The translations under genes were made by a program, and so were the position numbers. This document shows positions 1 through 64,000 of a stretch of DNA of 64,000 nucleotides, one piece after another. The notes beneath the pieces are model-generated. The model was given only the letters and a program-made list of their open reading frames with translations, was not told where the DNA came from and did no database searches. The stretch is from contig JAJZFJ010000043.1 in the NCBI GenBank assembly GCA_021805395.1, forward strand, positions 1-64,000, read 5' to 3'. Within the stretch, counting starts at the first letter, position 1. Each line of letters starts with the position of its first letter. Source of the DNA: a bacterium (lineage in GTDB: Bacteria; Armatimonadota; Chthonomonadetes; Chthonomonadales; Chthonomonadaceae).

Positions 1-570
1 ATCAAATTCAAACAGAATCGCAAGAACTCCATTTTCCTTCGTGGCAATCATGAACAGCTTTTCCTGGATACTTTCGAGCAACTGAGCAGAGACAATCATC
101 AAGCTGATGACACGGGTTCCCTATCGGTTGAAGCACAGATATGGCTGCAGAATGGTGGCATAGATACGTTGTCGACATATGGAGTGAGTAATCTGTCCCA
201 AGTTTCGGCTGCAATCCCTGTTTCCCACCTCGAGTTTATACAATCCACTGAGAGTGAGTTCATTACTGAAGAGTTTCATTTTGTACACGCAGGCTTACTT
301 CCTGAAGGTATGGTTTGGGATGAGGAGGAGGAAGGCTACGATCCTAGAATTTGGATACGAGAACCATTTCTGTCCAGCAAGAAATTATTTAACAGAAAAG
401 TGGTAATATTTGGTCATACCCCTCAGTTATCTGGAGAACCATTGGTGCAGAGAAATAAAATTGGAATAGATACCGGTGCAGTGTTTGGAGGACCTCTTAC
501 TGCAGTTGTTCTTGCTTCCGACAGGCCTCTCACTCAGCAGCCTTACCCCCACTTTATTCAGGTGATGTGA
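1..570 (+). CDS. Ser/Thr protein phosphatase-like metallophosphoesterase (5' end outside window)
   Basis: The reading frame is open from base 1 to the TGA at 568-570, so the gene begins upstream of the window; 189 residues are visible. Near the left edge it reads FLRGNHEQL, the GNHE motif that supplies a metal ligand and the catalytic histidine in the PP1/ApaH-type calcineurin-like family. Near residue 140 it reads GHTP, the C-terminal histidine motif of the same fold. Family members dephosphorylate phosphoproteins or diadenosine polyphosphates with two bound metal ions; the substrate cannot be decided here. The first metal motifs (DxH and GDxxD) must lie outside the window. No partner is visible, and the next gene starts 189 bases downstream. 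Confidence 0.8.
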   Translation: MKFKQNRKNSIFLRGNHEQLFLDTFEQLSRDNHQADDTGSLSVEAQIWLQNGGIDTLSTYGVSNLSQVSAAIPVSHLEFIQSTESEFITEEFHFVHAGLLPEGMVWDEEEEGYDPRIWIREPFLSSKKLFNRKVVIFGHTPQLSGEPLVQRNKIGIDTGAVFGGPLTAVVLASDRPLTQQPYPHFIQVM

Positions 571-759
571 GGTTATTTCTTGCCAGTAAATCCGCTCGGA
601 CTATAACATGCTTGCGGTAGTAGAATACTTGCCTTGATATTGTATGGAAAAGCGCTGGAAGCTCGACACCGTTATGTGTGAGTACCAGCTAAAGAATTCG
701 TACGTGTTTCTATATCAAAGGGTAAGATATAGGAATGTTATAAACTTAGGAGATAATCA

Positions 760-3258
760 ATGCCTCGCTCACTGCATATAGATCCCCAGGAAGTTCGCTC
801 CACAAGTCAGATAGAGTTTTCCCCCATACCTGTAAATCAGTACAACAGAACTCTAAAGCAGGAGATGGAGAGACATGCTGTTGAAGATCTCACCAGAATT
901 CATCATGACATGGTTCTGATTCGAACATTCGAATCTATGCTGGATGAAGTCAAAAAACAGGGTAAATATCATGAGATTGAGTACAATCACAGGGGACCAG
1001 CCCACCTGTCAATAGGGCAGGAAGCATCTGCAGTTGGCCAGGCTTTTTTGCTGGACAGCCATGATCATATCTATGGCAGCCACCGAAGCCACGGTGAGAT
1101 TCTTGCAAAAGGGCTGCCTGCGATCTCGAAACTTCCATCCGATGAGCTGACTACCATTATGGAAACCTATCTTGATGGTGCCATTCTCAAAGTTTTGGAA
1201 ACCTCGCTGCCTTCAGATATTCCTGGCCAACAGGAAAATGATGCACACTCCATGGCAATAGAGTTTTTGTTGTATGGGGCTTTGGCGGAGATTTTTGGCA
1301 GGGAAACTGGCTTCAATCGCGGCATGGGTGGATCGATGCACGCATTCTTCACCCCATTCGGTATCTATCCCAATAATGCGCTTGTGGGAGGCTCTGCAGA
1401 TATCAGCGTTGGTGCAGCACTCTACAAACGGGTTAATCACAAGCAGGGCATTGTTATCTGCAACATAGGAGATGCCTCTGCTTCCTGCGGGCCAACATGG
1501 GAGGCACTCTGCTTTGCAACAATGCAGCAGTTCAAAACTCTGTTTGATGCGAACCACAAAGGCGGCCTGCCAGTTATCATAAATTTCATGAACAACTTCT
1601 ATGGTATGGGTGGTCAGCCCGTGGGAGAAACTGGCGGTTTCCAGACGCTAGCCAGAATAGGTGCAGGCTTAAACCCGGAGCAGATGCATGCTGAAAGGGT
1701 GGATGGATATAACCCCTTAGCTGTGATTGATGCAATAGCCCGAAAGCGTGAGCTACTTCTCCGCGGTGATGGTCCCTGCCTGCTGGATACTGTTACCTAC
1801 CGCTATAGCGGCCACTCACCATCAGATGCCTCCTCTTACAGGGAGAAAAGTGAGGTGGAGAGATGGCAGAATGTTGACTCCATTAACACATATGCAAACG
1901 ATTTGATTAGCTGTGGTATCACTGACCAAAATCACATTGATCAACAAAAAGAGAAGCTGGAGGCAATGGTACTGAGAGCTTTTGTGAGAGCCATAGACAC
2001 ATCACTCTCTCCTCGAGCAAATCTGTTCCAGATAGATTCTCTTCTGGAACGGACCATGTTCTCCAATCAGGAAAGGCATTCGCTTGCCCCAGAAAGACGA
2101 GCCAGCACTCTCTTATCCCACGAAGATAATCCCAGGGTGCAGCGCTTAAAGAACCGATCCCGATCGGGTATTGATGCCGAAGGTAACGCAGTACCAAAAT
2201 CACGGGCTATTGCAATACGAGATTCACTTTTCGAGGCGATTCTATACCACTTCGAGACAGACCCCACTCTGATTGCATACGGTGAGGAGAACAGGGATTG
2301 GGGAGGAGCGTTTGGTGTGTACCAGGGTTTAACGGAAACGCTGCCATATCATCGCCTGTTTAATAGCCCAATTGCTGAGGCAGCAATTGTTGGTACTGCA
2401 GTAGGCTATGCTCTGGAGGGGGGACGAGCTCTTGTGGAGCTTATGTACTGCGACTTTCTTGGTAGAGCGGGTGACGAGGTTTTCAATCAGTTAGCCAAGT
2501 GGCAGTCCATGTCTGGAGGCTTACTGAGGATGCCTGTTGTGCTGAGGGTATCTGTTGGCAGCAAGTATGGTGCTCAGCATAGTCAGGACTGGACTGCACT
2601 GTGCGCTCATATTCCCGGCCTGAAGGTAGTGTTCCCTGCCACCCCCTATGATGCAAAAGGGCTGATGCACGCTGCACTCTCTGGCACTGATCCAGTGATA
2701 TTCTTCGAAAGTCAGCGAATATATGACCAACCTGAGCTATTCCATGGGGTGGATGGTGTGCCGGAAACATTTTACCGGGTGGAGATTGGTGAGCCTGAGA
2801 TTAAGCGTAGTGGAAGCGATATCACCATCCTTACAATAGGTGCAACTTTATATAGAGCTCTGGAAACTGCTGACATTCTCAAAGCTAAGTATGGCTTGGA
2901 AGCTGAGGTAATTGATGCCCGTTCACTGGTGCCATTCAACTACAAGCTGGTGCTGGAGAGCGTAGAGAAGACAGGTAAAATTCTGCTCACAAGTGATGCC
3001 TGTGAACGCGGCTCGTTCCTTCATACCATGGCATCCAATATAACCAGGCATGCATTTGATTCACTGGATGCACCTCCGGTGGTGTTAGGTGCCCGAAACT
3101 GGATTACACCACCAGATGAAGTAGAAGAATCTTTCTTCCCATTCCCTACAGATATGCTGGATACCATACACACCCACCTGATTCCGCTTTCAGGTTACAG
3201 CATCTCGAGAGTCTGCGATAACGAGGAGCTTGAGAGACGGGGCAGGCTGGGAATCTAG
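760..3258 (+). CDS. Fused E1 alpha-beta subunit, 2-oxoacid dehydrogenase type (thiamine diphosphate dependent)
   Basis: 832 residues joining two subunits that are separate in many bacteria. Residues about 50-420 are the alpha half, with the ThDP/Mg motif starting GDASAS and ending FMNN. Residues about 475-830 are the beta half (transketolase-like pyrimidine and C-terminal domains), with YGEENRDWGG near its start and a GAQHSQD segment. The enzyme would decarboxylate a branched-chain 2-oxoacid, pyruvate or acetoin and pass the acyl group to a lipoyl E2. No E2, E3 or lipoate gene is adjacent, so the substrate is open. The ATG is preceded by TAGGAG about 7 bases upstream, which supports this start. 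It is transcribed alone and converges on the minus-strand gene ending at 3265, with a 6-base gap. Confidence 0.88.
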   Translation: MPRSLHIDPQEVRSTSQIEFSPIPVNQYNRTLKQEMERHAVEDLTRIHHDMVLIRTFESMLDEVKKQGKYHEIEYNHRGPAHLSIGQEASAVGQAFLLDSHDHIYGSHRSHGEILAKGLPAISKLPSDELTTIMETYLDGAILKVLETSLPSDIPGQQENDAHSMAIEFLLYGALAEIFGRETGFNRGMGGSMHAFFTPFGIYPNNALVGGSADISVGAALYKRVNHKQGIVICNIGDASASCGPTWEALCFATMQQFKTLFDANHKGGLPVIINFMNNFYGMGGQPVGETGGFQTLARIGAGLNPEQMHAERVDGYNPLAVIDAIARKRELLLRGDGPCLLDTVTYRYSGHSPSDASSYREKSEVERWQNVDSINTYANDLISCGITDQNHIDQQKEKLEAMVLRAFVRAIDTSLSPRANLFQIDSLLERTMFSNQERHSLAPERRASTLLSHEDNPRVQRLKNRSRSGIDAEGNAVPKSRAIAIRDSLFEAILYHFETDPTLIAYGEENRDWGGAFGVYQGLTETLPYHRLFNSPIAEAAIVGTAVGYALEGGRALVELMYCDFLGRAGDEVFNQLAKWQSMSGGLLRMPVVLRVSVGSKYGAQHSQDWTALCAHIPGLKVVFPATPYDAKGLMHAALSGTDPVIFFESQRIYDQPELFHGVDGVPETFYRVEIGEPEIKRSGSDITILTIGATLYRALETADILKAKYGLEAEVIDARSLVPFNYKLVLESVEKTGKILLTSDACERGSFLHTMASNITRHAFDSLDAPPVVLGARNWITPPDEVEESFFPFPTDMLDTIHTHLIPLSGYSISRVCDNEELERRGRLGI

Positions 3259-3264
3259 CAGCCG

Positions 3265-5421
3265 CTACCAATGCGCTGGGATAGGTGGTGATGCCCCTAC
3301 TCCCGGCGCATTCAGTGCCTGCACGTCATCCGCCATCGTTGTAGTGTATACCACTGAGCCATCATAGGCGGGACTGGAGTATATGTTCCCTGGTCCCAGA
3401 GCATACTTCCAGTCTACTTCACCATTAGATGTGAACAATACAGTTACATCTCCCCTGTAACCCATAATAGCCATGGTCTGCCCATCCGGTGACAGCGTGG
3501 GACTGGATCCTATAATCTCCTGTCCAATGGAACTCTTCCAAACAAGCTTCCCGGTCGATGCATTCAGGGCGTAGATATCTCCTGAAAGTGCTCGACCCGC
3601 AATATACAGAACATTATTCATAATGGAAGGCGTGGAGTAGTAGCGAATGTCCCCCTGGGAAGATCCGCTTGTCCATAACTCTGTTCCGCTCGATGCCTCA
3701 AATGCGTGCAGAATTCCATCATTGGAACATACATACAGATTCCCCTGATAAACTACAGGAGAGGAAACTGCGGGAGAGTCCTGCATTTCGCTGCCCAGTT
3801 TCTTCTGCCATCGCAGTGTTCCAGTTTCAATTGAGATAGCATACAGAATGTTATTCCAGCCACCAAGATAGAAGTTATTCTCATCGGCTGCTGGTTTATC
3901 TTCAAAAAAGCTTCCGGTTGCATATTTCCACAGCAGTTTTCCCTTTTTCATATCCAGACCAAATATGGCATGGTACCCTCCCACGCATACTACATCACCG
4001 GAAACGTTCGGAGTAGAGAGAAGTACATTCTGCGTGTTATACTTCCATCTCATACGACCTGATTCACTCTGCAGACAGTAGACATATCCGTCTTCAGAGT
4101 TAAATAGCACATCTTTGCCTATTGCACATGGTGTTCCTACAATTGCGCCGTCTGTATGAAATTTCCAGAGAATCTTGCCAGTCTTTACACTTATTCCATA
4201 ACAGTTTCCATCCAGACATGTAACAAGCAAAACAGTATTATCCAGAACAGGAGAAGACTGGATTCCATCACCCAGGTTTATTGCCCATCTGTCTGTGGGT
4301 TCTTTATGTGATCGCTCAATCTCAAGAATCAATTCACTTTCAAGGACTGTGTGGTTACTCGTAATTAGTTTGATATCACAGGTATGAACACCCACAGGTA
4401 TAGCTGATGGGTAGAAAACCGTTTCCCATATATCTCTGGCATTTTGAGTGAGAGGCTGCCATGGATCTGCGTCGATTCTGTATTCAGCCTTCTCACCATG
4501 AGCACTATCACTGGGTGAACGTGGATCCAGAAGAGCAGCAGGCCGTCTTCTAAACAGAAATGGGTTATCAGGATCATCCCAGCCTGCTCGAAGAACTGAC
4601 ACCATCGTCTGAGCAACTGGTATTTCTGTAATATGCACCTGCTTATGTGGCTGCTTTAAATTTGACAAGGAGATACTAACGAGTTGTGGAGACACATTCA
4701 CAGAATAGTAATCGCCAGAAGAAAGTCTGCCCAATGACAATGTCTCTATGCCATCTGTTTTCGACTGTCGGGTACTCCCGGAAGTGCTGGTAAAAATTGC
4801 TAATATGTTATGCTTGGGAAGTAAACTTCGAAAGTCAAACTCGTTGTCAATCTCTCTGGTGAACTCATTCCCATCACCAATGGTATGGTGGAGAAAAATA
4901 AATACTGGAGTAGTTGGCTTGAGTTTGGTGAGATCGCGTTGCAGCCATACAATTTCGGGATCATCGAAATGTCCCTGCCTTTCAAGCACCTGAGTAGAAT
5001 CAAGAAATATGAGATGGAATCCTTTGTAATTTACGGAATAGTATAATGGTCCAAAGTTTTTTTGATATCTCTTCTTCGCTTCCCCACACCATCGCATATC
5101 CCTGGTTCCAGGAACCGGACAGAAACGAATCCTCTCATCAGAAAGGGGCTGAATATTTGATTTCAGAGATTCATACTCTTCCGCTGAACCATCCCAGGTA
5201 AGGCTGCCTGTATCACATACAAACGCAGGAAGGTTTGCAGAACTGAGGATATCCGAAACAAAATATTTAATCGTGCTGTTTTGTTCAGCAGGCGAGGTGT
5301 AACTATTTGCAATATCTACAAATGAAAAAGAGGAATCAGAACTTGTTGCTTCAGAATAAGCAGTTGAAATTACAAGTGGAAACAGACAGAGCATGAGGAA
5401 AGAGGTTAAGCAATTGAGCAT
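3265..5421 (-). CDS. Exported protein: degenerate calcineurin-like domain plus PQQ/BamB-type beta-propeller
   Basis: 718 residues from the ATG at 5421, chosen over the one at 5442 because AGGAAAGGGG lies just before it. An N-terminal hydrophobic stretch (LTSFLMLCLFPLVIS) looks like a signal peptide. Residues about 30-270 resemble the calcineurin-like phosphoesterase fold: LYYSVNYKGFHLIFLDS and a late FLHHT. The metal-ligand motifs are eroded: the usual GNHD reads GTRD, and the early DxH and GD motifs are unrecognisable. Residues about 380-715 are repeated propeller blades of the W-K-(F/Y) type (ILWKFHTDG, LLWKYATGS, LVWKSSIGQ) seen in PQQ_2/BamB-like proteins. The role is unknown; probably a binding or scaffold protein outside the cytoplasm. 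It follows trxB closely on the same strand, and its RBS region lies in the 30-base gap. Confidence 0.75.
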   Translation of the reverse strand: MLNCLTSFLMLCLFPLVISTAYSEATSSDSSFSFVDIANSYTSPAEQNSTIKYFVSDILSSANLPAFVCDTGSLTWDGSAEEYESLKSNIQPLSDERIRFCPVPGTRDMRWCGEAKKRYQKNFGPLYYSVNYKGFHLIFLDSTQVLERQGHFDDPEIVWLQRDLTKLKPTTPVFIFLHHTIGDGNEFTREIDNEFDFRSLLPKHNILAIFTSTSGSTRQSKTDGIETLSLGRLSSGDYYSVNVSPQLVSISLSNLKQPHKQVHITEIPVAQTMVSVLRAGWDDPDNPFLFRRRPAALLDPRSPSDSAHGEKAEYRIDADPWQPLTQNARDIWETVFYPSAIPVGVHTCDIKLITSNHTVLESELILEIERSHKEPTDRWAINLGDGIQSSPVLDNTVLLVTCLDGNCYGISVKTGKILWKFHTDGAIVGTPCAIGKDVLFNSEDGYVYCLQSESGRMRWKYNTQNVLLSTPNVSGDVVCVGGYHAIFGLDMKKGKLLWKYATGSFFEDKPAADENNFYLGGWNNILYAISIETGTLRWQKKLGSEMQDSPAVSSPVVYQGNLYVCSNDGILHAFEASSGTELWTSGSSQGDIRYYSTPSIMNNVLYIAGRALSGDIYALNASTGKLVWKSSIGQEIIGSSPTLSPDGQTMAIMGYRGDVTVLFTSNGEVDWKYALGPGNIYSSPAYDGSVVYTTTMADDVQALNAPGVGASPPIPAHW

Positions 5422-5451
5422 AATCCCCTTTCCTACTCGCATATGAACCCA

Positions 5452-6441
5452 TTAAACCTCAGCCAGAGTGTTGACACCGGAATGCTTCTCTTCCAGGTAT
5501 CTCTCGGCTTGAATAGCCGCCATGCATCCAGATCCTGCTGCAGTAATAGCCTGTCTATACTTTGTATCCTGAACATCACCACAGGCAAATATACCAGGAA
5601 TGTTTGTTTTTACATCATCATGAGTTCGAATATAACCCAACTCATCCAGTTCCAGTATTCCTTCAAACAGTTCTGTATTGGGTTTATGTCCTATGGCAAT
5701 GAAAACGCCTGTCACTTCAAGATTTGAGATCTCATCTGTTTTCAGGTTTTTAAGCGTGAGACCAGTAACCGTATTGAGCTGAACCTCATTAATCCTCATA
5801 ACCTGAGTATCCCAAATGAAATCAATCCTGGGGTTTCGGAATGCTCTCTCCTGCATAATCTTGGAAGCCCGTAATGTGTCTCGACGATGGATTACTGTTA
5901 CCCGCTCACAGTGATTGGTGAGATATATCGCCTCTTCCATGGCAGTGTCACCACCTCCAACCACGGCTACGTGCTGGCCCTTGAAGAAGAAGCCATCGCA
6001 TGTGGCGCAGGCTGATACCCCTCTTCCACCCAGTCCACATTGATGAGCAGGCAGCTCTTCTGGCAGTCCAAGCCACTTCGCGGAAGCACCGGTTGCAATG
6101 GTAACAGTTTCAGCCTCGTAGATACAGTCACCCACCCAAACTCTGTAAGGAGCTTCGGAGAAATCCACTTTGGTGGCCATGTCTTCCACTACTTCTACAT
6201 CAAAACGAAGTGCCTGTTCTCGCATAATGGCCATGAGATCAGGGCCCTGTATGCCATGCACAAACCCGGGATAGTTCTCTACTTCGGTAGTGATCATGAG
6301 CTGACCACCTGCACCCAGCAACTCCTGCCCTCTACCAACTCCACCATCAATCATAAGAGGATGCAGATTTGCTCTGCCAGTATACAGTGCTGCGGTATAG
6401 CCGGCAGGCCCCGAACCTAAAATAATATTCTTATATATCAT
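5452..6441 (-). CDS. trxB: Thioredoxin reductase
   Basis: 329 residues, the usual length. The FAD-binding GSGPAGYTAA lies at residues 9-18, the redox-active CATC followed by DGFF near residue 140, the NADPH-binding GGGDTAMEEA near 160, and the C-terminal FAD motif reads GIFACGDV. It reduces thioredoxin with NADPH in the cytoplasm. No thioredoxin gene is adjacent, although an exported thioredoxin-like protein is encoded at 27 kb. It begins the two-gene unit that continues into the propeller protein. guaB ends 38 bases upstream on the same strand, so all three may share a transcript. Confidence 0.95.
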   Translation of the reverse strand: MIYKNIILGSGPAGYTAALYTGRANLHPLMIDGGVGRGQELLGAGGQLMITTEVENYPGFVHGIQGPDLMAIMREQALRFDVEVVEDMATKVDFSEAPYRVWVGDCIYEAETVTIATGASAKWLGLPEELPAHQCGLGGRGVSACATCDGFFFKGQHVAVVGGGDTAMEEAIYLTNHCERVTVIHRRDTLRASKIMQERAFRNPRIDFIWDTQVMRINEVQLNTVTGLTLKNLKTDEISNLEVTGVFIAIGHKPNTELFEGILELDELGYIRTHDDVKTNIPGIFACGDVQDTKYRQAITAAGSGCMAAIQAERYLEEKHSGVNTLAEV

Positions 6442-6479
6442 CAGCGATAGCCTTCATTAGTGGGTATAGAATAGAGCAG

Positions 6480-8000
6480 TTACTCTCGCACACTGTCGTT
6501 GTAGGCGTGTTCGCTAGAATAGTTTGGGGGCTCTTTTGTTATCCACACATCATGCACATGACTCTCTCGCAAACTTGCACCAGACTGTCTGATGAACTGT
6601 GCCCGCTTAGAGAACATTGGCAAGGTTGCCGCTCCCAGATAGCCCATACTCGACCTTATGCCGCCTAATAGCTGATAGAGAGTATCGTGAACTGCGCCTT
6701 TATATGGCACCCGTCCTTCAACCCCTTCTGGAACGTGCCTTGCCGTTGGATCCTGTCCATATCGGTCGCTGGAACCTTCCATCATAGCACCTTCACTGCC
6801 CATGCCCCTGTAGTCTTTATATGCTCGTCCCTGGTAGAGTATTACGCTTCCGGGTGCTTCGTCTGTTCCAGCAAGCATGTTGCCCACCATCACCGCGGCT
6901 GCACCTGCTGCCAGTGCTTTTGCTGCATCACCACTCCACCGTATGCCTCCATCTGCAATGATAGGAATTCCATATCTTGCAGCCTCTTCTGCACATTCAA
7001 GGATTGCAGTGAGCTGCGGAACCCCCACACCACTTACGATTCGTGTGGTACAGATTGACCCGGCACCCAGTCCTACACGTATCGAATCAGCTCCAGCCTC
7101 AATTAGAGCACGAGTTCCTTCCGCTGTGGCTACATTACCTGCCATGATTGGCAGATCTGGAAACTGCTTTTTAACCGCTTCCAGTGCATTCAGCACTCCG
7201 GCAGAATGACCATGTGCCGCATCTATAACAATGAGATCTACCCCAGCTTCTACCAGTGCAGCAGTTCTGATGACAGGATCTCTTAGGGGCCCTATGGCTG
7301 CGCCACATCGGAGGCGTCCTCTTGCATCCTTCGTTGCATTAGGATAATCTCGTACTTTCTGGATATCTTTAATGGTGATTAACCCGAGAAGTTTTCTGTC
7401 TGCATCCACAATGGGAAGTTTTTCGATACGATGCTTCTGAAGAATATCCTGAGCCTGCTCTAAAGTGATCCCATGCTCTGCTGTAACAAGACCACCTGGA
7501 CGACTGTCATCGGTAGTCATCACATCACTTATTATTCTATTGTAATCGGTCTCGAAACGGATGTCTCTGTTTGTCAGAATACCCACTAATCTGCCAGTGC
7601 TAACATCTGTGATGGGAACACCTGAGATGTGGTACCTTTCCATTAAATTTACTGCATCCTGGATTGTATAGTTTGGCGGCAGACTGATTGGATCAACAAT
7701 AATTCCGTGTTCTGATCGCTTTACTTTGTCCACTTCCTGAGCCTGTGCGGATGGCGAGAGATTACGGTGGATAATCCCGATTCCACCTTCCCGAGCCATT
7801 GCTATTGCCATTCTGGCGCCTGTAACCCGATCCATGGGAGAGCTTAAGAGTGGTGAGCGTAATACAATATCTTTTGCAATTAATGTACTTGGATCGGTCT
7901 CATCTGGTCGTACCCGACTTTCAGACGGCATGAGAAGCACATCATCAAAACTTAGCCCCTCACGAATTTCAATTCCTGTCTTTCTTACTATGTCTTGCAT
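6480..8000 (-). CDS. guaB: Inosine-5'-monophosphate dehydrogenase
   Basis: 506 residues. It starts with the typical [14 protein letters not shown], carries two CBS domains at about residues 100-225, and has the catalytic cysteine loop [16 protein letters not shown] near residue 310. It oxidises IMP to XMP with NAD, the first committed step of GMP synthesis. The ATG at 8000 is preceded by GGAGAAATGAT, a good ribosome-binding site. Nothing in the active site looks altered. The C-terminal end runs past the usual IMPDH end by a short polar tail. Confidence 0.97.
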
Positions 8001-8298
8001 ATCATTTCTCCAAATCTAAATGTCTGCGGTGAAGGCGCCATTGGATCCACCATTATTGAGGGAGAGTATACCCCCGCAAGGCATTTTAACGATATAGTAT
8101 ATAAAACAGATGTGGAGCTAATTTACGATTCAGACGCAAAATATGCTTCATTTTGCTTATATAATAAACAGGTAACATTCAATAGACACTCATGGTTCCC
8201 TACATATGCCTAACAGATGTTTTTCTTCTGCATAATATGTGTGATACAATAATTACAACCACAGATAACTGTCTTTCATTTTTCACCAGGATGAGGTT
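8001..8298. other. Divergent intergenic region between guaB and an exported hydrolase
   Basis: About 300 bases between two divergently transcribed genes, so promoters for both should lie here. A TACAAT at 8244-8249 is a candidate -10 for the plus-strand hydrolase gene, without a convincing -35. No riboswitch-like or RNA-gene core was recognised. A 72-codon ORF across it has no ribosome-binding site and was not accepted. Confidence 0.4.
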
Positions 8299-9081
8299 AT
8301 GATGATTTCCACAAACAGATTCTTTACATTCACTACACGTACTGTTTTAATGATATTCGTGCTGCTGGCTGTCACATGTAACCTCACTCCCAGTTCAGCT
8401 GCAAGCATCAGTTCACCAAAAGTTGTGAATTATAAAACCAAAGATGGCTGGACGATTGTTGGTGATCTGTATACACCCATCAGGAAAGCAAAAGGTGTGG
8501 TCATACTGCTGCATCAAAGAGGAGGCAGTGCAAGCGATTGGGCACCATTATGTGTGACTCTACAGAAAAGCGGCTATGAAGCACTTGCTATAGACGCAAG
8601 GGGCACAGGCAGATCCACAAAAGGACCAGGGCCCATGGGAATCAACGCTCCATGGCTCACCACTCCAGACATTGCAGGTGCAATCCACTATTTAAAAACC
8701 AACAATGCAATTCTCATTGGTGCATCTTATGGTGCGAATAACGCATTAATCTATGCATCCGAGCATCCGAAGAAGCTGAATGGAATTATTCTGCTGTCAC
8801 CTGGCAAGGATTACAATGGTCTTACTGCACTACCTGCTGCACAACTCTGCAATGTACCGGTATCTATTTTTGTTTCAGAACACGATCCTATTCCGCAAAA
8901 TGGGCCAGTGATCATAGCCAGGAACTTACCGCACGGAGATATTTGTCATCTGGTAGTTTTACACGGGAACGTCCATGGAACTGGCTTGCTTAACAGTAAA
9001 TTCGACATTGAACTTCTTGTTGAAGTGAATGCTCTTGAATCCTATCATAAGAACGCAAAATCCATGAGAGGCAAAATGTAG
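8299..9081 (+). CDS. Exported alpha/beta hydrolase (serine hydrolase)
   Basis: 260 residues. The N-terminus (TRTVLMIFVLLAVTC...SSA) is a signal peptide; the cysteine near residue 28 could be a lipobox, but the context is poor. The mature part shows the alpha/beta hydrolase order: an HQRGGSASDW oxyanion-side loop, DARGTGRS, the nucleophile elbow GASYGAN near residue 140, a late acidic segment SEHDP, and a histidine in HGNVHG near 230. It likely hydrolyses an ester or amide outside the cytoplasm; the substrate is unknown. AGGATGAGG precedes the ATG. It stands alone, with 431 bases before mreB. Confidence 0.8.
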   Translation: MMISTNRFFTFTTRTVLMIFVLLAVTCNLTPSSAASISSPKVVNYKTKDGWTIVGDLYTPIRKAKGVVILLHQRGGSASDWAPLCVTLQKSGYEALAIDARGTGRSTKGPGPMGINAPWLTTPDIAGAIHYLKTNNAILIGASYGANNALIYASEHPKKLNGIILLSPGKDYNGLTALPAAQLCNVPVSIFVSEHDPIPQNGPVIIARNLPHGDICHLVVLHGNVHGTGLLNSKFDIELLVEVNALESYHKNAKSMRGKM

Positions 9082-9512
9082 TTTGCCATTAGAGTTGTGG
9101 GTTATATTCTTATAGATCTCTTGCTGCCGTGCGGATTAGTCTTCATATTAGTGGTTTCGTCATGCCATTCTCTTGAATCTGCCTGTAACACAATCTTCGC
9201 TGATAGCAGCCTTTAAGTATTGATTCAGATGGTGACGATGTTGAATGTTACATTTGATGCAATGATATCCCTCCACTCACTTTCAGAAAAATTACTGCGC
9301 ATAACAATGAACGTGACAGGGTATGAGTATGTTCAGATTCGGTTATGAATGGATTGCAATGGCATGCAGTTACGTACAATCACCTATAACCTGGTTAATA
9401 TGCCATAATACCTAAATAACTGGGTATAAACACGAATATCTCCTGAATTGTAATTCGGTGAGAGGCTAATTTAAATTTGTGTGTATCCATAGTCTCTTCC
9501 AGGAACGATACT
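9082..9512. other. Gene-free region upstream of mreB
   Basis: 431 bases without a supportable gene. It must contain the mreB promoter; CATAAT near 9402 is a weak -10 candidate. No strong hairpin, repeat or RNA-gene core was seen. Confidence 0.35.
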
Positions 9513-10553
9513 ATGAACTTTCTCCGCGGTGCATTGGGACGTGTCTCTCGTGATATGGGCATTGATTTAGGCACAGCGAACACACTTGTACATGTACGAG
9601 GCAGAGGTATCCTGCTTCGAGAGCCCTCTGTCATTGCCATTGATAGTGATACAAACGTAATACAGGCCGTGGGTGAAGAAGCAAAACGAATGCTGGGGAG
9701 AACTCCACAGCGTATAAAAGCTATTCGTCCATTGCGGGACGGTGTCATTGCTGATTTCGAACAGACAGAGCAGATGATACGATATTTTATCCGCAAAGTA
9801 CATCGCCGCAATCTTTTGATGGCTCCAAGAATGGTGATTGGCGTCCCCTCAGGCGTTACAGAAGTTGAGGAGATGGCAGTTATCCAGGCTGCGCGTAAAG
9901 CAGGTGCACGCGAGGCCTTCACAATTGAAGAGCCGATGGCTGCTGCGATTGGGGCAGATCTGCCAATTTCTGAACCTACAGGCTGTATGATTGTGGATAT
10001 TGGCGGCGGCACAACTGAGGTAGCAGTGATATCACTGCGTGGGATTGTTACTAGCAGATCTATCCGCATCGCAGGAGATGAGATAGATGAAGCAATTATG
10101 AACCATGTAAAACGAACCTACAACCTATCCATTGGTGATAGAACAGCAGAGGAAGTAAAGCTCACAATTGGTTCTGCATTTAATACTGGCACAGACCGTG
10201 AAATGAATGTTAGAGGAAGAGACCTTATCTCCGGTCTGCCAAGATGCATTCCCATCTCGAGTTCGGAAATTAGAGAGGCGATCTCAGACCCTGTATACTC
10301 CATTATTGAGGCAGTGAAAGTCACTCTGGAAGCAACTCCACCAGAACTGTCCTCTGATATTTACGAAAGAGGCATTGTACTTGCCGGAGGAGGTGCACTC
10401 TTGATGGGTATTGACAAGTTACTTGCCAAAGAGACAGGGATGCCTGTGCATATTGCAGCAGACCCGCTATCATGTGTAGTACTTGGCACTGGTAAATATC
10501 TGGAAGAACTGGAATCCAGCCCAAGAATGCGTAGAGCGATGAATACAGCCTGA
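9513..10553 (+). CDS. mreB: Rod shape-determining protein MreB (actin homologue)
   Basis: 346 residues, family-typical length. It has the phosphate-1 motif DLGTANTL near residue 17, the phosphate-2 motif DIGGGTTE near 165, and the adenosine-binding LAGGGALL near 290. MreB forms membrane-bound filaments that direct lateral peptidoglycan synthesis in rod-shaped cells. The ATG at 9513 is chosen over one 36 bases upstream because AGGA sits just before it and the protein then starts with the usual amphipathic segment (NFLRGALG). It heads the mreB-mreC-mreD-DUF3187 operon. Confidence 0.97.
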
Positions 10554-10577
10554 CATTGAAACGGTGGAGGCTGTGTT

Positions 10578-11399
10578 TTGATCCCAGATAGAAATCAGTC
10601 GCTGATGCGATTTTGGCCATTGCCCTTACTGGTCATGTTAGGGGCAATGCTTGGCGTTTGGCACGACAATAATCTGCAGCACGGGCGCCCTGATACACTC
10701 TCAGCTCTTATTACAACTGTAGCGAGCACTCCCGCCACTTTACTGTCCAGCACATCTCAATGGGTAGACCATAAAACCAGCTGGATCTTTCATGGTTACC
10801 AGATATCCAGAGAGAACCGAAGACTCAAAAGCGAGATTGCGGCACTCAAACAGCAGAACATTCAGCTTCAAGTGGAGGCTTCAAGAGGTGTTCGACTCAG
10901 TCAAGCCCAAAAACTGTACCAGAGCAGTTCTCCTCCACCCGTTGCCGCACGTGTTATCTCACTTCGATCTGATCCTGATTTCGATACTATCATAATTAAC
11001 CGTGGAACCAATAGCTCTATCCATAAGCATAGCGTGGTAATAACTCCCAATGGACTGGTAGGCGAAGTATACGAGGTTTCAGCAAACACTGCAGGTGTTG
11101 TCCTGATCACAGATCCTAATGGTATGGTGAGTGCACGAGACCTGAGGGCGGGAGCACATGCTGTTGGAATGTGCAAAGGAGATTTCAGCAGCCTCATACC
11201 TATGGTGAATATCTCAGCAGAATCTGACATCGCACCGGGGGATGAAGTAGTAACTTCGGGTTATGGCGTCTACCCTCCGGGCATACTCATCGGAAAAGTC
11301 CTCGCTGTACACCTGGATCGCGCTCAGATGGAGAAGGTTGCCACAATTCAAGCTGCAGTGCACTTCAGCTCTCTCTCAGAGGTTTACGTAATTCAATGA
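10578..11399 (+). CDS. mreC: Rod shape-determining protein MreC
   Basis: 273 residues starting at TTG, with GGTGGAGG upstream. One membrane segment lies at about residues 12-30, then a coiled coil (ENRRLKSEIAALKQQN) at about 75-100, then the beta-rich periplasmic MreC domain with HSVVITPNGLVGEV and GDEVVTSGYG. MreC is the periplasmic scaffold linking MreB/MreD to the elongation peptidoglycan synthases. It begins 24 bases after mreB and overlaps mreD by four bases, so translation is probably coupled. Confidence 0.93.
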   Translation: MIPDRNQSLMRFWPLPLLVMLGAMLGVWHDNNLQHGRPDTLSALITTVASTPATLLSSTSQWVDHKTSWIFHGYQISRENRRLKSEIAALKQQNIQLQVEASRGVRLSQAQKLYQSSSPPPVAARVISLRSDPDFDTIIINRGTNSSIHKHSVVITPNGLVGEVYEVSANTAGVVLITDPNGMVSARDLRAGAHAVGMCKGDFSSLIPMVNISAESDIAPGDEVVTSGYGVYPPGILIGKVLAVHLDRAQMEKVATIQAAVHFSSLSEVYVIQ

Positions 11400-11920
11400 C
11401 CCCTTCAATCCGCAGGGGAATCATTCTTACTGTCGCTGTGCCAGTAATGACTTTGGCTCAAATGCTGCTTGCCTCATCACTCACGATTTTTACCGCAACG
11501 CCTGATTTCCTGCTTCTGCTGGCACTACTTGCTGCAATGCTAATGGATGCCAATTCCAGTGCGTTGTTTGGCTTCATCTCAGGAACTGTGTACGCATCCA
11601 TCTCCGCCCCACCGGAAGCAGGTTATGGAGCAATCATTGTTAGCTGGACAATCACATGTTTTCTCGTGGGTTGGCTTGAGAGCAGGATATATCAGGACAA
11701 CTACATCCTCGCACCTCCAACTATTCTTATAGGAACTATTGTAGCAGGAAGCCTTTTCTTTCTATTCTCTCCACAAATTAAGCCCCCCCACTGGATTCAT
11801 GCTCTCGTTTTAACAGCCGTCTACAACTCAGTACTATCTGTACCGGTATTCCTCATTTTCAGAAAATTGATGGGTAAACCTGCTTCTCACACAGATCTAG
11901 GAATAGGTGGATTTTCTTGA
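11396..11920 (+). CDS. mreD: Rod shape-determining membrane protein MreD
   Basis: 174 residues, almost all hydrophobic, with five or six predicted membrane segments and the family's short polar turns (ATPDFLLLLALLAA). It overlaps the mreC stop as ATGA. Identification rests mainly on size, topology and position, since MreD is poorly conserved. It is the membrane component of the elongasome. The usual downstream genes for PBP2 and RodA are absent; a DUF3187-like gene follows instead. Confidence 0.88.
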   Translation: MTPSIRRGIILTVAVPVMTLAQMLLASSLTIFTATPDFLLLLALLAAMLMDANSSALFGFISGTVYASISAPPEAGYGAIIVSWTITCFLVGWLESRIYQDNYILAPPTILIGTIVAGSLFFLFSPQIKPPHWIHALVLTAVYNSVLSVPVFLIFRKLMGKPASHTDLGIGGFS

Positions 11921-12975
11921 TAATGCTTTCATGTATCTTCAAAAGATGTCAGCTGGTGTTTTCAACGTCCGTATTGTTATCTGGTCTTACCCTTGCTGGT
12001 GCAAGCAGTGCCCAGGTGAATTTTGGGGGACCGATACCCATGCGGGATCCCGACCCTTTTCACCTGCTTTTTCTGCAGTTCCAGCCTCAAACTCCAGATG
12101 TCCTGTCAACAAATAAGGAGAGATACCGAATTCAATTCGACATTATCAATAACCTGCTAATCCCCAACCCTATTGGCAGTGTAACTATAGATAATGAGTA
12201 TCAGAGGCTTATGTTCGTATGGAGCAGAGGGATAGGAGATCAAACAGAGCTTCAGGTGAATGGTAGTTTACTCTGGAGGGATGGCGGGGTGATGGATGGG
12301 CTGATTACGTTCTGGCACCATCTATTTGGATTCCCTGCTGACGCAATTGATGACCCTCTTGGAAGAGATCACTGGCCCAAATACCGTTCCATCCTTCAGG
12401 TTGTTAACCCTCAGGGGAAGACTATCATCAATTATGGGAACGGTTTCGGCCTGGGAGACACCTCTATCACCCTTAAACACCCACTCATACAGGCAACTCC
12501 ACGCAGTGCACTCGCTGCAAGACTGGCTGTAAAAATACCTACTGGCAATGCGAAACTGTTCCTGGGTAGTGGTAACGTGGATTTTGGGGCTGATATTGAC
12601 GCAAGATATAGCGAAGGCAGAGACATCAGTCTGTATTGCAATATTGGTGAGGTGATTATGGGACACGCTTACGATATACCGGGTGCTCAACCTCACATGC
12701 AGCAGGGTCTTCTGGCATTAGAGTACCACCCGAATGGTCGTGACAGGTATATCCTGCAAGTGGATGCTAACAGCCTTGCAGTACGAACGGGAAACAGTTT
12801 TGCAGACTCTGCGGCAGTCACTGCAACTTTTGGCGTCACCCACATCATGAACCGCCATCTTGCACTATATGCCTCCTATTCCGAAAATGGGGATATTCAC
12901 AACTACACTCTCCCCGGTTTTAGTAATATAGGGCCCGATATCTCCTTTAGCTTTGGAGCGGAATATCACCCTTAA
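11917..12975 (+). CDS. DUF3187-like predicted outer-membrane beta-barrel protein
   Basis: 352 residues from a TTG that overlaps the mreD stop (an ATG lies 6 bases later). A signal peptide (STSVLLSGLTLAGASSAQ) ends near residue 32. The mature protein alternates polar and hydrophobic residues as in a porin-like barrel, with conserved-looking pieces such as GVMDGLITFWHHLFG and GLGDTSITLKH, and ends in a C-terminal strand. The resemblance to DUF3187 (PF11383) is from recall of the family pattern and is moderate. The function is unknown. Overlap with mreD implies coupled expression with the cell-shape operon, so it may belong to the envelope elongation machinery. Confidence 0.65.
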   Translation: MIMLSCIFKRCQLVFSTSVLLSGLTLAGASSAQVNFGGPIPMRDPDPFHLLFLQFQPQTPDVLSTNKERYRIQFDIINNLLIPNPIGSVTIDNEYQRLMFVWSRGIGDQTELQVNGSLLWRDGGVMDGLITFWHHLFGFPADAIDDPLGRDHWPKYRSILQVVNPQGKTIINYGNGFGLGDTSITLKHPLIQATPRSALAARLAVKIPTGNAKLFLGSGNVDFGADIDARYSEGRDISLYCNIGEVIMGHAYDIPGAQPHMQQGLLALEYHPNGRDRYILQVDANSLAVRTGNSFADSAAVTATFGVTHIMNRHLALYASYSENGDIHNYTLPGFSNIGPDISFSFGAEYHP

Positions 12976-13019
12976 ACGTTATTTAACATAGATCACAATT
13001 TCGGCAATGGAGGCTTTTG

Positions 13020-13853
13020 GTGAAGAGTGGATTAATATTTGGTGCAATTATGCCACATGGAGGAATGATTCCTGAAATTGCAGGAACAGACAGGGAGATA
13101 ATGGCTCCCTTGCACGAGATGTGTTCCAGGGTAGGCAGTGAATGCAGTGACGCCTCACCACAAACTGTGATTGTGATAACTCCTCACGGACACTGCCAGC
13201 CCGATGCTTTTACAGTTGCCCTCGCTTCCACTGCTCGAGGCAAGCTATCAGGCACGGATGGAAAAATTGAATCCCAGTTTGAAATGGATGTAGATCTTGC
13301 AAAAGAGATCGTAAAACAGTGTCAGAATGAAGACTTACCAATAAGAAGCGTTGTACCTGTTAATGTGGATGAGACACTTGCACCTCTAGACATGGATTGG
13401 GGAGCTTATATTCCGCTTTGGTACTGCGGAGCCAACTTCACTCCTCCACCCCGTGTAGTTGTTTGTACCCCCTGTTTTGGCCTGGGGCTTATGGAACACC
13501 GCCTGTTTGGAATAGCTATTACTAAAGCAGCCAAAGTACTGGGAAGAGATGTTGCACTAATAGCATCTTGTGACTGGGCACATGCCCACATGGAAGATGG
13601 TCCGTATGGTTTTCATGAAGATGCCAAACAGCTTGATCAACAGGTGCAGGCAATTGTACGTAGAGACTCGCTGGGTGAGCTTGCAGACCTCTCACCTGAC
13701 TTGATCGAGAATGCAAAAATTGATGGACTCTGGCCCGCCACGATACTCTATGGGGCGTTGAATGAAACTGATCAAGATTCTCGCTTGAAAGGTAATTACG
13801 TTGGCTATGATAGACCGACATATTTTGGTATGCTGTGTGCTTACTGGAAATAG
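13020..13853 (+). CDS. Class III extradiol dioxygenase / LigB-domain protein
   Basis: 277 residues from GTG at 13020, placed 6 bases after GGAGG; a TTG one codon earlier is also possible. LigB-family signatures are an N-terminal MPHGG, ITPHGH near residue 60, and SCDWAHAHMEDGPYGFH near 185, which carries the iron-binding or catalytic histidines. Classical members cleave catechols; the MEMO/AmmeMemo relatives have other roles, and the substrate cannot be read here. No aromatic-degradation genes are nearby, so a MEMO-like or unknown role is at least as likely. Confidence 0.75.
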   Translation: MKSGLIFGAIMPHGGMIPEIAGTDREIMAPLHEMCSRVGSECSDASPQTVIVITPHGHCQPDAFTVALASTARGKLSGTDGKIESQFEMDVDLAKEIVKQCQNEDLPIRSVVPVNVDETLAPLDMDWGAYIPLWYCGANFTPPPRVVVCTPCFGLGLMEHRLFGIAITKAAKVLGRDVALIASCDWAHAHMEDGPYGFHEDAKQLDQQVQAIVRRDSLGELADLSPDLIENAKIDGLWPATILYGALNETDQDSRLKGNYVGYDRPTYFGMLCAYWK

Positions 13854-13910
13854 TGTGCATTCATAGAGTGATCACTCTAATGTATGTTATGCATGTATGA
13901 GAAAGGATTG

Positions 13911-14963
13911 ATGCGAATGGAACTCCAAAATCTGATTCAAGACCTGATAAGTTTGCCTGGCCCACCCGGTCAGGAACAGGCAGTGAGAGAATACCTGTCT
14001 CACTATCTGAACAGAATCGGATACTCAAGCACGACTGATGAAAAGGGCAACCTGAAAGTTGTGATTGAGGGAGACCCGAATCTGCCATCCGTATTGGTGA
14101 CAGCTCATATGGATGAGATTGCACTGATGATCACCAAAATGGAGGACAACGGAATCATCAGAATTGCATCCCTGGGTGGCGCATATCCATGGAAATGGGG
14201 CGAATCTCCTGTACGGATTCTCACTTCCACCGGGCAGCTGGATGCCATCTTATCATTTGGATCCATTCATACCAATCACCCTTCAAGTGTAGCAGAACAG
14301 GCTCGTGAAAAACCTCTTGAGTGGAAACACGCCCATCTGTTTACGGGAATGAACAAGCAGGAACTCGAAGCTGCAGGGATTAGACCAGGACTCCGAGTAA
14401 TACTAGCACCTAGCAGACGGCAGCTCACGGTATTAAAGAATCATTTTACCGGACCCTTTCTGGATGACAGGGCAGATGTTGCCGCAATGTTACTTGCCAT
14501 GGAGGAGATGAAACAGTCTCCTGTAATGAATGCAGGCAAAATCACATTCCTCGCAACCGTATCAGAGGAAGTTGGAGGGGAAGGAGCGAGGTTTCATCTG
14601 GTGAGAAACCCGGCAGAAATATGCATTGCACTGGAAATAGGCCCCACTACCCCGGATGCTGTTTTTGAAATTGACGAGAACCCAACAATCTGGGTAAGGG
14701 ATGCCTACGCAGCCATGGAAAGCAGAGATGCCGATATGCTGGCTGCATGCTGCAAGGATATTGGAATTACCCCGCACTGGCAGTATCTGTCGAGAGGTGG
14801 ATCAGATGCCTCCTGTACAGCAGCACAGGGGCTTTGTGGCCGACCAATTACTCTTGGGCTTCCAGTGGAGAACTCACACGGATTTGAAATAATTCATAAA
14901 GATGCAATCCACAAATTAGCTGCATTACTGGTTCATACACTTAGAACCTGTGCTACCTGCTAA
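13911..14963 (+). CDS. M42 family metallopeptidase (glutamyl aminopeptidase / endoglucanase M-like)
   Basis: 350 residues. The expected dinuclear metal and catalytic residues are present: TAHMDEIALM near residue 68, FLDDRADVAA near 185, SEEVGGEG near 215, ALEIGPTTPD near 240, and a final histidine in NSHGFEI near 320. M42 enzymes are cytoplasmic aminopeptidases that often form large tetrahedral particles and trim peptides. The ATG at 13911 follows GAAAGGA; earlier in-frame ATGs have no such site. No signal peptide. Confidence 0.88.
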   Translation: MRMELQNLIQDLISLPGPPGQEQAVREYLSHYLNRIGYSSTTDEKGNLKVVIEGDPNLPSVLVTAHMDEIALMITKMEDNGIIRIASLGGAYPWKWGESPVRILTSTGQLDAILSFGSIHTNHPSSVAEQAREKPLEWKHAHLFTGMNKQELEAAGIRPGLRVILAPSRRQLTVLKNHFTGPFLDDRADVAAMLLAMEEMKQSPVMNAGKITFLATVSEEVGGEGARFHLVRNPAEICIALEIGPTTPDAVFEIDENPTIWVRDAYAAMESRDADMLAACCKDIGITPHWQYLSRGGSDASCTAAQGLCGRPITLGLPVENSHGFEIIHKDAIHKLAALLVHTLRTCATC

Positions 14964-14987
14964 TAATCACCCTAGCACTTTTAATAT

Positions 14988-16124
14988 ATGAATACAATAC
15001 TGCTGTGTATTGAGGCTGCCACAACTCTATTACTCCTCTCTCTTACCGCTATGTGCATAAGGAATTTGGCAGATTACACTCCGCTGGAGGAACTGCCTGC
15101 GAAAAAGGGAGACAGCCTGTTCATCCTGATTCCTGCACGAAATGAGGAAGCGAATATTGAAACATGTGTTCGGCAAATTCTCCAGCAGACCTATGAAGAT
15201 TTTACACTGATCGTGCTGGATGATGCCTCAACAGATGGTACAGCAGAGATTGTATCCCGCATCTGCGAAACAGATTCAAGACTGCACCTTGTAGAAGGCA
15301 AACCGATCCAGGAGGGATGGGCAGGTAAGGTGTGGGCATGTTCTCAACTGGCCGAAAGGGCGATTAATCAACAGGCTGATTGGCTGCTTTTCCTGGATGC
15401 TGATGTTCGCTGCGAGAGCCAGTTTGTGGATGCACTCTTAGCGCACGCACAGCAAAACAGTGCTGGCATGGTCTCCACATTTCCATATCAGATAACAGAA
15501 AGTCTATCTGAAAGAGTTGTGCTTCCAATGCTGCAGTTTCTCATTACCACATTCCTTCCGGTCAGAATGGTTTGGGAATCGCCATCCCCAGCGATTGTGG
15601 CTGCCTGTGGTCAGGTGGAGCTTTTCTCATCTCAAACATATTCGGCTATTGGAGGGCATGCATCCATACCTCATTCCTTCCATGATGGGCTTCAACTGGC
15701 AAGAAAAGTGAAGGCATCTGGACATTCAGTCCGCTTGACAGATGCATCCAGACTAGTATCATGCCACATGTATTCTGGATGGAAGGAAGTATGGAAAGGA
15801 TTTACCAGAAATGCATACGAAGGGCTCGGCAGTTTTCAGGCTCTAGTGGTTATGAGTACACTGCTGTTTGTTCTATTCTTCATGCCTTTCCCCCTTCTTA
15901 TTGCAGCCTACGTTTATGGCTGGGCTGCATGGACGTCACTAGTGTTCGTACAAATTGCTCTTATTTTCCTTATTCGCAACCTTCAGCAGCGTAGATTCGG
16001 GCATCCAGAAGCTGTTATCCTTCATCCTCTCAGCATCCTGTGCCTGGTGACTATCCAGTGGGCATCCTGGTGGATTAACAATCGCGGACACAATGTGGTA
16101 TGGAAAGGCAGACACTATTCCTGA
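14988..16124 (+). CDS. Membrane-bound family 2 glycosyltransferase
   Basis: 378 residues. An N-terminal membrane segment (residues 4-25) precedes a GT2 domain with IPARNEEANI near 47, DDASTDGT near 78 and the metal-binding DAD near 138. A later segment with GWKEVWKGFTRNAYEG stands where processive GT2 enzymes have an RxxRW-like motif. Three or four C-terminal membrane segments follow. It resembles the CrtQ/HpnB-type transferases that glycosylate carotenoids or other lipids, but no carotenoid or hopanoid genes are close, so the acceptor is unknown. It starts 24 bases after the peptidase gene. Confidence 0.8.
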   Translation: MNTILLCIEAATTLLLLSLTAMCIRNLADYTPLEELPAKKGDSLFILIPARNEEANIETCVRQILQQTYEDFTLIVLDDASTDGTAEIVSRICETDSRLHLVEGKPIQEGWAGKVWACSQLAERAINQQADWLLFLDADVRCESQFVDALLAHAQQNSAGMVSTFPYQITESLSERVVLPMLQFLITTFLPVRMVWESPSPAIVAACGQVELFSSQTYSAIGGHASIPHSFHDGLQLARKVKASGHSVRLTDASRLVSCHMYSGWKEVWKGFTRNAYEGLGSFQALVVMSTLLFVLFFMPFPLLIAAYVYGWAAWTSLVFVQIALIFLIRNLQQRRFGHPEAVILHPLSILCLVTIQWASWWINNRGHNVVWKGRHYS

Positions 16125-16508
16125 AAGCCTTCAAAGCGCAATATTACTGAAATTAGGGCTGTTTGGGAAACTGCACTTTGATTTCAAGGCCATTAGCATT
16201 ATAGGGGCATCTGAAAGTAATACCAGCATGCGAAATCCAAGCATTATCCATCCTGTTACTTAGACGCCAGTCATTATCGAAACCATCGTCTGCACAGTGT
16301 GAGACAGTGAATCTTCCTCCTATATCATCTGATTTTGACAATATACGCGAAATTTAACCTGATTCTTGCAAATTTTACCTATTGTGCAAGTATCTTTGGT
16401 AGAACTGGTGTATAATTATCTACGAAGCGGATGGTTAAACGCGTGATGCTGTAATATCAAGCTAAATCTTCCACTTTAGACCACACATCCTATGTAGATA
16501 GAGGAATC
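16125..16508. other. Gene-free region before sigH-like gene
   Basis: 384 bases. A TTGACA at 16335-16340 and a TATAAT at 16411-16416 are present but too far apart (70 bases) to be one promoter; the TATAAT, 93 bases before the start, is the better -10 candidate for the sigma factor gene. The rest shows no gene or RNA core. Confidence 0.4.
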
Positions 16509-17216
16509 ATGGTGATGAGTGACACGCGCAACCATCTGCCTTCATGCCTCATAAAGTATGCGGAATTGACTGATAGCGAGGTTGTTCTTAGAGGACAACG
16601 AGGAGACAATCAGGCCGCTGAGTATCTGTTATACAAGTACCGTAATTTAGTAAGAACCAGAATTCGAACCTATTTTTTGATGGGCGCAGATAAAGATGAT
16701 CTGACCCAAATTGGAATGATAGGACTCTGGCAGGCTATACAGGATTACCGTGCAGACCGTCAGATATCGTTCTCTTCATTTGCTAAGGTCTGTATACAGA
16801 GACACATTATCACTGCTATTAAAACAGCAACACGTCAGAAACAGATCCCCCTGAATAATGCCGTTTCCCTCCACTCCACTTCGGATTCAGCCCCAGATGA
16901 GTACAGCCTTTCTGATCTCCTGGTAAGCACCGAGTCCAGAAACCCTGAAGAACTTATAGTTGAGAAAGAAGACACATTCGAGTTACATCGAACACTACTC
17001 TCTTTGCTATCTGAATTCGAGTGGAGTGTACTGGTTGGCTATCAGGTTGGAAAATCATACCGAGAGATTGCTAATGAGATGCACTGTAACACCAAATCTG
17101 TTGACAATGCGCTTGTACGCGTTAAAAGAAAGGTGTCAGAGATAAATCTTGGTATGGCAAACCTGAGCCAGGTTCTTTTGAATTCTGGTCTTCCCACAGA
17201 CAGGCGCTCTTTATGA
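16509..17216 (+). CDS. RNA polymerase sigma factor, SigH/Spo0H-like
   Basis: 235 residues. Region 2 reads AAEYLLYKYRNLVRTRIRTYF, then KDDLTQIGMIGLWQAI and ISFSSFAKVCIQRHI, a pattern very close to SigH of Bacillus. Region 4 (residues about 160-215) carries the helix-turn-helix GKSYREIANEMHCNTKSVDNAL. It directs RNA polymerase to alternative promoters; in Firmicutes SigH serves the stationary-phase and competence transition. No anti-sigma factor gene is next to it. AGAGGAATC precedes the ATG. The mid-part linker is longer than in ECF factors, supporting the SigH group. Confidence 0.85.
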   Translation: MVMSDTRNHLPSCLIKYAELTDSEVVLRGQRGDNQAAEYLLYKYRNLVRTRIRTYFLMGADKDDLTQIGMIGLWQAIQDYRADRQISFSSFAKVCIQRHIITAIKTATRQKQIPLNNAVSLHSTSDSAPDEYSLSDLLVSTESRNPEELIVEKEDTFELHRTLLSLLSEFEWSVLVGYQVGKSYREIANEMHCNTKSVDNALVRVKRKVSEINLGMANLSQVLLNSGLPTDRRSL

Positions 17217-17461
17217 TAGATGAATATGAAATATCAATTTTATATTCATCTAAATTTAGAGTACTACGGAACCTAAGATTATACAGAGAGACATGTGAAT
17301 CTGATAACTCAACCCCAAACATAACGTCACACTAAAACGGTCTCTATCGTATAGAGATGTGGTTAGCAATATACTGATTCAGACAATGATGCCTGAATCC
17401 ACGGTCTATCATGGAAGTATATTACTGCCTATTACTATTCGGATTCGAGGAGGAATCCATT

Positions 17462-18784
17462 ATGACAACGTCGACGAATACCATCCCTAACAGACAGCTG
17501 CAATCACCTAAACTACTAAGGAATGGAAAAACGCACATCGAAAGCATTAACCCCTATCAGAACGCTCTCCAACAGCTGGATCTAGCAGCAAAACATCTGG
17601 AACTAGATCCAGGAATTCACGAAATTCTAAAACATCATGAACGTGAACTCACAGTTCACTTCCCGGTTAAAATGGATGATGGCTCAACTAAAGTCTTCAC
17701 AGGATACCGCGTGCAGCACAATGTTGCCAGAGGTCCAAGCAAAGGCGGGGTTCGATACAGTGCCAATACTGATATTGATGAAGTAAGAGCACTTGCAATG
17801 TGGATGACATGGAAATGTGCTATTGTCAATATTCCCTTTGGCGGTGCAAAAGGCGGAGTTGTTTGCGATGTAAAATCGCTCTCCAAAGGCGAACTGGAAC
17901 GGCTCACCAGACGCTACACATCCTCTATCAGTATCGTGATTGGTCCAGACACAGACATTCCTGCCCCTGATATGGGTACCAATGCCCAGGTGATGGCGTG
18001 GATGATGGACACGTACTCCATGACACAGGGAAGAACGGTACCGGCAGTGGTGACTGGTAAGCCTGTAGCTGTGGGAGGCTCTGAAGGAAGAAACGATGCC
18101 ACTGGCCGTGGCATTGTGTTTGTGACGAGAGAAGCACTCAAAGAGTTTGGTAAGCGTCTGACAGACGTAACTGTTGCCGTACAGGGTTTTGGAAACGTGG
18201 GTGGTGTTGCTGCCAGCATCTTCCATGAAATGGGTGCTAAGGTAGTGGCTGTGAGTGATGCTGTGGGTGGGATCTACAATCCGGAAGGGTTGGATATTCC
18301 CAAACTCCAGGAGTGTACAAATAACGATGGCACTCTTACTACCCACAAAGGTGGAAAACCAATCACATCTCGCGAATTACTAGAACTAGATGTTGATGTA
18401 CTTGTACCAGCAGCTACAGAAAACCAGATTACGGATGAAAATGCTGACCGCATTAAAGCTGGAATAATTATTGAAGGTGCGAATGGACCTACCACACCAT
18501 CCGCGGACCGTATACTTCAGGAGAAAGGAATATTCCTTGTTCCTGACGTGCTTGCAAATGCTGGCGGCGTTCTAGTTTCCTATTTCGAATGGGTTCAGGA
18601 TCTTCAATTCTTCTTCTGGCAGGAAGAAGAGGTGAATTCAAAAATGGAAGCTCTTCTAGTGCATGCCTATCGTGAAGTTCGACAAATGGCGAAACGGGAA
18701 GAGGTAGACATGCGGCTTGCGGCGTACCTTATTGGCGTAAAAAGAGTTGCAGAAGCCTCCCTGATGCGTGGGATATATCCTTAA
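17462..18784 (+). CDS. gdhA: Glutamate dehydrogenase (Glu/Leu/Phe/Val family)
   Basis: 440 residues from ATG at 17462, preceded by GAGGAGGAATCC; the frame is open 51 bases further upstream but without a site. Signatures are GGVRYS near residue 93, PFGGAKGGV near 125 (substrate lysines), PAPDMGT near 170, and an NAD(P)-binding Rossmann motif QGFGNVGG near 240. It interconverts glutamate and 2-oxoglutarate plus ammonia. Length fits the hexameric bacterial and archaeal type. It is monocistronic, followed 26 bases later by a strong hairpin. Confidence 0.95.
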   Translation: MTTSTNTIPNRQLQSPKLLRNGKTHIESINPYQNALQQLDLAAKHLELDPGIHEILKHHERELTVHFPVKMDDGSTKVFTGYRVQHNVARGPSKGGVRYSANTDIDEVRALAMWMTWKCAIVNIPFGGAKGGVVCDVKSLSKGELERLTRRYTSSISIVIGPDTDIPAPDMGTNAQVMAWMMDTYSMTQGRTVPAVVTGKPVAVGGSEGRNDATGRGIVFVTREALKEFGKRLTDVTVAVQGFGNVGGVAASIFHEMGAKVVAVSDAVGGIYNPEGLDIPKLQECTNNDGTLTTHKGGKPITSRELLELDVDVLVPAATENQITDENADRIKAGIIIEGANGPTTPSADRILQEKGIFLVPDVLANAGGVLVSYFEWVQDLQFFFWQEEEVNSKMEALLVHAYREVRQMAKREEVDMRLAAYLIGVKRVAEASLMRGIYP

Positions 18785-18810
18785 CATAATACTTTGTATG
18801 TAACCGTGAA

Positions 18811-18856
18811 AAAGTCAGCATATACATATCCAGTTTGGAGTGTATATGCTGACTTT
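18811..18856 (+). terminator. Long perfect stem-loop after gdhA
   Basis: A perfect 16-bp inverted repeat: left arm 18811-18826 (starting AAAGTCAGC), a 14-base loop, right arm 18841-18856 (ending GCTGACTTT). It lies 26 bases after the gdhA stop and ends in a T run, consistent with an intrinsic terminator. The symmetric A/T flanks could serve both strands. Confidence 0.75.
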
Positions 18857-18902
18857 AACTCTTATTACGAAAATTGCTGCAGACCAGCCAGGTCTACAAA
18901 TA

Positions 18903-19229
18903 TCACCATGAGATACTGGTTTGATTTCCTGTTGTCTGAATCATAATCTCAGATGAACCCGAGACTCCCATATTTTCTGACTTGATGCCTATAAGGTGTG
19001 CATTATCATTTTCCAACCGAAAGAAGGGCACAGTTGGAATCATAAACTGAGGATCTGGCAATATTTGAAAATGCACATCAGGGGTGAGATTTGTCGAAGT
19101 ATATACCTCATCGCACCAAACAGGTTTAAGTGACGATAAAGTTGGGTGTAAATAGTTTGCAATGATAAAAATGGAGATCGACATCAGGAACACAAATAGT
19201 GCTGATTTCTTGCTTAGCGACATCTGCAT
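18903..19229 (-). CDS. Small membrane-anchored hypothetical protein
   Basis: 108 residues. One hydrophobic segment (SALFVFLMSISIFIIANYL) spans about residues 8-26, and a polar remainder ends in TTGNQTSISW. GAGGG lies about 10 bases before the ATG at 19229. No family is recognised; the protein may be anchored by its N-terminus with the rest outside. It sits between the gdhA terminator and a long gene-poor stretch. Coding potential is plausible but not secure. Confidence 0.45.
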   Translation of the reverse strand: MQMSLSKKSALFVFLMSISIFIIANYLHPTLSSLKPVWCDEVYTSTNLTPDVHFQILPDPQFMIPTVPFFRLENDNAHLIGIKSENMGVSGSSEIMIQTTGNQTSISW

Positions 19230-20460
19230 TGCTTATACCCTCTGACAATTGTGTGCAACTGTGACTGGTTGTGATTGTGAACTATTCACCAGTAATTCGT
19301 TCATGTAATATATACGCAAGATCTTCATAAATAATTTTGGTAAATATCAAGTCTCCTTCTCCATTCTATGCTTTGGTCTCACAGCGTATGCCAAATAAAG
19401 CAAAACTTGTTGAGTTAACAGCATGTCCGCAGCCGCTAGAACATCTCATATAAATTACAATGCACAGAGTTGCGCTTTACATCATTTGTGCATTCTTAAC
19501 AGCCCATAACCGTAAACTTATCGATCATCAAATATAAGAGGGACTGTAATACATAAAATTGGAAAGATGAGCCAGAGGGTATCGCTAATTTGAACCGTAT
19601 CATTCCCAACACAAATAGATCAAGATGATTTGGGAATCGACATGACTTTTCGCAGCCACTTGACTTCGATGTAGATGTGAGGGGCATTATACTATCCCAC
19701 ATAGCTAAGGACAGGAAGCGTTCGAATTGAATCGAAAATGGAGTGCAGATTGGAATGGAATACACTCCTAATTGCACAGCAATTCACGCCTTCACCCGAG
19801 CAGGCGGGTATAAATGGACAGAAGCGAGTTTCAACTCGTCCGCTTCAGCCATGAGATTGTGATAAGATCGTTATACAATTGCGCCTGATATTGCATGGCG
19901 CCACGTGGTTGATACCCCGTTCTAATATAGAACACCCTCACAAGAGAGTGTGGAAGAAATTGACAGGCTATATTGATGGTTTATGCGGCTATTCGACTGC
20001 TTAAAAATTCAGAAATGGAAGCAGTTCGCATCTTTACTCGCTCTCGCTAGTATTCTATATGAGAAGCGAGTTTCAATCTAGTGGAATAGAACTTATTACG
20101 CTTTGTGCCGATGCCAAACTCCAACCCACACTCTTACCCTCCCCTTATTGAGCGCTTGCGAATAGCGAGGGGCAGGACGGGACGAAGACGCTGGGAGAGG
20201 TACCGCAGGCAAGGTAGCAGCATTTCCAGCCAATCAGCAGTAACGAACGAGGAATAAGACTATCGCGTCTAGCCACGCAGGTGGGCTTTTGCGTTTCAGT
20301 ACGGTATTCCAATGCCGTGCATACGTCAATGCACATGCGATAAAGATGGAAGCAGCTGGCATAATCGCACTCCGACCTCCTGCATTGGAATAAACTGTTC
20401 ACCCAGCAAAGGGTGCAACCTCCTCCATATATAATCATAACAGACTTCATGTAACATCCA
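19230..20460. other. Gene-poor island with hairpins and short repeats
   Basis: About 1.2 kb with no convincing gene. A 15-base direct repeat (AGAAGCGAGTTTCAA) occurs at 19820-19834 and 20062-20076. The first copy sits in an imperfect hairpin (GAGTT-TC-AACTC flanked by GAAGC and GCTTC). From about 20136 the sequence becomes richer in G and C and has several short inverted repeats: CCCCTTATT pairing with AATA..AGGGG, AGAC-TATCGC-GTCT, and AGCCAC-GCAG-GTGGGCT followed by TTTT. This resembles a REP-like or decayed mobile-element remnant, or an unrecognised RNA. No transposase is present. Confidence 0.4.
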
Positions 20461-20461
20461 T

Positions 20462-20498
20462 AAAAAAATGGAGACTACCCAGTAGCGGGTAGCCTCCA
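20462..20498 (-). terminator. Intrinsic terminator of the PQQ-propeller gene
   Basis: On the minus strand a 12-base arm (TGGAGGCTACCC) pairs with GGGTAGTCTCCA with one mismatch across a 6-base loop, directly followed by seven T residues. The arms are 20487-20498 and 20469-20480, with the T run at 20462-20468. It begins 22 bases after the stop codon at 20521, a textbook factor-independent terminator. Confidence 0.88.
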
Positions 20499-20520
20499 CG
20501 AGCATATAGCTGTCTATAGT

Positions 20521-22185
20521 CTAGAATATGAACGGAGTGCTAAGTACTGCAATTCCATCCTGAGTAGGCACATAGATATATCCATTTGCCACAACAGGTA
20601 CAGAATAAGGAGTTGGTGCAATTCCCTGTAAGGTGAAGGAGTTTAGAAGTGTAAGAGTAAGTGGATCATATGCGTCCACAATCGTATTACCTCCAGGTAC
20701 ATTCGCTTGGGAAGCATCAATAGCCCATATCACTCCGTTATACAAATGGGTGCCCAGCTGGATTCCTGATACTGCAGGTGTTGTACCTGTAGGTCCGAAG
20801 GAGTTAGTGCTTTGAGCAATCTGTACAAGTGAAAATGGATTAGCGCCAACTCCACTATATCCGTAGGAGGTTAGAGGTCCATTTATACTGCCGTAATAGA
20901 TATCATTATTACAGAGAGCAGGTGCTCCGATTGCGCCTGTTGTAGAAGCTCCTTGCAGCTCTTCCACGGTATTATCACTAACAGATCCCTGTCTACCCAA
21001 ACCAAAGATATCATTCATGTAGAGGGTACCATTCTCTCCCATGTATGTGATCAAATTAGCATGACCAGGTATGGACATAGAGGATGGAAGTACCATACAC
21101 CCACCTGTTCCAGGATCCAGACCACTGGTTGTGAGTGCTGCTTCATTGAACGGTGTAAAGAAATCGGCAGGAGTAAGTCCAAACAGACTTGGTGTGAACT
21201 TTACTAAAGATGCTTCAAAGTTCCCATTGGATGGATTTGGGTTGGTTGGATCTACAAAGCCCAGCCCGGTGGTTACAAAGTAGTCTCCCATGGTGTCAGC
21301 GGCTGGCCCAGCGCCACCAAAGCCAACTGATCCTCCAGCGATCTGGGTGCCGTTCGTAAAGCCGTTTGGCGACGAGCAGAACACACCATTCTGTGCCAGA
21401 GTGAATTCGTCATAACTCAATACCCAGCCATGATTGTTCTGAACATCGGTTTCTGGAATAATGATATTTCCATTCGTCAACAGCAAGGCTCCACGCTGAT
21501 CACATGCTAGTGGGTCAAAGCTAACAATTCCAAGCTGGCTGTTATCTCCAGTGCCGGCTACCGTAGCAGAAATAGTAACAGGTGATCCCGGCTCCTCAGC
21601 ACCTGTTATGATATTGATAGCATGGAGCTGCTGCAAGATGTTACCTTGAAGGGTAGTTGTCTTGGAAACCAAAAATATCTCTCTTGTTCTTTCATCAATC
21701 ACAGGAGTTCCGGTAATGCCTACACTTGGAGTGATATCCTGCGAATTATCCTGGCCTGCAGCAACTGGTAAGCCAAAATTATCCGACCAGATGGTTGCAC
21801 CGTTATCCGCATCAAATGCGAAAAGTGAATCCGCAGCAGTAGTCACATAGAGTATGTTATGGAGACCAGCGAGCGGTATAACTTCCCGTGACATAAGTAG
21901 TGGCTCAGCATACACTGGGCCATCCGTCAAAAATACGTTATTTAAATTTATCAAACCGGATTTCACCAGTGATGGTCGTATCAGCCATTCTTGAGGATTA
22001 ATACCGGTTCTTGCATTGTTATTTTGATAGGTGGTGACATTTGTTACACCTGAGGGTCTCAAAATTGGGATTGCCTTTGCAGCTTGCAACAACAATGGAG
22101 AACTAGCAATGATCAACATAACAGAAGTGCTGAATTTTCTAAAAGAATGATTGTGCAAGCACTTACACAGTGACCCAAAAGACAT
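20521..22185 (-). CDS. Exported PQQ-like beta-propeller protein
   Basis: 554 residues from ATG at 22185, chosen because AAAGGAG lies 6 bases before it; the ATG 45 bases upstream has no site. The signal peptide is about residues 20-37 (TSVMLIIASSPLLLQAAKA). Repeated blades of the type LYVTTAADSLFAFDADNG and GYIYVPTQDGIAVL indicate a PQQ/quinoprotein-like propeller. The NNNARTG and FVDPTNPNP stretches resemble the exported pyrrolo-quinoline quinone group common in soil bacteria. Catalytic PQQ-dehydrogenase residues are not identifiable, so it is more likely a structural or binding propeller. It ends in its own terminator and starts 240 bases after pstB. Confidence 0.75.
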   Translation of the reverse strand: MSFGSLCKCLHNHSFRKFSTSVMLIIASSPLLLQAAKAIPILRPSGVTNVTTYQNNNARTGINPQEWLIRPSLVKSGLINLNNVFLTDGPVYAEPLLMSREVIPLAGLHNILYVTTAADSLFAFDADNGATIWSDNFGLPVAAGQDNSQDITPSVGITGTPVIDERTREIFLVSKTTTLQGNILQQLHAINIITGAEEPGSPVTISATVAGTGDNSQLGIVSFDPLACDQRGALLLTNGNIIIPETDVQNNHGWVLSYDEFTLAQNGVFCSSPNGFTNGTQIAGGSVGFGGAGPAADTMGDYFVTTGLGFVDPTNPNPSNGNFEASLVKFTPSLFGLTPADFFTPFNEAALTTSGLDPGTGGCMVLPSSMSIPGHANLITYMGENGTLYMNDIFGLGRQGSVSDNTVEELQGASTTGAIGAPALCNNDIYYGSINGPLTSYGYSGVGANPFSLVQIAQSTNSFGPTGTTPAVSGIQLGTHLYNGVIWAIDASQANVPGGNTIVDAYDPLTLTLLNSFTLQGIAPTPYSVPVVANGYIYVPTQDGIAVLSTPFIF

Positions 22186-22212
22186 ATTCCGCTCCTTTAT
22201 GGTGGGAAATAC

Positions 22213-22274
22213 ATTCTGACTAATTGTCATAATCAGAATCTGAAAGTTTAAGATTCAGTTGGTTTAGAATCTTA
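22213..22274 (-). promoter_or_regulatory. Two tandem hairpins in the leader of the propeller gene
   Basis: Perfect inverted repeats ATTCTGA/TCAGAAT (22213-22219 and 22233-22239) and TAAGATTC/GAATCTTA (22249-22256 and 22267-22274) lie 28-90 bases upstream of the start codon. Parts of the two hairpins are also mutually complementary (CAGAATCT with AGATTC), so alternative folding is possible. The role is unknown; a regulatory leader or a read-through barrier after pstB are options. Confidence 0.4.
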
Positions 22275-22425
22275 GTTCAATCATTAAACACAAATCAATC
22301 GATTTCCTGCTTTAGTTTCAGAAATTGCCCTAAAGTTCTCTTGTTATCATGGTAAGCAAACGTGTATTGTAATACTGTTAATTCAAATAGACTTGCAGAG
22401 CGAGTTTCTCACACACATCCACATA

Positions 22426-23268
22426 TCAGCCAAATCTACCCTGAACATAGTCTTCTGTCCGTTTGTCGTGAGGATTGGAGAACAAACTTCCTGTATCCTC
22501 CATTTCTACAAGCTCCCCTTTAAGAAAAAATGCAGTCTTGGTCGATACTCTGGCAGCTTGCTGAAGGTTGTGTGTAACAATAACTATCGTATACTTTTGT
22601 TCTAATTCTGTAATCATCTGTTCAATTCTATAGGTAGAATTCGGATCCAGGGCTGAACAGGGCTCGTCCATAAGGATTACCTCAGGTTGGACGGCAAGCG
22701 TTCTGGCGATACATAGTCTCTGTTGCTGACCACCAGACAACTCCATTGCAGACTTGGATAGAGAATCCTTAACTTCATCCCATAGAGCAGCCTGTTGCAG
22801 AGAGTGTTCAACAAGATCGTTCAATTCTGACTTGTTGTATTCTCCATGAATGCGTGGTCCATAAAGTATGTTGTCTCGTATCGACATAGGGAAGGGATTT
22901 GGCTTTTGAAAAACCATTCCGACTCGTCTTCTTAGTGCCACAACATCAATACCTTTTGCGTAGATGTCTTCCCCATCCAGCATCACACAACCCTCAACCT
23001 TTATGCCTGGTACAGTATCATTCATTCGATTGAGGGTACGAATAAAGGTGGATTTTCCACACCCTGAAGGACCTATCAGTGCTGTAACCTGTTTATCTCC
23101 AATCTCCAGCGACACATTATGTAGAGCATGCAGCTTCCCATAATAGAAGTTTAGAGACTGAACGGTTATTCTGGGAACAGCCTCAGTTCGCTCCTTTGCA
23201 AGAGGGATAGTATTTATCGCTGAAATTCGTCTGCCAGTAATTACTGCTTCGCCAGCTTGTTCTTCCAA
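22426..23268 (-). CDS. pstB: Phosphate ABC transporter ATP-binding protein PstB
   Basis: About 280 residues from a TTG at 23268 that follows AGGAG by 7 bases; a GTG at 23286 lacks a site. ABC motifs are Walker [10 protein letters not shown], the PstB-typical [10 protein letters not shown], signature LSGGQQQR, Walker [14 protein letters not shown] and the switch histidine in VTHNLQQA. It powers high-affinity phosphate uptake. The N-terminal 25 residues before the ABC core are longer than in E. coli PstB. It is the last gene of the pst operon seen here; phoU does not follow. Confidence 0.95.
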
Positions 23269-23299
23269 AAATCCACTCCTAGTCACTGTCTATATGAAA

Positions 23300-23692
23300 C
23301 TACTTTGATGGACCTACAGTGATTGTATCAATCACTCCAGGGTTTACGGAGGAATATTTGGAAAGTGAGGACATTACATCTTTCTCAGCATCATTCTTCA
23401 AATCAACTGTAGCAACATTCCCAGATAAAGTTACCTGTGCCCCTGCAGTGTTCACCTGTATATGGCAGCTCTTCAAAGCTGGATCAGCAGCGATCGCGGC
23501 CTGTGCTGTTGCATTAATAGTACTATCCTGCGAGTTGTTGCCTGTTCCACCGGCTGTTGGTGCTGTGGTGTTAGTTGTAGAAGTGGTTGATGACGATCCA
23601 CTCCCTCCGGGTCCGCATCCCGCAGCCATTCCGCCAACAATTAAGCAACTCATTACCATCAAAAGTGAATGTTGCCTGTTTGTAATAACCAT
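23300..23692 (-). CDS. BON-domain lipoprotein within the pst operon
   Basis: 130 residues. The N-terminus is a lipoprotein signal (LIVGGMAAGC, cysteine at residue 26), followed by a Gly/Ser/Thr-rich linker to about residue 60. The last 65 residues fit a BON domain (IQVNTAGAQVTLSGNVATVDLKNDAEKD), which binds phospholipid or other hydrophobic surfaces. It would sit at the outer face of a membrane. AAAAGGAG precedes the ATG. It lies between the permease gene (52-base gap) and pstB (31 bases to the favoured TTG start), so it is probably co-expressed with phosphate uptake. That is an unusual companion. Confidence 0.75.
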   Translation of the reverse strand: MVITNRQHSLLMVMSCLIVGGMAAGCGPGGSGSSSTTSTTNTTAPTAGGTGNNSQDSTINATAQAAIAADPALKSCHIQVNTAGAQVTLSGNVATVDLKNDAEKDVMSSLSKYSSVNPGVIDTITVGPSK

Positions 23693-23744
23693 ACTAATCT
23701 CCTTTTCATGTATTCTCTGTTACAGAGAAAAATAAATGTATTAA

Positions 23745-25802
23745 CTATGCTACTGAGGAAACTTGCTTTCTGGTAAGTAGTCGCGCTAGTGTGCTGGCTG
23801 CAAGCACAAGGGCTACCAGTACAAGTGCAGCTGTCCACGACTGCTCAATATTCAGAGAGTTGGGATAGTTTCTCAGTATATACACACTCACAGGAAGTGA
23901 TGCAAGTGCATGATGCGGATTAAAATTTGTTGCCTGAGAACTGCAGCCGACCATAATTAGAGGGGCAGTTTCACCTGATACTCTTGCTACACCAAGAAGT
24001 GCACCAGTAACAATACCACCTTTAACGGCAGGAAGGACTACTTTCCAAACTGTTCGTGCTCTCGTCGCTCCCAATCCTAATGAAGCCTCCCTTAGTGACA
24101 TGGGAACAAGGCGCATCAACTCCTCTGTGGTTCTAGTTACAGTGGGGATCATAAGAATCCCCAATGAAAACCCTCCAGCATACCCGAAGTTAGATCCCGT
24201 AGTTAGAACGATAAGAGCGAATGCAAAGATTCCCAAAACAATTGAGGGTACCCCATTTAATAGATCCACGAAGAATCTAAGTACAAATCCCAGCCTACCC
24301 TGTCCATATTCCGCGAGATAGATACCACCCAGTATCCCAACCGGTATTCCCATTATAGATGCCATCACAACCAGTTCAGCTGTTCCAACAACACTATTTA
24401 ACATACCAGCCGAAGATGGATTTGCTGGATTGGGGAACCTGAAAAAGCCGGAGTGCAATGCGGGTAGTCCCTGTTGAACAACATAGCATACCAGTCCAAC
24501 CAGAGCACAGGAAGCGATCAGTTCGCAAAGCGAACAACTAGCGAGTCCTACGAAGTTTACTACTTTTCTCCAGGTTGCGCGGGCTTTACTTCGGGAGATG
24601 AGATATCCCATAACGAATAGAGCACAGAATATGAGAAATACCACTCCTGCCATCTGGAATATCCCGGAGATGCCATGTGTTGCAATATCGTGACTAATCT
24701 GTATTGCAAACAAACCGAGAACTGCTATCCAGCCAATCACCTTTATACCACTGGTGACAAATGATTTGGCCATCTCGATGGAAGTGGAACCAACGGACAT
24801 CGCTGTAAGCCAGACCAATCCTTTAGCAATGGTATTCACCACAATAGTTATCATAAAAAGCGAAAGAGCAACTTCGGTGAGTGCTGAAAGATGTAGTGCA
24901 GTATCAGGACTGGGATACTGATCCATCAACAGTGAAGTCATGGTGTAGCCAGTTCTGAAAAGTGAAAAGCTGTTGAGGTTTGATAAGTGTGGGAGATTAA
25001 CTGTTCCACCTATGACCATGGTGACGGCCATCGTCTCTCCAATAGCTCTTCCTAAGCCCAGCATCACTCCACCAATTACTCCACCACTGGCATACTTCAG
25101 CATTACACCTTTAATGGATTCCCATTTTGTTGCACCCAAGGCAAGGGAAGCTTCCATTTGGGAACGTGGTACGGAATGCAGCACATCACGCGAAACAGCC
25201 GTGATAAACGGCAGAATCATTAAAGTAAGCACTAGTCCTGCTGCAAGATAACCCGATCCTGTGCCTGTCCCTGTATAGTTTGCAAACATGGGAAAATGAC
25301 CAAAGTGCTGTGAAGCCCATGTCTCAAGGTTTTGGAGAATTGGAACAAGATAGATTAGTCCCCAGTAACCATAGACTATGGATGGAACTGCTGCAAGCAT
25401 TTCGATAAAGAATGAGAGTGGAGTACTAAGTTTACTGGGAGCAATAAAAGCGAGAAAAATCGCACTTCCCACACCTATTGGCACAGCGATAAGAAGTGCG
25501 AGAAGGGAGGTTACAAGAGTGCCATACAAAAATGGAAGCACACCAAAAATGCTGCCTGTATGCATGGTTGATGTGGGTGGGTTAGGGATCCATTTTTCAC
25601 CAACGAAAAATCCTAACCCACTGTGAACCATTGCAGCTCTGGAGCCTGCGAACAGCAAGATCCCCACTCCAACAACCAGCATAAATGCCAGGGAAGCACA
25701 AACTAGTGTTGCATTCCTGAAAACCAGATCAACCAGCTGAGATCTGACACCAGAAGTTCTTAGTAAAGTAGTGTTTTGCCTGTACCCGGATCTTGCAGTC
25801 AT
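23745..25802 (-). CDS. Fused phosphate ABC transporter permease PstC-PstA
   Basis: 685 residues containing both permease subunits in one chain. Residues about 20-340 are PstC-like (GILLFAGSRAAMVHSGLGFF, then VPSIVYGYWGL and the EAA loop SLALGATKWE). Residues about 365-685 are PstA-like (NGVPSIVLGIFAF, EAA loop SLGLGATRAR). Each half has about six membrane segments, with further hydrophobic linking segments in the middle. In most bacteria pstC and pstA are separate genes. The frame is continuous without a stop, so this is a true fusion in the sequence as given. It begins 8 bases after the pstS stop. Confidence 0.92.
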   Translation of the reverse strand: MTARSGYRQNTTLLRTSGVRSQLVDLVFRNATLVCASLAFMLVVGVGILLFAGSRAAMVHSGLGFFVGEKWIPNPPTSTMHTGSIFGVLPFLYGTLVTSLLALLIAVPIGVGSAIFLAFIAPSKLSTPLSFFIEMLAAVPSIVYGYWGLIYLVPILQNLETWASQHFGHFPMFANYTGTGTGSGYLAAGLVLTLMILPFITAVSRDVLHSVPRSQMEASLALGATKWESIKGVMLKYASGGVIGGVMLGLGRAIGETMAVTMVIGGTVNLPHLSNLNSFSLFRTGYTMTSLLMDQYPSPDTALHLSALTEVALSLFMITIVVNTIAKGLVWLTAMSVGSTSIEMAKSFVTSGIKVIGWIAVLGLFAIQISHDIATHGISGIFQMAGVVFLIFCALFVMGYLISRSKARATWRKVVNFVGLASCSLCELIASCALVGLVCYVVQQGLPALHSGFFRFPNPANPSSAGMLNSVVGTAELVVMASIMGIPVGILGGIYLAEYGQGRLGFVLRFFVDLLNGVPSIVLGIFAFALIVLTTGSNFGYAGGFSLGILMIPTVTRTTEELMRLVPMSLREASLGLGATRARTVWKVVLPAVKGGIVTGALLGVARVSGETAPLIMVGCSSQATNFNPHHALASLPVSVYILRNYPNSLNIEQSWTAALVLVALVLAASTLARLLTRKQVSSVA

Positions 25803-25810
25803 ACCAGAAG

Positions 25811-26851
25811 TTAGCTCTTACCAGATAGTTCAGCTCCCTGCACGGAGGCTAGAGTAGCTAAATTGATCTTCACTAACTGTGACGGTAACGGAACGTAATC
25901 TAATGTTTTCAGCAGATCCTGCTGTGCTGGCTGCATACACCAACTCCATAACTTTGTTACCAGACCTGGCACTTTTCCGCCGTGCTGGTAAATCAAGATA
26001 AAAGTTAATCCACTAATAGGATAACTGTTTTCTCCTGGTGCGTCAACTGTTGGAACCCGAACATCCTTTTGAAGCTGTGGCAGATACTGTGCAATCGCGA
26101 TTCTTGTACTGTTCACATCTGGCATCACAAAGTTGCCTGCAGCATTCTGTACCGAACCATAGGGCAGATGATTCTGTATGGCATAGGCAAGTTCAATATA
26201 CCCAAAACCACCGATGGTACTCTGAATTTTTGTCTCTACACCAGGATTTCCCGGACCACCCTGGCCCACTGGCCAGTTTACAGATTTGGAAGCCCCCACT
26301 TTAGAAGCCCATTGAGGATCTGCCTTGGAGAGAAAACTCGTGAAAATGTATGTTGTCCCGGATCCGTCTGATCGATGTACAGGCTGAATGAGGATGTGAG
26401 GAAGCTTCACAAAATTAATGCTTTGAAGCTCTGGATCATCCCAGTATGTGACCTTGCCCAGATAGATGTCTGCAATTACCTTGGGTGTAAACCTAAGTCC
26501 ACATCCAATCCCCTTCAGATTGTAACTAATGGTGACTGCTCCACCTGCAGTGGGTACATGTAGTGTAGGATAGGGCATTGTCTTCTCGTCGTTGTCGGAC
26601 AAAGGTGCATCCGAGGCTCCAAAATCCACAGTTTGGTCTTTTAAATCGTTTATACCATTCCCCGACCCAACTGGCTGATAATCAACCTCAATCCCTGTTG
26701 CCTTTTCAAAATTCGCAAACCATAGCTTGTAGAAAGGAGCTGCAAAGGTGCTTCCTGCTCCAGATATAGTAGTCTTGGCATTGGAACTTTGAGAGAAGCA
26801 TGAGAGCATTAGTATTGACATAACAGGCAAAATGCTCTTCTTGAATGACAT
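25811..26851 (-). CDS. pstS: Phosphate-binding periplasmic protein PstS
   Basis: 346 residues from ATG at 26851, which follows GGAGGAATT; the ATG at 26878 has no such site. The signal peptide is residues 1-24 (ending SQSSNA). Mature motifs are SGAGSTFAAPFY, DFGASDAPL (phosphate loop) and HRSDGSGTTYIFTSFL, all typical of PstS. It captures phosphate for the fused permease. A candidate Pho box and a -10 hexamer lie 57-88 bases upstream, so phosphate starvation control is likely. Confidence 0.95.
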   Translation of the reverse strand: MSFKKSILPVMSILMLSCFSQSSNAKTTISGAGSTFAAPFYKLWFANFEKATGIEVDYQPVGSGNGINDLKDQTVDFGASDAPLSDNDEKTMPYPTLHVPTAGGAVTISYNLKGIGCGLRFTPKVIADIYLGKVTYWDDPELQSINFVKLPHILIQPVHRSDGSGTTYIFTSFLSKADPQWASKVGASKSVNWPVGQGGPGNPGVETKIQSTIGGFGYIELAYAIQNHLPYGSVQNAAGNFVMPDVNSTRIAIAQYLPQLQKDVRVPTVDAPGENSYPISGLTFILIYQHGGKVPGLVTKLWSWCMQPAQQDLLKTLDYVPLPSQLVKINLATLASVQGAELSGKS

Positions 26852-26907
26852 TCTAATTCCTCCAGAGTAGTGATCCATGTAATTGAATCTGAATAGTTAG
26901 TACTAGA

Positions 26908-26939
26908 ATTATATCTTTTTAACATTAAGAGAATGTTAA
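26908..26939 (-). promoter_or_regulatory. Candidate Pho box and -10 element before pstS
   Basis: On the minus strand, TTAACA and TTAATG are separated by 5 bases (26919-26939), matching the PhoP-type direct repeat TT(A)A(C/T)A-N5. The same bases also form a perfect TTAACATT/AATGTTAA palindrome. A TATAAT (26908-26913 on the plus strand as ATTATA) follows 9 bases later, the normal place for a -10 with the box replacing the -35. The regulator itself is not in the window. Confidence 0.6.
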
Positions 26940-27077
26940 GACATCATAAATTCCTCTTTAAGATACCTTCCGAATTACACTTCTTGCCATATCAAATCCT
27001 CCATCCCCCACAAAATGTATAAATTCGCTTTCGAGCAGCGTAATCTAAACTATAACAGATACAATGGAGATCATCAG

Positions 27078-28232
27078 TTGAAAAGATTATATACACTTGC
27101 ATCGTTAGTTACAGGTGTCCTCCTGGTTGGACTACTAATGCTTCATAATGGCGGTCAGGACGCGAACGCACAAATTGGGCCGCCTCCCGCCACTTTGGCT
27201 TCGAACAACTACCCCCAGCCTGCTCCCAAGTTTTACGGATCGGCGGATGACTGGCTGAACACTAACGGTAAACCTCTCAGTATGCAGACGCTCACAAAAG
27301 AACACAAGGTTGTGCTGGTGGATTTTTGGGAATACACATGCGTCAACTGTATCAGAACGCTTCCATATCTCCGGGAATGGAACAAGAGATATGCAAAAGA
27401 CGGGCTGGTGATAGTTGGCATCCATACTCCTGAGTTCAAATTTGCACACAAGCGTGCCAATGTCTTGACTGCCATTGGGCACTTGGGAATTACATGGCCT
27501 GTTCTGGTAGACAGCAGCTATAAGAACTGGGATGCATGGCAGGGGGCTGAAGGCTTTTGGCCAAGAGATTACCTGGTTAATGCTAACGGTCAGGTAGTGG
27601 AAGACCACGCGGGTGAAGGTGGATATGGTCGTACAGAACAGACAATCCAGCAGCTTCTTCTGCAAGTGCACCCCAATCTCAAATTCCCCCCCATAATGGC
27701 TCCAGTGCACAGTGCGGACAAGATAGGTGCAAGATGCTTTCCAATGACTCCTGAGACATACTGTGGAGAGAGAGGATATCAGAGTGGAGTGCTGGGGGAT
27801 ATACCTAATTTCCAGGTTGGTCAAACTCTTCAGTTACCGGTTCCCACCGCTCCGCTGGTTGATGGTGTTGTATATCCGGTAGGTACATGGATAACTCAGG
27901 CAGAATCCCTGCAGAACGGGCAAACTACCACAAACCTTGCTGACAGAATACTGTTAAAGTACCATGCAATCACTGCGAATGCTGTCATTCGTCCTAAGGA
28001 CAACAAGGTTATCAGGGTATTCATCCTGCAGGATGGCAAACCTGTTCCACCGCAAAACAAGGGGCAGGATATTCGTTACACTCCCACAGGCCAGAGCTAT
28101 CTGTTGGTGAATCAGCCACGAATGTATAACATCATTCGAAACAAGGAGTATGGCAGCCATATTCTTACACTTGCTTCCAACTCTTCGGCGTTTGATCTCT
28201 ACTCATTCACGTTCACATCATGTGAAGAGTAA
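27078..28232 (+). CDS. Membrane-anchored thioredoxin-like protein (DipZ/TlpA type)
   Basis: 384 residues from TTG at 27078, which follows GGAG by 8 bases; an ATG at 27015 in the same frame has no site. An N-terminal membrane segment (LASLVTGVLLVGLLML) is followed by a thioredoxin fold with the redox motif CVNC in EYTCVNCIRTLP near residue 90. The C-terminal 150 residues resemble the beta-rich domain found after thioredoxin in DipZ proteins (Thioredoxin_10), ending in a Tyr/Phe-rich strand. It likely acts on thiols outside the cytoplasm. It starts 200 bases from pstS and is divergent from it. Confidence 0.8.
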   Translation: MKRLYTLASLVTGVLLVGLLMLHNGGQDANAQIGPPPATLASNNYPQPAPKFYGSADDWLNTNGKPLSMQTLTKEHKVVLVDFWEYTCVNCIRTLPYLREWNKRYAKDGLVIVGIHTPEFKFAHKRANVLTAIGHLGITWPVLVDSSYKNWDAWQGAEGFWPRDYLVNANGQVVEDHAGEGGYGRTEQTIQQLLLQVHPNLKFPPIMAPVHSADKIGARCFPMTPETYCGERGYQSGVLGDIPNFQVGQTLQLPVPTAPLVDGVVYPVGTWITQAESLQNGQTTTNLADRILLKYHAITANAVIRPKDNKVIRVFILQDGKPVPPQNKGQDIRYTPTGQSYLLVNQPRMYNIIRNKEYGSHILTLASNSSAFDLYSFTFTSCEE

Positions 28233-28242
28233 GCGATTATTA

Positions 28243-28276
28243 AGCACAAGTAGAGTGATAATTCTCTACTTGTGCT
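28243..28276 (+). terminator. 13-bp perfect stem-loop after the thioredoxin-like gene
   Basis: Arms 28243-28255 (AGCACAAGTAGAG) and 28264-28276 are exact inverted repeats around an 8-base loop, 10 bases after the stop codon. Only a short T/A stretch follows, so termination efficiency is uncertain. Confidence 0.6.
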
Positions 28277-28456
28277 ATAATTGCATGTAGATAGCAATTC
28301 ACAGCAAAATGATTAGCTTAAATAGTTTTATATCTTGAGCACATAAATTGACCATTCCCGTTCTCAAGAGATATACTTTCCTCTGCGGTTGTAATTGGCA
28401 TCATCTTTTATTAATGCCATTTCTTCCAACATTCCCGGCAGTAGAGAAAGAAAATT

Positions 28457-30628
28457 ATGGCAAAAGGCACTTCGTCACCCGAATCTGGTGGTCATCGGCC
28501 ACTAGCGCCAGAGCAGGTGGAAAATCCATCTATTATAAGAAGAGTTCTTCGTGGAATCCGAGTTCTGGCTCTTGGCAACCCAATTTCAAGTGATCGTGTA
28601 GAACATACACTCCTAAACAAATTCCTTGCACTACCTGTATTCTGCTCAGATGCAATCTCTTCTGTTGCGTATGCCACTCAGGAAATAGTTCTCTATCTCG
28701 GTCCAGCTACGGTCGGTGGCATTGCTCTCTGGCAGGCGCACACCAAAGTTTCCGACATCTATTCCCACACCACAATGATTATCACAGGGTTGATTGTTAT
28801 GCTCCTGGCTATTGTGGTTACTTCTTACTGGCAAACCATCAATGCGTATCCTAATGGTGGAGGATCGTACATTGTTACCAAGGATAATCTGGGCACATTT
28901 TTCGGCCTGGTAGCTGCCGCTGCAATTTTAATAGACTACGTACTTACGGTTTCAGTTTCAATAGCATCAGGGGTCCAGAACCTGGAAGGGATACCAGGTG
29001 TCTCCACATTCCTTCAAATCAACAGCGATCATATTGTTATCTGGTGTATATTCTTTGTCCTGGTATTAACACTTGCAAATCTTCGGGGTTTAAAGGAATC
29101 TGGCAAACTGTTTGCCATTTTCACGTATGGATTCGTGTTGTTCTGCTACCTGATGATTGGAATTGCCATATTTGGTCCCCTTCTTGGATGGCATCCTCAT
29201 ACCCAGTATATTCAGCATACGTGGCATGTCAAAGAGACAGGTGAGGCGTTCGGTCTCATACTGCTCATGAAGACTTTTGCCAACGGATGCTCTGCCATGA
29301 CCGGTACCGAAGCAGTAGCCGATGGTATTCCCGCCTTCAAGGAGCCTCGAGCGCACAATGCTGCTCTCACGCTGCTTATTATGGGAGGCATTTTAGGCAC
29401 CATCTTCCTTGGTATTTCCTGGCTGGCCGTTGTGAAGTTTCATGTGGTATATGATGGCAGCCCAAGTGCAGATGCTGTTATTGACCAGATCTCAGGTGCA
29501 GTCTTTGGACATAAAGGTTCTCTTTCAGCTGGTTACTATCTCACACAGTTTCTCACTGCTGCGGTTCTGGTGCTTGCCGCAAATACCAGTTTTGCTGATT
29601 TCCCAAGGCTGTCTTCTATTCTCGCAAGAGACAGGTTTATGCCAAAGCAGATGTCTAACCTGGGCGATAAGCTGGTGTTTACAAACGGTATCCTCATTCT
29701 TGGCTTTGCCTCGTGTCTTATTTTAGCCATCAAAAAAGGCAACGTGGATGCTCTCATTCCTTTCTATGCAATAGGCGTTTTCACAGCTTTCACATGCTCT
29801 CAAAGCGCTATGGTAATGAGATGGCGAAGGCTGAAAGTGAAAGGGTGGAAGATTAAGGCAACCATCAATGGTATTGGTTCTTTTGCAACCGGACTGGTTC
29901 TTACAGACATTATCCTCGAGAAATTCAGCGAAGGCGCTGCATACATCATTGTTCTTGTATTTGCTATGGTTTTCATTTTTCATAATATTCACAAACATTA
30001 CCTGGATGTGGCTCAGCAGCTTAAGCTTGCAAACTATCATCCTCCAACACATCCACAAACCAATACAGTCCTTGTGCTTGTCCCTGCGCTCCATAGAGGC
30101 GTGATGCCAGCTCTGGAGTATGCACGGTCACTCTCTGCCGATTGTAGAGCTCTGCATATCTGTATTGATACGCTAGGGATGTCTACCTTGAAAGAGAGAT
30201 GGGAGCAATGGGCACCAGATGTTCCCCTGGTAATACTTAACTCCCCTTTCAGAGAGCTTGTTAAGCCATTAATGAACTATCTGGAAACCGTACGACTGGA
30301 AAGAACAGGCCATACAATAACAGTAGTTATTCCAGAATTTGTCCCTGCAAAATGGTGGCATGCTTTCCTCCATGGTCAGTCTGCAGCACGGGTTAAGCTT
30401 GCCCTTCTAGGATGTGAGGATGTTGTAGTAACGAATGTAAGATACTACTTGCAAAATATGAGTGAGCCTCCTCCTCTAGACGGCTTCTCAGAAGAGGTAT
30501 ATAATGGCGTTCTTCCATTGAAAACTGAAACGCCGCAAATCATGAATCCAGACTCTGCCGAAACTTCTCCTCAGCTAGCTCATGATGATGCAATTTTATC
30601 AAAAGGAGGGGCAAAGAATGATCATTGA
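28457..30628 (+). CDS. APC-family amino acid permease with C-terminal soluble domain
   Basis: 723 residues. Residues about 50-520 hold twelve predicted membrane helices with APC-superfamily features: DAISSVAYATQEI in the first helix, NGGGSYIVTKDN, and a mid-region GTEAVADGIPAFKEP. The last 200 residues are soluble, with Rossmann-like pieces (TNTVLVLVPALHRGVMPAL, VVIPEFVPAKWWH) as in large permeases of COG0531. It would import amino acids or polyamines. Its 3' end overlaps the STAS-Usp gene by 11 bases, indicating translational coupling. Confidence 0.85.
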   Translation: MAKGTSSPESGGHRPLAPEQVENPSIIRRVLRGIRVLALGNPISSDRVEHTLLNKFLALPVFCSDAISSVAYATQEIVLYLGPATVGGIALWQAHTKVSDIYSHTTMIITGLIVMLLAIVVTSYWQTINAYPNGGGSYIVTKDNLGTFFGLVAAAAILIDYVLTVSVSIASGVQNLEGIPGVSTFLQINSDHIVIWCIFFVLVLTLANLRGLKESGKLFAIFTYGFVLFCYLMIGIAIFGPLLGWHPHTQYIQHTWHVKETGEAFGLILLMKTFANGCSAMTGTEAVADGIPAFKEPRAHNAALTLLIMGGILGTIFLGISWLAVVKFHVVYDGSPSADAVIDQISGAVFGHKGSLSAGYYLTQFLTAAVLVLAANTSFADFPRLSSILARDRFMPKQMSNLGDKLVFTNGILILGFASCLILAIKKGNVDALIPFYAIGVFTAFTCSQSAMVMRWRRLKVKGWKIKATINGIGSFATGLVLTDIILEKFSEGAAYIIVLVFAMVFIFHNIHKHYLDVAQQLKLANYHPPTHPQTNTVLVLVPALHRGVMPALEYARSLSADCRALHICIDTLGMSTLKERWEQWAPDVPLVILNSPFRELVKPLMNYLETVRLERTGHTITVVIPEFVPAKWWHAFLHGQSAARVKLALLGCEDVVVTNVRYYLQNMSEPPPLDGFSEEVYNGVLPLKTETPQIMNPDSAETSPQLAHDDAILSKGGAKNDH

Positions 30629-31427
30629 GACACGCGGCGATGTAGTACACCTTTCTGGTTCTCTCAATAAGAACTTATGGTTAACAATTCGGGCAGCTGC
30701 AGGAATGCTGCTAAACCAGTATCCCGGGGGAATTATTGTTGACTGCAGTGAACTCATAAGTATTTCAGAAGATGGTGCAAAAACATTCCTCACTGCTATT
30801 GAAGATATTGAAGCTAATCATACCAGAATTATTGTTGTGAATCTGCCTCCAAATGTTTTGAAAGTTGTGAAATCAATACCGGGCGTTCGGTCACAGCTTC
30901 CTATAGCCGCAACAATCGATGAAGCTAGAGCTTCCCTCAGAAGAGGACATAGCACATCGATCAAAGTTGCCCCTTCAAGTAACTCCTCCCCCTGTTCTCA
31001 GGTCATCGTACCGTTATTTGCGGATGTTGATCTGGCGTATGGGGCAGATATTGCATGCAGAGTATCAAAGGCTCGCCATTCCAATATCTCACTGGTCTTT
31101 TTCATGGAAGTCACACGAACTCTACCTCTCAATGCCCCCTTACCGCACCAGGAAGAGATAGCTGAAAAAACCTTAAAAAATGCCCGTGAATATCTCCAGA
31201 TTAGTGATTGTGCGGCAATAGAGAGGGTTGAGAGAGTAAGAGATGCTGTTGATGGCCTGCTTAATCTTATTAAACAGGATAACTTCGATCTGGTAGTTGT
31301 GGGCGCATCCAGCCATAGTCTTCAGACAGCCGGGCACGATCGTTTTGACCAGCTAGTAGACTCTCTGTTACACAGAGCAGCCTGTGAAGTACTTATTAGC
31401 AGACTGAAGGTGCAGGATACAGTATGA
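30618..31427 (+). CDS. STAS-like domain fused to a universal-stress-protein domain
   Basis: 269 residues from ATG at 30618, preceded by AAGGAGGGG. Residues 1-100 fit a STAS/anti-anti-sigma fold (GDVVHLSGSLNK, GGIIVDCSEL, ARIIVVNLPP-like strand). Where canonical members have a phosphorylatable D-S-S-G, this one reads S-E-D-G. After a Ser/Pro linker, residues about 125-265 form a UspA-like domain (VIVPLFADVDLAYGA, then DLVVVGASSHS and a C-terminal CEVLISRLKV). The gene overlaps the permease upstream and nadC downstream. A regulator of the permease is the simplest inference; no such fusion is known to me by name. Confidence 0.65.
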   Translation: MIIETRGDVVHLSGSLNKNLWLTIRAAAGMLLNQYPGGIIVDCSELISISEDGAKTFLTAIEDIEANHTRIIVVNLPPNVLKVVKSIPGVRSQLPIAATIDEARASLRRGHSTSIKVAPSSNSSPCSQVIVPLFADVDLAYGADIACRVSKARHSNISLVFFMEVTRTLPLNAPLPHQEEIAEKTLKNAREYLQISDCAAIERVERVRDAVDGLLNLIKQDNFDLVVVGASSHSLQTAGHDRFDQLVDSLLHRAACEVLISRLKVQDTV

Positions 31428-32281
31428 TTGAGCCTCTAGATCAATACATTCCAGGACTGCATGACACGTTAAGAAATGCTCTCATGGAGGACATTGGTAC
31501 CGGAGATATCACCACTCTGTGTACTATTCCTAAAGATAGAACTGCTTCTGCAATGGTAAATGTTCGCACAGAAGCAGTCATTGCCGGTCTACCCATTGTG
31601 CAGCAGATATACCATCAGATAGATGCTGGTGTTACCTGCACTGCGCACTTTATAGATGGCTCCCATGTAGAAGCCGGTTCCACAGTAATGACTATTGAAG
31701 GATCAGCTCGGTCCATCCTTACCGGCGAACGGGTTGCACTCAACTTCCTCCAGAGGCTCAGTGGGATAGCAACACTAACGCAGCAGTATGTGAAATGCAT
31801 CGATCATACAAATGCGAAGATCGTGGATACACGAAAAACGACTCCAGGCTTAAGATTGCTGGAAAAGTATGCTGTTCGCATAGGCGGCGGCCATTCTCAC
31901 AGAATGGGATTGTATGATGCAGTGTTGATTAAAGACAACCATATCTCGGTTTCAGGGTCCATAACTGCTGCAATTAAGACCGCCAGAGCTAACATGTCGC
32001 ACACAATGACACTCACAGTGGAATGTGATTCACTTAAGCAGGTAGAAGAGGCGCTGTATGCCAGGGCAGACATCATTCTTCTGGATAATATGAGTTGTGA
32101 ACAGCTGCAGGTGGCAGTTCGGTTAAATAACAGAAGGGCAGTCCTCGAGGCAAGTGGAGGCATCACTCTTGAAACCGCAGGTAAAATTGCCGAAACCGGA
32201 GTTGATATCCTCTCCGTTGGGGCATTAACGCATTCAGCCAAATCTATAGATATCGCCTTAGATATTTCAATAAATGGATGA
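31424..32281 (+). CDS. nadC: Nicotinate-nucleotide pyrophosphorylase (quinolinate phosphoribosyltransferase)
   Basis: 285 residues. Signatures are MEDIGTGDIT near residue 22, the substrate loop DTRKTTPGLR near 138, and GGGHSHRMGLYDAVLIKDNH near 160. It converts quinolinate and PRPP to nicotinate mononucleotide in de novo NAD synthesis. The ATG overlaps the previous stop as ATGA, and the gene overlaps birA in the same way. nadA and nadB are not in the window. Confidence 0.95.
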   Translation: MIEPLDQYIPGLHDTLRNALMEDIGTGDITTLCTIPKDRTASAMVNVRTEAVIAGLPIVQQIYHQIDAGVTCTAHFIDGSHVEAGSTVMTIEGSARSILTGERVALNFLQRLSGIATLTQQYVKCIDHTNAKIVDTRKTTPGLRLLEKYAVRIGGGHSHRMGLYDAVLIKDNHISVSGSITAAIKTARANMSHTMTLTVECDSLKQVEEALYARADIILLDNMSCEQLQVAVRLNNRRAVLEASGGITLETAGKIAETGVDILSVGALTHSAKSIDIALDISING

Positions 32282-33054
32282 TAGTCGAATTAGACACGAT
32301 AAGCTCCACTATGGATTATGCCCGTGAGCTTCTGCGCTCACATACATTGCAGATAGACAAAAGCGGCATGCTTTCACATCAGGCTGTCATTTGCAAATAT
32401 CAAACCAGCGGTAGAGGCCAGCGAGGTAGAGAGTGGGTAAGTATGGATGGTGACAACCTATACAGCACCCTCTTTTATCAGGGTATACCGTTAACTGGCC
32501 AGAGTGCAGGGCACGTTTCCCTCATAGCGGGTGCTGCGGTAGCCGAAGCTGTCTATCTTGCATTCATGGAATCACACTGGCCCAACAACATAAGTAATAT
32601 AGCTTCAATTGGAATAAAGTGGCCGAATGATATTTTACTGAATGGCAAAAAAGCAGGTGGAATATTAATTGAAATTGAAAATGACAGCCAGGTTGGTCCT
32701 GTTGCCTTAATTGGAACAGGAATCAATATTGGCACAAGCAAACTTAGCCCGGAATTGACCAGTTCTGCCACTTCCTTCCTACTAGAGAACATGAAACCAG
32801 TTCCTCCCATGCGTCTGCTTCAATGGATACTTCATGCCCTGGATCGGTTGACATATATCTACAAAATAGCCGGACTTTCAGGGATTTTGAGAAGGTGGAG
32901 GCACTGGGATGCAACTACTGGAATGAAGTTTAAATGCAACACTTCTGAAGGCTGGATTGGAACAGCTGTGGGACTGGACGACAATGGTCATTTAATTTTG
33001 CGTAAAGAGGATGGTTCGCAATTCTCAGTGCTTGGAGCCACTCATCTTATTTGA
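32278..33054 (+). CDS. birA: Biotin--[acetyl-CoA-carboxylase] ligase, monofunctional type
   Basis: 258 residues. It begins directly with the catalytic domain (DTISSTMDYA), so the N-terminal repressor helix-turn-helix of E. coli BirA is absent. The biotinyl-AMP loop reads GRGQRGREW near residue 40, and KWPNDIL near 120 carries the catalytic lysine. It attaches biotin to carboxylase carrier proteins. It overlaps nadC by four bases, a vitamin-cofactor pairing seen in other bacteria. It converges with the minus-strand aspartic-protease-like gene, overlapping its 3' end by 30 bases. Confidence 0.93.
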   Translation: MIVELDTISSTMDYARELLRSHTLQIDKSGMLSHQAVICKYQTSGRGQRGREWVSMDGDNLYSTLFYQGIPLTGQSAGHVSLIAGAAVAEAVYLAFMESHWPNNISNIASIGIKWPNDILLNGKKAGGILIEIENDSQVGPVALIGTGINIGTSKLSPELTSSATSFLLENMKPVPPMRLLQWILHALDRLTYIYKIAGLSGILRRWRHWDATTGMKFKCNTSEGWIGTAVGLDDNGHLILRKEDGSQFSVLGATHLI

Positions 33055-33954
33055 TGGTGCTGCGGAGATTGCAGTTAAGGACTGCAACGTCATTTTTTTG
33101 GATGCATAGTCAATCGTTACTCTAAAGTGAGACAGGAAATCCATTCCTACAACTGGGGTAAAGGGAACAATTTTTCCCTGCTGGGTGGATGGTGTAGTTA
33201 GCATAGTTGGATTCAATACCTTTGCACCACCTATTCCCACCCAATCTGGACTTACCGATGAAACCATTCCTTTAGAACCATCTGGCAAAACCACAGGAAA
33301 CCTGTCCGTCGAGGGAAGCTTACTTGTATCCACAACAGATAAAGGGAGGAGCGTAACCGGAGCAGATGTTGCGAGAATGGCAGAATAGGGTTTTTTGCCT
33401 GCAACAACAACATCAATATGGATCTGGCCATTTTTTAATGTGAATGGAACGGTGACTACTCCTTTACCCGATGGCAAAGTATTACGAGGATCCATCAATT
33501 CGAAAATGGAGTGAGCGGGATCAATTACAATCTGGTATGCTTCCAGAAAGTCATTGCCTAGCCAGAGAGACGGACCATCGGGTCTATTACTTCGCTGAGG
33601 GGATAGCAAACCCAATGTATTTATGAGAGCAACGGGAATTTGCTTTATTACACTGTTACCTATGACTAGTGAAGGAAGACTGGAAATTTTAGCATCAATT
33701 TTCTGGTCGATTAACTGAACAGATTGATTGGGTCCAGTAGATTCTTTGAGATGGATTGCAGTTGCTATAGAAGGCAGCAGAGTACTGTGACTCAATGAGG
33801 TGTCAGGAGTTGCAGAGATGATATCTGGTCCCACCTGAACGGATATTTCGGGTATTCCATCCCACAAATGGTAACCGGCGGTAGCCGAAACCGGACTATT
33901 CACTTCATAAGTTGCAGCAGAGGTTGCTAGAATGAGGTTAACGGTGACTAGCAT
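33025..33954 (-). CDS. Aspartic-protease-like (retropepsin/pepsin fold) protein, catalytically altered
   Basis: About 309 residues from ATG at 33954; the frame is open further upstream inside aroQ. An N-terminal hydrophobic stretch (TVNLILATSAA) suggests export. Two lobes resemble clan AA proteases: lobe 1 has ATPDTSLSHSTLLPS, lobe 2 has ATSAPVTLLPLS. The canonical D-T/S-G is DTS in the first lobe and ATS in the second, so one catalytic aspartate is missing. Each lobe ends in a second typical piece (WLGNDFLEAYQIVIDP and VVGMDFLSHFRVTIDY). It is probably a binding protein or inactive homologue. The start overlaps aroQ by 17 bases. Confidence 0.65.
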   Translation of the reverse strand: MLVTVNLILATSAATYEVNSPVSATAGYHLWDGIPEISVQVGPDIISATPDTSLSHSTLLPSIATAIHLKESTGPNQSVQLIDQKIDAKISSLPSLVIGNSVIKQIPVALINTLGLLSPQRSNRPDGPSLWLGNDFLEAYQIVIDPAHSIFELMDPRNTLPSGKGVVTVPFTLKNGQIHIDVVVAGKKPYSAILATSAPVTLLPLSVVDTSKLPSTDRFPVVLPDGSKGMVSSVSPDWVGIGGAKVLNPTMLTTPSTQQGKIVPFTPVVGMDFLSHFRVTIDYASKKMTLQSLTAISAAPSNKMSGSKH

Positions 33955-34387
33955 CCACCACTTGTTGAATAGCCTGCATGGCAAGCAGATACCCATTCGT
34001 ACCAAGTCCCACAATTTGACCAATAACAACGGGAGAAATGATCGAAACCCGACGAAACTCTTCACGTGCATGCACATTAGAAATATGAACCTCTATTGCA
34101 GGAAGCCGCACAGCTGTGAGTGCATCTCTAACTGCATAACTATAGTGTGAAAGTGCCCCAGGATTAATAATGATTGCATCAGCCCAGTTTCTTGCATCAT
34201 GTATAGCATCAATCAGCTCACCTTCATGATTAGACTGAAAAATGCGTACCTCTATTCCAAGCTCAAGTGCCTTCACCTTAATCTTCCGGTTAACCTCATC
34301 ATAAGACTCTCTACCGTAGAAATCTGGCTCTCTAGAACCAATCAGATTTAAGTTAGGACCATTTAGTACAGAGATTTGAAATGCCAT
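33938..34387 (-). CDS. aroQ: 3-dehydroquinate dehydratase, type II
   Basis: 149 residues, the normal length. Motifs are LNGPNLNLIGSREPDFYG near residue 8 (catalytic tyrosine), QSNHEGELID near 51, INPGALSHYSYA near 73, and EVHISNVHAREEFR near 98. It removes water from 3-dehydroquinate in the shikimate pathway. It starts one base after the stop of the Trm112-like gene and overlaps the downstream aspartic-protease-like gene, so the three form one unit. Confidence 0.96.
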   Translation of the reverse strand: MAFQISVLNGPNLNLIGSREPDFYGRESYDEVNRKIKVKALELGIEVRIFQSNHEGELIDAIHDARNWADAIIINPGALSHYSYAVRDALTAVRLPAIEVHISNVHAREEFRRVSIISPVVIGQIVGLGTNGYLLAMQAIQQVVDASHR

Positions 34388-34388
34388 G

Positions 34389-34637
34389 TTACGATTTCAC
34401 TTCCGAATTTATACTGTTTGGGTCTGCATTTTCATCCAGAACCGTGCTCTCTTCAACAAGCATATTTGGTATTCCCTCCTCTGAAATGGAAAAGAGGTAC
34501 TTTCCGCAGGCACAGATAAGTCCGTTCTTCTCATCATTCAAATGTACCGGATGATGTTGAGGGCATGCCGGACATGCCAGAATCTGCAGTAGCCAATCGT
34601 CGAGTGGTTGGACTGCCTTGGATGAGCGCTCATTCAT
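34389..34637 (-). CDS. Trm112-family zinc-ribbon protein
   Basis: 82 residues. It reads LLQILACPACP, then GLICACGKYLFSISEEGIPNML, the usual Trm112 pattern with CPxC and a second Cys pair. Eukaryotic Trm112 activates methyltransferases; bacterial members are of unknown role. It lies directly before aroQ. The C-terminal 25 residues are acidic and unlike the core. Confidence 0.8.
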   Translation of the reverse strand: MNERSSKAVQPLDDWLLQILACPACPQHHPVHLNDEKNGLICACGKYLFSISEEGIPNMLVEESTVLDENADPNSINSEVKS

Positions 34638-34745
34638 TACTTACTCCTGGTTCTGTGGCTCAGATATGCTGATTAAATCTATGTTACCTCCTTTTTTACT
34701 GAATCGATGTGCAATTTATTCAGATTTCGGATAGTAACATTTAAT

Positions 34746-36008
34746 ATGAATAGATCTATTCGAATAATGCACTTTGCTGATACGCATTTTGGTATCGAAA
34801 CCTATGGTAAAAATGATGTGACTGGCATAAACTCCAGACTGCAGGATTTCAAAAACTCCCTGGAGTGGGCTGTGAAATCTGCGATGGAAGAAGGGATTGA
34901 CATTGCAATCTTCGCTGGTGATGCCTACAAAAATCGTGACCCGAAACAGACGGAGCAGCGAGAATTTGCAAACTGTATAGCAAAACTAACCGAAGCCGAC
35001 ATTCCTGTAGTCATGGTGATGGGAGAACTGGATATGCCTGTATTAAGCGGTCGGGCAAGCTCCATCGACATCTTTGAAACATTACATGTATCCGGTGTTC
35101 ACATCTTTACTAAACCTGGCTTGAAAATTATAGAAACGCAAAATGGACCTATTCAAATTGCTGCCATTCCATACCAGTACAAATCCAGAATAGTTGACAC
35201 TGACAATAAGATTGATGATTCGACCTTGGATATGAAACAGCTTCTTGAAGCAGAGTATGCGGGAATTATTGAGCGTATTAAATCAGAACTTTTTGCTCAC
35301 CCAACAGCCCCAACAGTGCTAGCTGCGCATTTTTGGGCACAGGGGGCTGCGCTGTCTCAGTGGCAGGAGAGCTATCTGAATGAAGAGCTGGAACCTCAGA
35401 TTAATCTGAATGACTTAACTGATGAGACTTGGGATTATGTTGCACTTGGTCATATTCATACGTTCCAGAATCTAAACCCGGGTAAATCTCCCCCTGTCAT
35501 CTATTCAGGAAGTCCCTATGCAATGGACTTTGGTGAGACAGGTGAAAAGAAAGGCTTTGTTATTGCAAATGTACAAAAAGGCAGTGCAGATTACAAGTTC
35601 ATCCCGATAGGAGTTAACCGCCAATTTGTGGATATTGCAGTAAATGTTATGGGTGATGATCCCACGCAGGAAGTAGTGAGGGCAGTTCAGCAGCATAAAA
35701 TCAAGGGCCACATTGTACGACTTACTGTACATCTAAATAAAGCAGATCAGGTATTTCTGAATGATAAAGCCATTAGAGAGGCATTGTCATCATCTTTTCA
35801 CTTTACGTTAATAATGAAAACAAACAAGGATAAACGCACTGCTCCTGTCACTGTCTCTGATGGATTTTCTCCAGCCAAATCACTATCATCATACATCGAT
35901 TCTCAGGAAGGTCTTAAATCCAGAAAAGAGAGGTTAATGGAAGCGGCGGAGCGACTGATTTCAGAACTATCTGAAACAGAGGAGGCTAACATTAGTTGGT
36001 CCCTCTGA
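34746..36008 (+). CDS. sbcD: Exonuclease SbcCD subunit D (Mre11-like), altered catalytic motif
   Basis: 420 residues from ATG at 34746; a longer frame begins at 34707 without a clear site. Phosphoesterase motifs are DTHFG (residues 12-16), AGDAYKNRDP (57-66), AAHF near 200 and GHIH near 235. The third motif, normally GNHD, reads GELD at residues 93-96 (bases 35022-35033), losing the metal-binding asparagine and catalytic histidine. The following SSIDIFETL is typical of this SbcD subtype. SbcD with SbcC cleaves hairpins and DNA ends; this copy may have lost or changed nuclease activity. It overlaps sbcC by 13 bases. Confidence 0.9.
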   Translation: MNRSIRIMHFADTHFGIETYGKNDVTGINSRLQDFKNSLEWAVKSAMEEGIDIAIFAGDAYKNRDPKQTEQREFANCIAKLTEADIPVVMVMGELDMPVLSGRASSIDIFETLHVSGVHIFTKPGLKIIETQNGPIQIAAIPYQYKSRIVDTDNKIDDSTLDMKQLLEAEYAGIIERIKSELFAHPTAPTVLAAHFWAQGAALSQWQESYLNEELEPQINLNDLTDETWDYVALGHIHTFQNLNPGKSPPVIYSGSPYAMDFGETGEKKGFVIANVQKGSADYKFIPIGVNRQFVDIAVNVMGDDPTQEVVRAVQQHKIKGHIVRLTVHLNKADQVFLNDKAIREALSSSFHFTLIMKTNKDKRTAPVTVSDGFSPAKSLSSYIDSQEGLKSRKERLMEAAERLISELSETEEANISWSL

Positions 36009-38572
36009 AGTTAACGCTAAGCAATTTTATGAGTTACGGCACTCCGCCGGAGATTTTACCGTTAAACGAGATCCATGTTGCTTGTCTAAGTGGAGATAAT
36101 GGACATGGGAAATCTGCAATTATGGATGCCATTACCTGGGTGCTTTGGGGCAAAACACGCCTCTCGAGCACCGAGGAAGGCAATGATGACAATCTGATAC
36201 GGTTAGGTGCAGATAAGATGGAGGTTGTGCTGGAATTTACGACCGATGATGGCATTTTCCAGATTTCACGACGCAAAAAGAGAGGGAAAACTCCTTCACA
36301 ACAGGACTGGAAACTTGAAGAAAAGCTGGAAACAGGAGAATGGATAAAACGGTCTTCAAAACTTGGTGAAACTCAAGATCAGATAAAAAGTTTGATCCAT
36401 CTTGATTATGATACATTTCTGAATTCAGCCTATCTGAAACAGGGACAGGCTGATATGTTCACCAATCTGAAACCAGCAGCAAGAATAGATGTTTTAAGAG
36501 ATATTCTCGGCATCTCAAGGTACGACAAGCTGTCATCCATGGCTGTTGATAGATCCAGAGAACTTCAAACAGACATTCAAGACTATTCAGTACAGATTAA
36601 AACTCTGGAAAGCCAAATTGCAGACTCTCCGGATATTAATGCCCTGAATGATTTGAGCAGAAGATACGTAGAACTAGAAACTCAGATAGAACAGTTAAAT
36701 AGTAGAACCAGTACGCTTAAAGACAGTGTGTCTAAGCTTCTCATTCTTCAGCAGGACACCGTAAGACTTAATCTCGAAATTGAGAGACTATTACCGACAG
36801 AGAAACAGCTGCTTGATAAACAGAGTAGTGTTTCAGAAAAACTTGCACTCACTGAAAAACTTCTTGCATCCAAATCGGCGATCGAGCAGGACTATGCTAT
36901 GCTGCAAGCAGTTTCCGCAGAAATTCTCACTTTGGAACCTCAGCTTGACCAGCTACAAGCCAATAGGAACGATCAAAATGCGTTGGCCAGCACCATTAAG
37001 CAGGAGCAGATAAAACTGGAAGCTGAATTGAACCAGCTCAAAACGCAGATTGCCCACCAATCGAAACAGAGCAGTATTCTTGCAGCCCTTCAAAAGCAGA
37101 TTGATGAATGCAGTGCCATTATCAAGCGCGAGGAACGCTCTGGTATCCTACTTAGTGAGGCAGAAAAAAAGTATGCAGAAGAGCGAGATCTCTTTCAAGC
37201 CATGAAATCCCGTTCAGACAGGTTGAAAGAAGAGATGACAGAAATGCAGGAAGTTCTGGATCTCCTGCAAAAGGCCTCGGGAGAGTGTCCTACATGTGGC
37301 GCAGACCTTGAGGGTGAACTTAAGCAACAGGTGACCAACAGACAATTGGAAAAACAGATGCGTCTGAAGCAGGAACACGATGATTTGAGAGCAAAAGGAA
37401 TTGAGACAAAAAAAACAATTAACTCTCTGGAAAATGAGATTAAATCCTTGCGTGCACATTGCATGTCTGCAAATACTGCTACTGTCAGATTGAAAGCACT
37501 TTCAGTACAGTCCAGTGAACTCCAAAAGAGTATTCAAACGCTTGAATCTGACAAAAAATTAGAGCAGACCCTGGAAACACAACTCAATAAGGAAATGTAT
37601 GCACAGCCCTCCAGAATTAAGCTTAAAAGAATTGAGAAAGAGATTGCTGAATTGGAGCAGGTTGAAAATAAGTTACAAACAATGCGGTTACAGCGAGATT
37701 CGTTAGTGCCATGTATGGAGCGATTTCAACAGCTTAAAAGTGCTGATCAGGACTATTCCGGCACTATGGCAGAGTTTACAGAAATTATGAAAGATCTTCA
37801 GAAAGTGCAGACAGAAATTGATACCAAGCATAAAATCATCAAAACCTTGTCTGATCAGTTAGTGGATCTACCCAAGTTACAAATTGAACTTAAAAGAACT
37901 GAAGACGAATCCAAAGCTGTTCAGAAAGAGCGAGATGCACTAAATAGGCAAATTGGAAGCATACAAACCGCCGTGGATGCAGTGAATGCCGCAAGAACAA
38001 CCCTGAAGCAAAAAAGAGAACAGAGAAAACGAATTGATGAGGATAGAACCACATACATTGAACTGGCTAGAGCATTTGGACCAGACGGCATTCAGAGTTA
38101 CATTCTGGAAACAATGCTTCCTGAAATCGAAGAGGAGGCAAATTCTCTCCTGAGCCGCATTTCGGGAGGTGAAATGAGTTTGTCACTCACTATAAATCAG
38201 GTATCCAAAGTATTACATGGTAAGCAGAAAAGCACTTTAGAGATCACAATTTCAGATGCTCTTGGAACAAGACCATTCGAGATGTTCAGTGGCGGAGAGG
38301 CATTTAAAATAAGTTTTGCACTTCGAATCTCACTATCCAGGCTTCTTGCCTCCAGATCTGGTGCAAGATTGAAAATATTGATACTGGACGAAGGTTTTGG
38401 GTCTCAGGATGGCAAAGGTAGAGAGCGTCTGGTTGAGGCTATAGAAGCTGTGAAACAGGATTTCGAAAAGATCCTTCTGATTACTCATCTGGATGATTTG
38501 AAGAATGCCTTCAGCCAGAGGATTGAAATCTATAAAGACTCAACGGGATCACATATTCAGTTAATAGCCTAA
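35996..38572 (+). CDS. sbcC: Exonuclease SbcCD subunit C (Rad50-like ATPase)
   Basis: 858 residues starting at TTG inside the end of sbcD, with GAGGAGG about 10 bases before. Walker A reads GDNGHGKSA near residue 33. Long coiled coils flank a zinc hook CPTC near residue 430, and the C-terminal ATPase half has FEMFSGGEAFKISFALR near 760 and Walker B LILDEGF near 795. It is the SMC-like arm that tethers and gates DNA for SbcD. All ATPase motifs look intact, in contrast to the altered SbcD. Confidence 0.95.
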   Translation: MVPLKLTLSNFMSYGTPPEILPLNEIHVACLSGDNGHGKSAIMDAITWVLWGKTRLSSTEEGNDDNLIRLGADKMEVVLEFTTDDGIFQISRRKKRGKTPSQQDWKLEEKLETGEWIKRSSKLGETQDQIKSLIHLDYDTFLNSAYLKQGQADMFTNLKPAARIDVLRDILGISRYDKLSSMAVDRSRELQTDIQDYSVQIKTLESQIADSPDINALNDLSRRYVELETQIEQLNSRTSTLKDSVSKLLILQQDTVRLNLEIERLLPTEKQLLDKQSSVSEKLALTEKLLASKSAIEQDYAMLQAVSAEILTLEPQLDQLQANRNDQNALASTIKQEQIKLEAELNQLKTQIAHQSKQSSILAALQKQIDECSAIIKREERSGILLSEAEKKYAEERDLFQAMKSRSDRLKEEMTEMQEVLDLLQKASGECPTCGADLEGELKQQVTNRQLEKQMRLKQEHDDLRAKGIETKKTINSLENEIKSLRAHCMSANTATVRLKALSVQSSELQKSIQTLESDKKLEQTLETQLNKEMYAQPSRIKLKRIEKEIAELEQVENKLQTMRLQRDSLVPCMERFQQLKSADQDYSGTMAEFTEIMKDLQKVQTEIDTKHKIIKTLSDQLVDLPKLQIELKRTEDESKAVQKERDALNRQIGSIQTAVDAVNAARTTLKQKREQRKRIDEDRTTYIELARAFGPDGIQSYILETMLPEIEEEANSLLSRISGGEMSLSLTINQVSKVLHGKQKSTLEITISDALGTRPFEMFSGGEAFKISFALRISLSRLLASRSGARLKILILDEGFGSQDGKGRERLVEAIEAVKQDFEKILLITHLDDLKNAFSQRIEIYKDSTGSHIQLIA

Positions 38573-38713
38573 ATGCGTATAACATCAGAATATGAATGCC
38601 TGAAGCCTCATTAAAAAAAATAGTGCACAGGGCTAAAGTGTGGAAAAAAACTGGCAACAATTACAGGGTGCTGAGGGTTCACTAGAAGCCCAATTGCACG
38701 AGGAGATTTTTAA

Positions 38714-38929
38714 ATGTCAATTAGTCCAGTCAGCTCCACTCCGGTAGCTGTACCATCAACTCTCACACCAGCTATGCCTGCTCCTACCACGTCCTCCGTG
38801 CCAGTAAGCAGCTCCTCACCTGCAGTGCAGGTTTCCTTCTCCAAGGCTGCCCTTCAGGGTAGTGCATCCAAGTCAGCTGAGGAATCAGGTGAAAGTGCGC
38901 AAGTGGAGTCCACCGAAACAGGTGGGTAA
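38714..38929 (+). CDS. Small Ser/Pro-rich low-complexity protein
   Basis: 71 residues, rich in Ser, Pro, Thr and Val, ending in an acidic SAEESGESAQVESTETGG. GAGGAG lies 8 bases before the ATG, the main support for translation. There is no signal peptide or membrane segment. A short VQVSFSKAAL stretch is the only patterned part. No family is recognised. It follows sbcC by 141 bases and faces a convergent kinase gene. Confidence 0.5.
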   Translation: MSISPVSSTPVAVPSTLTPAMPAPTTSSVPVSSSSPAVQVSFSKAALQGSASKSAEESGESAQVESTETGG

Positions 38930-38958
38930 CAGACTAGTTATCAAACACTAGAAACACA

Positions 38959-39897
38959 TCAACAGGGGGTAGGTTCAGAGATGGACCTACCCCTCTCATG
39001 TACTATGCTCATCGTTTCTGCAAATGATCGAACCCCACCCCATCCTCCTGGCTGTTCACAATTGAGAGATGAAGCCGTTGTTGCAAATTGAATCGTTTCT
39101 ACAATTCCCCATCCAGCGATTTGCCCATAAATAATCCCGGCTCTAAATATATCGCCTGCACCTGTGGCATCTATCAGCTTTTCTGCAGGTAATGCATGGA
39201 AGCGAAGAAATTCACTGTTTTCGAAGTTCGCGTAAATACAGCCGCTTTCCCCACAGGTAATAATCACTCGTGTGCGGTGCTTCTGAGAAAGCTTCTTTGC
39301 TCTGGATTTCAAAACATCTAATCCTGCTCCGGGAAATCTGTTATGAGAAATAAGTAGAAGATCAGAGAAACTGCATACTTTGTCACTATCTGCATAATCC
39401 ATCGAGATCACTTTGCAGCCTGCCTCATCCGCGAGTTCTGCCGCCTTTATGCCAGAATGCCAGCCATTAGGATCCATTGTGAAATATTTAGCCGATCTTG
39501 CCAGTTCAAGGCTTATTTCTGGACAGTACAACTCACTAAAACCTGTCCCAAACATAGTCCTGTTTCCATCTGGGGTAGCAATACATGCACAAAAGGGGGT
39601 TATGGCGGTCTCGTCTATTCTTATATAATCCAAAATTAACCCTGGCACATCTCTTTGAAACATGTCAAGAAGCTTCTTGCCTCTTTCATCCACTCCAATA
39701 GCGTTACCAACCAGAACTACATTTGCACCCCAACGATGCAGCGCTATGGCTGTATTACATGCCTCACCACCAATCATCTCTTTTTCTGATTGGATGTGTG
39801 CAAAGCCGTCTGAAGGCGGAAGAGCATTTACAGTCCACACTGCATCCAGGCAAACAGTTCCATACACTATTACATCAATTTCTCTTTCACTATTCAT
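38959..39897 (-). CDS. PfkB-family carbohydrate kinase
   Basis: 312 residues. The N-terminal IVYGTVCLDAVW and GGEACNTAIALHRWGANV are ribokinase-family substrate motifs; the C-terminal DATGAGDIFRAGIIYG holds the ATP-binding GAGD with the catalytic aspartate. The substrate is a sugar or nucleoside, not readable. It overlaps the NamZ-like gene by 8 bases; a role in phosphorylating a sugar released by NamZ (such as N-acetylmuramate) is an attractive inference only. Confidence 0.85.
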   Translation of the reverse strand: MNSEREIDVIVYGTVCLDAVWTVNALPPSDGFAHIQSEKEMIGGEACNTAIALHRWGANVVLVGNAIGVDERGKKLLDMFQRDVPGLILDYIRIDETAITPFCACIATPDGNRTMFGTGFSELYCPEISLELARSAKYFTMDPNGWHSGIKAAELADEAGCKVISMDYADSDKVCSFSDLLLISHNRFPGAGLDVLKSRAKKLSQKHRTRVIITCGESGCIYANFENSEFLRFHALPAEKLIDATGAGDIFRAGIIYGQIAGWGIVETIQFATTASSLNCEQPGGWGGVRSFAETMSIVHERGRSISEPTPC

Positions 39898-41023
39898 GGT
39901 ACAACAGGTGCGGATTTATTCTTGTTTTATAGTGCAGCAAATCTTCCTGCCATGTATGGGATAAGGAAGGTGCGAAATCACCCTCATTCAAAATATTATA
40001 GAGGCGACTGTTTGCAAGCAAGGTGTTTGTGAGTGTAGGGTCCCAAACCCCTTTATATAAACTCTGTAACACACTCATTAATCCCATTCCTACTTCAACG
40101 GAATCAACTTTCTCTCTATCGATAACTTCGATCTGCACACCGAAACATAACTCACCCGAATACTGCCTCTCGCCTGGAGTAAACTTAACAGGCATAAACT
40201 TTACACCTGGATAGCAGTTTGCATTTAAGCAGGAGGCGAATTGGAAGGGATCTATCCATGGTGCCCCCACCAGTTGGAACGGAAAATTTGTACCCCTGCC
40301 CACGGATATATTTGTGAACTCTACAGTCGCGATTCCTGAATATAAAATTGCTTGCGTGAGAGACCGAATATTGGGCGAAGGATTAATCCACATGAGACCT
40401 GTATCATCCCAGTACATGCCTCGATTCCAGCCTTCACATGGTATCACGATGAGATTGGTTGAAAGCCTTCTCTCCTGCACGAAAAGTTTTGCCAGTTCTC
40501 CAACAGTTAAGCCATGACGAATTGGCAAAGGATGGCAAGCAACAAAGCTGAGTTCATATGGATCTGCAAGCGGCCCTTCTATTCGCACTCCACTAACTGG
40601 ATTCGGCCTGTCTAGAACCATCAAAGTGGTGCCAGTTTCAGCAGCAGCTTCCATACAGCCTAATAAGGTGCTGATATAAGTGTAGTATCTGCAGCCAACA
40701 TCCTGAATATCATAAATCAGGACATCAATCCCATTCAGCTGTTCTTTATCAGGTTTCTTCTTATCTCCATACAGGCTGAAAATGGGAATTCCCGTTTGAG
40801 CATGATATCCATTTTCCACTTCTGAATCCAGATCACCTAGAATGCCATGCTCGGGACTGAAGAGTGCAGCAAGCTCTGTGTTGGGAGAGGAGTACAGGAT
40901 ATCGAGTGTTGATCTACCTGAGGCTGAATAGCCTGTGTGGTTGGTAACGAGGGCAATCTTCGTTCCCAATAACAGACTTAGCCTGGAATTCATCAGGCTA
41001 TCAATACCCAGGGTAACTGGCAC
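39890..41023 (-). CDS. DUF1343 / NamZ-like exo-beta-N-acetylmuramidase family protein
   Basis: 377 residues from a GTG that shares one base with the HD-GYP stop. Typical pieces are LVTNHTGY, LAALFSPEHGILGD, IDVLIYDIQDVGCRYYTYI, LDRPNPVSG, and VEFTNISVGRGTNFPFQLVGAPWID, all hallmarks of DUF1343. The characterised member NamZ removes terminal N-acetylmuramate from peptidoglycan fragments. No signal peptide is visible, suggesting a cytoplasmic wall-recycling role here. It is sandwiched between the HD-GYP gene and the PfkB kinase. Confidence 0.88.
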   Translation of the reverse strand: MPVTLGIDSLMNSRLSLLLGTKIALVTNHTGYSASGRSTLDILYSSPNTELAALFSPEHGILGDLDSEVENGYHAQTGIPIFSLYGDKKKPDKEQLNGIDVLIYDIQDVGCRYYTYISTLLGCMEAAAETGTTLMVLDRPNPVSGVRIEGPLADPYELSFVACHPLPIRHGLTVGELAKLFVQERRLSTNLIVIPCEGWNRGMYWDDTGLMWINPSPNIRSLTQAILYSGIATVEFTNISVGRGTNFPFQLVGAPWIDPFQFASCLNANCYPGVKFMPVKFTPGERQYSGELCFGVQIEVIDREKVDSVEVGMGLMSVLQSLYKGVWDPTLTNTLLANSRLYNILNEGDFAPSLSHTWQEDLLHYKTRINPHLLYHE

Positions 41024-42591
41024 TAGAAGCAGACCATTGGCTCTACCAGAAGGAGATGTTCAAAATCAAATCCATGGTAACCAAACAGCTGTATGCATGC
41101 ATCCACAGCATCGGGATCGTAGAGAGTGGATTTCTTGGCCATTATCTCATCCAGTGCCTTCTCAATTCCCAAGGCAGGTCGATAGGGACGGTGTGATGCC
41201 ATTGCCTCTACTACATCAGCAACCCCCATTATCCTGGCTTCATTGCAGATTTCACTCTGGTGCAGCCCCTGAGGATACCCTGATCCATCCAGGCGTTCAT
41301 GATGCTGAAGAGCAACAAGCGCAACAGGGAAATCAAACTCTATCCCACGCAGCATATTGTATCCAATCTCGGGATGTGTCCTTATGATTGCCATCTCTGC
41401 AGTGGTTAAGGCACCTGTTCGGGTCATAATTTCAGAAGGAACACTTATCTTGCCTACATCATGAAGTAAACCTGCTACCTGTAACTGTGTTACTTTCTCA
41501 GATGAATGACCCAGTACTTTGGCAATTGCACCAGCCAATACGCCAACTCTGCGCTGATGTGCAGAGGTGTATGGGTCTCTCACCTCCACTGCAAACGACA
41601 AGGCACGCACTACACCGTCCAGGCTCCGTTTCAAACGGTCAGCATGTTGAAGCAGATAATCTTTCCCATCAGCCGGCTGCTGCTGAATGTAGAGTGATAT
41701 ACCGTCCTGAGAAGGGTATCCTCGGATGTGAAGAATTTTTTTATCCACCTGAAAATCCATACATATCTGTGACTGATGCTGCATGGCATATGTGAATTGC
41801 TCTTTAAGAGCTACTGCAACCTGTTCGGGCAATGCTTCCCACAATGTAGTAGTAAACAGCTCATCTCTTTTCTTGTTTAAAAGCTTCTCTGCCATCGCAT
41901 TCACATAGGTGCATTTACCACTTCTGTCCAGCGACAGGTAGGCTTCGGACATGGACTGAAGGATATTTGTCATCCTTCTCCCCGTCCTACGAAGCGCTCT
42001 TTCAGTAATCGCATGCTCTTCTCTCATTGTTGAGAGCTGGAGACCTACTTTAAGAAAATCGATCAATGGAGACAGTTTGTTTAACTCTATATTTTTCAAA
42101 GGCTGATTACAAGAGATACAGAGCATACCTCTGAATCGCTTGCCACTGCTTAAAGGTACTATTATCAGATTTTTATTGTGAGTAGGTATTAGCCATTTTG
42201 CTATTTGAGAGACACTTTCATGATCATCCACATTTTCAAACCGAAAAACTTCGTTTACCTGCTGAAACTTTTGGAATTCCGATACAATTGCTGGATCAAC
42301 GATCTGTGCAACACTTTTAACTGAGCTTTCGTCCGCAAATACAGTTTCCAACTGTTTGTCCATTCCAAGCCTGATAAACCTGAAATGCGACCCGGGGAAA
42401 AGTAGACTGCTTCTGTACATAGGCTCGATAACGAGATCAGACAGATTCTTTCCCTGTTTCAAACCATCCAGCAGTAGTTGTGTGGATGTTTGGGAGTAAG
42501 TAGGTGTGAGTAATCCGTTAATCTCCACCATCACAGTAGCAACATCGGGAGGTGGGGTTACAACATTAGAGTGTAAGGGAAGTTGTGTCAC
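41023..42591 (-). CDS. GAF-PAS-HD-GYP signalling protein (cyclic-di-GMP phosphodiesterase type)
   Basis: 522 residues from GTG at 42591, with GAGG upstream. Residues about 40-190 look like a GAF domain, 205-310 a PAS domain (SMSEAYLSLDRSGKCTYVN), and 325-500 an HD-GYP domain with LLHDVGKISVP and the full HERLDGSGYPQGL. Such domains hydrolyse cyclic di-GMP or related dinucleotides. The metal-binding HD and GYP residues are intact. It is the first gene of the unit with NamZ-like and PfkB genes, which suggests control of the wall-recycling pair or simply shared transcription. Confidence 0.9.
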   Translation of the reverse strand: MTQLPLHSNVVTPPPDVATVMVEINGLLTPTYSQTSTQLLLDGLKQGKNLSDLVIEPMYRSSLLFPGSHFRFIRLGMDKQLETVFADESSVKSVAQIVDPAIVSEFQKFQQVNEVFRFENVDDHESVSQIAKWLIPTHNKNLIIVPLSSGKRFRGMLCISCNQPLKNIELNKLSPLIDFLKVGLQLSTMREEHAITERALRRTGRRMTNILQSMSEAYLSLDRSGKCTYVNAMAEKLLNKKRDELFTTTLWEALPEQVAVALKEQFTYAMQHQSQICMDFQVDKKILHIRGYPSQDGISLYIQQQPADGKDYLLQHADRLKRSLDGVVRALSFAVEVRDPYTSAHQRRVGVLAGAIAKVLGHSSEKVTQLQVAGLLHDVGKISVPSEIMTRTGALTTAEMAIIRTHPEIGYNMLRGIEFDFPVALVALQHHERLDGSGYPQGLHQSEICNEARIMGVADVVEAMASHRPYRPALGIEKALDEIMAKKSTLYDPDAVDACIQLFGYHGFDFEHLLLVEPMVCF

Positions 42592-42888
42592 ATTATCCTC
42601 ACTAATCTATGATCGATTCATTCTCTGGAAGAGTGAAAAGAAGCATGCTCCAGGAGCTACTCTTCTTTCCGCCCCCCTTCGAGTGACAATTGAGGTAAGA
42701 CAGGCAGCGATTGCCTTCAGATTGTGATTTTCCCGGCCACACGGAGACTGCAGAGAACATAGCCAAAGATACAGACATGAGCTCTCTCCTTGTGTTATTG
42801 CGATTTTCAACCTTCGATAATAAACCAACACAGAACTTCGTTAAGTTCGAATTCTAACAGGAGTTATATTACTACAAAAGCAGCTAAT
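42592..42888. other. Structured upstream region of the HD-GYP gene
   Basis: 297 bases. A nested imperfect stem (GGAAGAGT near 42628 pairing with ACTCTTC near 42659, enclosing GCTCC-A-GGAGC) lies in the leader. It does not match the conserved cores of cyclic-di-GMP riboswitch classes that I can recall. No gene is supported. Confidence 0.35.
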
Positions 42889-43407
42889 CTACCTTCGGTT
42901 ATATAACTGAACCCATTTAGTTGCAAGCACTCCATTAATGGCCCCCAGCATCAACCCTATAAAGAGAAGTGCAATTGCAAAACTCGGCATTATGAGAAGA
43001 AACAAGAGTGCAAGGATTACAACCAGTACTGGGCTTCCATGAAGTGCCCCTACTATTAATCCAGCTGTGATAACATTGCAGCAGCTGAGTATGGGTCCAT
43101 AAATGAACGCACCTCCCCAGGGGGATTTGCGATTTCGTATTAGTATGACCATCCAGTACCAAAAGCATCCAAAACATATTGCTAGTCCAGGAAGTAATGC
43201 AATTGCATCTGGCCATTGAATTGTAGAAGTACTGCTCCATTGAGTACTGGATAAAGGTAGAGGTATGGATGGTACGTGAAAGAGCTTAAACACTGGTTTA
43301 GTGATGACGTTAGCTAACAGGGTATTAATTAACATCACCACCAGGATGCTTAAACTTCCTGGTCTTCCATACTTACCTTTCCACATCATTTGTGTCTTTT
43401 CCTTCAT
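42889..43407 (-). CDS. Hypothetical integral membrane protein
   Basis: 172 residues with four predicted membrane segments (SILVVMLINTLLANVI, AIALLPGLAICFGCFWYW, ITAGLIVGALHG, VVILALLFLLIMPSFAI). Start is ATG at 43407, or 43389 which has AAGGA before it. No family is recognised. Small polar termini and a conserved-looking IRNRKSPWGGAF loop are the only landmarks. It has its own unit between hemL and the HD-GYP gene. Confidence 0.6.
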   Translation of the reverse strand: MKEKTQMMWKGKYGRPGSLSILVVMLINTLLANVITKPVFKLFHVPSIPLPLSSTQWSSTSTIQWPDAIALLPGLAICFGCFWYWMVILIRNRKSPWGGAFIYGPILSCCNVITAGLIVGALHGSPVLVVILALLFLLIMPSFAIALLFIGLMLGAINGVLATKWVQLYNRR

Positions 43408-43486
43408 TTAAATGGATGTAATAGAAATTATAACATGTAAAACTCTATTCATCACTAGAATTGTTCTTTTAATATCTATATTTACT

Positions 43487-44779
43487 TTACAATCTGGAAA
43501 ATGATTCGTCTGATGATTGAATTATTTTATGTATATCCCGTTCAGTCATAGCAACTGACAGGAAAGCAGCCTCAAACTGTGATGGCGGCCAATATATTCC
43601 CGATTCTAGCATCTGCCTGAACCACATACCAAATTGTGCAGTATCACAGCTTTTAGCACTTGTGTAATCGGTTACTTCACTTGCACTTGTAAAAAAGCAG
43701 GTTACCATACTGCCACAGTTATTGACTATCACAGGGATATTTCTTGCTTTGGCTTTTTCCCTCAAACCGGCGGCACATAGATCTCCAAGCGCGGCAAGTT
43801 TTGGGTAAATTGTGTCTGCATTTGCTTTCAGATACTGCAGCACGTTGAGACCTGCTATAACTGCTATTGGATTGCCTGAAAGGGTCCCAGCCTGATACAC
43901 CGGCCCTAGCGGTGCCACCGTCTCCATAATTTCCCGGCGGCCACCATAAATGCCTAAGGGAAGGCCGCCACCAGCAATTTTGCCAAGCGTAGTCATATCG
44001 GGTGTTATGTTCAGTAACTGCTGAGCACCTCCTAAACTCACCCTGAACCCGCTCATCACTTCGTCAAAGATGAGCACAGCTCCCCACTGTGTACAACAGT
44101 CACGAAGTGTCTGCAGAAAATTGGTAGATCCAACCACACAGCCCATATTTCCCGCCACAGGTTCAACGATAACACATGCAATACTTTCACCGTGACTTTT
44201 AAAGAGGCTTAAAACACTTTCTGCATCGTTGTATCTAAGAGTTATCGTATCAGCAGTAACCGCTTCTGGCACACCAGCACATTCTGGAAGTCCCAGTGTA
44301 GCCACACCAGAACCTGCCTTAGCAAGTAAAAAATCTGCGTGGCCATGGTAATTGCCCTCGAATTTAACTATTAACTTTTTACCTGTGTATCCTCGTGTAA
44401 CCCTTATGGCAGACATTGTGGCTTCGGTACCTGAGGAGACCATCCTCAGCATCTCTATGGAGGGCATTATTTCACAAACCAGCTCGGCTAATTCTACTTC
44501 AAGCTCAGTTGGCGCACCATACGTGGTTCCAGATGAAAGCTGACTTTCTATGGCTTTGGTGACTATCTCGGGTGCATGCCCTAAAATGAGTGGACCCCAG
44601 GAACCTATACAGTCTATATACCTGTTGCCATCCACATCGTAGAGATATGCTCCTTCACCCCTGGAAATAAAAATTGGATTTCCACCCACAGATTTGAATG
44701 CTCGAACAGGTGAGTTAACACCACCAGGTATCACTCTCTCAGCCCGTTCGAACAATGTTCTAGAATTTGTGTGATGCAT
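43487..44779 (-). CDS. hemL: Glutamate-1-semialdehyde 2,1-aminomutase
   Basis: 430 residues from ATG at 44779 (the frame is open to 44938, but the family start HTNSRTLFERAERVIPGGVNSP is here). PLP-binding features are the MVSSGTEATMSA loop near residue 117, IFDEVMSGFR near 240 and the Schiff-base lysine in TLGKIAGGG near 267. It makes 5-aminolevulinate for tetrapyrroles by the C5 route. The gene follows infA, which is not its usual neighbour. Confidence 0.95.
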   Translation of the reverse strand: MHHTNSRTLFERAERVIPGGVNSPVRAFKSVGGNPIFISRGEGAYLYDVDGNRYIDCIGSWGPLILGHAPEIVTKAIESQLSSGTTYGAPTELEVELAELVCEIMPSIEMLRMVSSGTEATMSAIRVTRGYTGKKLIVKFEGNYHGHADFLLAKAGSGVATLGLPECAGVPEAVTADTITLRYNDAESVLSLFKSHGESIACVIVEPVAGNMGCVVGSTNFLQTLRDCCTQWGAVLIFDEVMSGFRVSLGGAQQLLNITPDMTTLGKIAGGGLPLGIYGGRREIMETVAPLGPVYQAGTLSGNPIAVIAGLNVLQYLKANADTIYPKLAALGDLCAAGLREKAKARNIPVIVNNCGSMVTCFFTSASEVTDYTSAKSCDTAQFGMWFRQMLESGIYWPPSQFEAAFLSVAMTERDIHKIIQSSDESFSRL

Positions 44780-45002
44780 CAATTTGTTTCCAATTCTATC
44801 TCTATTGATGTGGTACTGACAATTTTGCCAGTTCCAAAAACCTTGCGTTTTTATGCTTATTGATGAAAAAACATTTGTGAATAGGTATCCACAAATATGT
44901 ACAGAAAGAATCTGAAGATTTAGTTGTATATTTAACAAACAGAGTGGTTCTCACCTTCACACTGAAAATTCCACTCTTGAATATATCAAAGCGAGATCAC
45001 TT

Positions 45003-45332
45003 CTATTTGAAGCGATACACTATGCGGCCTCTCTCCAGATCATAGGCAGATAGCTCCACCAGTACTCTATCTCCCATTAGGATACGTATGTAATTCTGTC
45101 TCATTTTGCCCGCAATGTGGGCTAATACAGTTTTGTTCTGATCGCCTACCGGGATCTCCACCCGAAACATGGCATTAGGCAACAGTTCTGTGACTTTACC
45201 TTCTACCTGAATACCATCTTCCTTATCTGTCTGTTCTGCTGGTGGCCGTGGAGCTGGACGTCGTGGTACGGCAGCGCTGCCCCGGTTTCCGCCTGTTGGT
45301 CTACCGCCTGTTGGTCTTTTAGGTGCTGGCAT
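45003..45332 (-). CDS. infA: Translation initiation factor IF-1 with N-terminal extension
   Basis: 109 residues. The last 70 are a standard IF-1 OB fold ([50 protein letters not shown]). The first 38 residues are an added Pro/Arg/Gly-rich segment not present in typical 72-residue IF-1. AGGAGG lies 12 bases before the ATG. IF-1 occupies the ribosomal A site during initiation. rpmJ and the S13-S11-S4-rpoA genes that normally follow are not here. Confidence 0.92.
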
Positions 45333-45372
45333 ATAGTTATCAATCCTCCTCTTAACAGTAGAAACTGATTAA

Positions 45373-46176
45373 TCAGTCTCTGGTTAGAATGAGAGCATTG
45401 CGCTCTCCAATGGCAATAGTATGCTCGAAATGTGCAGATATTTTTCCGTCGGCTGTCACAATTGTCCATCCATCTCTAAGCGTTCGAATATCTTTTTTAC
45501 CCATATTCAGCATGGGCTCAATCGCAAAAGTCATTCCTGTCTCCAGAAGTGTTCCTGATCCAGGCCGTCCATAGTTGGGTACGTCCAGTGCACTTTCATG
45601 CATGCTTCGACCTACACCATGTCCATGTAACTCCCTAACGACGGAATATCCGTTACTCTCAGCGAATTTTTGAATGCTCCAGCCTACATCCCCAGTTGTA
45701 TTCCCTGGCAGGGCATTTGAAATTCCAATATTCAGTGCTTCCTCAGTTACTTTAAGTAATCGGTCCACATCTGGTCTTATAGTTCCCACAGCAAAAGTGA
45801 GAGCAGTGTCTGCCACGAAGCCTTTCAGCTCAACGCAGCAATCCATGGTTACTATATCTCCAGATTGTATCACCTTTTGACCAGGAATTCCATGCACTAT
45901 CTCCTCATTCACCGAGATACATGTCCATGCTGGATAAGGAGGATGTCCCGCGGGAGTGTAACCTAAACAGGGCGACGTTGCCCCGTTTTGGGTAATGTAA
46001 TCTTCAGCAAGGTCCTCAAGTTGACCAGTGGTCATTCCAGGCCTCACGGTCTCCTTTGCCATTATGCATACATGACGGGCAATCTTCCCTGCCTCTCTCA
46101 TTATCTCAATCTCTGCTGGAGTCTTGATGAGGGATTTATCCACACGTCTGGCGTGCTGTCTTCTGGATTTCAGCAT
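45373..46176 (-). CDS. map: Methionine aminopeptidase, type I
   Basis: 267 residues. Metal ligands are recognisable: HGIPGQKVIQSGDIVTMDC (first Asp), DTALTFAVG, HGHGVGRSMHE (His), FAIEPML (Glu) and the late HFEHTIAI. It removes the initiator methionine. About 18 residues precede the usual IKTPAEIEIMREAG start. Its position between adk and infA is conserved in many bacteria. Confidence 0.95.
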   Translation of the reverse strand: MLKSRRQHARRVDKSLIKTPAEIEIMREAGKIARHVCIMAKETVRPGMTTGQLEDLAEDYITQNGATSPCLGYTPAGHPPYPAWTCISVNEEIVHGIPGQKVIQSGDIVTMDCCVELKGFVADTALTFAVGTIRPDVDRLLKVTEEALNIGISNALPGNTTGDVGWSIQKFAESNGYSVVRELHGHGVGRSMHESALDVPNYGRPGSGTLLETGMTFAIEPMLNMGKKDIRTLRDGWTIVTADGKISAHFEHTIAIGERNALILTRD

Positions 46177-46192
46177 CTTTTATTCATGTCTC

Positions 46193-46858
46193 CTATCCCT
46201 TATCTTTACGTAGTGCATTCAGCAAGATTATCACGTTACTGAAAACTGTCTCCGGTTCCGGTTCGGCATCGATGATGTGATGTAAATTAGATTTCTTGTA
46301 ATAAGCTGCAAGTGGAGCTGTCTTTTCTGCATATACTTCCAGGCGGCGCCTAACAATTTCGGGAGCATCATCTGGTCTGCGCTCAAGCAAACTATGACAG
46401 ATATCACATAGGCCTGGCTGCAGCGGTGGCTGTGTTACAATATGGTAGGTTGATCCATCTCGGGGGCAAACCCTGCGACCACTAAAGCGCTCTACAATTA
46501 ATTCTACTCTAGCCTGAAACTCTAATACAGCAGTTAATGTCAGATTCCTGGCTTTCAGCATTGTATCCAGTGATTCGGCTTGTGGAATGGTTCGTGGAAA
46601 TCCATCCAGCAGATACCCTGAACTACAGTCCGGCTCGAGTGTTCTTTTCATTACGGCACCTAACACTATTTCATCAGGAACGTATTCACCTTTATCAATC
46701 CGATATCTCTGAATTGATCTTCCTAGTTCGGTGCCTCTATTAAGTGCATCCCTGAATATCGCCCCTGTTGAAATAGTTGGTATTGCGTAATGAATTGCGA
46801 TACGTGCTCCCTGGGTACCCTTTCCTACGCCAGGAGGACCTAGTAGAACAAGTATCAT
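46193..46858 (-). CDS. adk: Adenylate kinase
   Basis: 221 residues. The P-loop reads GPPGVGKGTQ at residues 7-16, TGAIFRDAL near 32, GFPRTIPQAE near 85, and a LID domain around residues 125-160 with VCPRDG and CDIC. The LID Cys-x2-Asp / Cys-x2-Cys set could hold zinc as in Gram-positive enzymes. It interconverts AMP, ADP and ATP. It lies between secY and map as in the classic spc-operon tail. Confidence 0.96.
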   Translation of the reverse strand: MILVLLGPPGVGKGTQGARIAIHYAIPTISTGAIFRDALNRGTELGRSIQRYRIDKGEYVPDEIVLGAVMKRTLEPDCSSGYLLDGFPRTIPQAESLDTMLKARNLTLTAVLEFQARVELIVERFSGRRVCPRDGSTYHIVTQPPLQPGLCDICHSLLERRPDDAPEIVRRRLEVYAEKTAPLAAYYKKSNLHHIIDAEPEPETVFSNVIILLNALRKDKG

Positions 46859-46890
46859 TTTCTGAGAACTCTCTATGAACTCACCGTTTT

Positions 46891-48240
46891 CTACTCAGGC
46901 AATCCGCTGTTGTTTGGAATTGTGAACGGAGCTTGAGACTGCGTATTTTTTATGAAGCCCTGGTAGTTTCTTTGCAAGAGCTGTGCCTCAATGGCCTGCA
47001 TGGTATCGATAGCTACACCTACAAGGATCAACAGAGAAGTTCCACCAATCAGTGAAAAAGTAGGAAATCCTGTTAGCTCAGGAACCTCATACTGCACTAT
47101 TGCAATGAATGCCAGGAATGTGGCACCGGCAGTAGTCATTCTAGATACAACTGCTTCCAGATAATCGTAAGTAGGCTTACCTGGTCGTACACCGGGGATA
47201 TAGGACCCGGATTTGTTCAGGTTCTCAGCCATATCATCTACTGGTAAAACAACTGCAGTGTAGAAGAATGTGAATGCAAAGACAACCAGACCATACACAA
47301 CCGTAGAGCCAATGTTTGCTCCAGGCTGAAGAAGCATTGCATAGTGTTTCACAAAACCTATGAACCCAGGATCACCAGGTTTGCCGGGGAGCATATTCGA
47401 TAAAGTTGCAGGGAGCAGCATGAGCGAAATTGCAAAGATAACAGGCATAACACCGGCTGCATTAACCTTGATTGGCAAGAATGAAGTGCTTGCCTGAGTC
47501 TGCCCACGTCCAACCACCCTCTTGAAGTGAAGAACAGGTATCCTTCGTGTTCCCTGGGTGATATAGACAACCAGGACAACCATTCCAACAAATGCCGCGA
47601 TAAGAATGAGCAGATTGAAAAAAGATGCACCACTTCGTAGCTGTTCAGAAATCCCTACAATGTATGATGGGAGATTTAGAGCTATCCCGGCAAAAATGAT
47701 AAGAGAGACTCCGTTCCCAACTCCCTTTTTGGTAACCTGCTCACCAAGCCAGAGTAAGAACATGGTACCTGCTGTGAGGATGACCATGATGGGGATGACC
47801 TGTGAGAAATATGAGAGAGTCATCGAGAAGTGAAGGCCCAACAGAAGGGTTAATCCGAAGGACTGTCCCAAACCAAGCGGAATGGTAATCCTCCTGGTGA
47901 TGTTGGCTATTCTCTTTCTGCCTGCTTCCCCTTCAGACTGCATATCTCTGAACTTCGGCACAGCTACACCAAGTAACTGCATGATGATTGAGGCATTGAT
48001 ATAGGGAGCTACTCCCATTGCAAAAAGAGAAAAGCTGCGTAGTGCTCCTCCAGAAAACGCATTCAATAGCCCTAAGAGACCACCTTGACCATTGTGAAAC
48101 AGTTTAGCAATACTCTCAGAACTTACTCCTGGGACAGGTACCCTTGCACCCAATGCAAAGATCGCAAACATAATCAGCACAAACTGAATACGTTTCTGTA
48201 CATCGGGAATTGCCCACGCCTCTTTAATCTTATCAATCAT
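46891..48240 (-). CDS. secY: Protein translocase subunit SecY
   Basis: 449 residues with ten predicted membrane segments. Family landmarks are RVPVPGVSSESI near residue 33, the plug and second helix region (GGALRSFSLFAMGVAPYINASIIMQLL), and SYIPGVRPGKPTYDYLEAV near 345. It forms the channel for protein export and membrane insertion. It starts 4 bases after rplO. Confidence 0.97.
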   Translation of the reverse strand: MIDKIKEAWAIPDVQKRIQFVLIMFAIFALGARVPVPGVSSESIAKLFHNGQGGLLGLLNAFSGGALRSFSLFAMGVAPYINASIIMQLLGVAVPKFRDMQSEGEAGRKRIANITRRITIPLGLGQSFGLTLLLGLHFSMTLSYFSQVIPIMVILTAGTMFLLWLGEQVTKKGVGNGVSLIIFAGIALNLPSYIVGISEQLRSGASFFNLLILIAAFVGMVVLVVYITQGTRRIPVLHFKRVVGRGQTQASTSFLPIKVNAAGVMPVIFAISLMLLPATLSNMLPGKPGDPGFIGFVKHYAMLLQPGANIGSTVVYGLVVFAFTFFYTAVVLPVDDMAENLNKSGSYIPGVRPGKPTYDYLEAVVSRMTTAGATFLAFIAIVQYEVPELTGFPTFSLIGGTSLLILVGVAIDTMQAIEAQLLQRNYQGFIKNTQSQAPFTIPNNSGLPE

Positions 48241-48244
48241 CTCT

Positions 48245-48700
48245 TCATGCGTTCCCCAATAGAACGACGCTGCCTCCAGCTTCCTCTATTTTTGTTTTCG
48301 CACCCTCACTGATGTGATGTGTATGCACAGTTAGCGGGCGAGTGATTTCGCCAGTTCCCAATACTTTAAGTCCATGGTGGAGATCTCGCAGGATGCCCAT
48401 CTGCATTAACAAATCGGGAGTAACTGTTTGCCCGGCCTCAAACTCTGTGTTCAAAAGTCCGATATTGACGAGAGCATATACTTTCTTGTTTACGGGTCTG
48501 AACCCGCGAAGCTGTGGAAGGCGTCGGTGCAGAGGAGTCTGTCCACCTTCAAAGTTGGGGTTGACGTTCCCTCTAGCTTTGTTACCTTTGTGGCCTTTTG
48601 TGGATGTTTTTCCATGTCCTGACCCGATGCCTCTGCCAAGCCTCTTACGTCTGTGAGTACTGCCTGGCGCTGGCGCTAATGTATGAATTTCGTTTGCCAT
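48245..48700 (-). CDS. rplO: 50S ribosomal protein L15
   Basis: 151 residues. It has the typical basic N-terminus HRRKRLGRGIGSGHGKTSTKGHKG and the later GGQTPLHRRLPQLRGF. It is followed by secY after 4 bases. Confidence 0.97.
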   Translation of the reverse strand: MANEIHTLAPAPGSTHRRKRLGRGIGSGHGKTSTKGHKGNKARGNVNPNFEGGQTPLHRRLPQLRGFRPVNKKVYALVNIGLLNTEFEAGQTVTPDLLMQMGILRDLHHGLKVLGTGEITRPLTVHTHHISEGAKTKIEEAGGSVVLLGNA

Positions 48701-48710
48701 AGTATTTTGC

Positions 48711-48902
48711 CTACTCTTCTGTTATGGGGGTCACTTCAACCATGTGACGCACTTTGTGAATCATCCCGCGAATTACAGGATTATCGTCCTGCACAACGGA
48801 CTGATTAATTTTACGCAAACCAAGATTACGGACAGTAGCACCCTGGGATCTTTCGAAACCAATGGAGCTCTTCTTCAGAGTAATTTTGAGACGACTACCC
48901 AT
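48711..48902 (-). CDS. rpmD: 50S ribosomal protein L30
   Basis: 63 residues, standard size. It reads [32 protein letters not shown] and [14 protein letters not shown]. It overlaps the end of rpsE by 8 bases. Confidence 0.95.
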
Positions 48903-49428
48903 GGGTGACCTCCTCTAATTTAAGCATCCAGGGTTGCAGTGACTCAACGGTGGTACCTCTCATCTTGGCAACATCTTCAACACGCTTCATGTTTTGAAGT
49001 GCCCGTATGGTTGCCCAGCAGATGTTTGTTGAGTTACTGGACCCTAATGATTTACCAAGAACATCATGCACACCAGCAAGCTCCAGCACTATGCGCATGC
49101 TGCTTCCTGCAACTATCCCGGTTCCAGGGGATGCAGGTTTCAGCATAACCTCTGCGGCCGCATGCTTCTGGAATATCTCGTGTGGCAGCGTTCCACCAAC
49201 AATGGGTACATGGATAAGGTTCTTTCGTGCTGCCTCCACTCCTTTGCGAATTGCATCAGGAATAGCACGGGCTTTTCCCAGACCAGCACCCACATATCCG
49301 TTACCATCTCCCACTATAACAAGTGCGCTCCAACTCATTGTGCGTCCACCTTTTGTGGTTTTCTGGCACTTGTTGGTTCGAACTACTCTCTCTTCAAGAT
49401 TGAGAGTATCTGGATTGATTTTTGCCAA
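48895..49428 (-). CDS. rpsE: 30S ribosomal protein S5
   Basis: 177 residues. Conserved pieces are [33 protein letters not shown] and [16 protein letters not shown]. It is a decoding-fidelity protein of the small subunit. The next gene overlaps its stop. Confidence 0.97.
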
Positions 49429-49475
49429 AATTTGCTCCTATGAAGCGTCTTAACGCTTCCTGACTCTTCGTGAGT

Positions 49476-49841
49476 TTAGAAAGATAATCCACCCGCACGT
49501 GCACCATCTGCCAGTGCAGCTACTCGGCCATGGTACTTATACCCGCCACGATCGAATACCACTGCTTCAATGCCCGCTTCTTTGGCTTTTTGTGCAATGA
49601 GAGTACCAACAGCTGTAGCTGCTTCAACATTGCCGCCAGATTTAAGGGACCCTTTAAGCGATTTATCCAGTGTGGACGCTGCAGCCAATGTATGCCCCGT
49701 GGAATCATCTATAATTTGTGCGTATATATGGTTTATGCTTCGAGAGACATTTAAGCGTGGGCGAAGTTCCGTGCCCTCCACTCTACCTCTAACACGTCTG
49801 TGACGGCGAAGGCGTAGTCTCTCTTTCTCTTGAATTCTCAT
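49476..49841 (-). CDS. rplR: 50S ribosomal protein L18
   Basis: 121 residues with [20 protein letters not shown] and the C-terminal [21 protein letters not shown]. It binds 5S rRNA. AGGAG lies upstream of the ATG. Confidence 0.97.
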
Positions 49842-49960
49842 CTATCTCTGGTCTCCTGATCACCATGGAATATGGTGATAAAGTAATGCCCGTTCATACT
49901 AGTTCTGGAATGATCCAGTTAAACCTTGAGAGTGTGGGCAAGTGAAAAGTTACGAAAATA

Positions 49961-50536
49961 CTACTTTTTGCCCTTGCCACCCTTACCACCGGTTTTACCC
50001 TGTTTGCGGCGAACCTGCTCACCCTTGTATCGAATTCCTTTGCCTTTATATGGTTCAGGCTTTCGCAACTTTCGGATTTCAGCAGCGGTTTGGCCAACAC
50101 GCTCTTTGTCAATTCCGGTAATAGTAATCACTGGATTTCGGGAGAGAGGATCGTTGGCAACACTGAAGCCAATTCCATCTCTAGCCATCACTTCAATGGA
50201 GTGGGAAAACCCAACATTAAGCATCAGGACGTTTTCCTGCACGGAAGCTCGGAAACCTGTTCCAATCACCTCCAGCTGCCGGGTGTAACCTTCGGTAACT
50301 CCTTCTATCATATTGGCCATCAATGTTCGGGTCAAACCATGCAGTGCACGGTGGTCCTGAGCATCTGAAGGGCGCTCGATATACAGAGTACTGTCCTCTT
50401 GCCTTATTACAATCTCAGGATGAAATTTTCGAATAAGTGTACCTTTTGGGCCTTTAACGGTTGTGGTGCCATCAGCCTCTGGAACAATAGATACTCCAGC
50501 AGGAACGGGGATGGGCCTCTTACCAATTCTTGACAT
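49961..50536 (-). CDS. rplF: 50S ribosomal protein L6
   Basis: 191 residues. It starts MSRIGKRPIPVPAGV and has the late PEPYKGKGIRYKGEQVRRKQGKTG signature, followed by a Gly/Lys-rich end. A 119-base gap, longer than others in this operon, separates it from rplR. Confidence 0.97.
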   Translation of the reverse strand: MSRIGKRPIPVPAGVSIVPEADGTTTVKGPKGTLIRKFHPEIVIRQEDSTLYIERPSDAQDHRALHGLTRTLMANMIEGVTEGYTRQLEVIGTGFRASVQENVLMLNVGFSHSIEVMARDGIGFSVANDPLSRNPVITITGIDKERVGQTAAEIRKLRKPEPYKGKGIRYKGEQVRRKQGKTGGKGGKGKK

Positions 50537-50551
50537 AATTAAAATTCCTGT

Positions 50552-50953
50552 TCAGTAGACGTAGCAAAGTAATTCACCACCGACGCCGCGTTTGCGTGCT
50601 TCTCGGTCCGTCATTACTCCTTGCGATGTTGATAAGATAGCAATACCTAATCCGCGAAGTACGCGAGGGATTTTTTCTTTACCGCAGTAACGGCGGAGTC
50701 CTGGCTTACTGATACGTACAAGGTTTGTGATTACCTTTTCTCTTCTGGGACCATACTTCAAGGTAATCTTAATTTTGTCTTGAGGGACCTGTGAGATTAC
50801 TTCGTAACTCTTGATAAAACCTTCAGAGAGAAGAATCTTGACCAGTTCTACTTTTAAATTTGAACTGGAAATTTCTAATGAGTCGTGATTCGCACTGTTT
50901 GCATTGCGAATTCGGGTAAGCAGATCTGCTACTGGGTCTGTTGTATAGGACAT
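50552..50953 (-). CDS. rpsH: 30S ribosomal protein S8
   Basis: 133 residues with [19 protein letters not shown] and the C-terminal [30 protein letters not shown]8 is the classic translational repressor of the spc operon in E. coli; whether that applies here is not shown. Confidence 0.97.
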
Positions 50954-50964
50954 CTTTTTTTCTC

Positions 50965-51150
50965 CTACCAGCTCGACTTTGTTACACCAGGTATGAGTCC
51001 CTTATGAGACATCTCCCTGAAGCAGATTCTACATAAACCGAAGCGTCGGAAGACACCTCGGGATCTTCCACACACATTGCATCGTGTGTAGCCGCGCACT
51101 GCAAACTTAGGTTTACGACGCGCTTTTTCTATCAAACACTGTTTTGCCAA
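50965..51150 (-). CDS. rpsN: 30S ribosomal protein S14, zinc-binding type
   Basis: 61 residues from TTG at 51150, 6 bases after GGAG. An upstream in-frame TTG at 51162 would make 65 residues, but 61 is the family length for S14 type Z. Two Cys pairs, CNVC and CRIC, bind zinc. It is the first gene after the 280-base structured gap that follows the EF-G2 gene. Confidence 0.93.
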
Positions 51151-51162
51151 GTGGTTCTCCAA

Positions 51163-51441
51163 TAATTTATTTTCGGGTTATACACCCTGTCAGCGGTTGA
51201 GTGAACTGTCACTCATTGCGCCAAGAACTTGCAGACCGGAGAGGTCTGCATCGCGCTCCTTCTTGTGGTTCGCGATCACTAACATCTTTCACAAGGAAAG
51301 ACGGTCCATATGCACACAACTCAATATTCATTCATAAATACACTGAAAGATATCGCTATCCTCCAGTGTATTTATATACTCTATAGTACTGTTTATTTGA
51401 GTTAATGCACAACTAATATGTGTATGCAGACGTTTTATCAG
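51163..51441 (-). promoter_or_regulatory. Structured leader between the EF-G2 gene and rpsN
   Basis: On the minus strand this 279-base gap has a hairpin with 10-bp arms at 51336-51345 and 51364-51373 (AAATACACTG type) and an inner GATA-TCGC-TATC stem at 51349-51360. A second, GCAGACC-TCTCC-GGTCTGC, follows at about 51227-51245. Between them, an AAGGAG precedes a 12-codon open frame (starting MQTSP) whose TGA overlaps the ATG of an 8-codon frame (starting MSDSS). The gap may hold a terminator for the GTPase gene plus a promoter or leader for S14 onward. Confidence 0.45.
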
Positions 51442-53517
51442 TCAGTGAGAATTGGATCGTACCTTCTGATGCTCCTCAATCACTTGCGCAGATATATAAT
51501 CTGGCACCTGATCATAATGAGACAGCTCAGAATGAAAACTTCCTCTACCTCTGCTCAAAGACCTAAGATCTATTGCATACCGCAAAATTTCAGAGTGTGG
51601 AACATAAGCCTGTAGTTCCACTCTTCCATGATCAACCATGTTGTTCCCTATGATACGACCACGACGGCTAGATAGATCGCTCATGACGTCGCCAATCATA
51701 CTTTCAGGTACATTCACACACAGTTTCATGATGGGCTCCATAAGAACTGGATGTGCTGCAGCAGCTACATTATGAAAAGCCGCCTGCCCAGCCATTATGA
51801 ATGCAGCTTCAGATGAATCCACATCATGATAGGATCCATCGTAACAGGTAGCCTTGAAATCCACAACTGGATACCCTGCAAGAATACCCATTTCAGCTGC
51901 CTGCCTTATCCCTTTTTCTATCGCAGGAAGATACTGTTTAGGAATAGCTCCTCCAACGATAGCATCGACAAATTGTATTCCTGCACCGGGATTTGGTTCC
52001 AGTTTAATGTAACAGTCACCAAACTGTCCACGTCCGCCTGTCTGCTTCTTGTGACGACCCTGCCCCTGTGCATTTGCAGTTATCGTCTCACGGTATCCCA
52101 CACGTTGGGGGATAATGTCAACATTTGCCCCAAATTTCCTCAGTCTTTCCACTACAATTGCCAGATGTGTCTCACCTGCTCCGCATATGAGGGTCTGATT
52201 TGTTTCTGGATTTCTGTAGAATTTGAAAGCTGGATCCGAGGCTTGAACTCTCTGAAGGGCGGGTCCCAGCTTGTCCTCATCTATTTTTGATTTAGCCGTT
52301 ATAGCCTGTTCAAATATTGGTTCAGGTAATGGAGCGTAGTCAACAATTATCATTCTGCCAGGGTTACATAGTGTATCGCCAGTGTGAGTATCTGCAAGTT
52401 TGGCTGTAACTCCGAAATCACCCGCTGATAGTTCTGTCTCACTCTCCTGATACTTGCCTCTTGCATGATAGATCTGCCCTACACGCTCATCTTTTTTGCG
52501 TGTTGCATTATAGACGGTTTCACCAGATCTCATCACACCAGAAAGGACTCTAAAATATGTAAGTGTTCCAAGAAACGGATCTGCGATAGTTTTGAACACC
52601 AGGGCAGACAAAGATTCCGTTGGCACAGGATTAAGAACGATCTCCTTACCTGTATCTGGATTATATCCATGAACGGGTTTAAGTTCTACTGGATTCGGAA
52701 ACTCCTTTGCAATTACATCCAGCAAGTTGGTCATGCCAATATCTTTCAATGCAGACCCACAAAGAACAGGAATAATTTTACAGGAATCAATGCCTCGGTG
52801 CAATCCCAGTACTATCTCATCCCTGGTGAGTGCTTCTCCATTCAAAAACTTTTCAACCAGAGAATCATCACCTTCCGCCACACTTTCCAGAAGCAGCTCG
52901 CGAAAATCCTGTACACGCTGGTTTAATTCAGCAGGAACAGGTTGAGATGAAACATCTCTACCAACACCAATTACTGCCACCTGTTCTATCAAATCCACAA
53001 CACCAGTGAATGATTCTGATGATCCTACGGGAATCTGGAGCGGTGTTATGGCATTGCCATACCGGCTTCTAAGTTGATTAAAAATGAGATCGAAGTCCGC
53101 ATTTTCACGATCCATTTTATTAATGAAAATTGCTCGGGGTACCCCGCGTTCAGCAGCGAGATTCCATGCAATTTCGAAACCAACCTCCGGCTCATTTTGA
53201 GCTGGGGTTACAAGGATGGCCGCCTCCACTACCTGCATTGCAGAAGCTGCATCAGATGTGAAGTCCAGATATCCGGGTGCATCAATTACATTGATTCGTG
53301 TTCCGTTCCATTCACACGGTGCAATTGCCAGATTAATACTAATATGACGTCTCTGTTCTTCCTGATCAAAATCGGTAGTTGCAGAACCATCATCGGTTCT
53401 GCCTAATCGATCAAGGGCTCCCGTGACATACAGCAGTGCCTCTGCAAGTGACGTTTTTCCACCACCCTGATGTCCAAATAAGCCGACATTACGGATGGAT
53501 TCAATGACATGTTTCAT
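51442..53517 (-). CDS. EF-G2-like translational GTPase inserted in the spc operon
   Basis: 691 residues from ATG at 53517, which follows GAGGAGAG; a start 51 bases upstream is unsupported. Five EF-G domains are visible, ending in the domain V piece SRRGRIIGNN. The G1 loop is GHQGGGKTS (canonical EF-G AHIDAGKTT), and G3 is DAPGYLDF, so the catalytic-histidine position carries tyrosine. G4 NKMD is intact. These changes match the EF-G2/FusA2 group rather than canonical fusA. The role is unknown: ribosome rescue, recycling or stress-specific elongation have been suggested for relatives. It sits between L5 and S14, an unusual place. No rpsL-rpsG-fusA set is in the window. Confidence 0.9.
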   Translation of the reverse strand: MKHVIESIRNVGLFGHQGGGKTSLAEALLYVTGALDRLGRTDDGSATTDFDQEEQRRHISINLAIAPCEWNGTRINVIDAPGYLDFTSDAASAMQVVEAAILVTPAQNEPEVGFEIAWNLAAERGVPRAIFINKMDRENADFDLIFNQLRSRYGNAITPLQIPVGSSESFTGVVDLIEQVAVIGVGRDVSSQPVPAELNQRVQDFRELLLESVAEGDDSLVEKFLNGEALTRDEIVLGLHRGIDSCKIIPVLCGSALKDIGMTNLLDVIAKEFPNPVELKPVHGYNPDTGKEIVLNPVPTESLSALVFKTIADPFLGTLTYFRVLSGVMRSGETVYNATRKKDERVGQIYHARGKYQESETELSAGDFGVTAKLADTHTGDTLCNPGRMIIVDYAPLPEPIFEQAITAKSKIDEDKLGPALQRVQASDPAFKFYRNPETNQTLICGAGETHLAIVVERLRKFGANVDIIPQRVGYRETITANAQGQGRHKKQTGGRGQFGDCYIKLEPNPGAGIQFVDAIVGGAIPKQYLPAIEKGIRQAAEMGILAGYPVVDFKATCYDGSYHDVDSSEAAFIMAGQAAFHNVAAAAHPVLMEPIMKLCVNVPESMIGDVMSDLSSRRGRIIGNNMVDHGRVELQAYVPHSEILRYAIDLRSLSRGRGSFHSELSHYDQVPDYISAQVIEEHQKVRSNSH

Positions 53518-53741
53518 CGCTACTCTCCTCGCGTTCTGATTATTGGAAAGCGAAATGCCAATAGGCATCGCATCAATCCTTGTGAGCCAGAGTCGTCGTC
53601 CTCGAAAGGAAACGGCGGCGGAGGTTCTTATGTGAGCGGTATGCAGTTTTCAAGGTGCAATCCGCCAGATCCAATGTTAAGGATCTGGCATATATTTACG
53701 CAAACAGTAGCATAATTCCTTCCACAAAGAAGAAATTCGTA
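53518..53741 (-). promoter_or_regulatory. Structured leader between rplE and the EF-G2 gene
   Basis: 224 bases with a perfect 9-bp stem, GCCAGATCC / GGATCTGGC, at 53664-53672 and 53681-53689, and no T run after it, so it is not a simple terminator. A smaller GCC-TATT-GGC stem lies just before the GTPase ribosome-binding site. It could be a leader or a processing site within the long operon. Confidence 0.4.
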
Positions 53742-54293
53742 CTACTTAACCCGGAAGGGCATTCCAAATCCCTTCAATAGAGCTCGAGCCTCTTCGTCTG
53801 TTTTTGCAGTGGTACAAATTATGATATCCATACCGCGTACCTTATCAATCTTGTCATAATCGATTTCAGGGAAGACAAGCTGCTCTTTGAGACCCATAGC
53901 AAAGTTTCCTCGTCCATCAAAGGAGTTGGGAGAGATTCCCTGGAAGTCTCGAATTCTTGGTAGAACCACATTGATCAATCTGTCTAGAAACTCGTACATA
54001 ATCACTCCGCGGAGTGTAACCTTGCAGCCTACCTTTGCTCCGGCACGGAGTTTAAAGTTTGCGACAGACTTTCGAGCAACAGTGATCAATGGCTTCTGTC
54101 CAGTGATTGCAGCCATATCTCTCACTGCTCCATCGAGATCTTTGGCATCTCCACCTGTTTGGCCAGCTTTACCAACGCCCATATTCACGACTATTTTGTC
54201 AACTCGCGGGACGCTCATTGGATTCTTGTAATTGAACTCTTTCACCAAAGAGGGCGTAACCTCTTTAATGAATCGGTCTTTCATTCTTGACAT
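53742..54293 (-). CDS. rplE: 50S ribosomal protein L5
   Basis: 183 residues with [18 protein letters not shown], the central GCKVTLRG and a late [16 protein letters not shown]. It binds 5S rRNA and the P-site tRNA. It is the last gene before the inserted EF-G2 cassette. Confidence 0.97.
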
Positions 54294-54412
54294 CTTATAT
54301 TTCTCCAGTTTGATTTAGCCGATTTCCGACCGGCTGCGAACATTTCTAAACTCTCACACATTGAAGGCAGAAGATGAATCTTCTGCCTGTTATCAATATG
54401 CCTGTACCGCGG

Positions 54413-54829
54413 TTAAGCGTCGATAGAATCCAGACTTTTACCACATTCAGGATGTTTGCAAACGCGGTATTTACGGCGTGAGAGCTTCTCTTCGCCATCA
54501 CGATATGCATAACCAACCCTTGTGGGTCGGTCGCAGTGTGGGCAGACAAGCATTACCTTAGCAACATGCATGGGGGCATTTGATGAGATCTTGCCGCCTG
54601 GGACTATTGTTGGCTGACCGCTTGAATCTACAACTTTGGAAGGTCGCTCTTTACGATGCCGTACTGCAACGTTCACATCCTCCACAGTTATCTGGTTTGT
54701 TTTTGGGGATGCAGAAAGCACGAGACCTCTTCTCCCTTTGTCTTTACCAGTGATGACACAAACTGTGTCACCTTTTTTAATTCTAAGCTTAACAGGCTTG
54801 TCTGGCATTGAAGGTTTGGTGAATGGCAT
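54413..54829 (-). CDS. rplX: 50S ribosomal protein L24
   Basis: 138 residues. The KOW motif region reads [19 protein letters not shown], and the C-terminal half has [14 protein letters not shown] and VCKHPECGK, a zinc-ribbon-like set of four cysteines seen in many bacterial L24 proteins. About 12 extra residues precede the core. It starts on the last base of the rplN stop. Confidence 0.95.
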
Positions 54830-55197
54830 TACAGCACCTCCGGAGCGAGCGAAACAATCTTCATAAAGTCACGCTCACGCAGTTCACGAGCAACAGGTCC
54901 AAAGATTCTTGTGCCTCTTGGTTCAAGGTTGTTCTGGATAACAACAGCCGCATTGTCATCGAAACGCAGTACTGAACCATCTTTTCTTCTGATAGGCTGT
55001 CTGGTTCGTACAATGACGCACTTGACCACATCACTTTTCTTAACCTGCTGATTAGGAGTTGCAGATTTAACAACTCCTACAATAATATCACCAACGTGTG
55101 CATAGCGGGTACTGGACCCTTTCATAACCCGGATGCACAAGATTTCTTTAGCACCTGAATTATCAGCACATCTGACACGTGTGTAAGATTGGATCAT
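54829..55197 (-). CDS. rplN: 50S ribosomal protein L14
   Basis: 122 residues, standard. It reads [19 protein letters not shown] and later FDDNAAVVI and [11 protein letters not shown]. No extension, in contrast to its neighbours. Confidence 0.98.
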
Positions 55198-55200
55198 GAG

Positions 55201-55776
55201 TTATTTAGCCTTCTCGACGATGCGTACCAAACGCCACGACTTGTCTTTAGAAATGGGGCGTGTCTCCATGATTTCTACCACATCGCCAATTCCACATTCA
55301 TTGTGCTCATCGTGAGCCTTAAAGCGGGTACTTCGTCGCATAAACTTACCATACAAAGGATGTCGAACACGGGTTTCAACGAGTACAACAATTGTTTTCT
55401 GCATCTTGTTGCTCTCAACTCGGCCAGTTCTGACTTTTCTTCGTCCTCGGACAGTCTCAAGACCAGTTCCATCGAATCTGATTTTGAAAGGTACTGCTTC
55501 GGCTTCAGCTTTAGCTGGTTCTTCCGCAGCTACAGCCTTGGATTTTTTCTTACCACCCGGAGCTGCTGCAGCTGTGGGAGCTATTTCAGCAGCTGGTGCT
55601 ACTACGGGTAGATTATCCTCTGAAGCGGTCTCCGCCTGGTTTACTATCTCATCAGTAGCTGTTGTTTCTGACACCACTGTATCGGCTTCGATCACCATGG
55701 GTGATGTTTCTGTTGAGCTCTCCTCACCTGCTGCTGAAGCGGTGCTGGTGGGCTGAACGATTTCATCGGACGCCAT
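55201..55776 (-). CDS. rpsQ: 30S ribosomal protein S17 with long N-terminal extension
   Basis: 191 residues against about 85 in most bacteria. The S17 core is the C-terminal half ([40 protein letters not shown]). The first 100 residues are an acidic Ala/Thr/Glu/Val-rich low-complexity segment that ends in a lysine patch (GGKKKSKA). The ATG at 55776 overlaps the rpmC stop, consistent with translation from here. Internal ATGs exist near residues 27 and 124, the latter inside the core. Confidence 0.93.
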
Positions 55777-56006
55777 TATTTTGCCCCTCCTTTTGCCGCG
55801 ATTTCGCGTTCTCTTAGGATTGTGAGTGCTCGAGCTATTTGTCGTCTTGCCCGGCGAATTGCCGCAGTGTCTTTAAGTTGACGCATTGAATTCTGTCTGC
55901 GAAAATCATAAAGAGCTGCCCGGTTTACAGCAATTTCATGATGCAAATCTGCTTCAGTCATCTCACGTAACTGTTGTCTTATCTCTTTGAGCTTGACTTC
56001 AGCCAT
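55776..56006 (-). CDS. rpmC: 50S ribosomal protein L29
   Basis: 76 residues from ATG at 56006, which follows GGAGGAGAG; a frame extends 57 bases upstream without support. It reads [19 protein letters not shown] and [29 protein letters not shown] in the family pattern. The start lies inside the end of rplP. Confidence 0.95.
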
Positions 56007-56517
56007 TGCTCTCCTCCACACTTTCTGACACGTTGTCTGTGACATCAACATCGGTGTTATCAATTAACTCGTCAGCATCTTTCACAGATGGTATCACTAC
56101 TTTAGCTGTATCTTCCCGTTTTACAAATTTAACATCGATAGGAAGTTTGTGAGAAGCAAGTCTCATTGCTTCGCGGGCTGTGGCCTCGGAGACGCCTGCC
56201 ATTTCAAAAAGCATTCGTCCCGGCTTAATTACAGCCACCCATCCTTCGGGAGCTCCTTTACCAGAACCCATGCGGGTTTCCGCAGGTTTTTTGGTAAACG
56301 GTTTATCGGGGAATATTCGGATCCAGATCTTTCCGCTTCGTCTGATATATCTGTTCATTGCAATACGAGCAGATTCTATCTGGTTTGCTGTCATCCAGCA
56401 CGATTCCAGTGCCTGAAGTCCGAACTCGCCAAATGATACGGCTGTTCCGCCCGAGGCTTTGCCCCGTCTGTGACCGCGATGCTGTTTGCGATGTTTGGTA
56501 CGCTTTGGCATCAACAT
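55999..56517 (-). CDS. rplP: 50S ribosomal protein L16 with acidic C-terminal tail
   Basis: 172 residues from ATG at 56517, preceded by GGAGGAAAT; the usual start [19 protein letters not shown] confirms it. The core ([19 protein letters not shown]) ends near residue 137. About 35 extra acidic residues follow, including [10 protein letters not shown]. Typical L16 is 137-145 residues. The tail block closely resembles one in L22. Confidence 0.95.
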
Positions 56518-56618
56518 AGTTTTATTTCCTCCATGAGGCGGAAAAACTTGATATCTTTCCGCCGACGTCCTGTGCATATATTGCATTCAGGATTAGGAAC
56601 TGATTAGGTTCTTGCTTA

Positions 56619-57494
56619 CTACTCGCTATCCTGTCGTGGCCGTCCGCCACCCTGACCACGGCCACCGCCGCCAGGACCGCGTCCCCCACCACCGCCGCCT
56701 CGGCCACCACGACCACCGCGTGCATTGCCGCGGCCACCGCGATCAGCTCTCTCGCCGGATCTGTCTGGACGTCCATCACCACGGTTAGATGGTGTTTCAA
56801 TCTCAGATCGACGTGGCTGTCCTGGCAGAACATCCTCTTTGTAGATCCATACCTTGATACCGATGTGACCGTATGTGGTTGCAGCTTCGGCAAATCCATA
56901 GTCGATATCGGCTCTCAGTGTGTGCAGAGGGATTTTGCCCTGGCGGTCCTGCTCTTTACGTGCCATTTCAGACCCGGCAAGACGACCTGAACACATCACT
57001 CTGATACCCTTCATACCAAGCTTCATAGCGCGCATAACCGCCTGGCGCATTGCCCTCTTATAGGCAATTCTCTTTTCAATTTGCTGAGCGATTGATTCTG
57101 CAACAAGTTGAGCATCTGCATCAGCAAACCGGATCTCAATGATGCGAACATGGACGGTCTTCTTGGTCATTTTTTCAAGAGCAGCTTTTAGAACTTCGGA
57201 ACCTCGTCCGCCTCGTCCTACGATAGAACCTACTCTTGCTGAGTATATCTTGACCATTACACTGTCGCCAGTTCGCTCAATCTCTATTCGAGAGATGGCT
57301 GCCTGCAGAAGTCTTGGAACGTCCTTTTCTTCGCTGCTAAGATAGCGTCGGATGCCATCTTTTTTGATGACTTCCCGGATTTTGTAATCCTCATAAACGG
57401 CGTCCGCAAATTCCTTCTTAGGCTTAAACCACTTACTATCAGCATCACGGATAACGCCTATGCGAAATCCGATGGGATGTACTTTTTGTCCCAA
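56619..57494 (-). CDS. rpsC: 30S ribosomal protein S3 with Gly/Arg-rich tail
   Basis: 291 residues. The N-terminal KH domain (VHPIGFRIGVI, VGRGGRGSEVL) and the C-terminal domain (GRLAGSEMARKEQ, IDYGFAEAATTYG, IGVKVWIY-like segment) are standard. From about residue 225 there is an added RGG-type low-complexity tail, roughly 65 residues of Gly, Arg and Asp. Such tails bind RNA in other proteins; the role here is unknown. Confidence 0.95.
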   Translation of the reverse strand: MGQKVHPIGFRIGVIRDADSKWFKPKKEFADAVYEDYKIREVIKKDGIRRYLSSEEKDVPRLLQAAISRIEIERTGDSVMVKIYSARVGSIVGRGGRGSEVLKAALEKMTKKTVHVRIIEIRFADADAQLVAESIAQQIEKRIAYKRAMRQAVMRAMKLGMKGIRVMCSGRLAGSEMARKEQDRQGKIPLHTLRADIDYGFAEAATTYGHIGIKVWIYKEDVLPGQPRRSEIETPSNRGDGRPDRSGERADRGGRGNARGGRGGRGGGGGGRGPGGGGRGQGGGRPRQDSE

Positions 57495-57498
57495 AGCG

Positions 57499-58203
57499 TT
57501 ATCCTCTCTCTGTTTCGGTATCGGCAGATGTTTCTGGAGCTTCCTCTGTTACATCCACATCACTGTTATCTTCTGACAATGCGGTGGTGCTTTCAACAGC
57601 TGCAGTTGTATCTTCCTGAACTACACTCTCCACCACAGGTGCCGTTGTTTCAAGCTCAATCGGATCGATAGCTGCTGCAGTAACGGGCGCTGTCTCTTCA
57701 GTGGATGCCTTCACTTTGGCAGCCTGTGCTGAGCTGCTCTGCCTCTTGGTTACAGTCTTCTTTGGCTTTCTGGGCTTTGGCTCAACCTCTTCGACTGTAA
57801 TCGTGATGTGGCTCATTCTCTTGAGAATGCGGTAGGCTCTTCCCTGAGCTCTTGGCTGCATGCGTTTCATGCGGGGACCTTCGTCCACTCGGCACTCAAC
57901 CAGCTTCAGTCTGTTAGCATCCAGTCCATGATTGTTCACTGCATTTGCAACTGCGGACATAAGAGTCTTCTCAATAAAGGTGGCTGCCCTGTTTGGCACA
58001 TACCTTAAGAGTGCAGCTGCATCAGCAGCATACTGACCACGAACTGCATCCATCACCAGTCTGGCTTTGCGAGGTGGTACTCTCACAAACTTTGTGACAG
58101 CCTGAGCCTGGTTATCATCTACTTTGCGGCCGCGGAACCGCTTGCGATGCTCGCGGTGAACGCGCGGGCGCTCCTGCACCGCTATGTCTAAATCGTTACT
58201 CAT
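57499..58203 (-). CDS. rplV: 50S ribosomal protein L22 with long acidic tail
   Basis: 234 residues against about 110-115 normally. The core lies at about residues 35-145 (VRVPPRKARLVMDAVRGQYA, then GPRMKRMQPRAQGRAYRILKRMSHI). A 35-residue basic N-terminal extension precedes it, and about 85 acidic, Thr/Val/Glu-rich residues follow, including SEDNSDVDVTEE. L22 lines the peptide exit tunnel, and its tail would lie at the ribosome surface. Confidence 0.95.
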   Translation of the reverse strand: MSNDLDIAVQERPRVHREHRKRFRGRKVDDNQAQAVTKFVRVPPRKARLVMDAVRGQYAADAAALLRYVPNRAATFIEKTLMSAVANAVNNHGLDANRLKLVECRVDEGPRMKRMQPRAQGRAYRILKRMSHITITVEEVEPKPRKPKKTVTKRQSSSAQAAKVKASTEETAPVTAAAIDPIELETTAPVVESVVQEDTTAAVESTTALSEDNSDVDVTEEAPETSADTETERG

Positions 58204-58215
58204 TTTTAGAGACCT

Positions 58216-58503
58216 CTATTTAATGTGGGAGCGCCGTTCCACCTGCTGGCCAGCATGACCACGGAACGTGCGTGTGAGGGCAAATTCGCCCAATTTGTGA
58301 CCAACCATATTCTCAGTAACAAAGATCGGGATATGTTTCCTCCCGTCGTGTACCAGGAATGTATGACCGATAAAGTCAGGGAATATCGTCGATCTTCGAG
58401 ACCAGGTCTTAATTGCCTTCTTCTCGTTTCTGACGTTCATGCCTCTTACTTTATCAAGAAGTTTGGGATCCGCATACGGTCCCTTCTTAACTGATCTTCC
58501 CAA
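58216..58503 (-). CDS. rpsS: 30S ribosomal protein S19
   Basis: 95 residues, standard. It reads [19 protein letters not shown], then [24 protein letters not shown] and [16 protein letters not shown]. Confidence 0.98.
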
Positions 58504-58516
58504 GTTTCACTCCCCG

Positions 58517-59371
58517 CTATTTCTGGTTACGCCGGCGCACGATAAATTTATCGGTCGACTTGTTGTTACGAGTCTTATAGCCCAGTGCAGGCTTACCCCA
58601 CGGGGTTGCAGGACCTTTACGTCGTCCAATTGGGCTCTGAGCTTCACCTCCACCATGTGGGTGGTCTCTTGGTGTCATTGCTACACCTCGAACGTGACCT
58701 CGTCTTCCCTTCCACCGTGTTGCTCCTGCCTTACCCAGCGAGATGTTCTCGTGCTCTGGATTTCCTACCTGACCAATAGTTGCATAGCAGGACAGCAGGA
58801 TTAAGCGGGTTTCCCCTGAAGGAAGGCGAACTTGTCCATACTTTCCTTCTTTAGCCATTAGCTGCGCACCCACACCTGCTGAGCGAACAAGTTGCCCGCC
58901 TCGACCAGGGTAAAGCTCCACATTGTGGATTGTGGTTCCAACTGGAATTGCTCTCAAAGGAAGGCAGTTTCCTGGACGGATATCCGCACCTTCGCTGGAG
59001 ATAACATTATCTCCCTCTTTTAGACCGATAGGCGTAAGAATATATCTCTTCTCACCATCGGCGTATTCCACCAGAGAGATTCGACATGTTCTGTTAGGGT
59101 CGTATTCTATGGTAAGCACCACACCAGGAACATCAATTTTGTTCCTTTTGAAATCGATTACCCTGTACATTCGCTTGTTACCGCCGCCTCTAAAGCGGGT
59201 GGTAACGCGACCCTTGTTGTTTCTTCCGCCACTTTTCTTGTTAGGTTCAAGAAGTGGCTTATGAGGATCGACTGTTCGATTTTTACCCTCTTGTCTGGTG
59301 AGTTCCGAATATGTAGAAACAGATCGGAACCTATGACCCGGGGTAGTAGGTTTTAATTTACGAACTGGCAT
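58517..59371 (-). CDS. rplB: 50S ribosomal protein L2
   Basis: 284 residues, near the usual 275. It carries [37 protein letters not shown] and the conserved [20 protein letters not shown] near residue 235, which supports peptidyl-transferase assembly. Confidence 0.98.
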
Positions 59372-59392
59372 TTATTGGTTCTCCGGTCTGCA

Positions 59393-59692
59393 CTACATTC
59401 CCTCGAAGAGAACGAGGGGGCGATCAGTTGTTACAATAGCTTTCTTCCAGTTTGGTGAATATCCTGGTTTTCCGCCTTTAGATTGTACTCTCTTCTTCTT
59501 ACCCTTAACATGCAGCGTATTCACAGCGAGCACTTTGGCACCCTGGTTAGCATAGATGAGCGTTATGGCATGAGCAATATCAATCTTGGTGGCATTCATA
59601 GCTACCTTGAAATGGAACTTGTTAAGAGCTGCCTGTGCACTCGACTTTTCGGTGAGAAGCGGGCGCACAACGATCAGATGGGGATCAATCAT
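59393..59692 (-). CDS. rplW: 50S ribosomal protein L23
   Basis: 99 residues with VVRPLLTEKSSAQAALNKFHFKV and GKKKRVQSKGGKPG. It is a tunnel-exit protein and docking site for SRP and trigger factor. It overlaps rplD by 4 bases. Confidence 0.97.
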   Translation of the reverse strand: MIDPHLIVVRPLLTEKSSAQAALNKFHFKVAMNATKIDIAHAITLIYANQGAKVLAVNTLHVKGKKKRVQSKGGKPGYSPNWKKAIVTTDRPLVLFEGM

Positions 59693-60360
59693 GCCGCCAC
59701 CTCCTCATTGTTATTTGAATTGGCTGGTGTCCACACACTTTCAATTTTTTCTACAGCAGAGGCAACAATCACAATCTTATGTGCTGTTAATACATCTCTC
59801 ACTGAGAAGTTAGGGGCAAATCTGAGCATTACATTGTGCAGATTTCTGGTCGAAATGTGTGATTTCGTATCGTACTCGGCTACAAGAATGAGTACTTTGC
59901 GTGCTTCATGCACTCCCAGAGCCTTCAATACAGCCACTGCCTCTTTTGTTTTAGGTGTTTCACCAGGAAGATTAAATGCATTAATTGCTATCATGGAACC
60001 GTCTGCTACTTTACTGGATAATGCGCAGCGCATGGCACCACGTCTCATCTTTACTGGCAGATCTTTCCTGTAATCACGTGGATGAGGTCCAAACACAACA
60101 CCACCACCTCTCCATTGTGGGGCGCGAATGGTTCCCTGTCGGGCTCTTCCCGTACCTTTTTGTTTCCAGGGCTTGCGTCCACCACCACGCACATCGTGTC
60201 GAACTTTAGTGTTGTGAGTTCCCTGTCGATAATTTGCCTCTTCGGCAACAATAGCCTGATGAACCAGCGCTTTGTTGAATTCCACGCCGAAGATGGCGTC
60301 GGGCAGACTGAGGTTACCGACCTCTGCGCCCTCCATATTATACATTGGTATACTAGCCAT
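59689..60360 (-). CDS. rplD: 50S ribosomal protein L4
   Basis: 223 residues. It reads QGTHNTKVRHDVRGGGRKPWKQKGTGRARQG, the conserved internal loop reaching the tunnel, and GGGVVFGPHPRDY. In E. coli L4 represses the S10 operon; no such site was identified here. Confidence 0.97.
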   Translation of the reverse strand: MASIPMYNMEGAEVGNLSLPDAIFGVEFNKALVHQAIVAEEANYRQGTHNTKVRHDVRGGGRKPWKQKGTGRARQGTIRAPQWRGGGVVFGPHPRDYRKDLPVKMRRGAMRCALSSKVADGSMIAINAFNLPGETPKTKEAVAVLKALGVHEARKVLILVAEYDTKSHISTRNLHNVMLRFAPNFSVRDVLTAHKIVIVASAVEKIESVWTPANSNNNEEVAA

Positions 60361-60373
60361 GTCGGTGTGTCTC

Positions 60374-61000
60374 CTAGCGCTGTTCTAAGCGCTGTATTGT
60401 GAGAAGAGTTCCATCTGTACCGGGAACTGCTCCCTGAATAAGCAATAGATTTTTTTCTGCATCCACACGGATGATTTTAAGGCCGCGAACCGTAACCTGT
60501 TTGTTACCCATCTGGCCAGGTTTGCGAGTTCCCTTAAATGTACGTGCAGCATCTGTTGCACCACCCGACTGCGGTTTTCTACGAATTGTTGAACCGTGTG
60601 TGGCATCTCCTCCGTGGAAATGGTACAGCTTCACAACTCCCTGGTATCCTTTACCTTTTGAGGTACCGGTTACTTTAACTCTCATACCAGGTTGAAAAAT
60701 ATCACATTTAATTGCGTCACCATGTTTATAAGCGCCAGGATTGTCTGTTCTGATTTCTCGAAGAAATCGCATGACAGATACTCCGGCACTGGTAAACTGC
60801 CCCGATCTTGGTTTGTTGACAAGTCGGGGGCGGATATCGCCAAAACCGACCTGGATGGCAGTATAGCCATCATTCTCAACACTTTTGAGCTGCGTGACAA
60901 TGCAGGGGCCTGCTTCTATCACGGAGACCGGTACTACCTGACCAGAATCGTCAAAGATCTGTGTCATGCCGATCTTTCTGCCCAGAATTGTGTCGACCAC
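60374..61000 (-). CDS. rplC: 50S ribosomal protein L3
   Basis: 208 residues with LGRKIGMTQIFDDSG, GKGYQGVVKLYHFHGGDATHGS and GNKQVTVRGLKI. No extension. Confidence 0.98.
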   Translation of the reverse strand: MVDTILGRKIGMTQIFDDSGQVVPVSVIEAGPCIVTQLKSVENDGYTAIQVGFGDIRPRLVNKPRSGQFTSAGVSVMRFLREIRTDNPGAYKHGDAIKCDIFQPGMRVKVTGTSKGKGYQGVVKLYHFHGGDATHGSTIRRKPQSGGATDAARTFKGTRKPGQMGNKQVTVRGLKIIRVDAEKNLLLIQGAVPGTDGTLLTIQRLEQR

Positions 61001-61026
61001 TCTACTATCTCCTTAATATATTCTGA

Positions 61027-61347
61027 CTAGAGCTTGATTGCAATATCAACGCCGCTAGGCAGATCCAGACGCATAAGTGCATCTATTGTTTTTGAACTTG
61101 GCTCCAGAATATCTATGAGCCTTTTGTGAGTACGCTGTTCGAAATGCTCCATACTCTCTTTATCAATGGTGGTACCACGGTTTACACACACAATATGCTT
61201 CTCGGTTGGAAGCAGTACTGGTCCGGATAGTCGTGCACCTGTGCGTTTGACTGTATCCACGATCTTCTCTACAGACTGATCCAGGATTCTGTGGTCAAAT
61301 GCTCGTAGTCTGATACGCACCTTGCTTCGGCGCACCATGCTGTTCAT
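61027..61347 (-). CDS. rpsJ: 30S ribosomal protein S10
   Basis: 106 residues. It has [39 protein letters not shown] and the late [20 protein letters not shown] precedes the ATG. It follows tuf after an intrinsic terminator, so its transcription depends on read-through or an unrecognised promoter in the 85-base gap. Confidence 0.97.
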
Positions 61348-61393
61348 ACTATCTCTCCTTCGGTGCTGTGAATTAAATCACCCGCACACATTA

Positions 61394-61421
61394 AAAGCCG
61401 GCTGCTTATGCCGCCGGCTTT
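61394..61421 (-). terminator. Intrinsic terminator between tuf and rpsJ
   Basis: A perfect 9-bp GC-rich stem (AAAGCCGGC / GCCGGCTTT) with a 10-base loop, ending in TTTT on the minus strand, begins 12 bases after the tuf stop. It probably limits read-through from tuf into the S10 cluster. Confidence 0.85.
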
Positions 61422-61432
61422 AAACTTCTAAT

Positions 61433-62632
61433 CTATTCGAAGATTTTGGTTACAACGCCTGCACCCACTGTGTGTCCACCCTCTCGAACTGCAAAGCGAA
61501 GACCCTCTTCCATTGCAATTGGCTGAACAAGATCGGCAGTTATTCTAACGTTGTCTCCAGGCATTACCATGTCAATGCCTTCTGGCAGGTGCATGGTTCC
61601 GGTAACATCCGTCGTTCTGAAGTAGAACTGGGGTCGATAGCCATTGTGAAGTGGCTTATGTCTTCCACCCTCTTCTTTGGTGAGGATATAGATCTCACCC
61701 TGGAACTTGGTGTGTGGCTTAATGCTGCCGGGCTTAGCGACAACCTGACCGCGCTCTACATCGGTTCTGTTCACACCGCGAAGCAGTACGCCTGCATTGT
61801 CACCACCGTAGATGATGTCGCAGATCTTGTGGAACTGCTCCAGTGAGGTTGCAATGGTTGCACGTGTAGGACGTAATCCGATTACTTCCACTGGCTCGTT
61901 CAGCTTCAGGGTTCCGCGCTCAACTCTACCGGTTACGACTGTACCTCGACCAGTGATGGTGAAGACATCTTCAACAGGCATAAGGAACGGCTTCTCAACA
62001 TCGCGCTCTGGAGTTGGAATGTAGGCATCCACTGCGTCCATCAGTTCCCAGATCTTGGCGTTGGCAGGATTAGCTCGCGTTGACTCTGGAGCCAGAAGAG
62101 CTTCTGTTGCAGACCCTCTGATAACAGGGATATCGTCGCCAGGAAAATCGTACTTGGAGAGCAGTTCGCGAACTTCAAGTTCAACCAGGTCAAGAAGCTC
62201 GGCATCGTCTACCATGTCGCACTTGTTAAGGAATACCACCACATAAGGAACACCTACCTGACGCGCAAGCAGAATGTGCTCGCGGGTCTGGGGCATTGGG
62301 CCGTCTGCTGCGGAGACAACAAGGATTGCGCCATCCATCTGGGCAGCACCCGTAATCATGTTCTTGATGTAGTCGGCATGGCCAGGGCAGTCGACGTGTG
62401 CATAGTGGCGGCTGTCTGTCTCATACTCGGCATGGTATACGTTGATGGTAACTCCACGCGCTCTCTCTTCAGGTGCGCTGTCGATCTCATCATACTTAAG
62501 GGCTTTGCTGCCATTATGTTCTGCAAGCACGCGGGTGATTGCACTTGTAAGTGATGTCTTGCCGTGGTCTACATGACCGATGGTGCCGATGTTTACATGC
62601 GGCTTGGTTCGCTCAAACTTCTGCTTGCCCAT
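61433..62632 (-). CDS. tuf: Elongation factor Tu
   Basis: 399 residues, standard. G1 GHVDHGKTS at residues 18-26, G3 DCPGHADY near 81 with the catalytic histidine, G4 NKCDMVDD near 136, and the C-terminal [10 protein letters not shown]. It delivers aminoacyl-tRNA to the ribosome. It lies directly after the Tyr and Thr tRNA genes, as in the E. coli tufB transcription unit. Confidence 0.98.
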
Positions 62633-62730
62633 GAGAGCCTCTTCTCCTCCACTAATTTGTGGTGAACTGTTCGAAAGTTGCCTGGTGCGCTTATGGCGTA
62701 ATCATTTCCAGGTGCTTATAATCGGAGACC

Positions 62731-62802
62731 AGCCCACACTGGGAATCGAACCCAGTACCTCTTCTTTACCAAAGAAGTGCTCTGCCGATGAGCTATGTGG
62801 GC
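62731..62802 (-). tRNA. tRNA-Thr (anticodon GGT)
   Basis: A full cloverleaf on the minus strand: acceptor GCCCACA/TGTGGGC, D arm with GCTC, anticodon stem CTTCT/AGAAG around the loop TTGGTAA, and T arm CTGGG-TTCGATT-CCCAG. The discriminator base is U, and no CCA is encoded. Confidence 0.95.
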
Positions 62803-62813
62803 GGTATATATGG

Positions 62814-62894
62814 TGGGGAGAAGAGGATTCGAACCTCTGAAGCTGTCGCAACTGATTTACAGTCAGTCCCCTTTGGCCACTCGGGTATCTCCCC
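62814..62894 (-). tRNA. tRNA-Tyr (anticodon GTA)
   Basis: Cloverleaf with acceptor GGGGAGA/TCTCCCC, anticodon stem ACTGA/TCAGT around CTGTAAA, a long variable arm (class II) and T arm AGAGG-TTCGAAT-CCTCT. It ends in discriminator A; CCA is not complete. It is the first gene of the tRNA-tuf unit. Confidence 0.95.
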
Positions 62895-62903
62895 ATATTT
62901 TGT

Positions 62904-62993
62904 GTTTGCCCAGTTAGCAGGCAAACTTTAACTCGGCGGCTGAAAGCACGCCGAGTATGGTTTAATATACCACCTGACCCTGATATGCGTCAA
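62904..62993 (-). promoter_or_regulatory. Promoter and structured leader of the tRNA-tuf unit
   Basis: On the minus strand TTGACG (62988-62993) and TATATT (62964-62969) are spaced 18 bases, a good sigma-70-type promoter. Downstream, two perfect hairpins follow in the leader: ACTCGGCG/CGCCGAGT (62931-62956) and GTTTGCC/GGCAAAC (62904-62926). They precede tRNA-Tyr and may help processing or antitermination. Confidence 0.7.
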
Positions 62994-62994
62994 G

Positions 62995-63499
62995 TTTGAA
63001 GTCTGAAAACAGTTAACAATAGCGTCATATAATGCAAGCTATAAAATTGACATGTCATAATAAACAGCAAACATCTCATTACAAATTACAGAAAGTTTCT
63101 TTCGCTCTAATTTTATTCTAAAACAGTATCTCATCATATGATATCTTCACAATTTAAAATACAGCTCAATGTGACCTTTGCTGAATTAATAGCTAGATCG
63201 GTTTGATTTGATGATGCATTAAATATCGCTTAATAACTCCGGATGATCCATAAGCACTCAAAAGTCGCTTCGTGTGTTATGTAAAGATGACCCGCAGTGG
63301 TATATTTGCCGGAGCTTTAACTCTGTTTCAGGAATGATCTCTAATCATTTCGATATGCTACTATCAAAGGATGGACAGAAGCGACCTCTAGCGGTCTGAT
63401 CCCGTTTAGTTAATGAAGTTCTGTTAATATGCTGCAATTGTGTATGTTATCGTGTTCAGATATAAGAGATGCCTGGGTAGTATGGAGGAACTGTTAAAC
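62995..63499. other. AT-rich gene-free region
   Basis: About 500 bases between the tRNA promoter and the terminal gene pair. No gene or RNA core is recognised. A 14-base word (ATGGACAGAAGCGA at 63371-63384) also occurs at 19814-19827 in the other gene-poor island. A GACC-TCTAGC-GGTC hairpin follows it. Confidence 0.35.
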
Positions 63500-63700
63500 A
63501 TGCCCGATAGAAGTAGTTATCGCATTAAGAAAACACCTCTTCATCCTGATGAATATGATGATGTATCTCATCTATCACCGTCACAGAGGATAGAAATGGT
63601 TTGCGAGCTGACACGAGATGTGTGGGCATTCAAAGGACAGCCAGTAGATGAATCCAGACTTCCAAGACATTCTCTCTTCGTTTATATCCGCAGAGGTTGA
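63500..63700 (+). CDS. Small protein paired with nucleotidyltransferase (hypothetical)
   Basis: 66 residues from ATG at 63500, which has GGAGGAA about 9-11 bases before; an ATG at 63482 is an alternative. It reads LSPSQRIEMVCELTRDVWAFKGQP and ends HSLFVYIRRG, a pattern I recall in small proteins encoded just before nucleotidyltransferase-like genes. The function is unknown; toxin-antitoxin-like pairing is inference. Its end overlaps the next reading frame by 53 bases. Confidence 0.6.
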   Translation: MPDRSSYRIKKTPLHPDEYDDVSHLSPSQRIEMVCELTRDVWAFKGQPVDESRLPRHSLFVYIRRG

Positions 63701-64000
63701 CTTTCTTTTCATGGGTGCTTTTGCAATGGCAGTACATGGGACACTGCGAGCCACAGGAGATATGCATCTGTGGGTTAGTACTGAACCTGAGAGTGCAGCA
63801 CGAATCTTATAAGCATTACAGGAGTGTGGTGCACCTATGCAGGATATCTCAGAAACAGATTTTATTGCAGGCGACACCGTTCTTGAAACCGGCAATGCTC
63901 CCAGACGTATCGACATACTAACATCAATTGACGGTGTGGATTATAGTTCGGCAGGTCTAAATAGAATAATTGTTGAAGTTAGTGAAATGAGAATTCCAGT
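63648..64000 (+). pseudogene. Nucleotidyltransferase-like gene broken by an in-frame stop (3' end outside window)
   Basis: From ATG at 63648 the frame reads DILSSFISAEVDFLFMGAFAMAVHG, RATGDMHLWVS and PESAARIL, then TAA at 63810-63812, then continues in the same frame as ALQECGAPMQDISETDF and RRIDILTSIDGVDY to the window edge. Intact relatives run through this point, so a single substitution made the stop. The catalytic D-x-D reads D-M-H, a second sign of decay. The family is the MNT/DUF6036-like nucleotidyltransferase fold. Confidence 0.75.

Follow-up and report, generated by a model that had tools for sequence, protein, structure and literature searches.

The window that we analyzed, a stretch of 64,000 nucleotides, harbors an sbcD open reading frame directly followed by sbcC (Table 1). 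An alternative in-frame ATG at position 34707 would extend the sbcD product to 433 residues. Scored against the SbcD profile TIGR00619, the window protein reached 113.9 bits, above the curated cut-off of 77.65. Its AlphaFold2 model, built with 38 sequences (pLDDT 88.8, pTM 0.80), contains a nuclease core, a capping region and two C-terminal helices (residues 376 to 385 and 388 to 419), and the nearest solved structure was that of E. coli SbcD (4lty_A; Z 31.4, rmsd 3.1, 330 aligned positions). Further matches included other Mre11/SbcD chains, among them those of E. coli SbcCD head complexes, as well as P. furiosus Mre11-H85S with branched DNA and manganese (3dsd). By this model, the protein would adopt the Mre11/SbcD fold with both its nuclease and its capping parts.

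Table 1. Features of the sbcDC locus and of two further SbcD-like/ATPase gene pairs
Feature	Position	Strand	Remarks
sbcD ORF	34746..36008	+	420 aa; TIGR00619 above cut-off; AlphaFold2 model matches SbcD/Mre11 structures
SbcD motif I (D12-T-H14), intact	34779..34787	+	D and H kept in 45/45 readable others of the phylum
SbcD motif II (G58-D59), intact	34917..34922	+	D59 kept in 47/47 others
SbcD motif III (G93-E94-L95-D96, replacing GNHD)	35022..35033	+	47/47 other phylum sequences GNHD
SbcD motif IV (H195), intact	35328..35330	+	H kept in 46/46 readable others
SbcD motif V (G235-H236-I-H238), intact	35448..35459	+	both H kept in 46/46 readable others
sbcC ORF	35996..38572	+	858 aa, TTG start; overlaps sbcD end by 13 bases
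SbcC Walker A, GDNGHGKS (family GDNGNGKS)	36092..36115	+	N37H unique among 14 sequences
SbcC zinc hook, CPTC	37286..37297	+	motif inspection
SbcC signature motif, SGGE	38288..38299	+	motif inspection
SbcC Walker B region, LKILILDEGF	38369..38398	+	motif inspection
C80 pair (G000)	L133:3982-9286		419-aa SbcD-like, all five motifs intact, and 1346-aa ATPase
C266 pair (G000)	L132:2700-6463		375-aa SbcD-like and 879-aa ATPase

Codons 93 to 96 of sbcD read GGA GAA CTG GAT and align with the Gly-Asn-His-Asp of family members, so that GELD stands where the asparagine and the catalytic histidine of motif III (GNHD/E) are otherwise found. This confirms the earlier note, which had reported GELD in place of GNHD at these bases. 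The same note had counted four of the five phosphoesterase motifs as intact, and this is right in substance: motifs I, II, IV and V are complete, and the six remaining metal-binding or catalytic residues (D12, H14, D59, H195, H236 and H238) are all present. Judged from its sequence, the window protein is an SbcD by descent; we do not claim for it the status of an SbcD nuclease.

The codons GAA CTG lie at least four base changes away from any Asn-His codon pair, which rules out a single-base sequencing error as the source of GELD. Compensating indels, worked through by hand on the 12 bases, would seem to take about three events, which makes them no simpler than four substitutions. A sequencing error, which had been named as a possible refutation, is unlikely in any simple form, since at least four changes would have to fall within six bases.

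The adjacent sbcC encodes a partner whose ATPase motifs and zinc hook are intact: the Walker A lysine and serine, the Q-loop glutamine, the CPTC hook, SGGE, Walker B and the H-loop are all retained. Its description as intact thus holds in substance as far as the core ATPase motifs are concerned. Three changes, N37H in the P-loop, R89Q and R771K, are unique to the window protein compared with 13 orthologues and are unusual for the family. An SbcC match was present downstream of sbcD in 16 of the 18 orthologous loci that we fetched (fragmentary or partial at L117, L121 and L131) and absent at L126 and L130, the latter ending inside sbcD. At L126 (G055 C41), no SbcC was found within 9.2 kb around SbcD, and sbcD may there stand alone or adjoin a diverged partner.

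Upstream of sbcD, scanning for promoters and terminators returned one promoter-like site, no more than expected by chance. None of the defence-system models matched SbcD, and those that matched SbcC (LmuB, PbeC, mad3, JetC and others) seem to reflect the general resemblance among SMC/Rad50 proteins.

Motif III in related SbcD proteins

We searched 291 genomes of the phylum and found this SbcD type in 48 of them, the window's included, at E <= 1e-30; at the same threshold, it was missing from 4 of the 16 other genomes of the family. All 48 sequences had a readable motif III, which was GNHD in 47 and GELD only in the window. The 47 others encode Asn-His by AAC CAC (28 sequences), AAT CAC (8), AAC CAT (7) or AAT CAT (4), and every readable sequence retains the same six residues outside motif III, motif I being unreadable in two of the 47 and motifs IV and V in one. 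Two distant phylum matches outside this set harbor GNHS and have thus kept Asn-His as well.

Similarly, Asn-His was conserved in all 76 readable loci, three times as GNHE, among 80 loci from named genomes (Chloroflexota, Cyanobacteria, archaea and others) that had been found by patterns outside motif III; four loci without a readable motif III (L047, L102, L107 and L109) were left out. The two censuses overlap slightly, since L103 and probably L064 appear to be part of both. The alignment of orthologues, which the earlier note had proposed as a check, therefore gave GELD in no other member, ruling out a clade-wide change of motif III. Furthermore, no natural SbcD lacking the motif III histidine was recognized in the open-licence literature searched, as far as its accessible passages extend.

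Two of the phylum orthologues, L168 (G225 C314) and L184 (G218 C489), carry one in-frame stop each (TAA and TAG), which could be errors or mark decaying genes. The SbcD proteins of one genus within the family (L018 and L019, from G011 and G001) have diverged much further and read GDAFHLQAP in motif II, with the catalytic residues all kept. In G011, the branches of both SbcD and SbcC are long, and the catalytic residues are nonetheless all present.

Sequence constraint and further SbcD-like genes of the genome

We gauged constraint by leave-one-out comparisons, which for SbcD included the window's sequence and 16 orthologues, 17 in all (L130 and L134 were omitted as incomplete), and for SbcC the window's sequence and 13 orthologues. 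The window SbcD violates 4 of 55 otherwise invariant columns (N94E, H95L, V252I and A350S). The 16 orthologues violate 0 to 7 columns each, and the eight active-site residues are untouched in all of them. Two of the four violated columns thus fall among these eight residues, an enrichment that is not significant by itself (hypergeometric P = 0.097). In SbcC, 7 of 86 otherwise invariant columns are violated, including the one with N37H.

As housekeeping controls from the same genome, we used NadC and TsaD and restricted the comparison to the eight genomes represented in every set. In SbcD, the window violates 7 of 77 invariant columns, and in SbcC 9 of 94, versus 6 of 94 in NadC and 8 of 117 in TsaD. 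Distances to the outgroup G042 were also compared, with and without G011, one of four family genomes, whose SbcD and SbcC branches are much longer than the window's. Leaving G011 out changed the distance ratio of the window SbcD from 1.09 to about 1.27 and that of SbcC from 1.02 to about 1.11, to be compared with NadC at about 1.36 and TsaD at about 1.18. Evolution in the window lineage is somewhat fast for each of the four proteins, and the window SbcD and SbcC appear to evolve at most mildly faster than NadC and TsaD, not clearly exceptionally, so that the genes look constrained. A general relaxation of sbcD is unsupported beyond the mild excess of violated columns.

The host genome (4.16 Mb in 319 contigs, 94.33% complete, with the window on contig C56) was also searched for a second sbcD, as the earlier note had advised. 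The protein search found no second copy of this sbcD, and it did reveal two other SbcD-like genes, each adjoining an SbcC/Rad50-like ATPase gene. The SbcD-like protein on contig C80 has a homologue in 7 of the 16 other family genomes (E <= 1e-20). No NCBIfam model matched its 1346-residue ATPase at E <= 0.001, and we take the pair to resemble the YhaO/YhaN kind. The pair on contig C266 occurs in 12 of the 291 phylum genomes, counting the window's own, and in none of the 16 other genomes of the family (E <= 1e-20). Its SbcD-like protein has DWQ in motif I (glutamine for histidine) and GDRH in motif V (aspartate for histidine), changes that partly recur among its relatives, the sub-family having glutamine or histidine in motif I and aspartate or histidine in motif V; its motif III is ANHD, and Asn-His is thus kept. 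Contig C266 plausibly belongs to the same organism, because its tsaD is 58 to 64% identical to the tsaD of the eight genomes of the same family in which this gene was found. Both pairs could have taken over cutting.

These data bear on whether the whole sbcDC locus is decaying, its function being unneeded as other nucleases serve and the active site being among the first losses. The patchy occurrence of this SbcD type, the in-frame stops of two phylum orthologues, the additional SbcD-like/ATPase pair found within the family in the window genome alone and the slight excess of violated columns in SbcD and SbcC over the controls all point in this direction. The family-unusual N37H, R89Q and R771K of SbcC, like this excess, speak against the clamp reading given below, in that mild relaxation may be at work. 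We nevertheless regard decay as unlikely: both reading frames are fully open (420 and 858 codons), the six other active-site residues are retained together with the hook, signature and Walker motifs, and overall divergence is in line with that of NadC and TsaD. Moreover, the number of base changes at the two codons implies time, yet neither a frameshift nor a stop has appeared. Because the other residues are sound and the divergence of SbcD and SbcC is not clearly exceptional relative to the controls, the loss appears to be centered on motif III and not to be part of an obvious gene decay, with mild relaxation possible.

Probable function of the GELD complex and comparison with known systems

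On balance, the SbcCD complex with GELD is probably a lineage-specific, nuclease-dead, ATP-driven DNA clamp. In an uncultured bacterium assigned through a relative to the family Chthonomonadaceae of the Armatimonadota, an ordinary chromosomal sbcD would have exchanged the asparagine ligand and the catalytic histidine of motif III for glutamate and leucine after the split from the known relatives. The complex would still bind DNA ends and cycle ATP through SbcC, and it may still hold metal ions, while phosphodiester hydrolysis would be lost. It could then act as an ATP-driven clamp or tether, the cutting of ends and hairpins being left to other nucleases, perhaps to the two other SbcD-like/ATPase pairs.

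We expect binding and ATP cycling without cutting because histidine mutants of homologues lose their nuclease and because leucine cannot replace histidine chemically. Indeed, E. coli SbcCD H84Q is described as nuclease deficient, with an ATPase decreased by about 15%, and served in DNA-binding assays (PMC6265447), and P. furiosus H85S is reported to be inactive as both exo- and endonuclease (PMC8007570). Similarly, fission yeast Mre11 H134S is presented as nuclease defective and as accumulating at breaks (PMC3169521). The earlier note had left open whether the complex is nuclease-dead, structural only or working by a different mechanism. Comparison with relatives and the histidine mutants favor a nuclease-dead complex, with ATPase and DNA binding as the functions likely kept, and no positive evidence was found for a different mechanism.

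Such a mechanism would mean a rewired active site, in which Glu94 replaces asparagine as a metal ligand and another residue or water stands in for the catalytic histidine, giving an altered or slower nuclease. Glutamate is chemically able to bind metal, and all other ligands are retained, for which a protein with a structural role alone would have no obvious need. Leucine, on the other hand, is unable to donate a proton, and no candidate replacement residue was identified. In known homologues, glutamine or serine at the same position is reported to abolish activity (PMC6265447, PMC8007570), and we consider rewiring improbable. In a metagenome-assembled genome of 319 contigs, 94.33% complete and the one genome of its genus in the comparison, these six bases could also have arisen as an artefact of assembly or consensus calling. 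We consider this just as improbable, since at least four in-frame changes lie here between ordinary flanking codons, neither reading frame has a stop or frameshift and the rest of the protein is that of a normal family member.

Beyond the nuclease-dead clamp as such, we tentatively propose, as a possibility that we hold with some doubt, that selection has maintained a natural, nuclease-free SbcCD as a clamp on DNA ends gated by ATP, and that an Mre11/Rad50-like pair acquired by the same genome now does the cutting. The relative shares of cutting and of holding DNA in the work of Mre11-Rad50 have long been in question and have been approached through engineered point mutations. A lineage that lost the catalytic histidine while its sbcDC stayed open would offer a naturally occurring example of a complex that holds DNA and does not cut it and, if our proposal is true, of an Mre11-Rad50 machine whose tethering and cutting functions have been separated by nature. 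The weight of the finding is limited by its coming from one metagenome-assembled genome.

Compared with the SbcD of known SbcCD complexes (TIGR00619; E. coli 4lty), the window protein shares the sequence family, the fold, four of the five motifs and an sbcC directly downstream and overlapping; it differs in having GELD instead of GNHD, and thus lacks the catalytic histidine and one metal ligand. The C80 and C266 pairs resemble sbcDC in that a phosphoesterase gene precedes an SbcC/Rad50-like ATPase gene. Unlike the window SbcD, the C80 protein keeps all five motifs, whereas the C266 protein has altered motifs I and V and ANHD as motif III.

Closest in their defect are the laboratory mutants E. 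coli SbcD H84Q, P. furiosus Mre11 H85S and S. pombe Mre11 H134S, which have lost the same catalytic histidine and in which ATPase, DNA binding or presence at breaks is reported to persist. These are, however, single engineered changes, while the window SbcD is natural and has its neighboring asparagine changed too. In VPS29 of retromer, Phe63 sits at the position of the motif III histidine. This protein, which has a calcineurin-like phosphoesterase fold, is described as an inactive rigid scaffold still able to bind metals (PMC3101248). Like the window SbcD, VPS29 occurs in nature and shares the wider phosphoesterase fold, and it is reported to be inactive; unlike SbcD, it belongs to another family, has another partner and works outside any ATPase DNA clamp.
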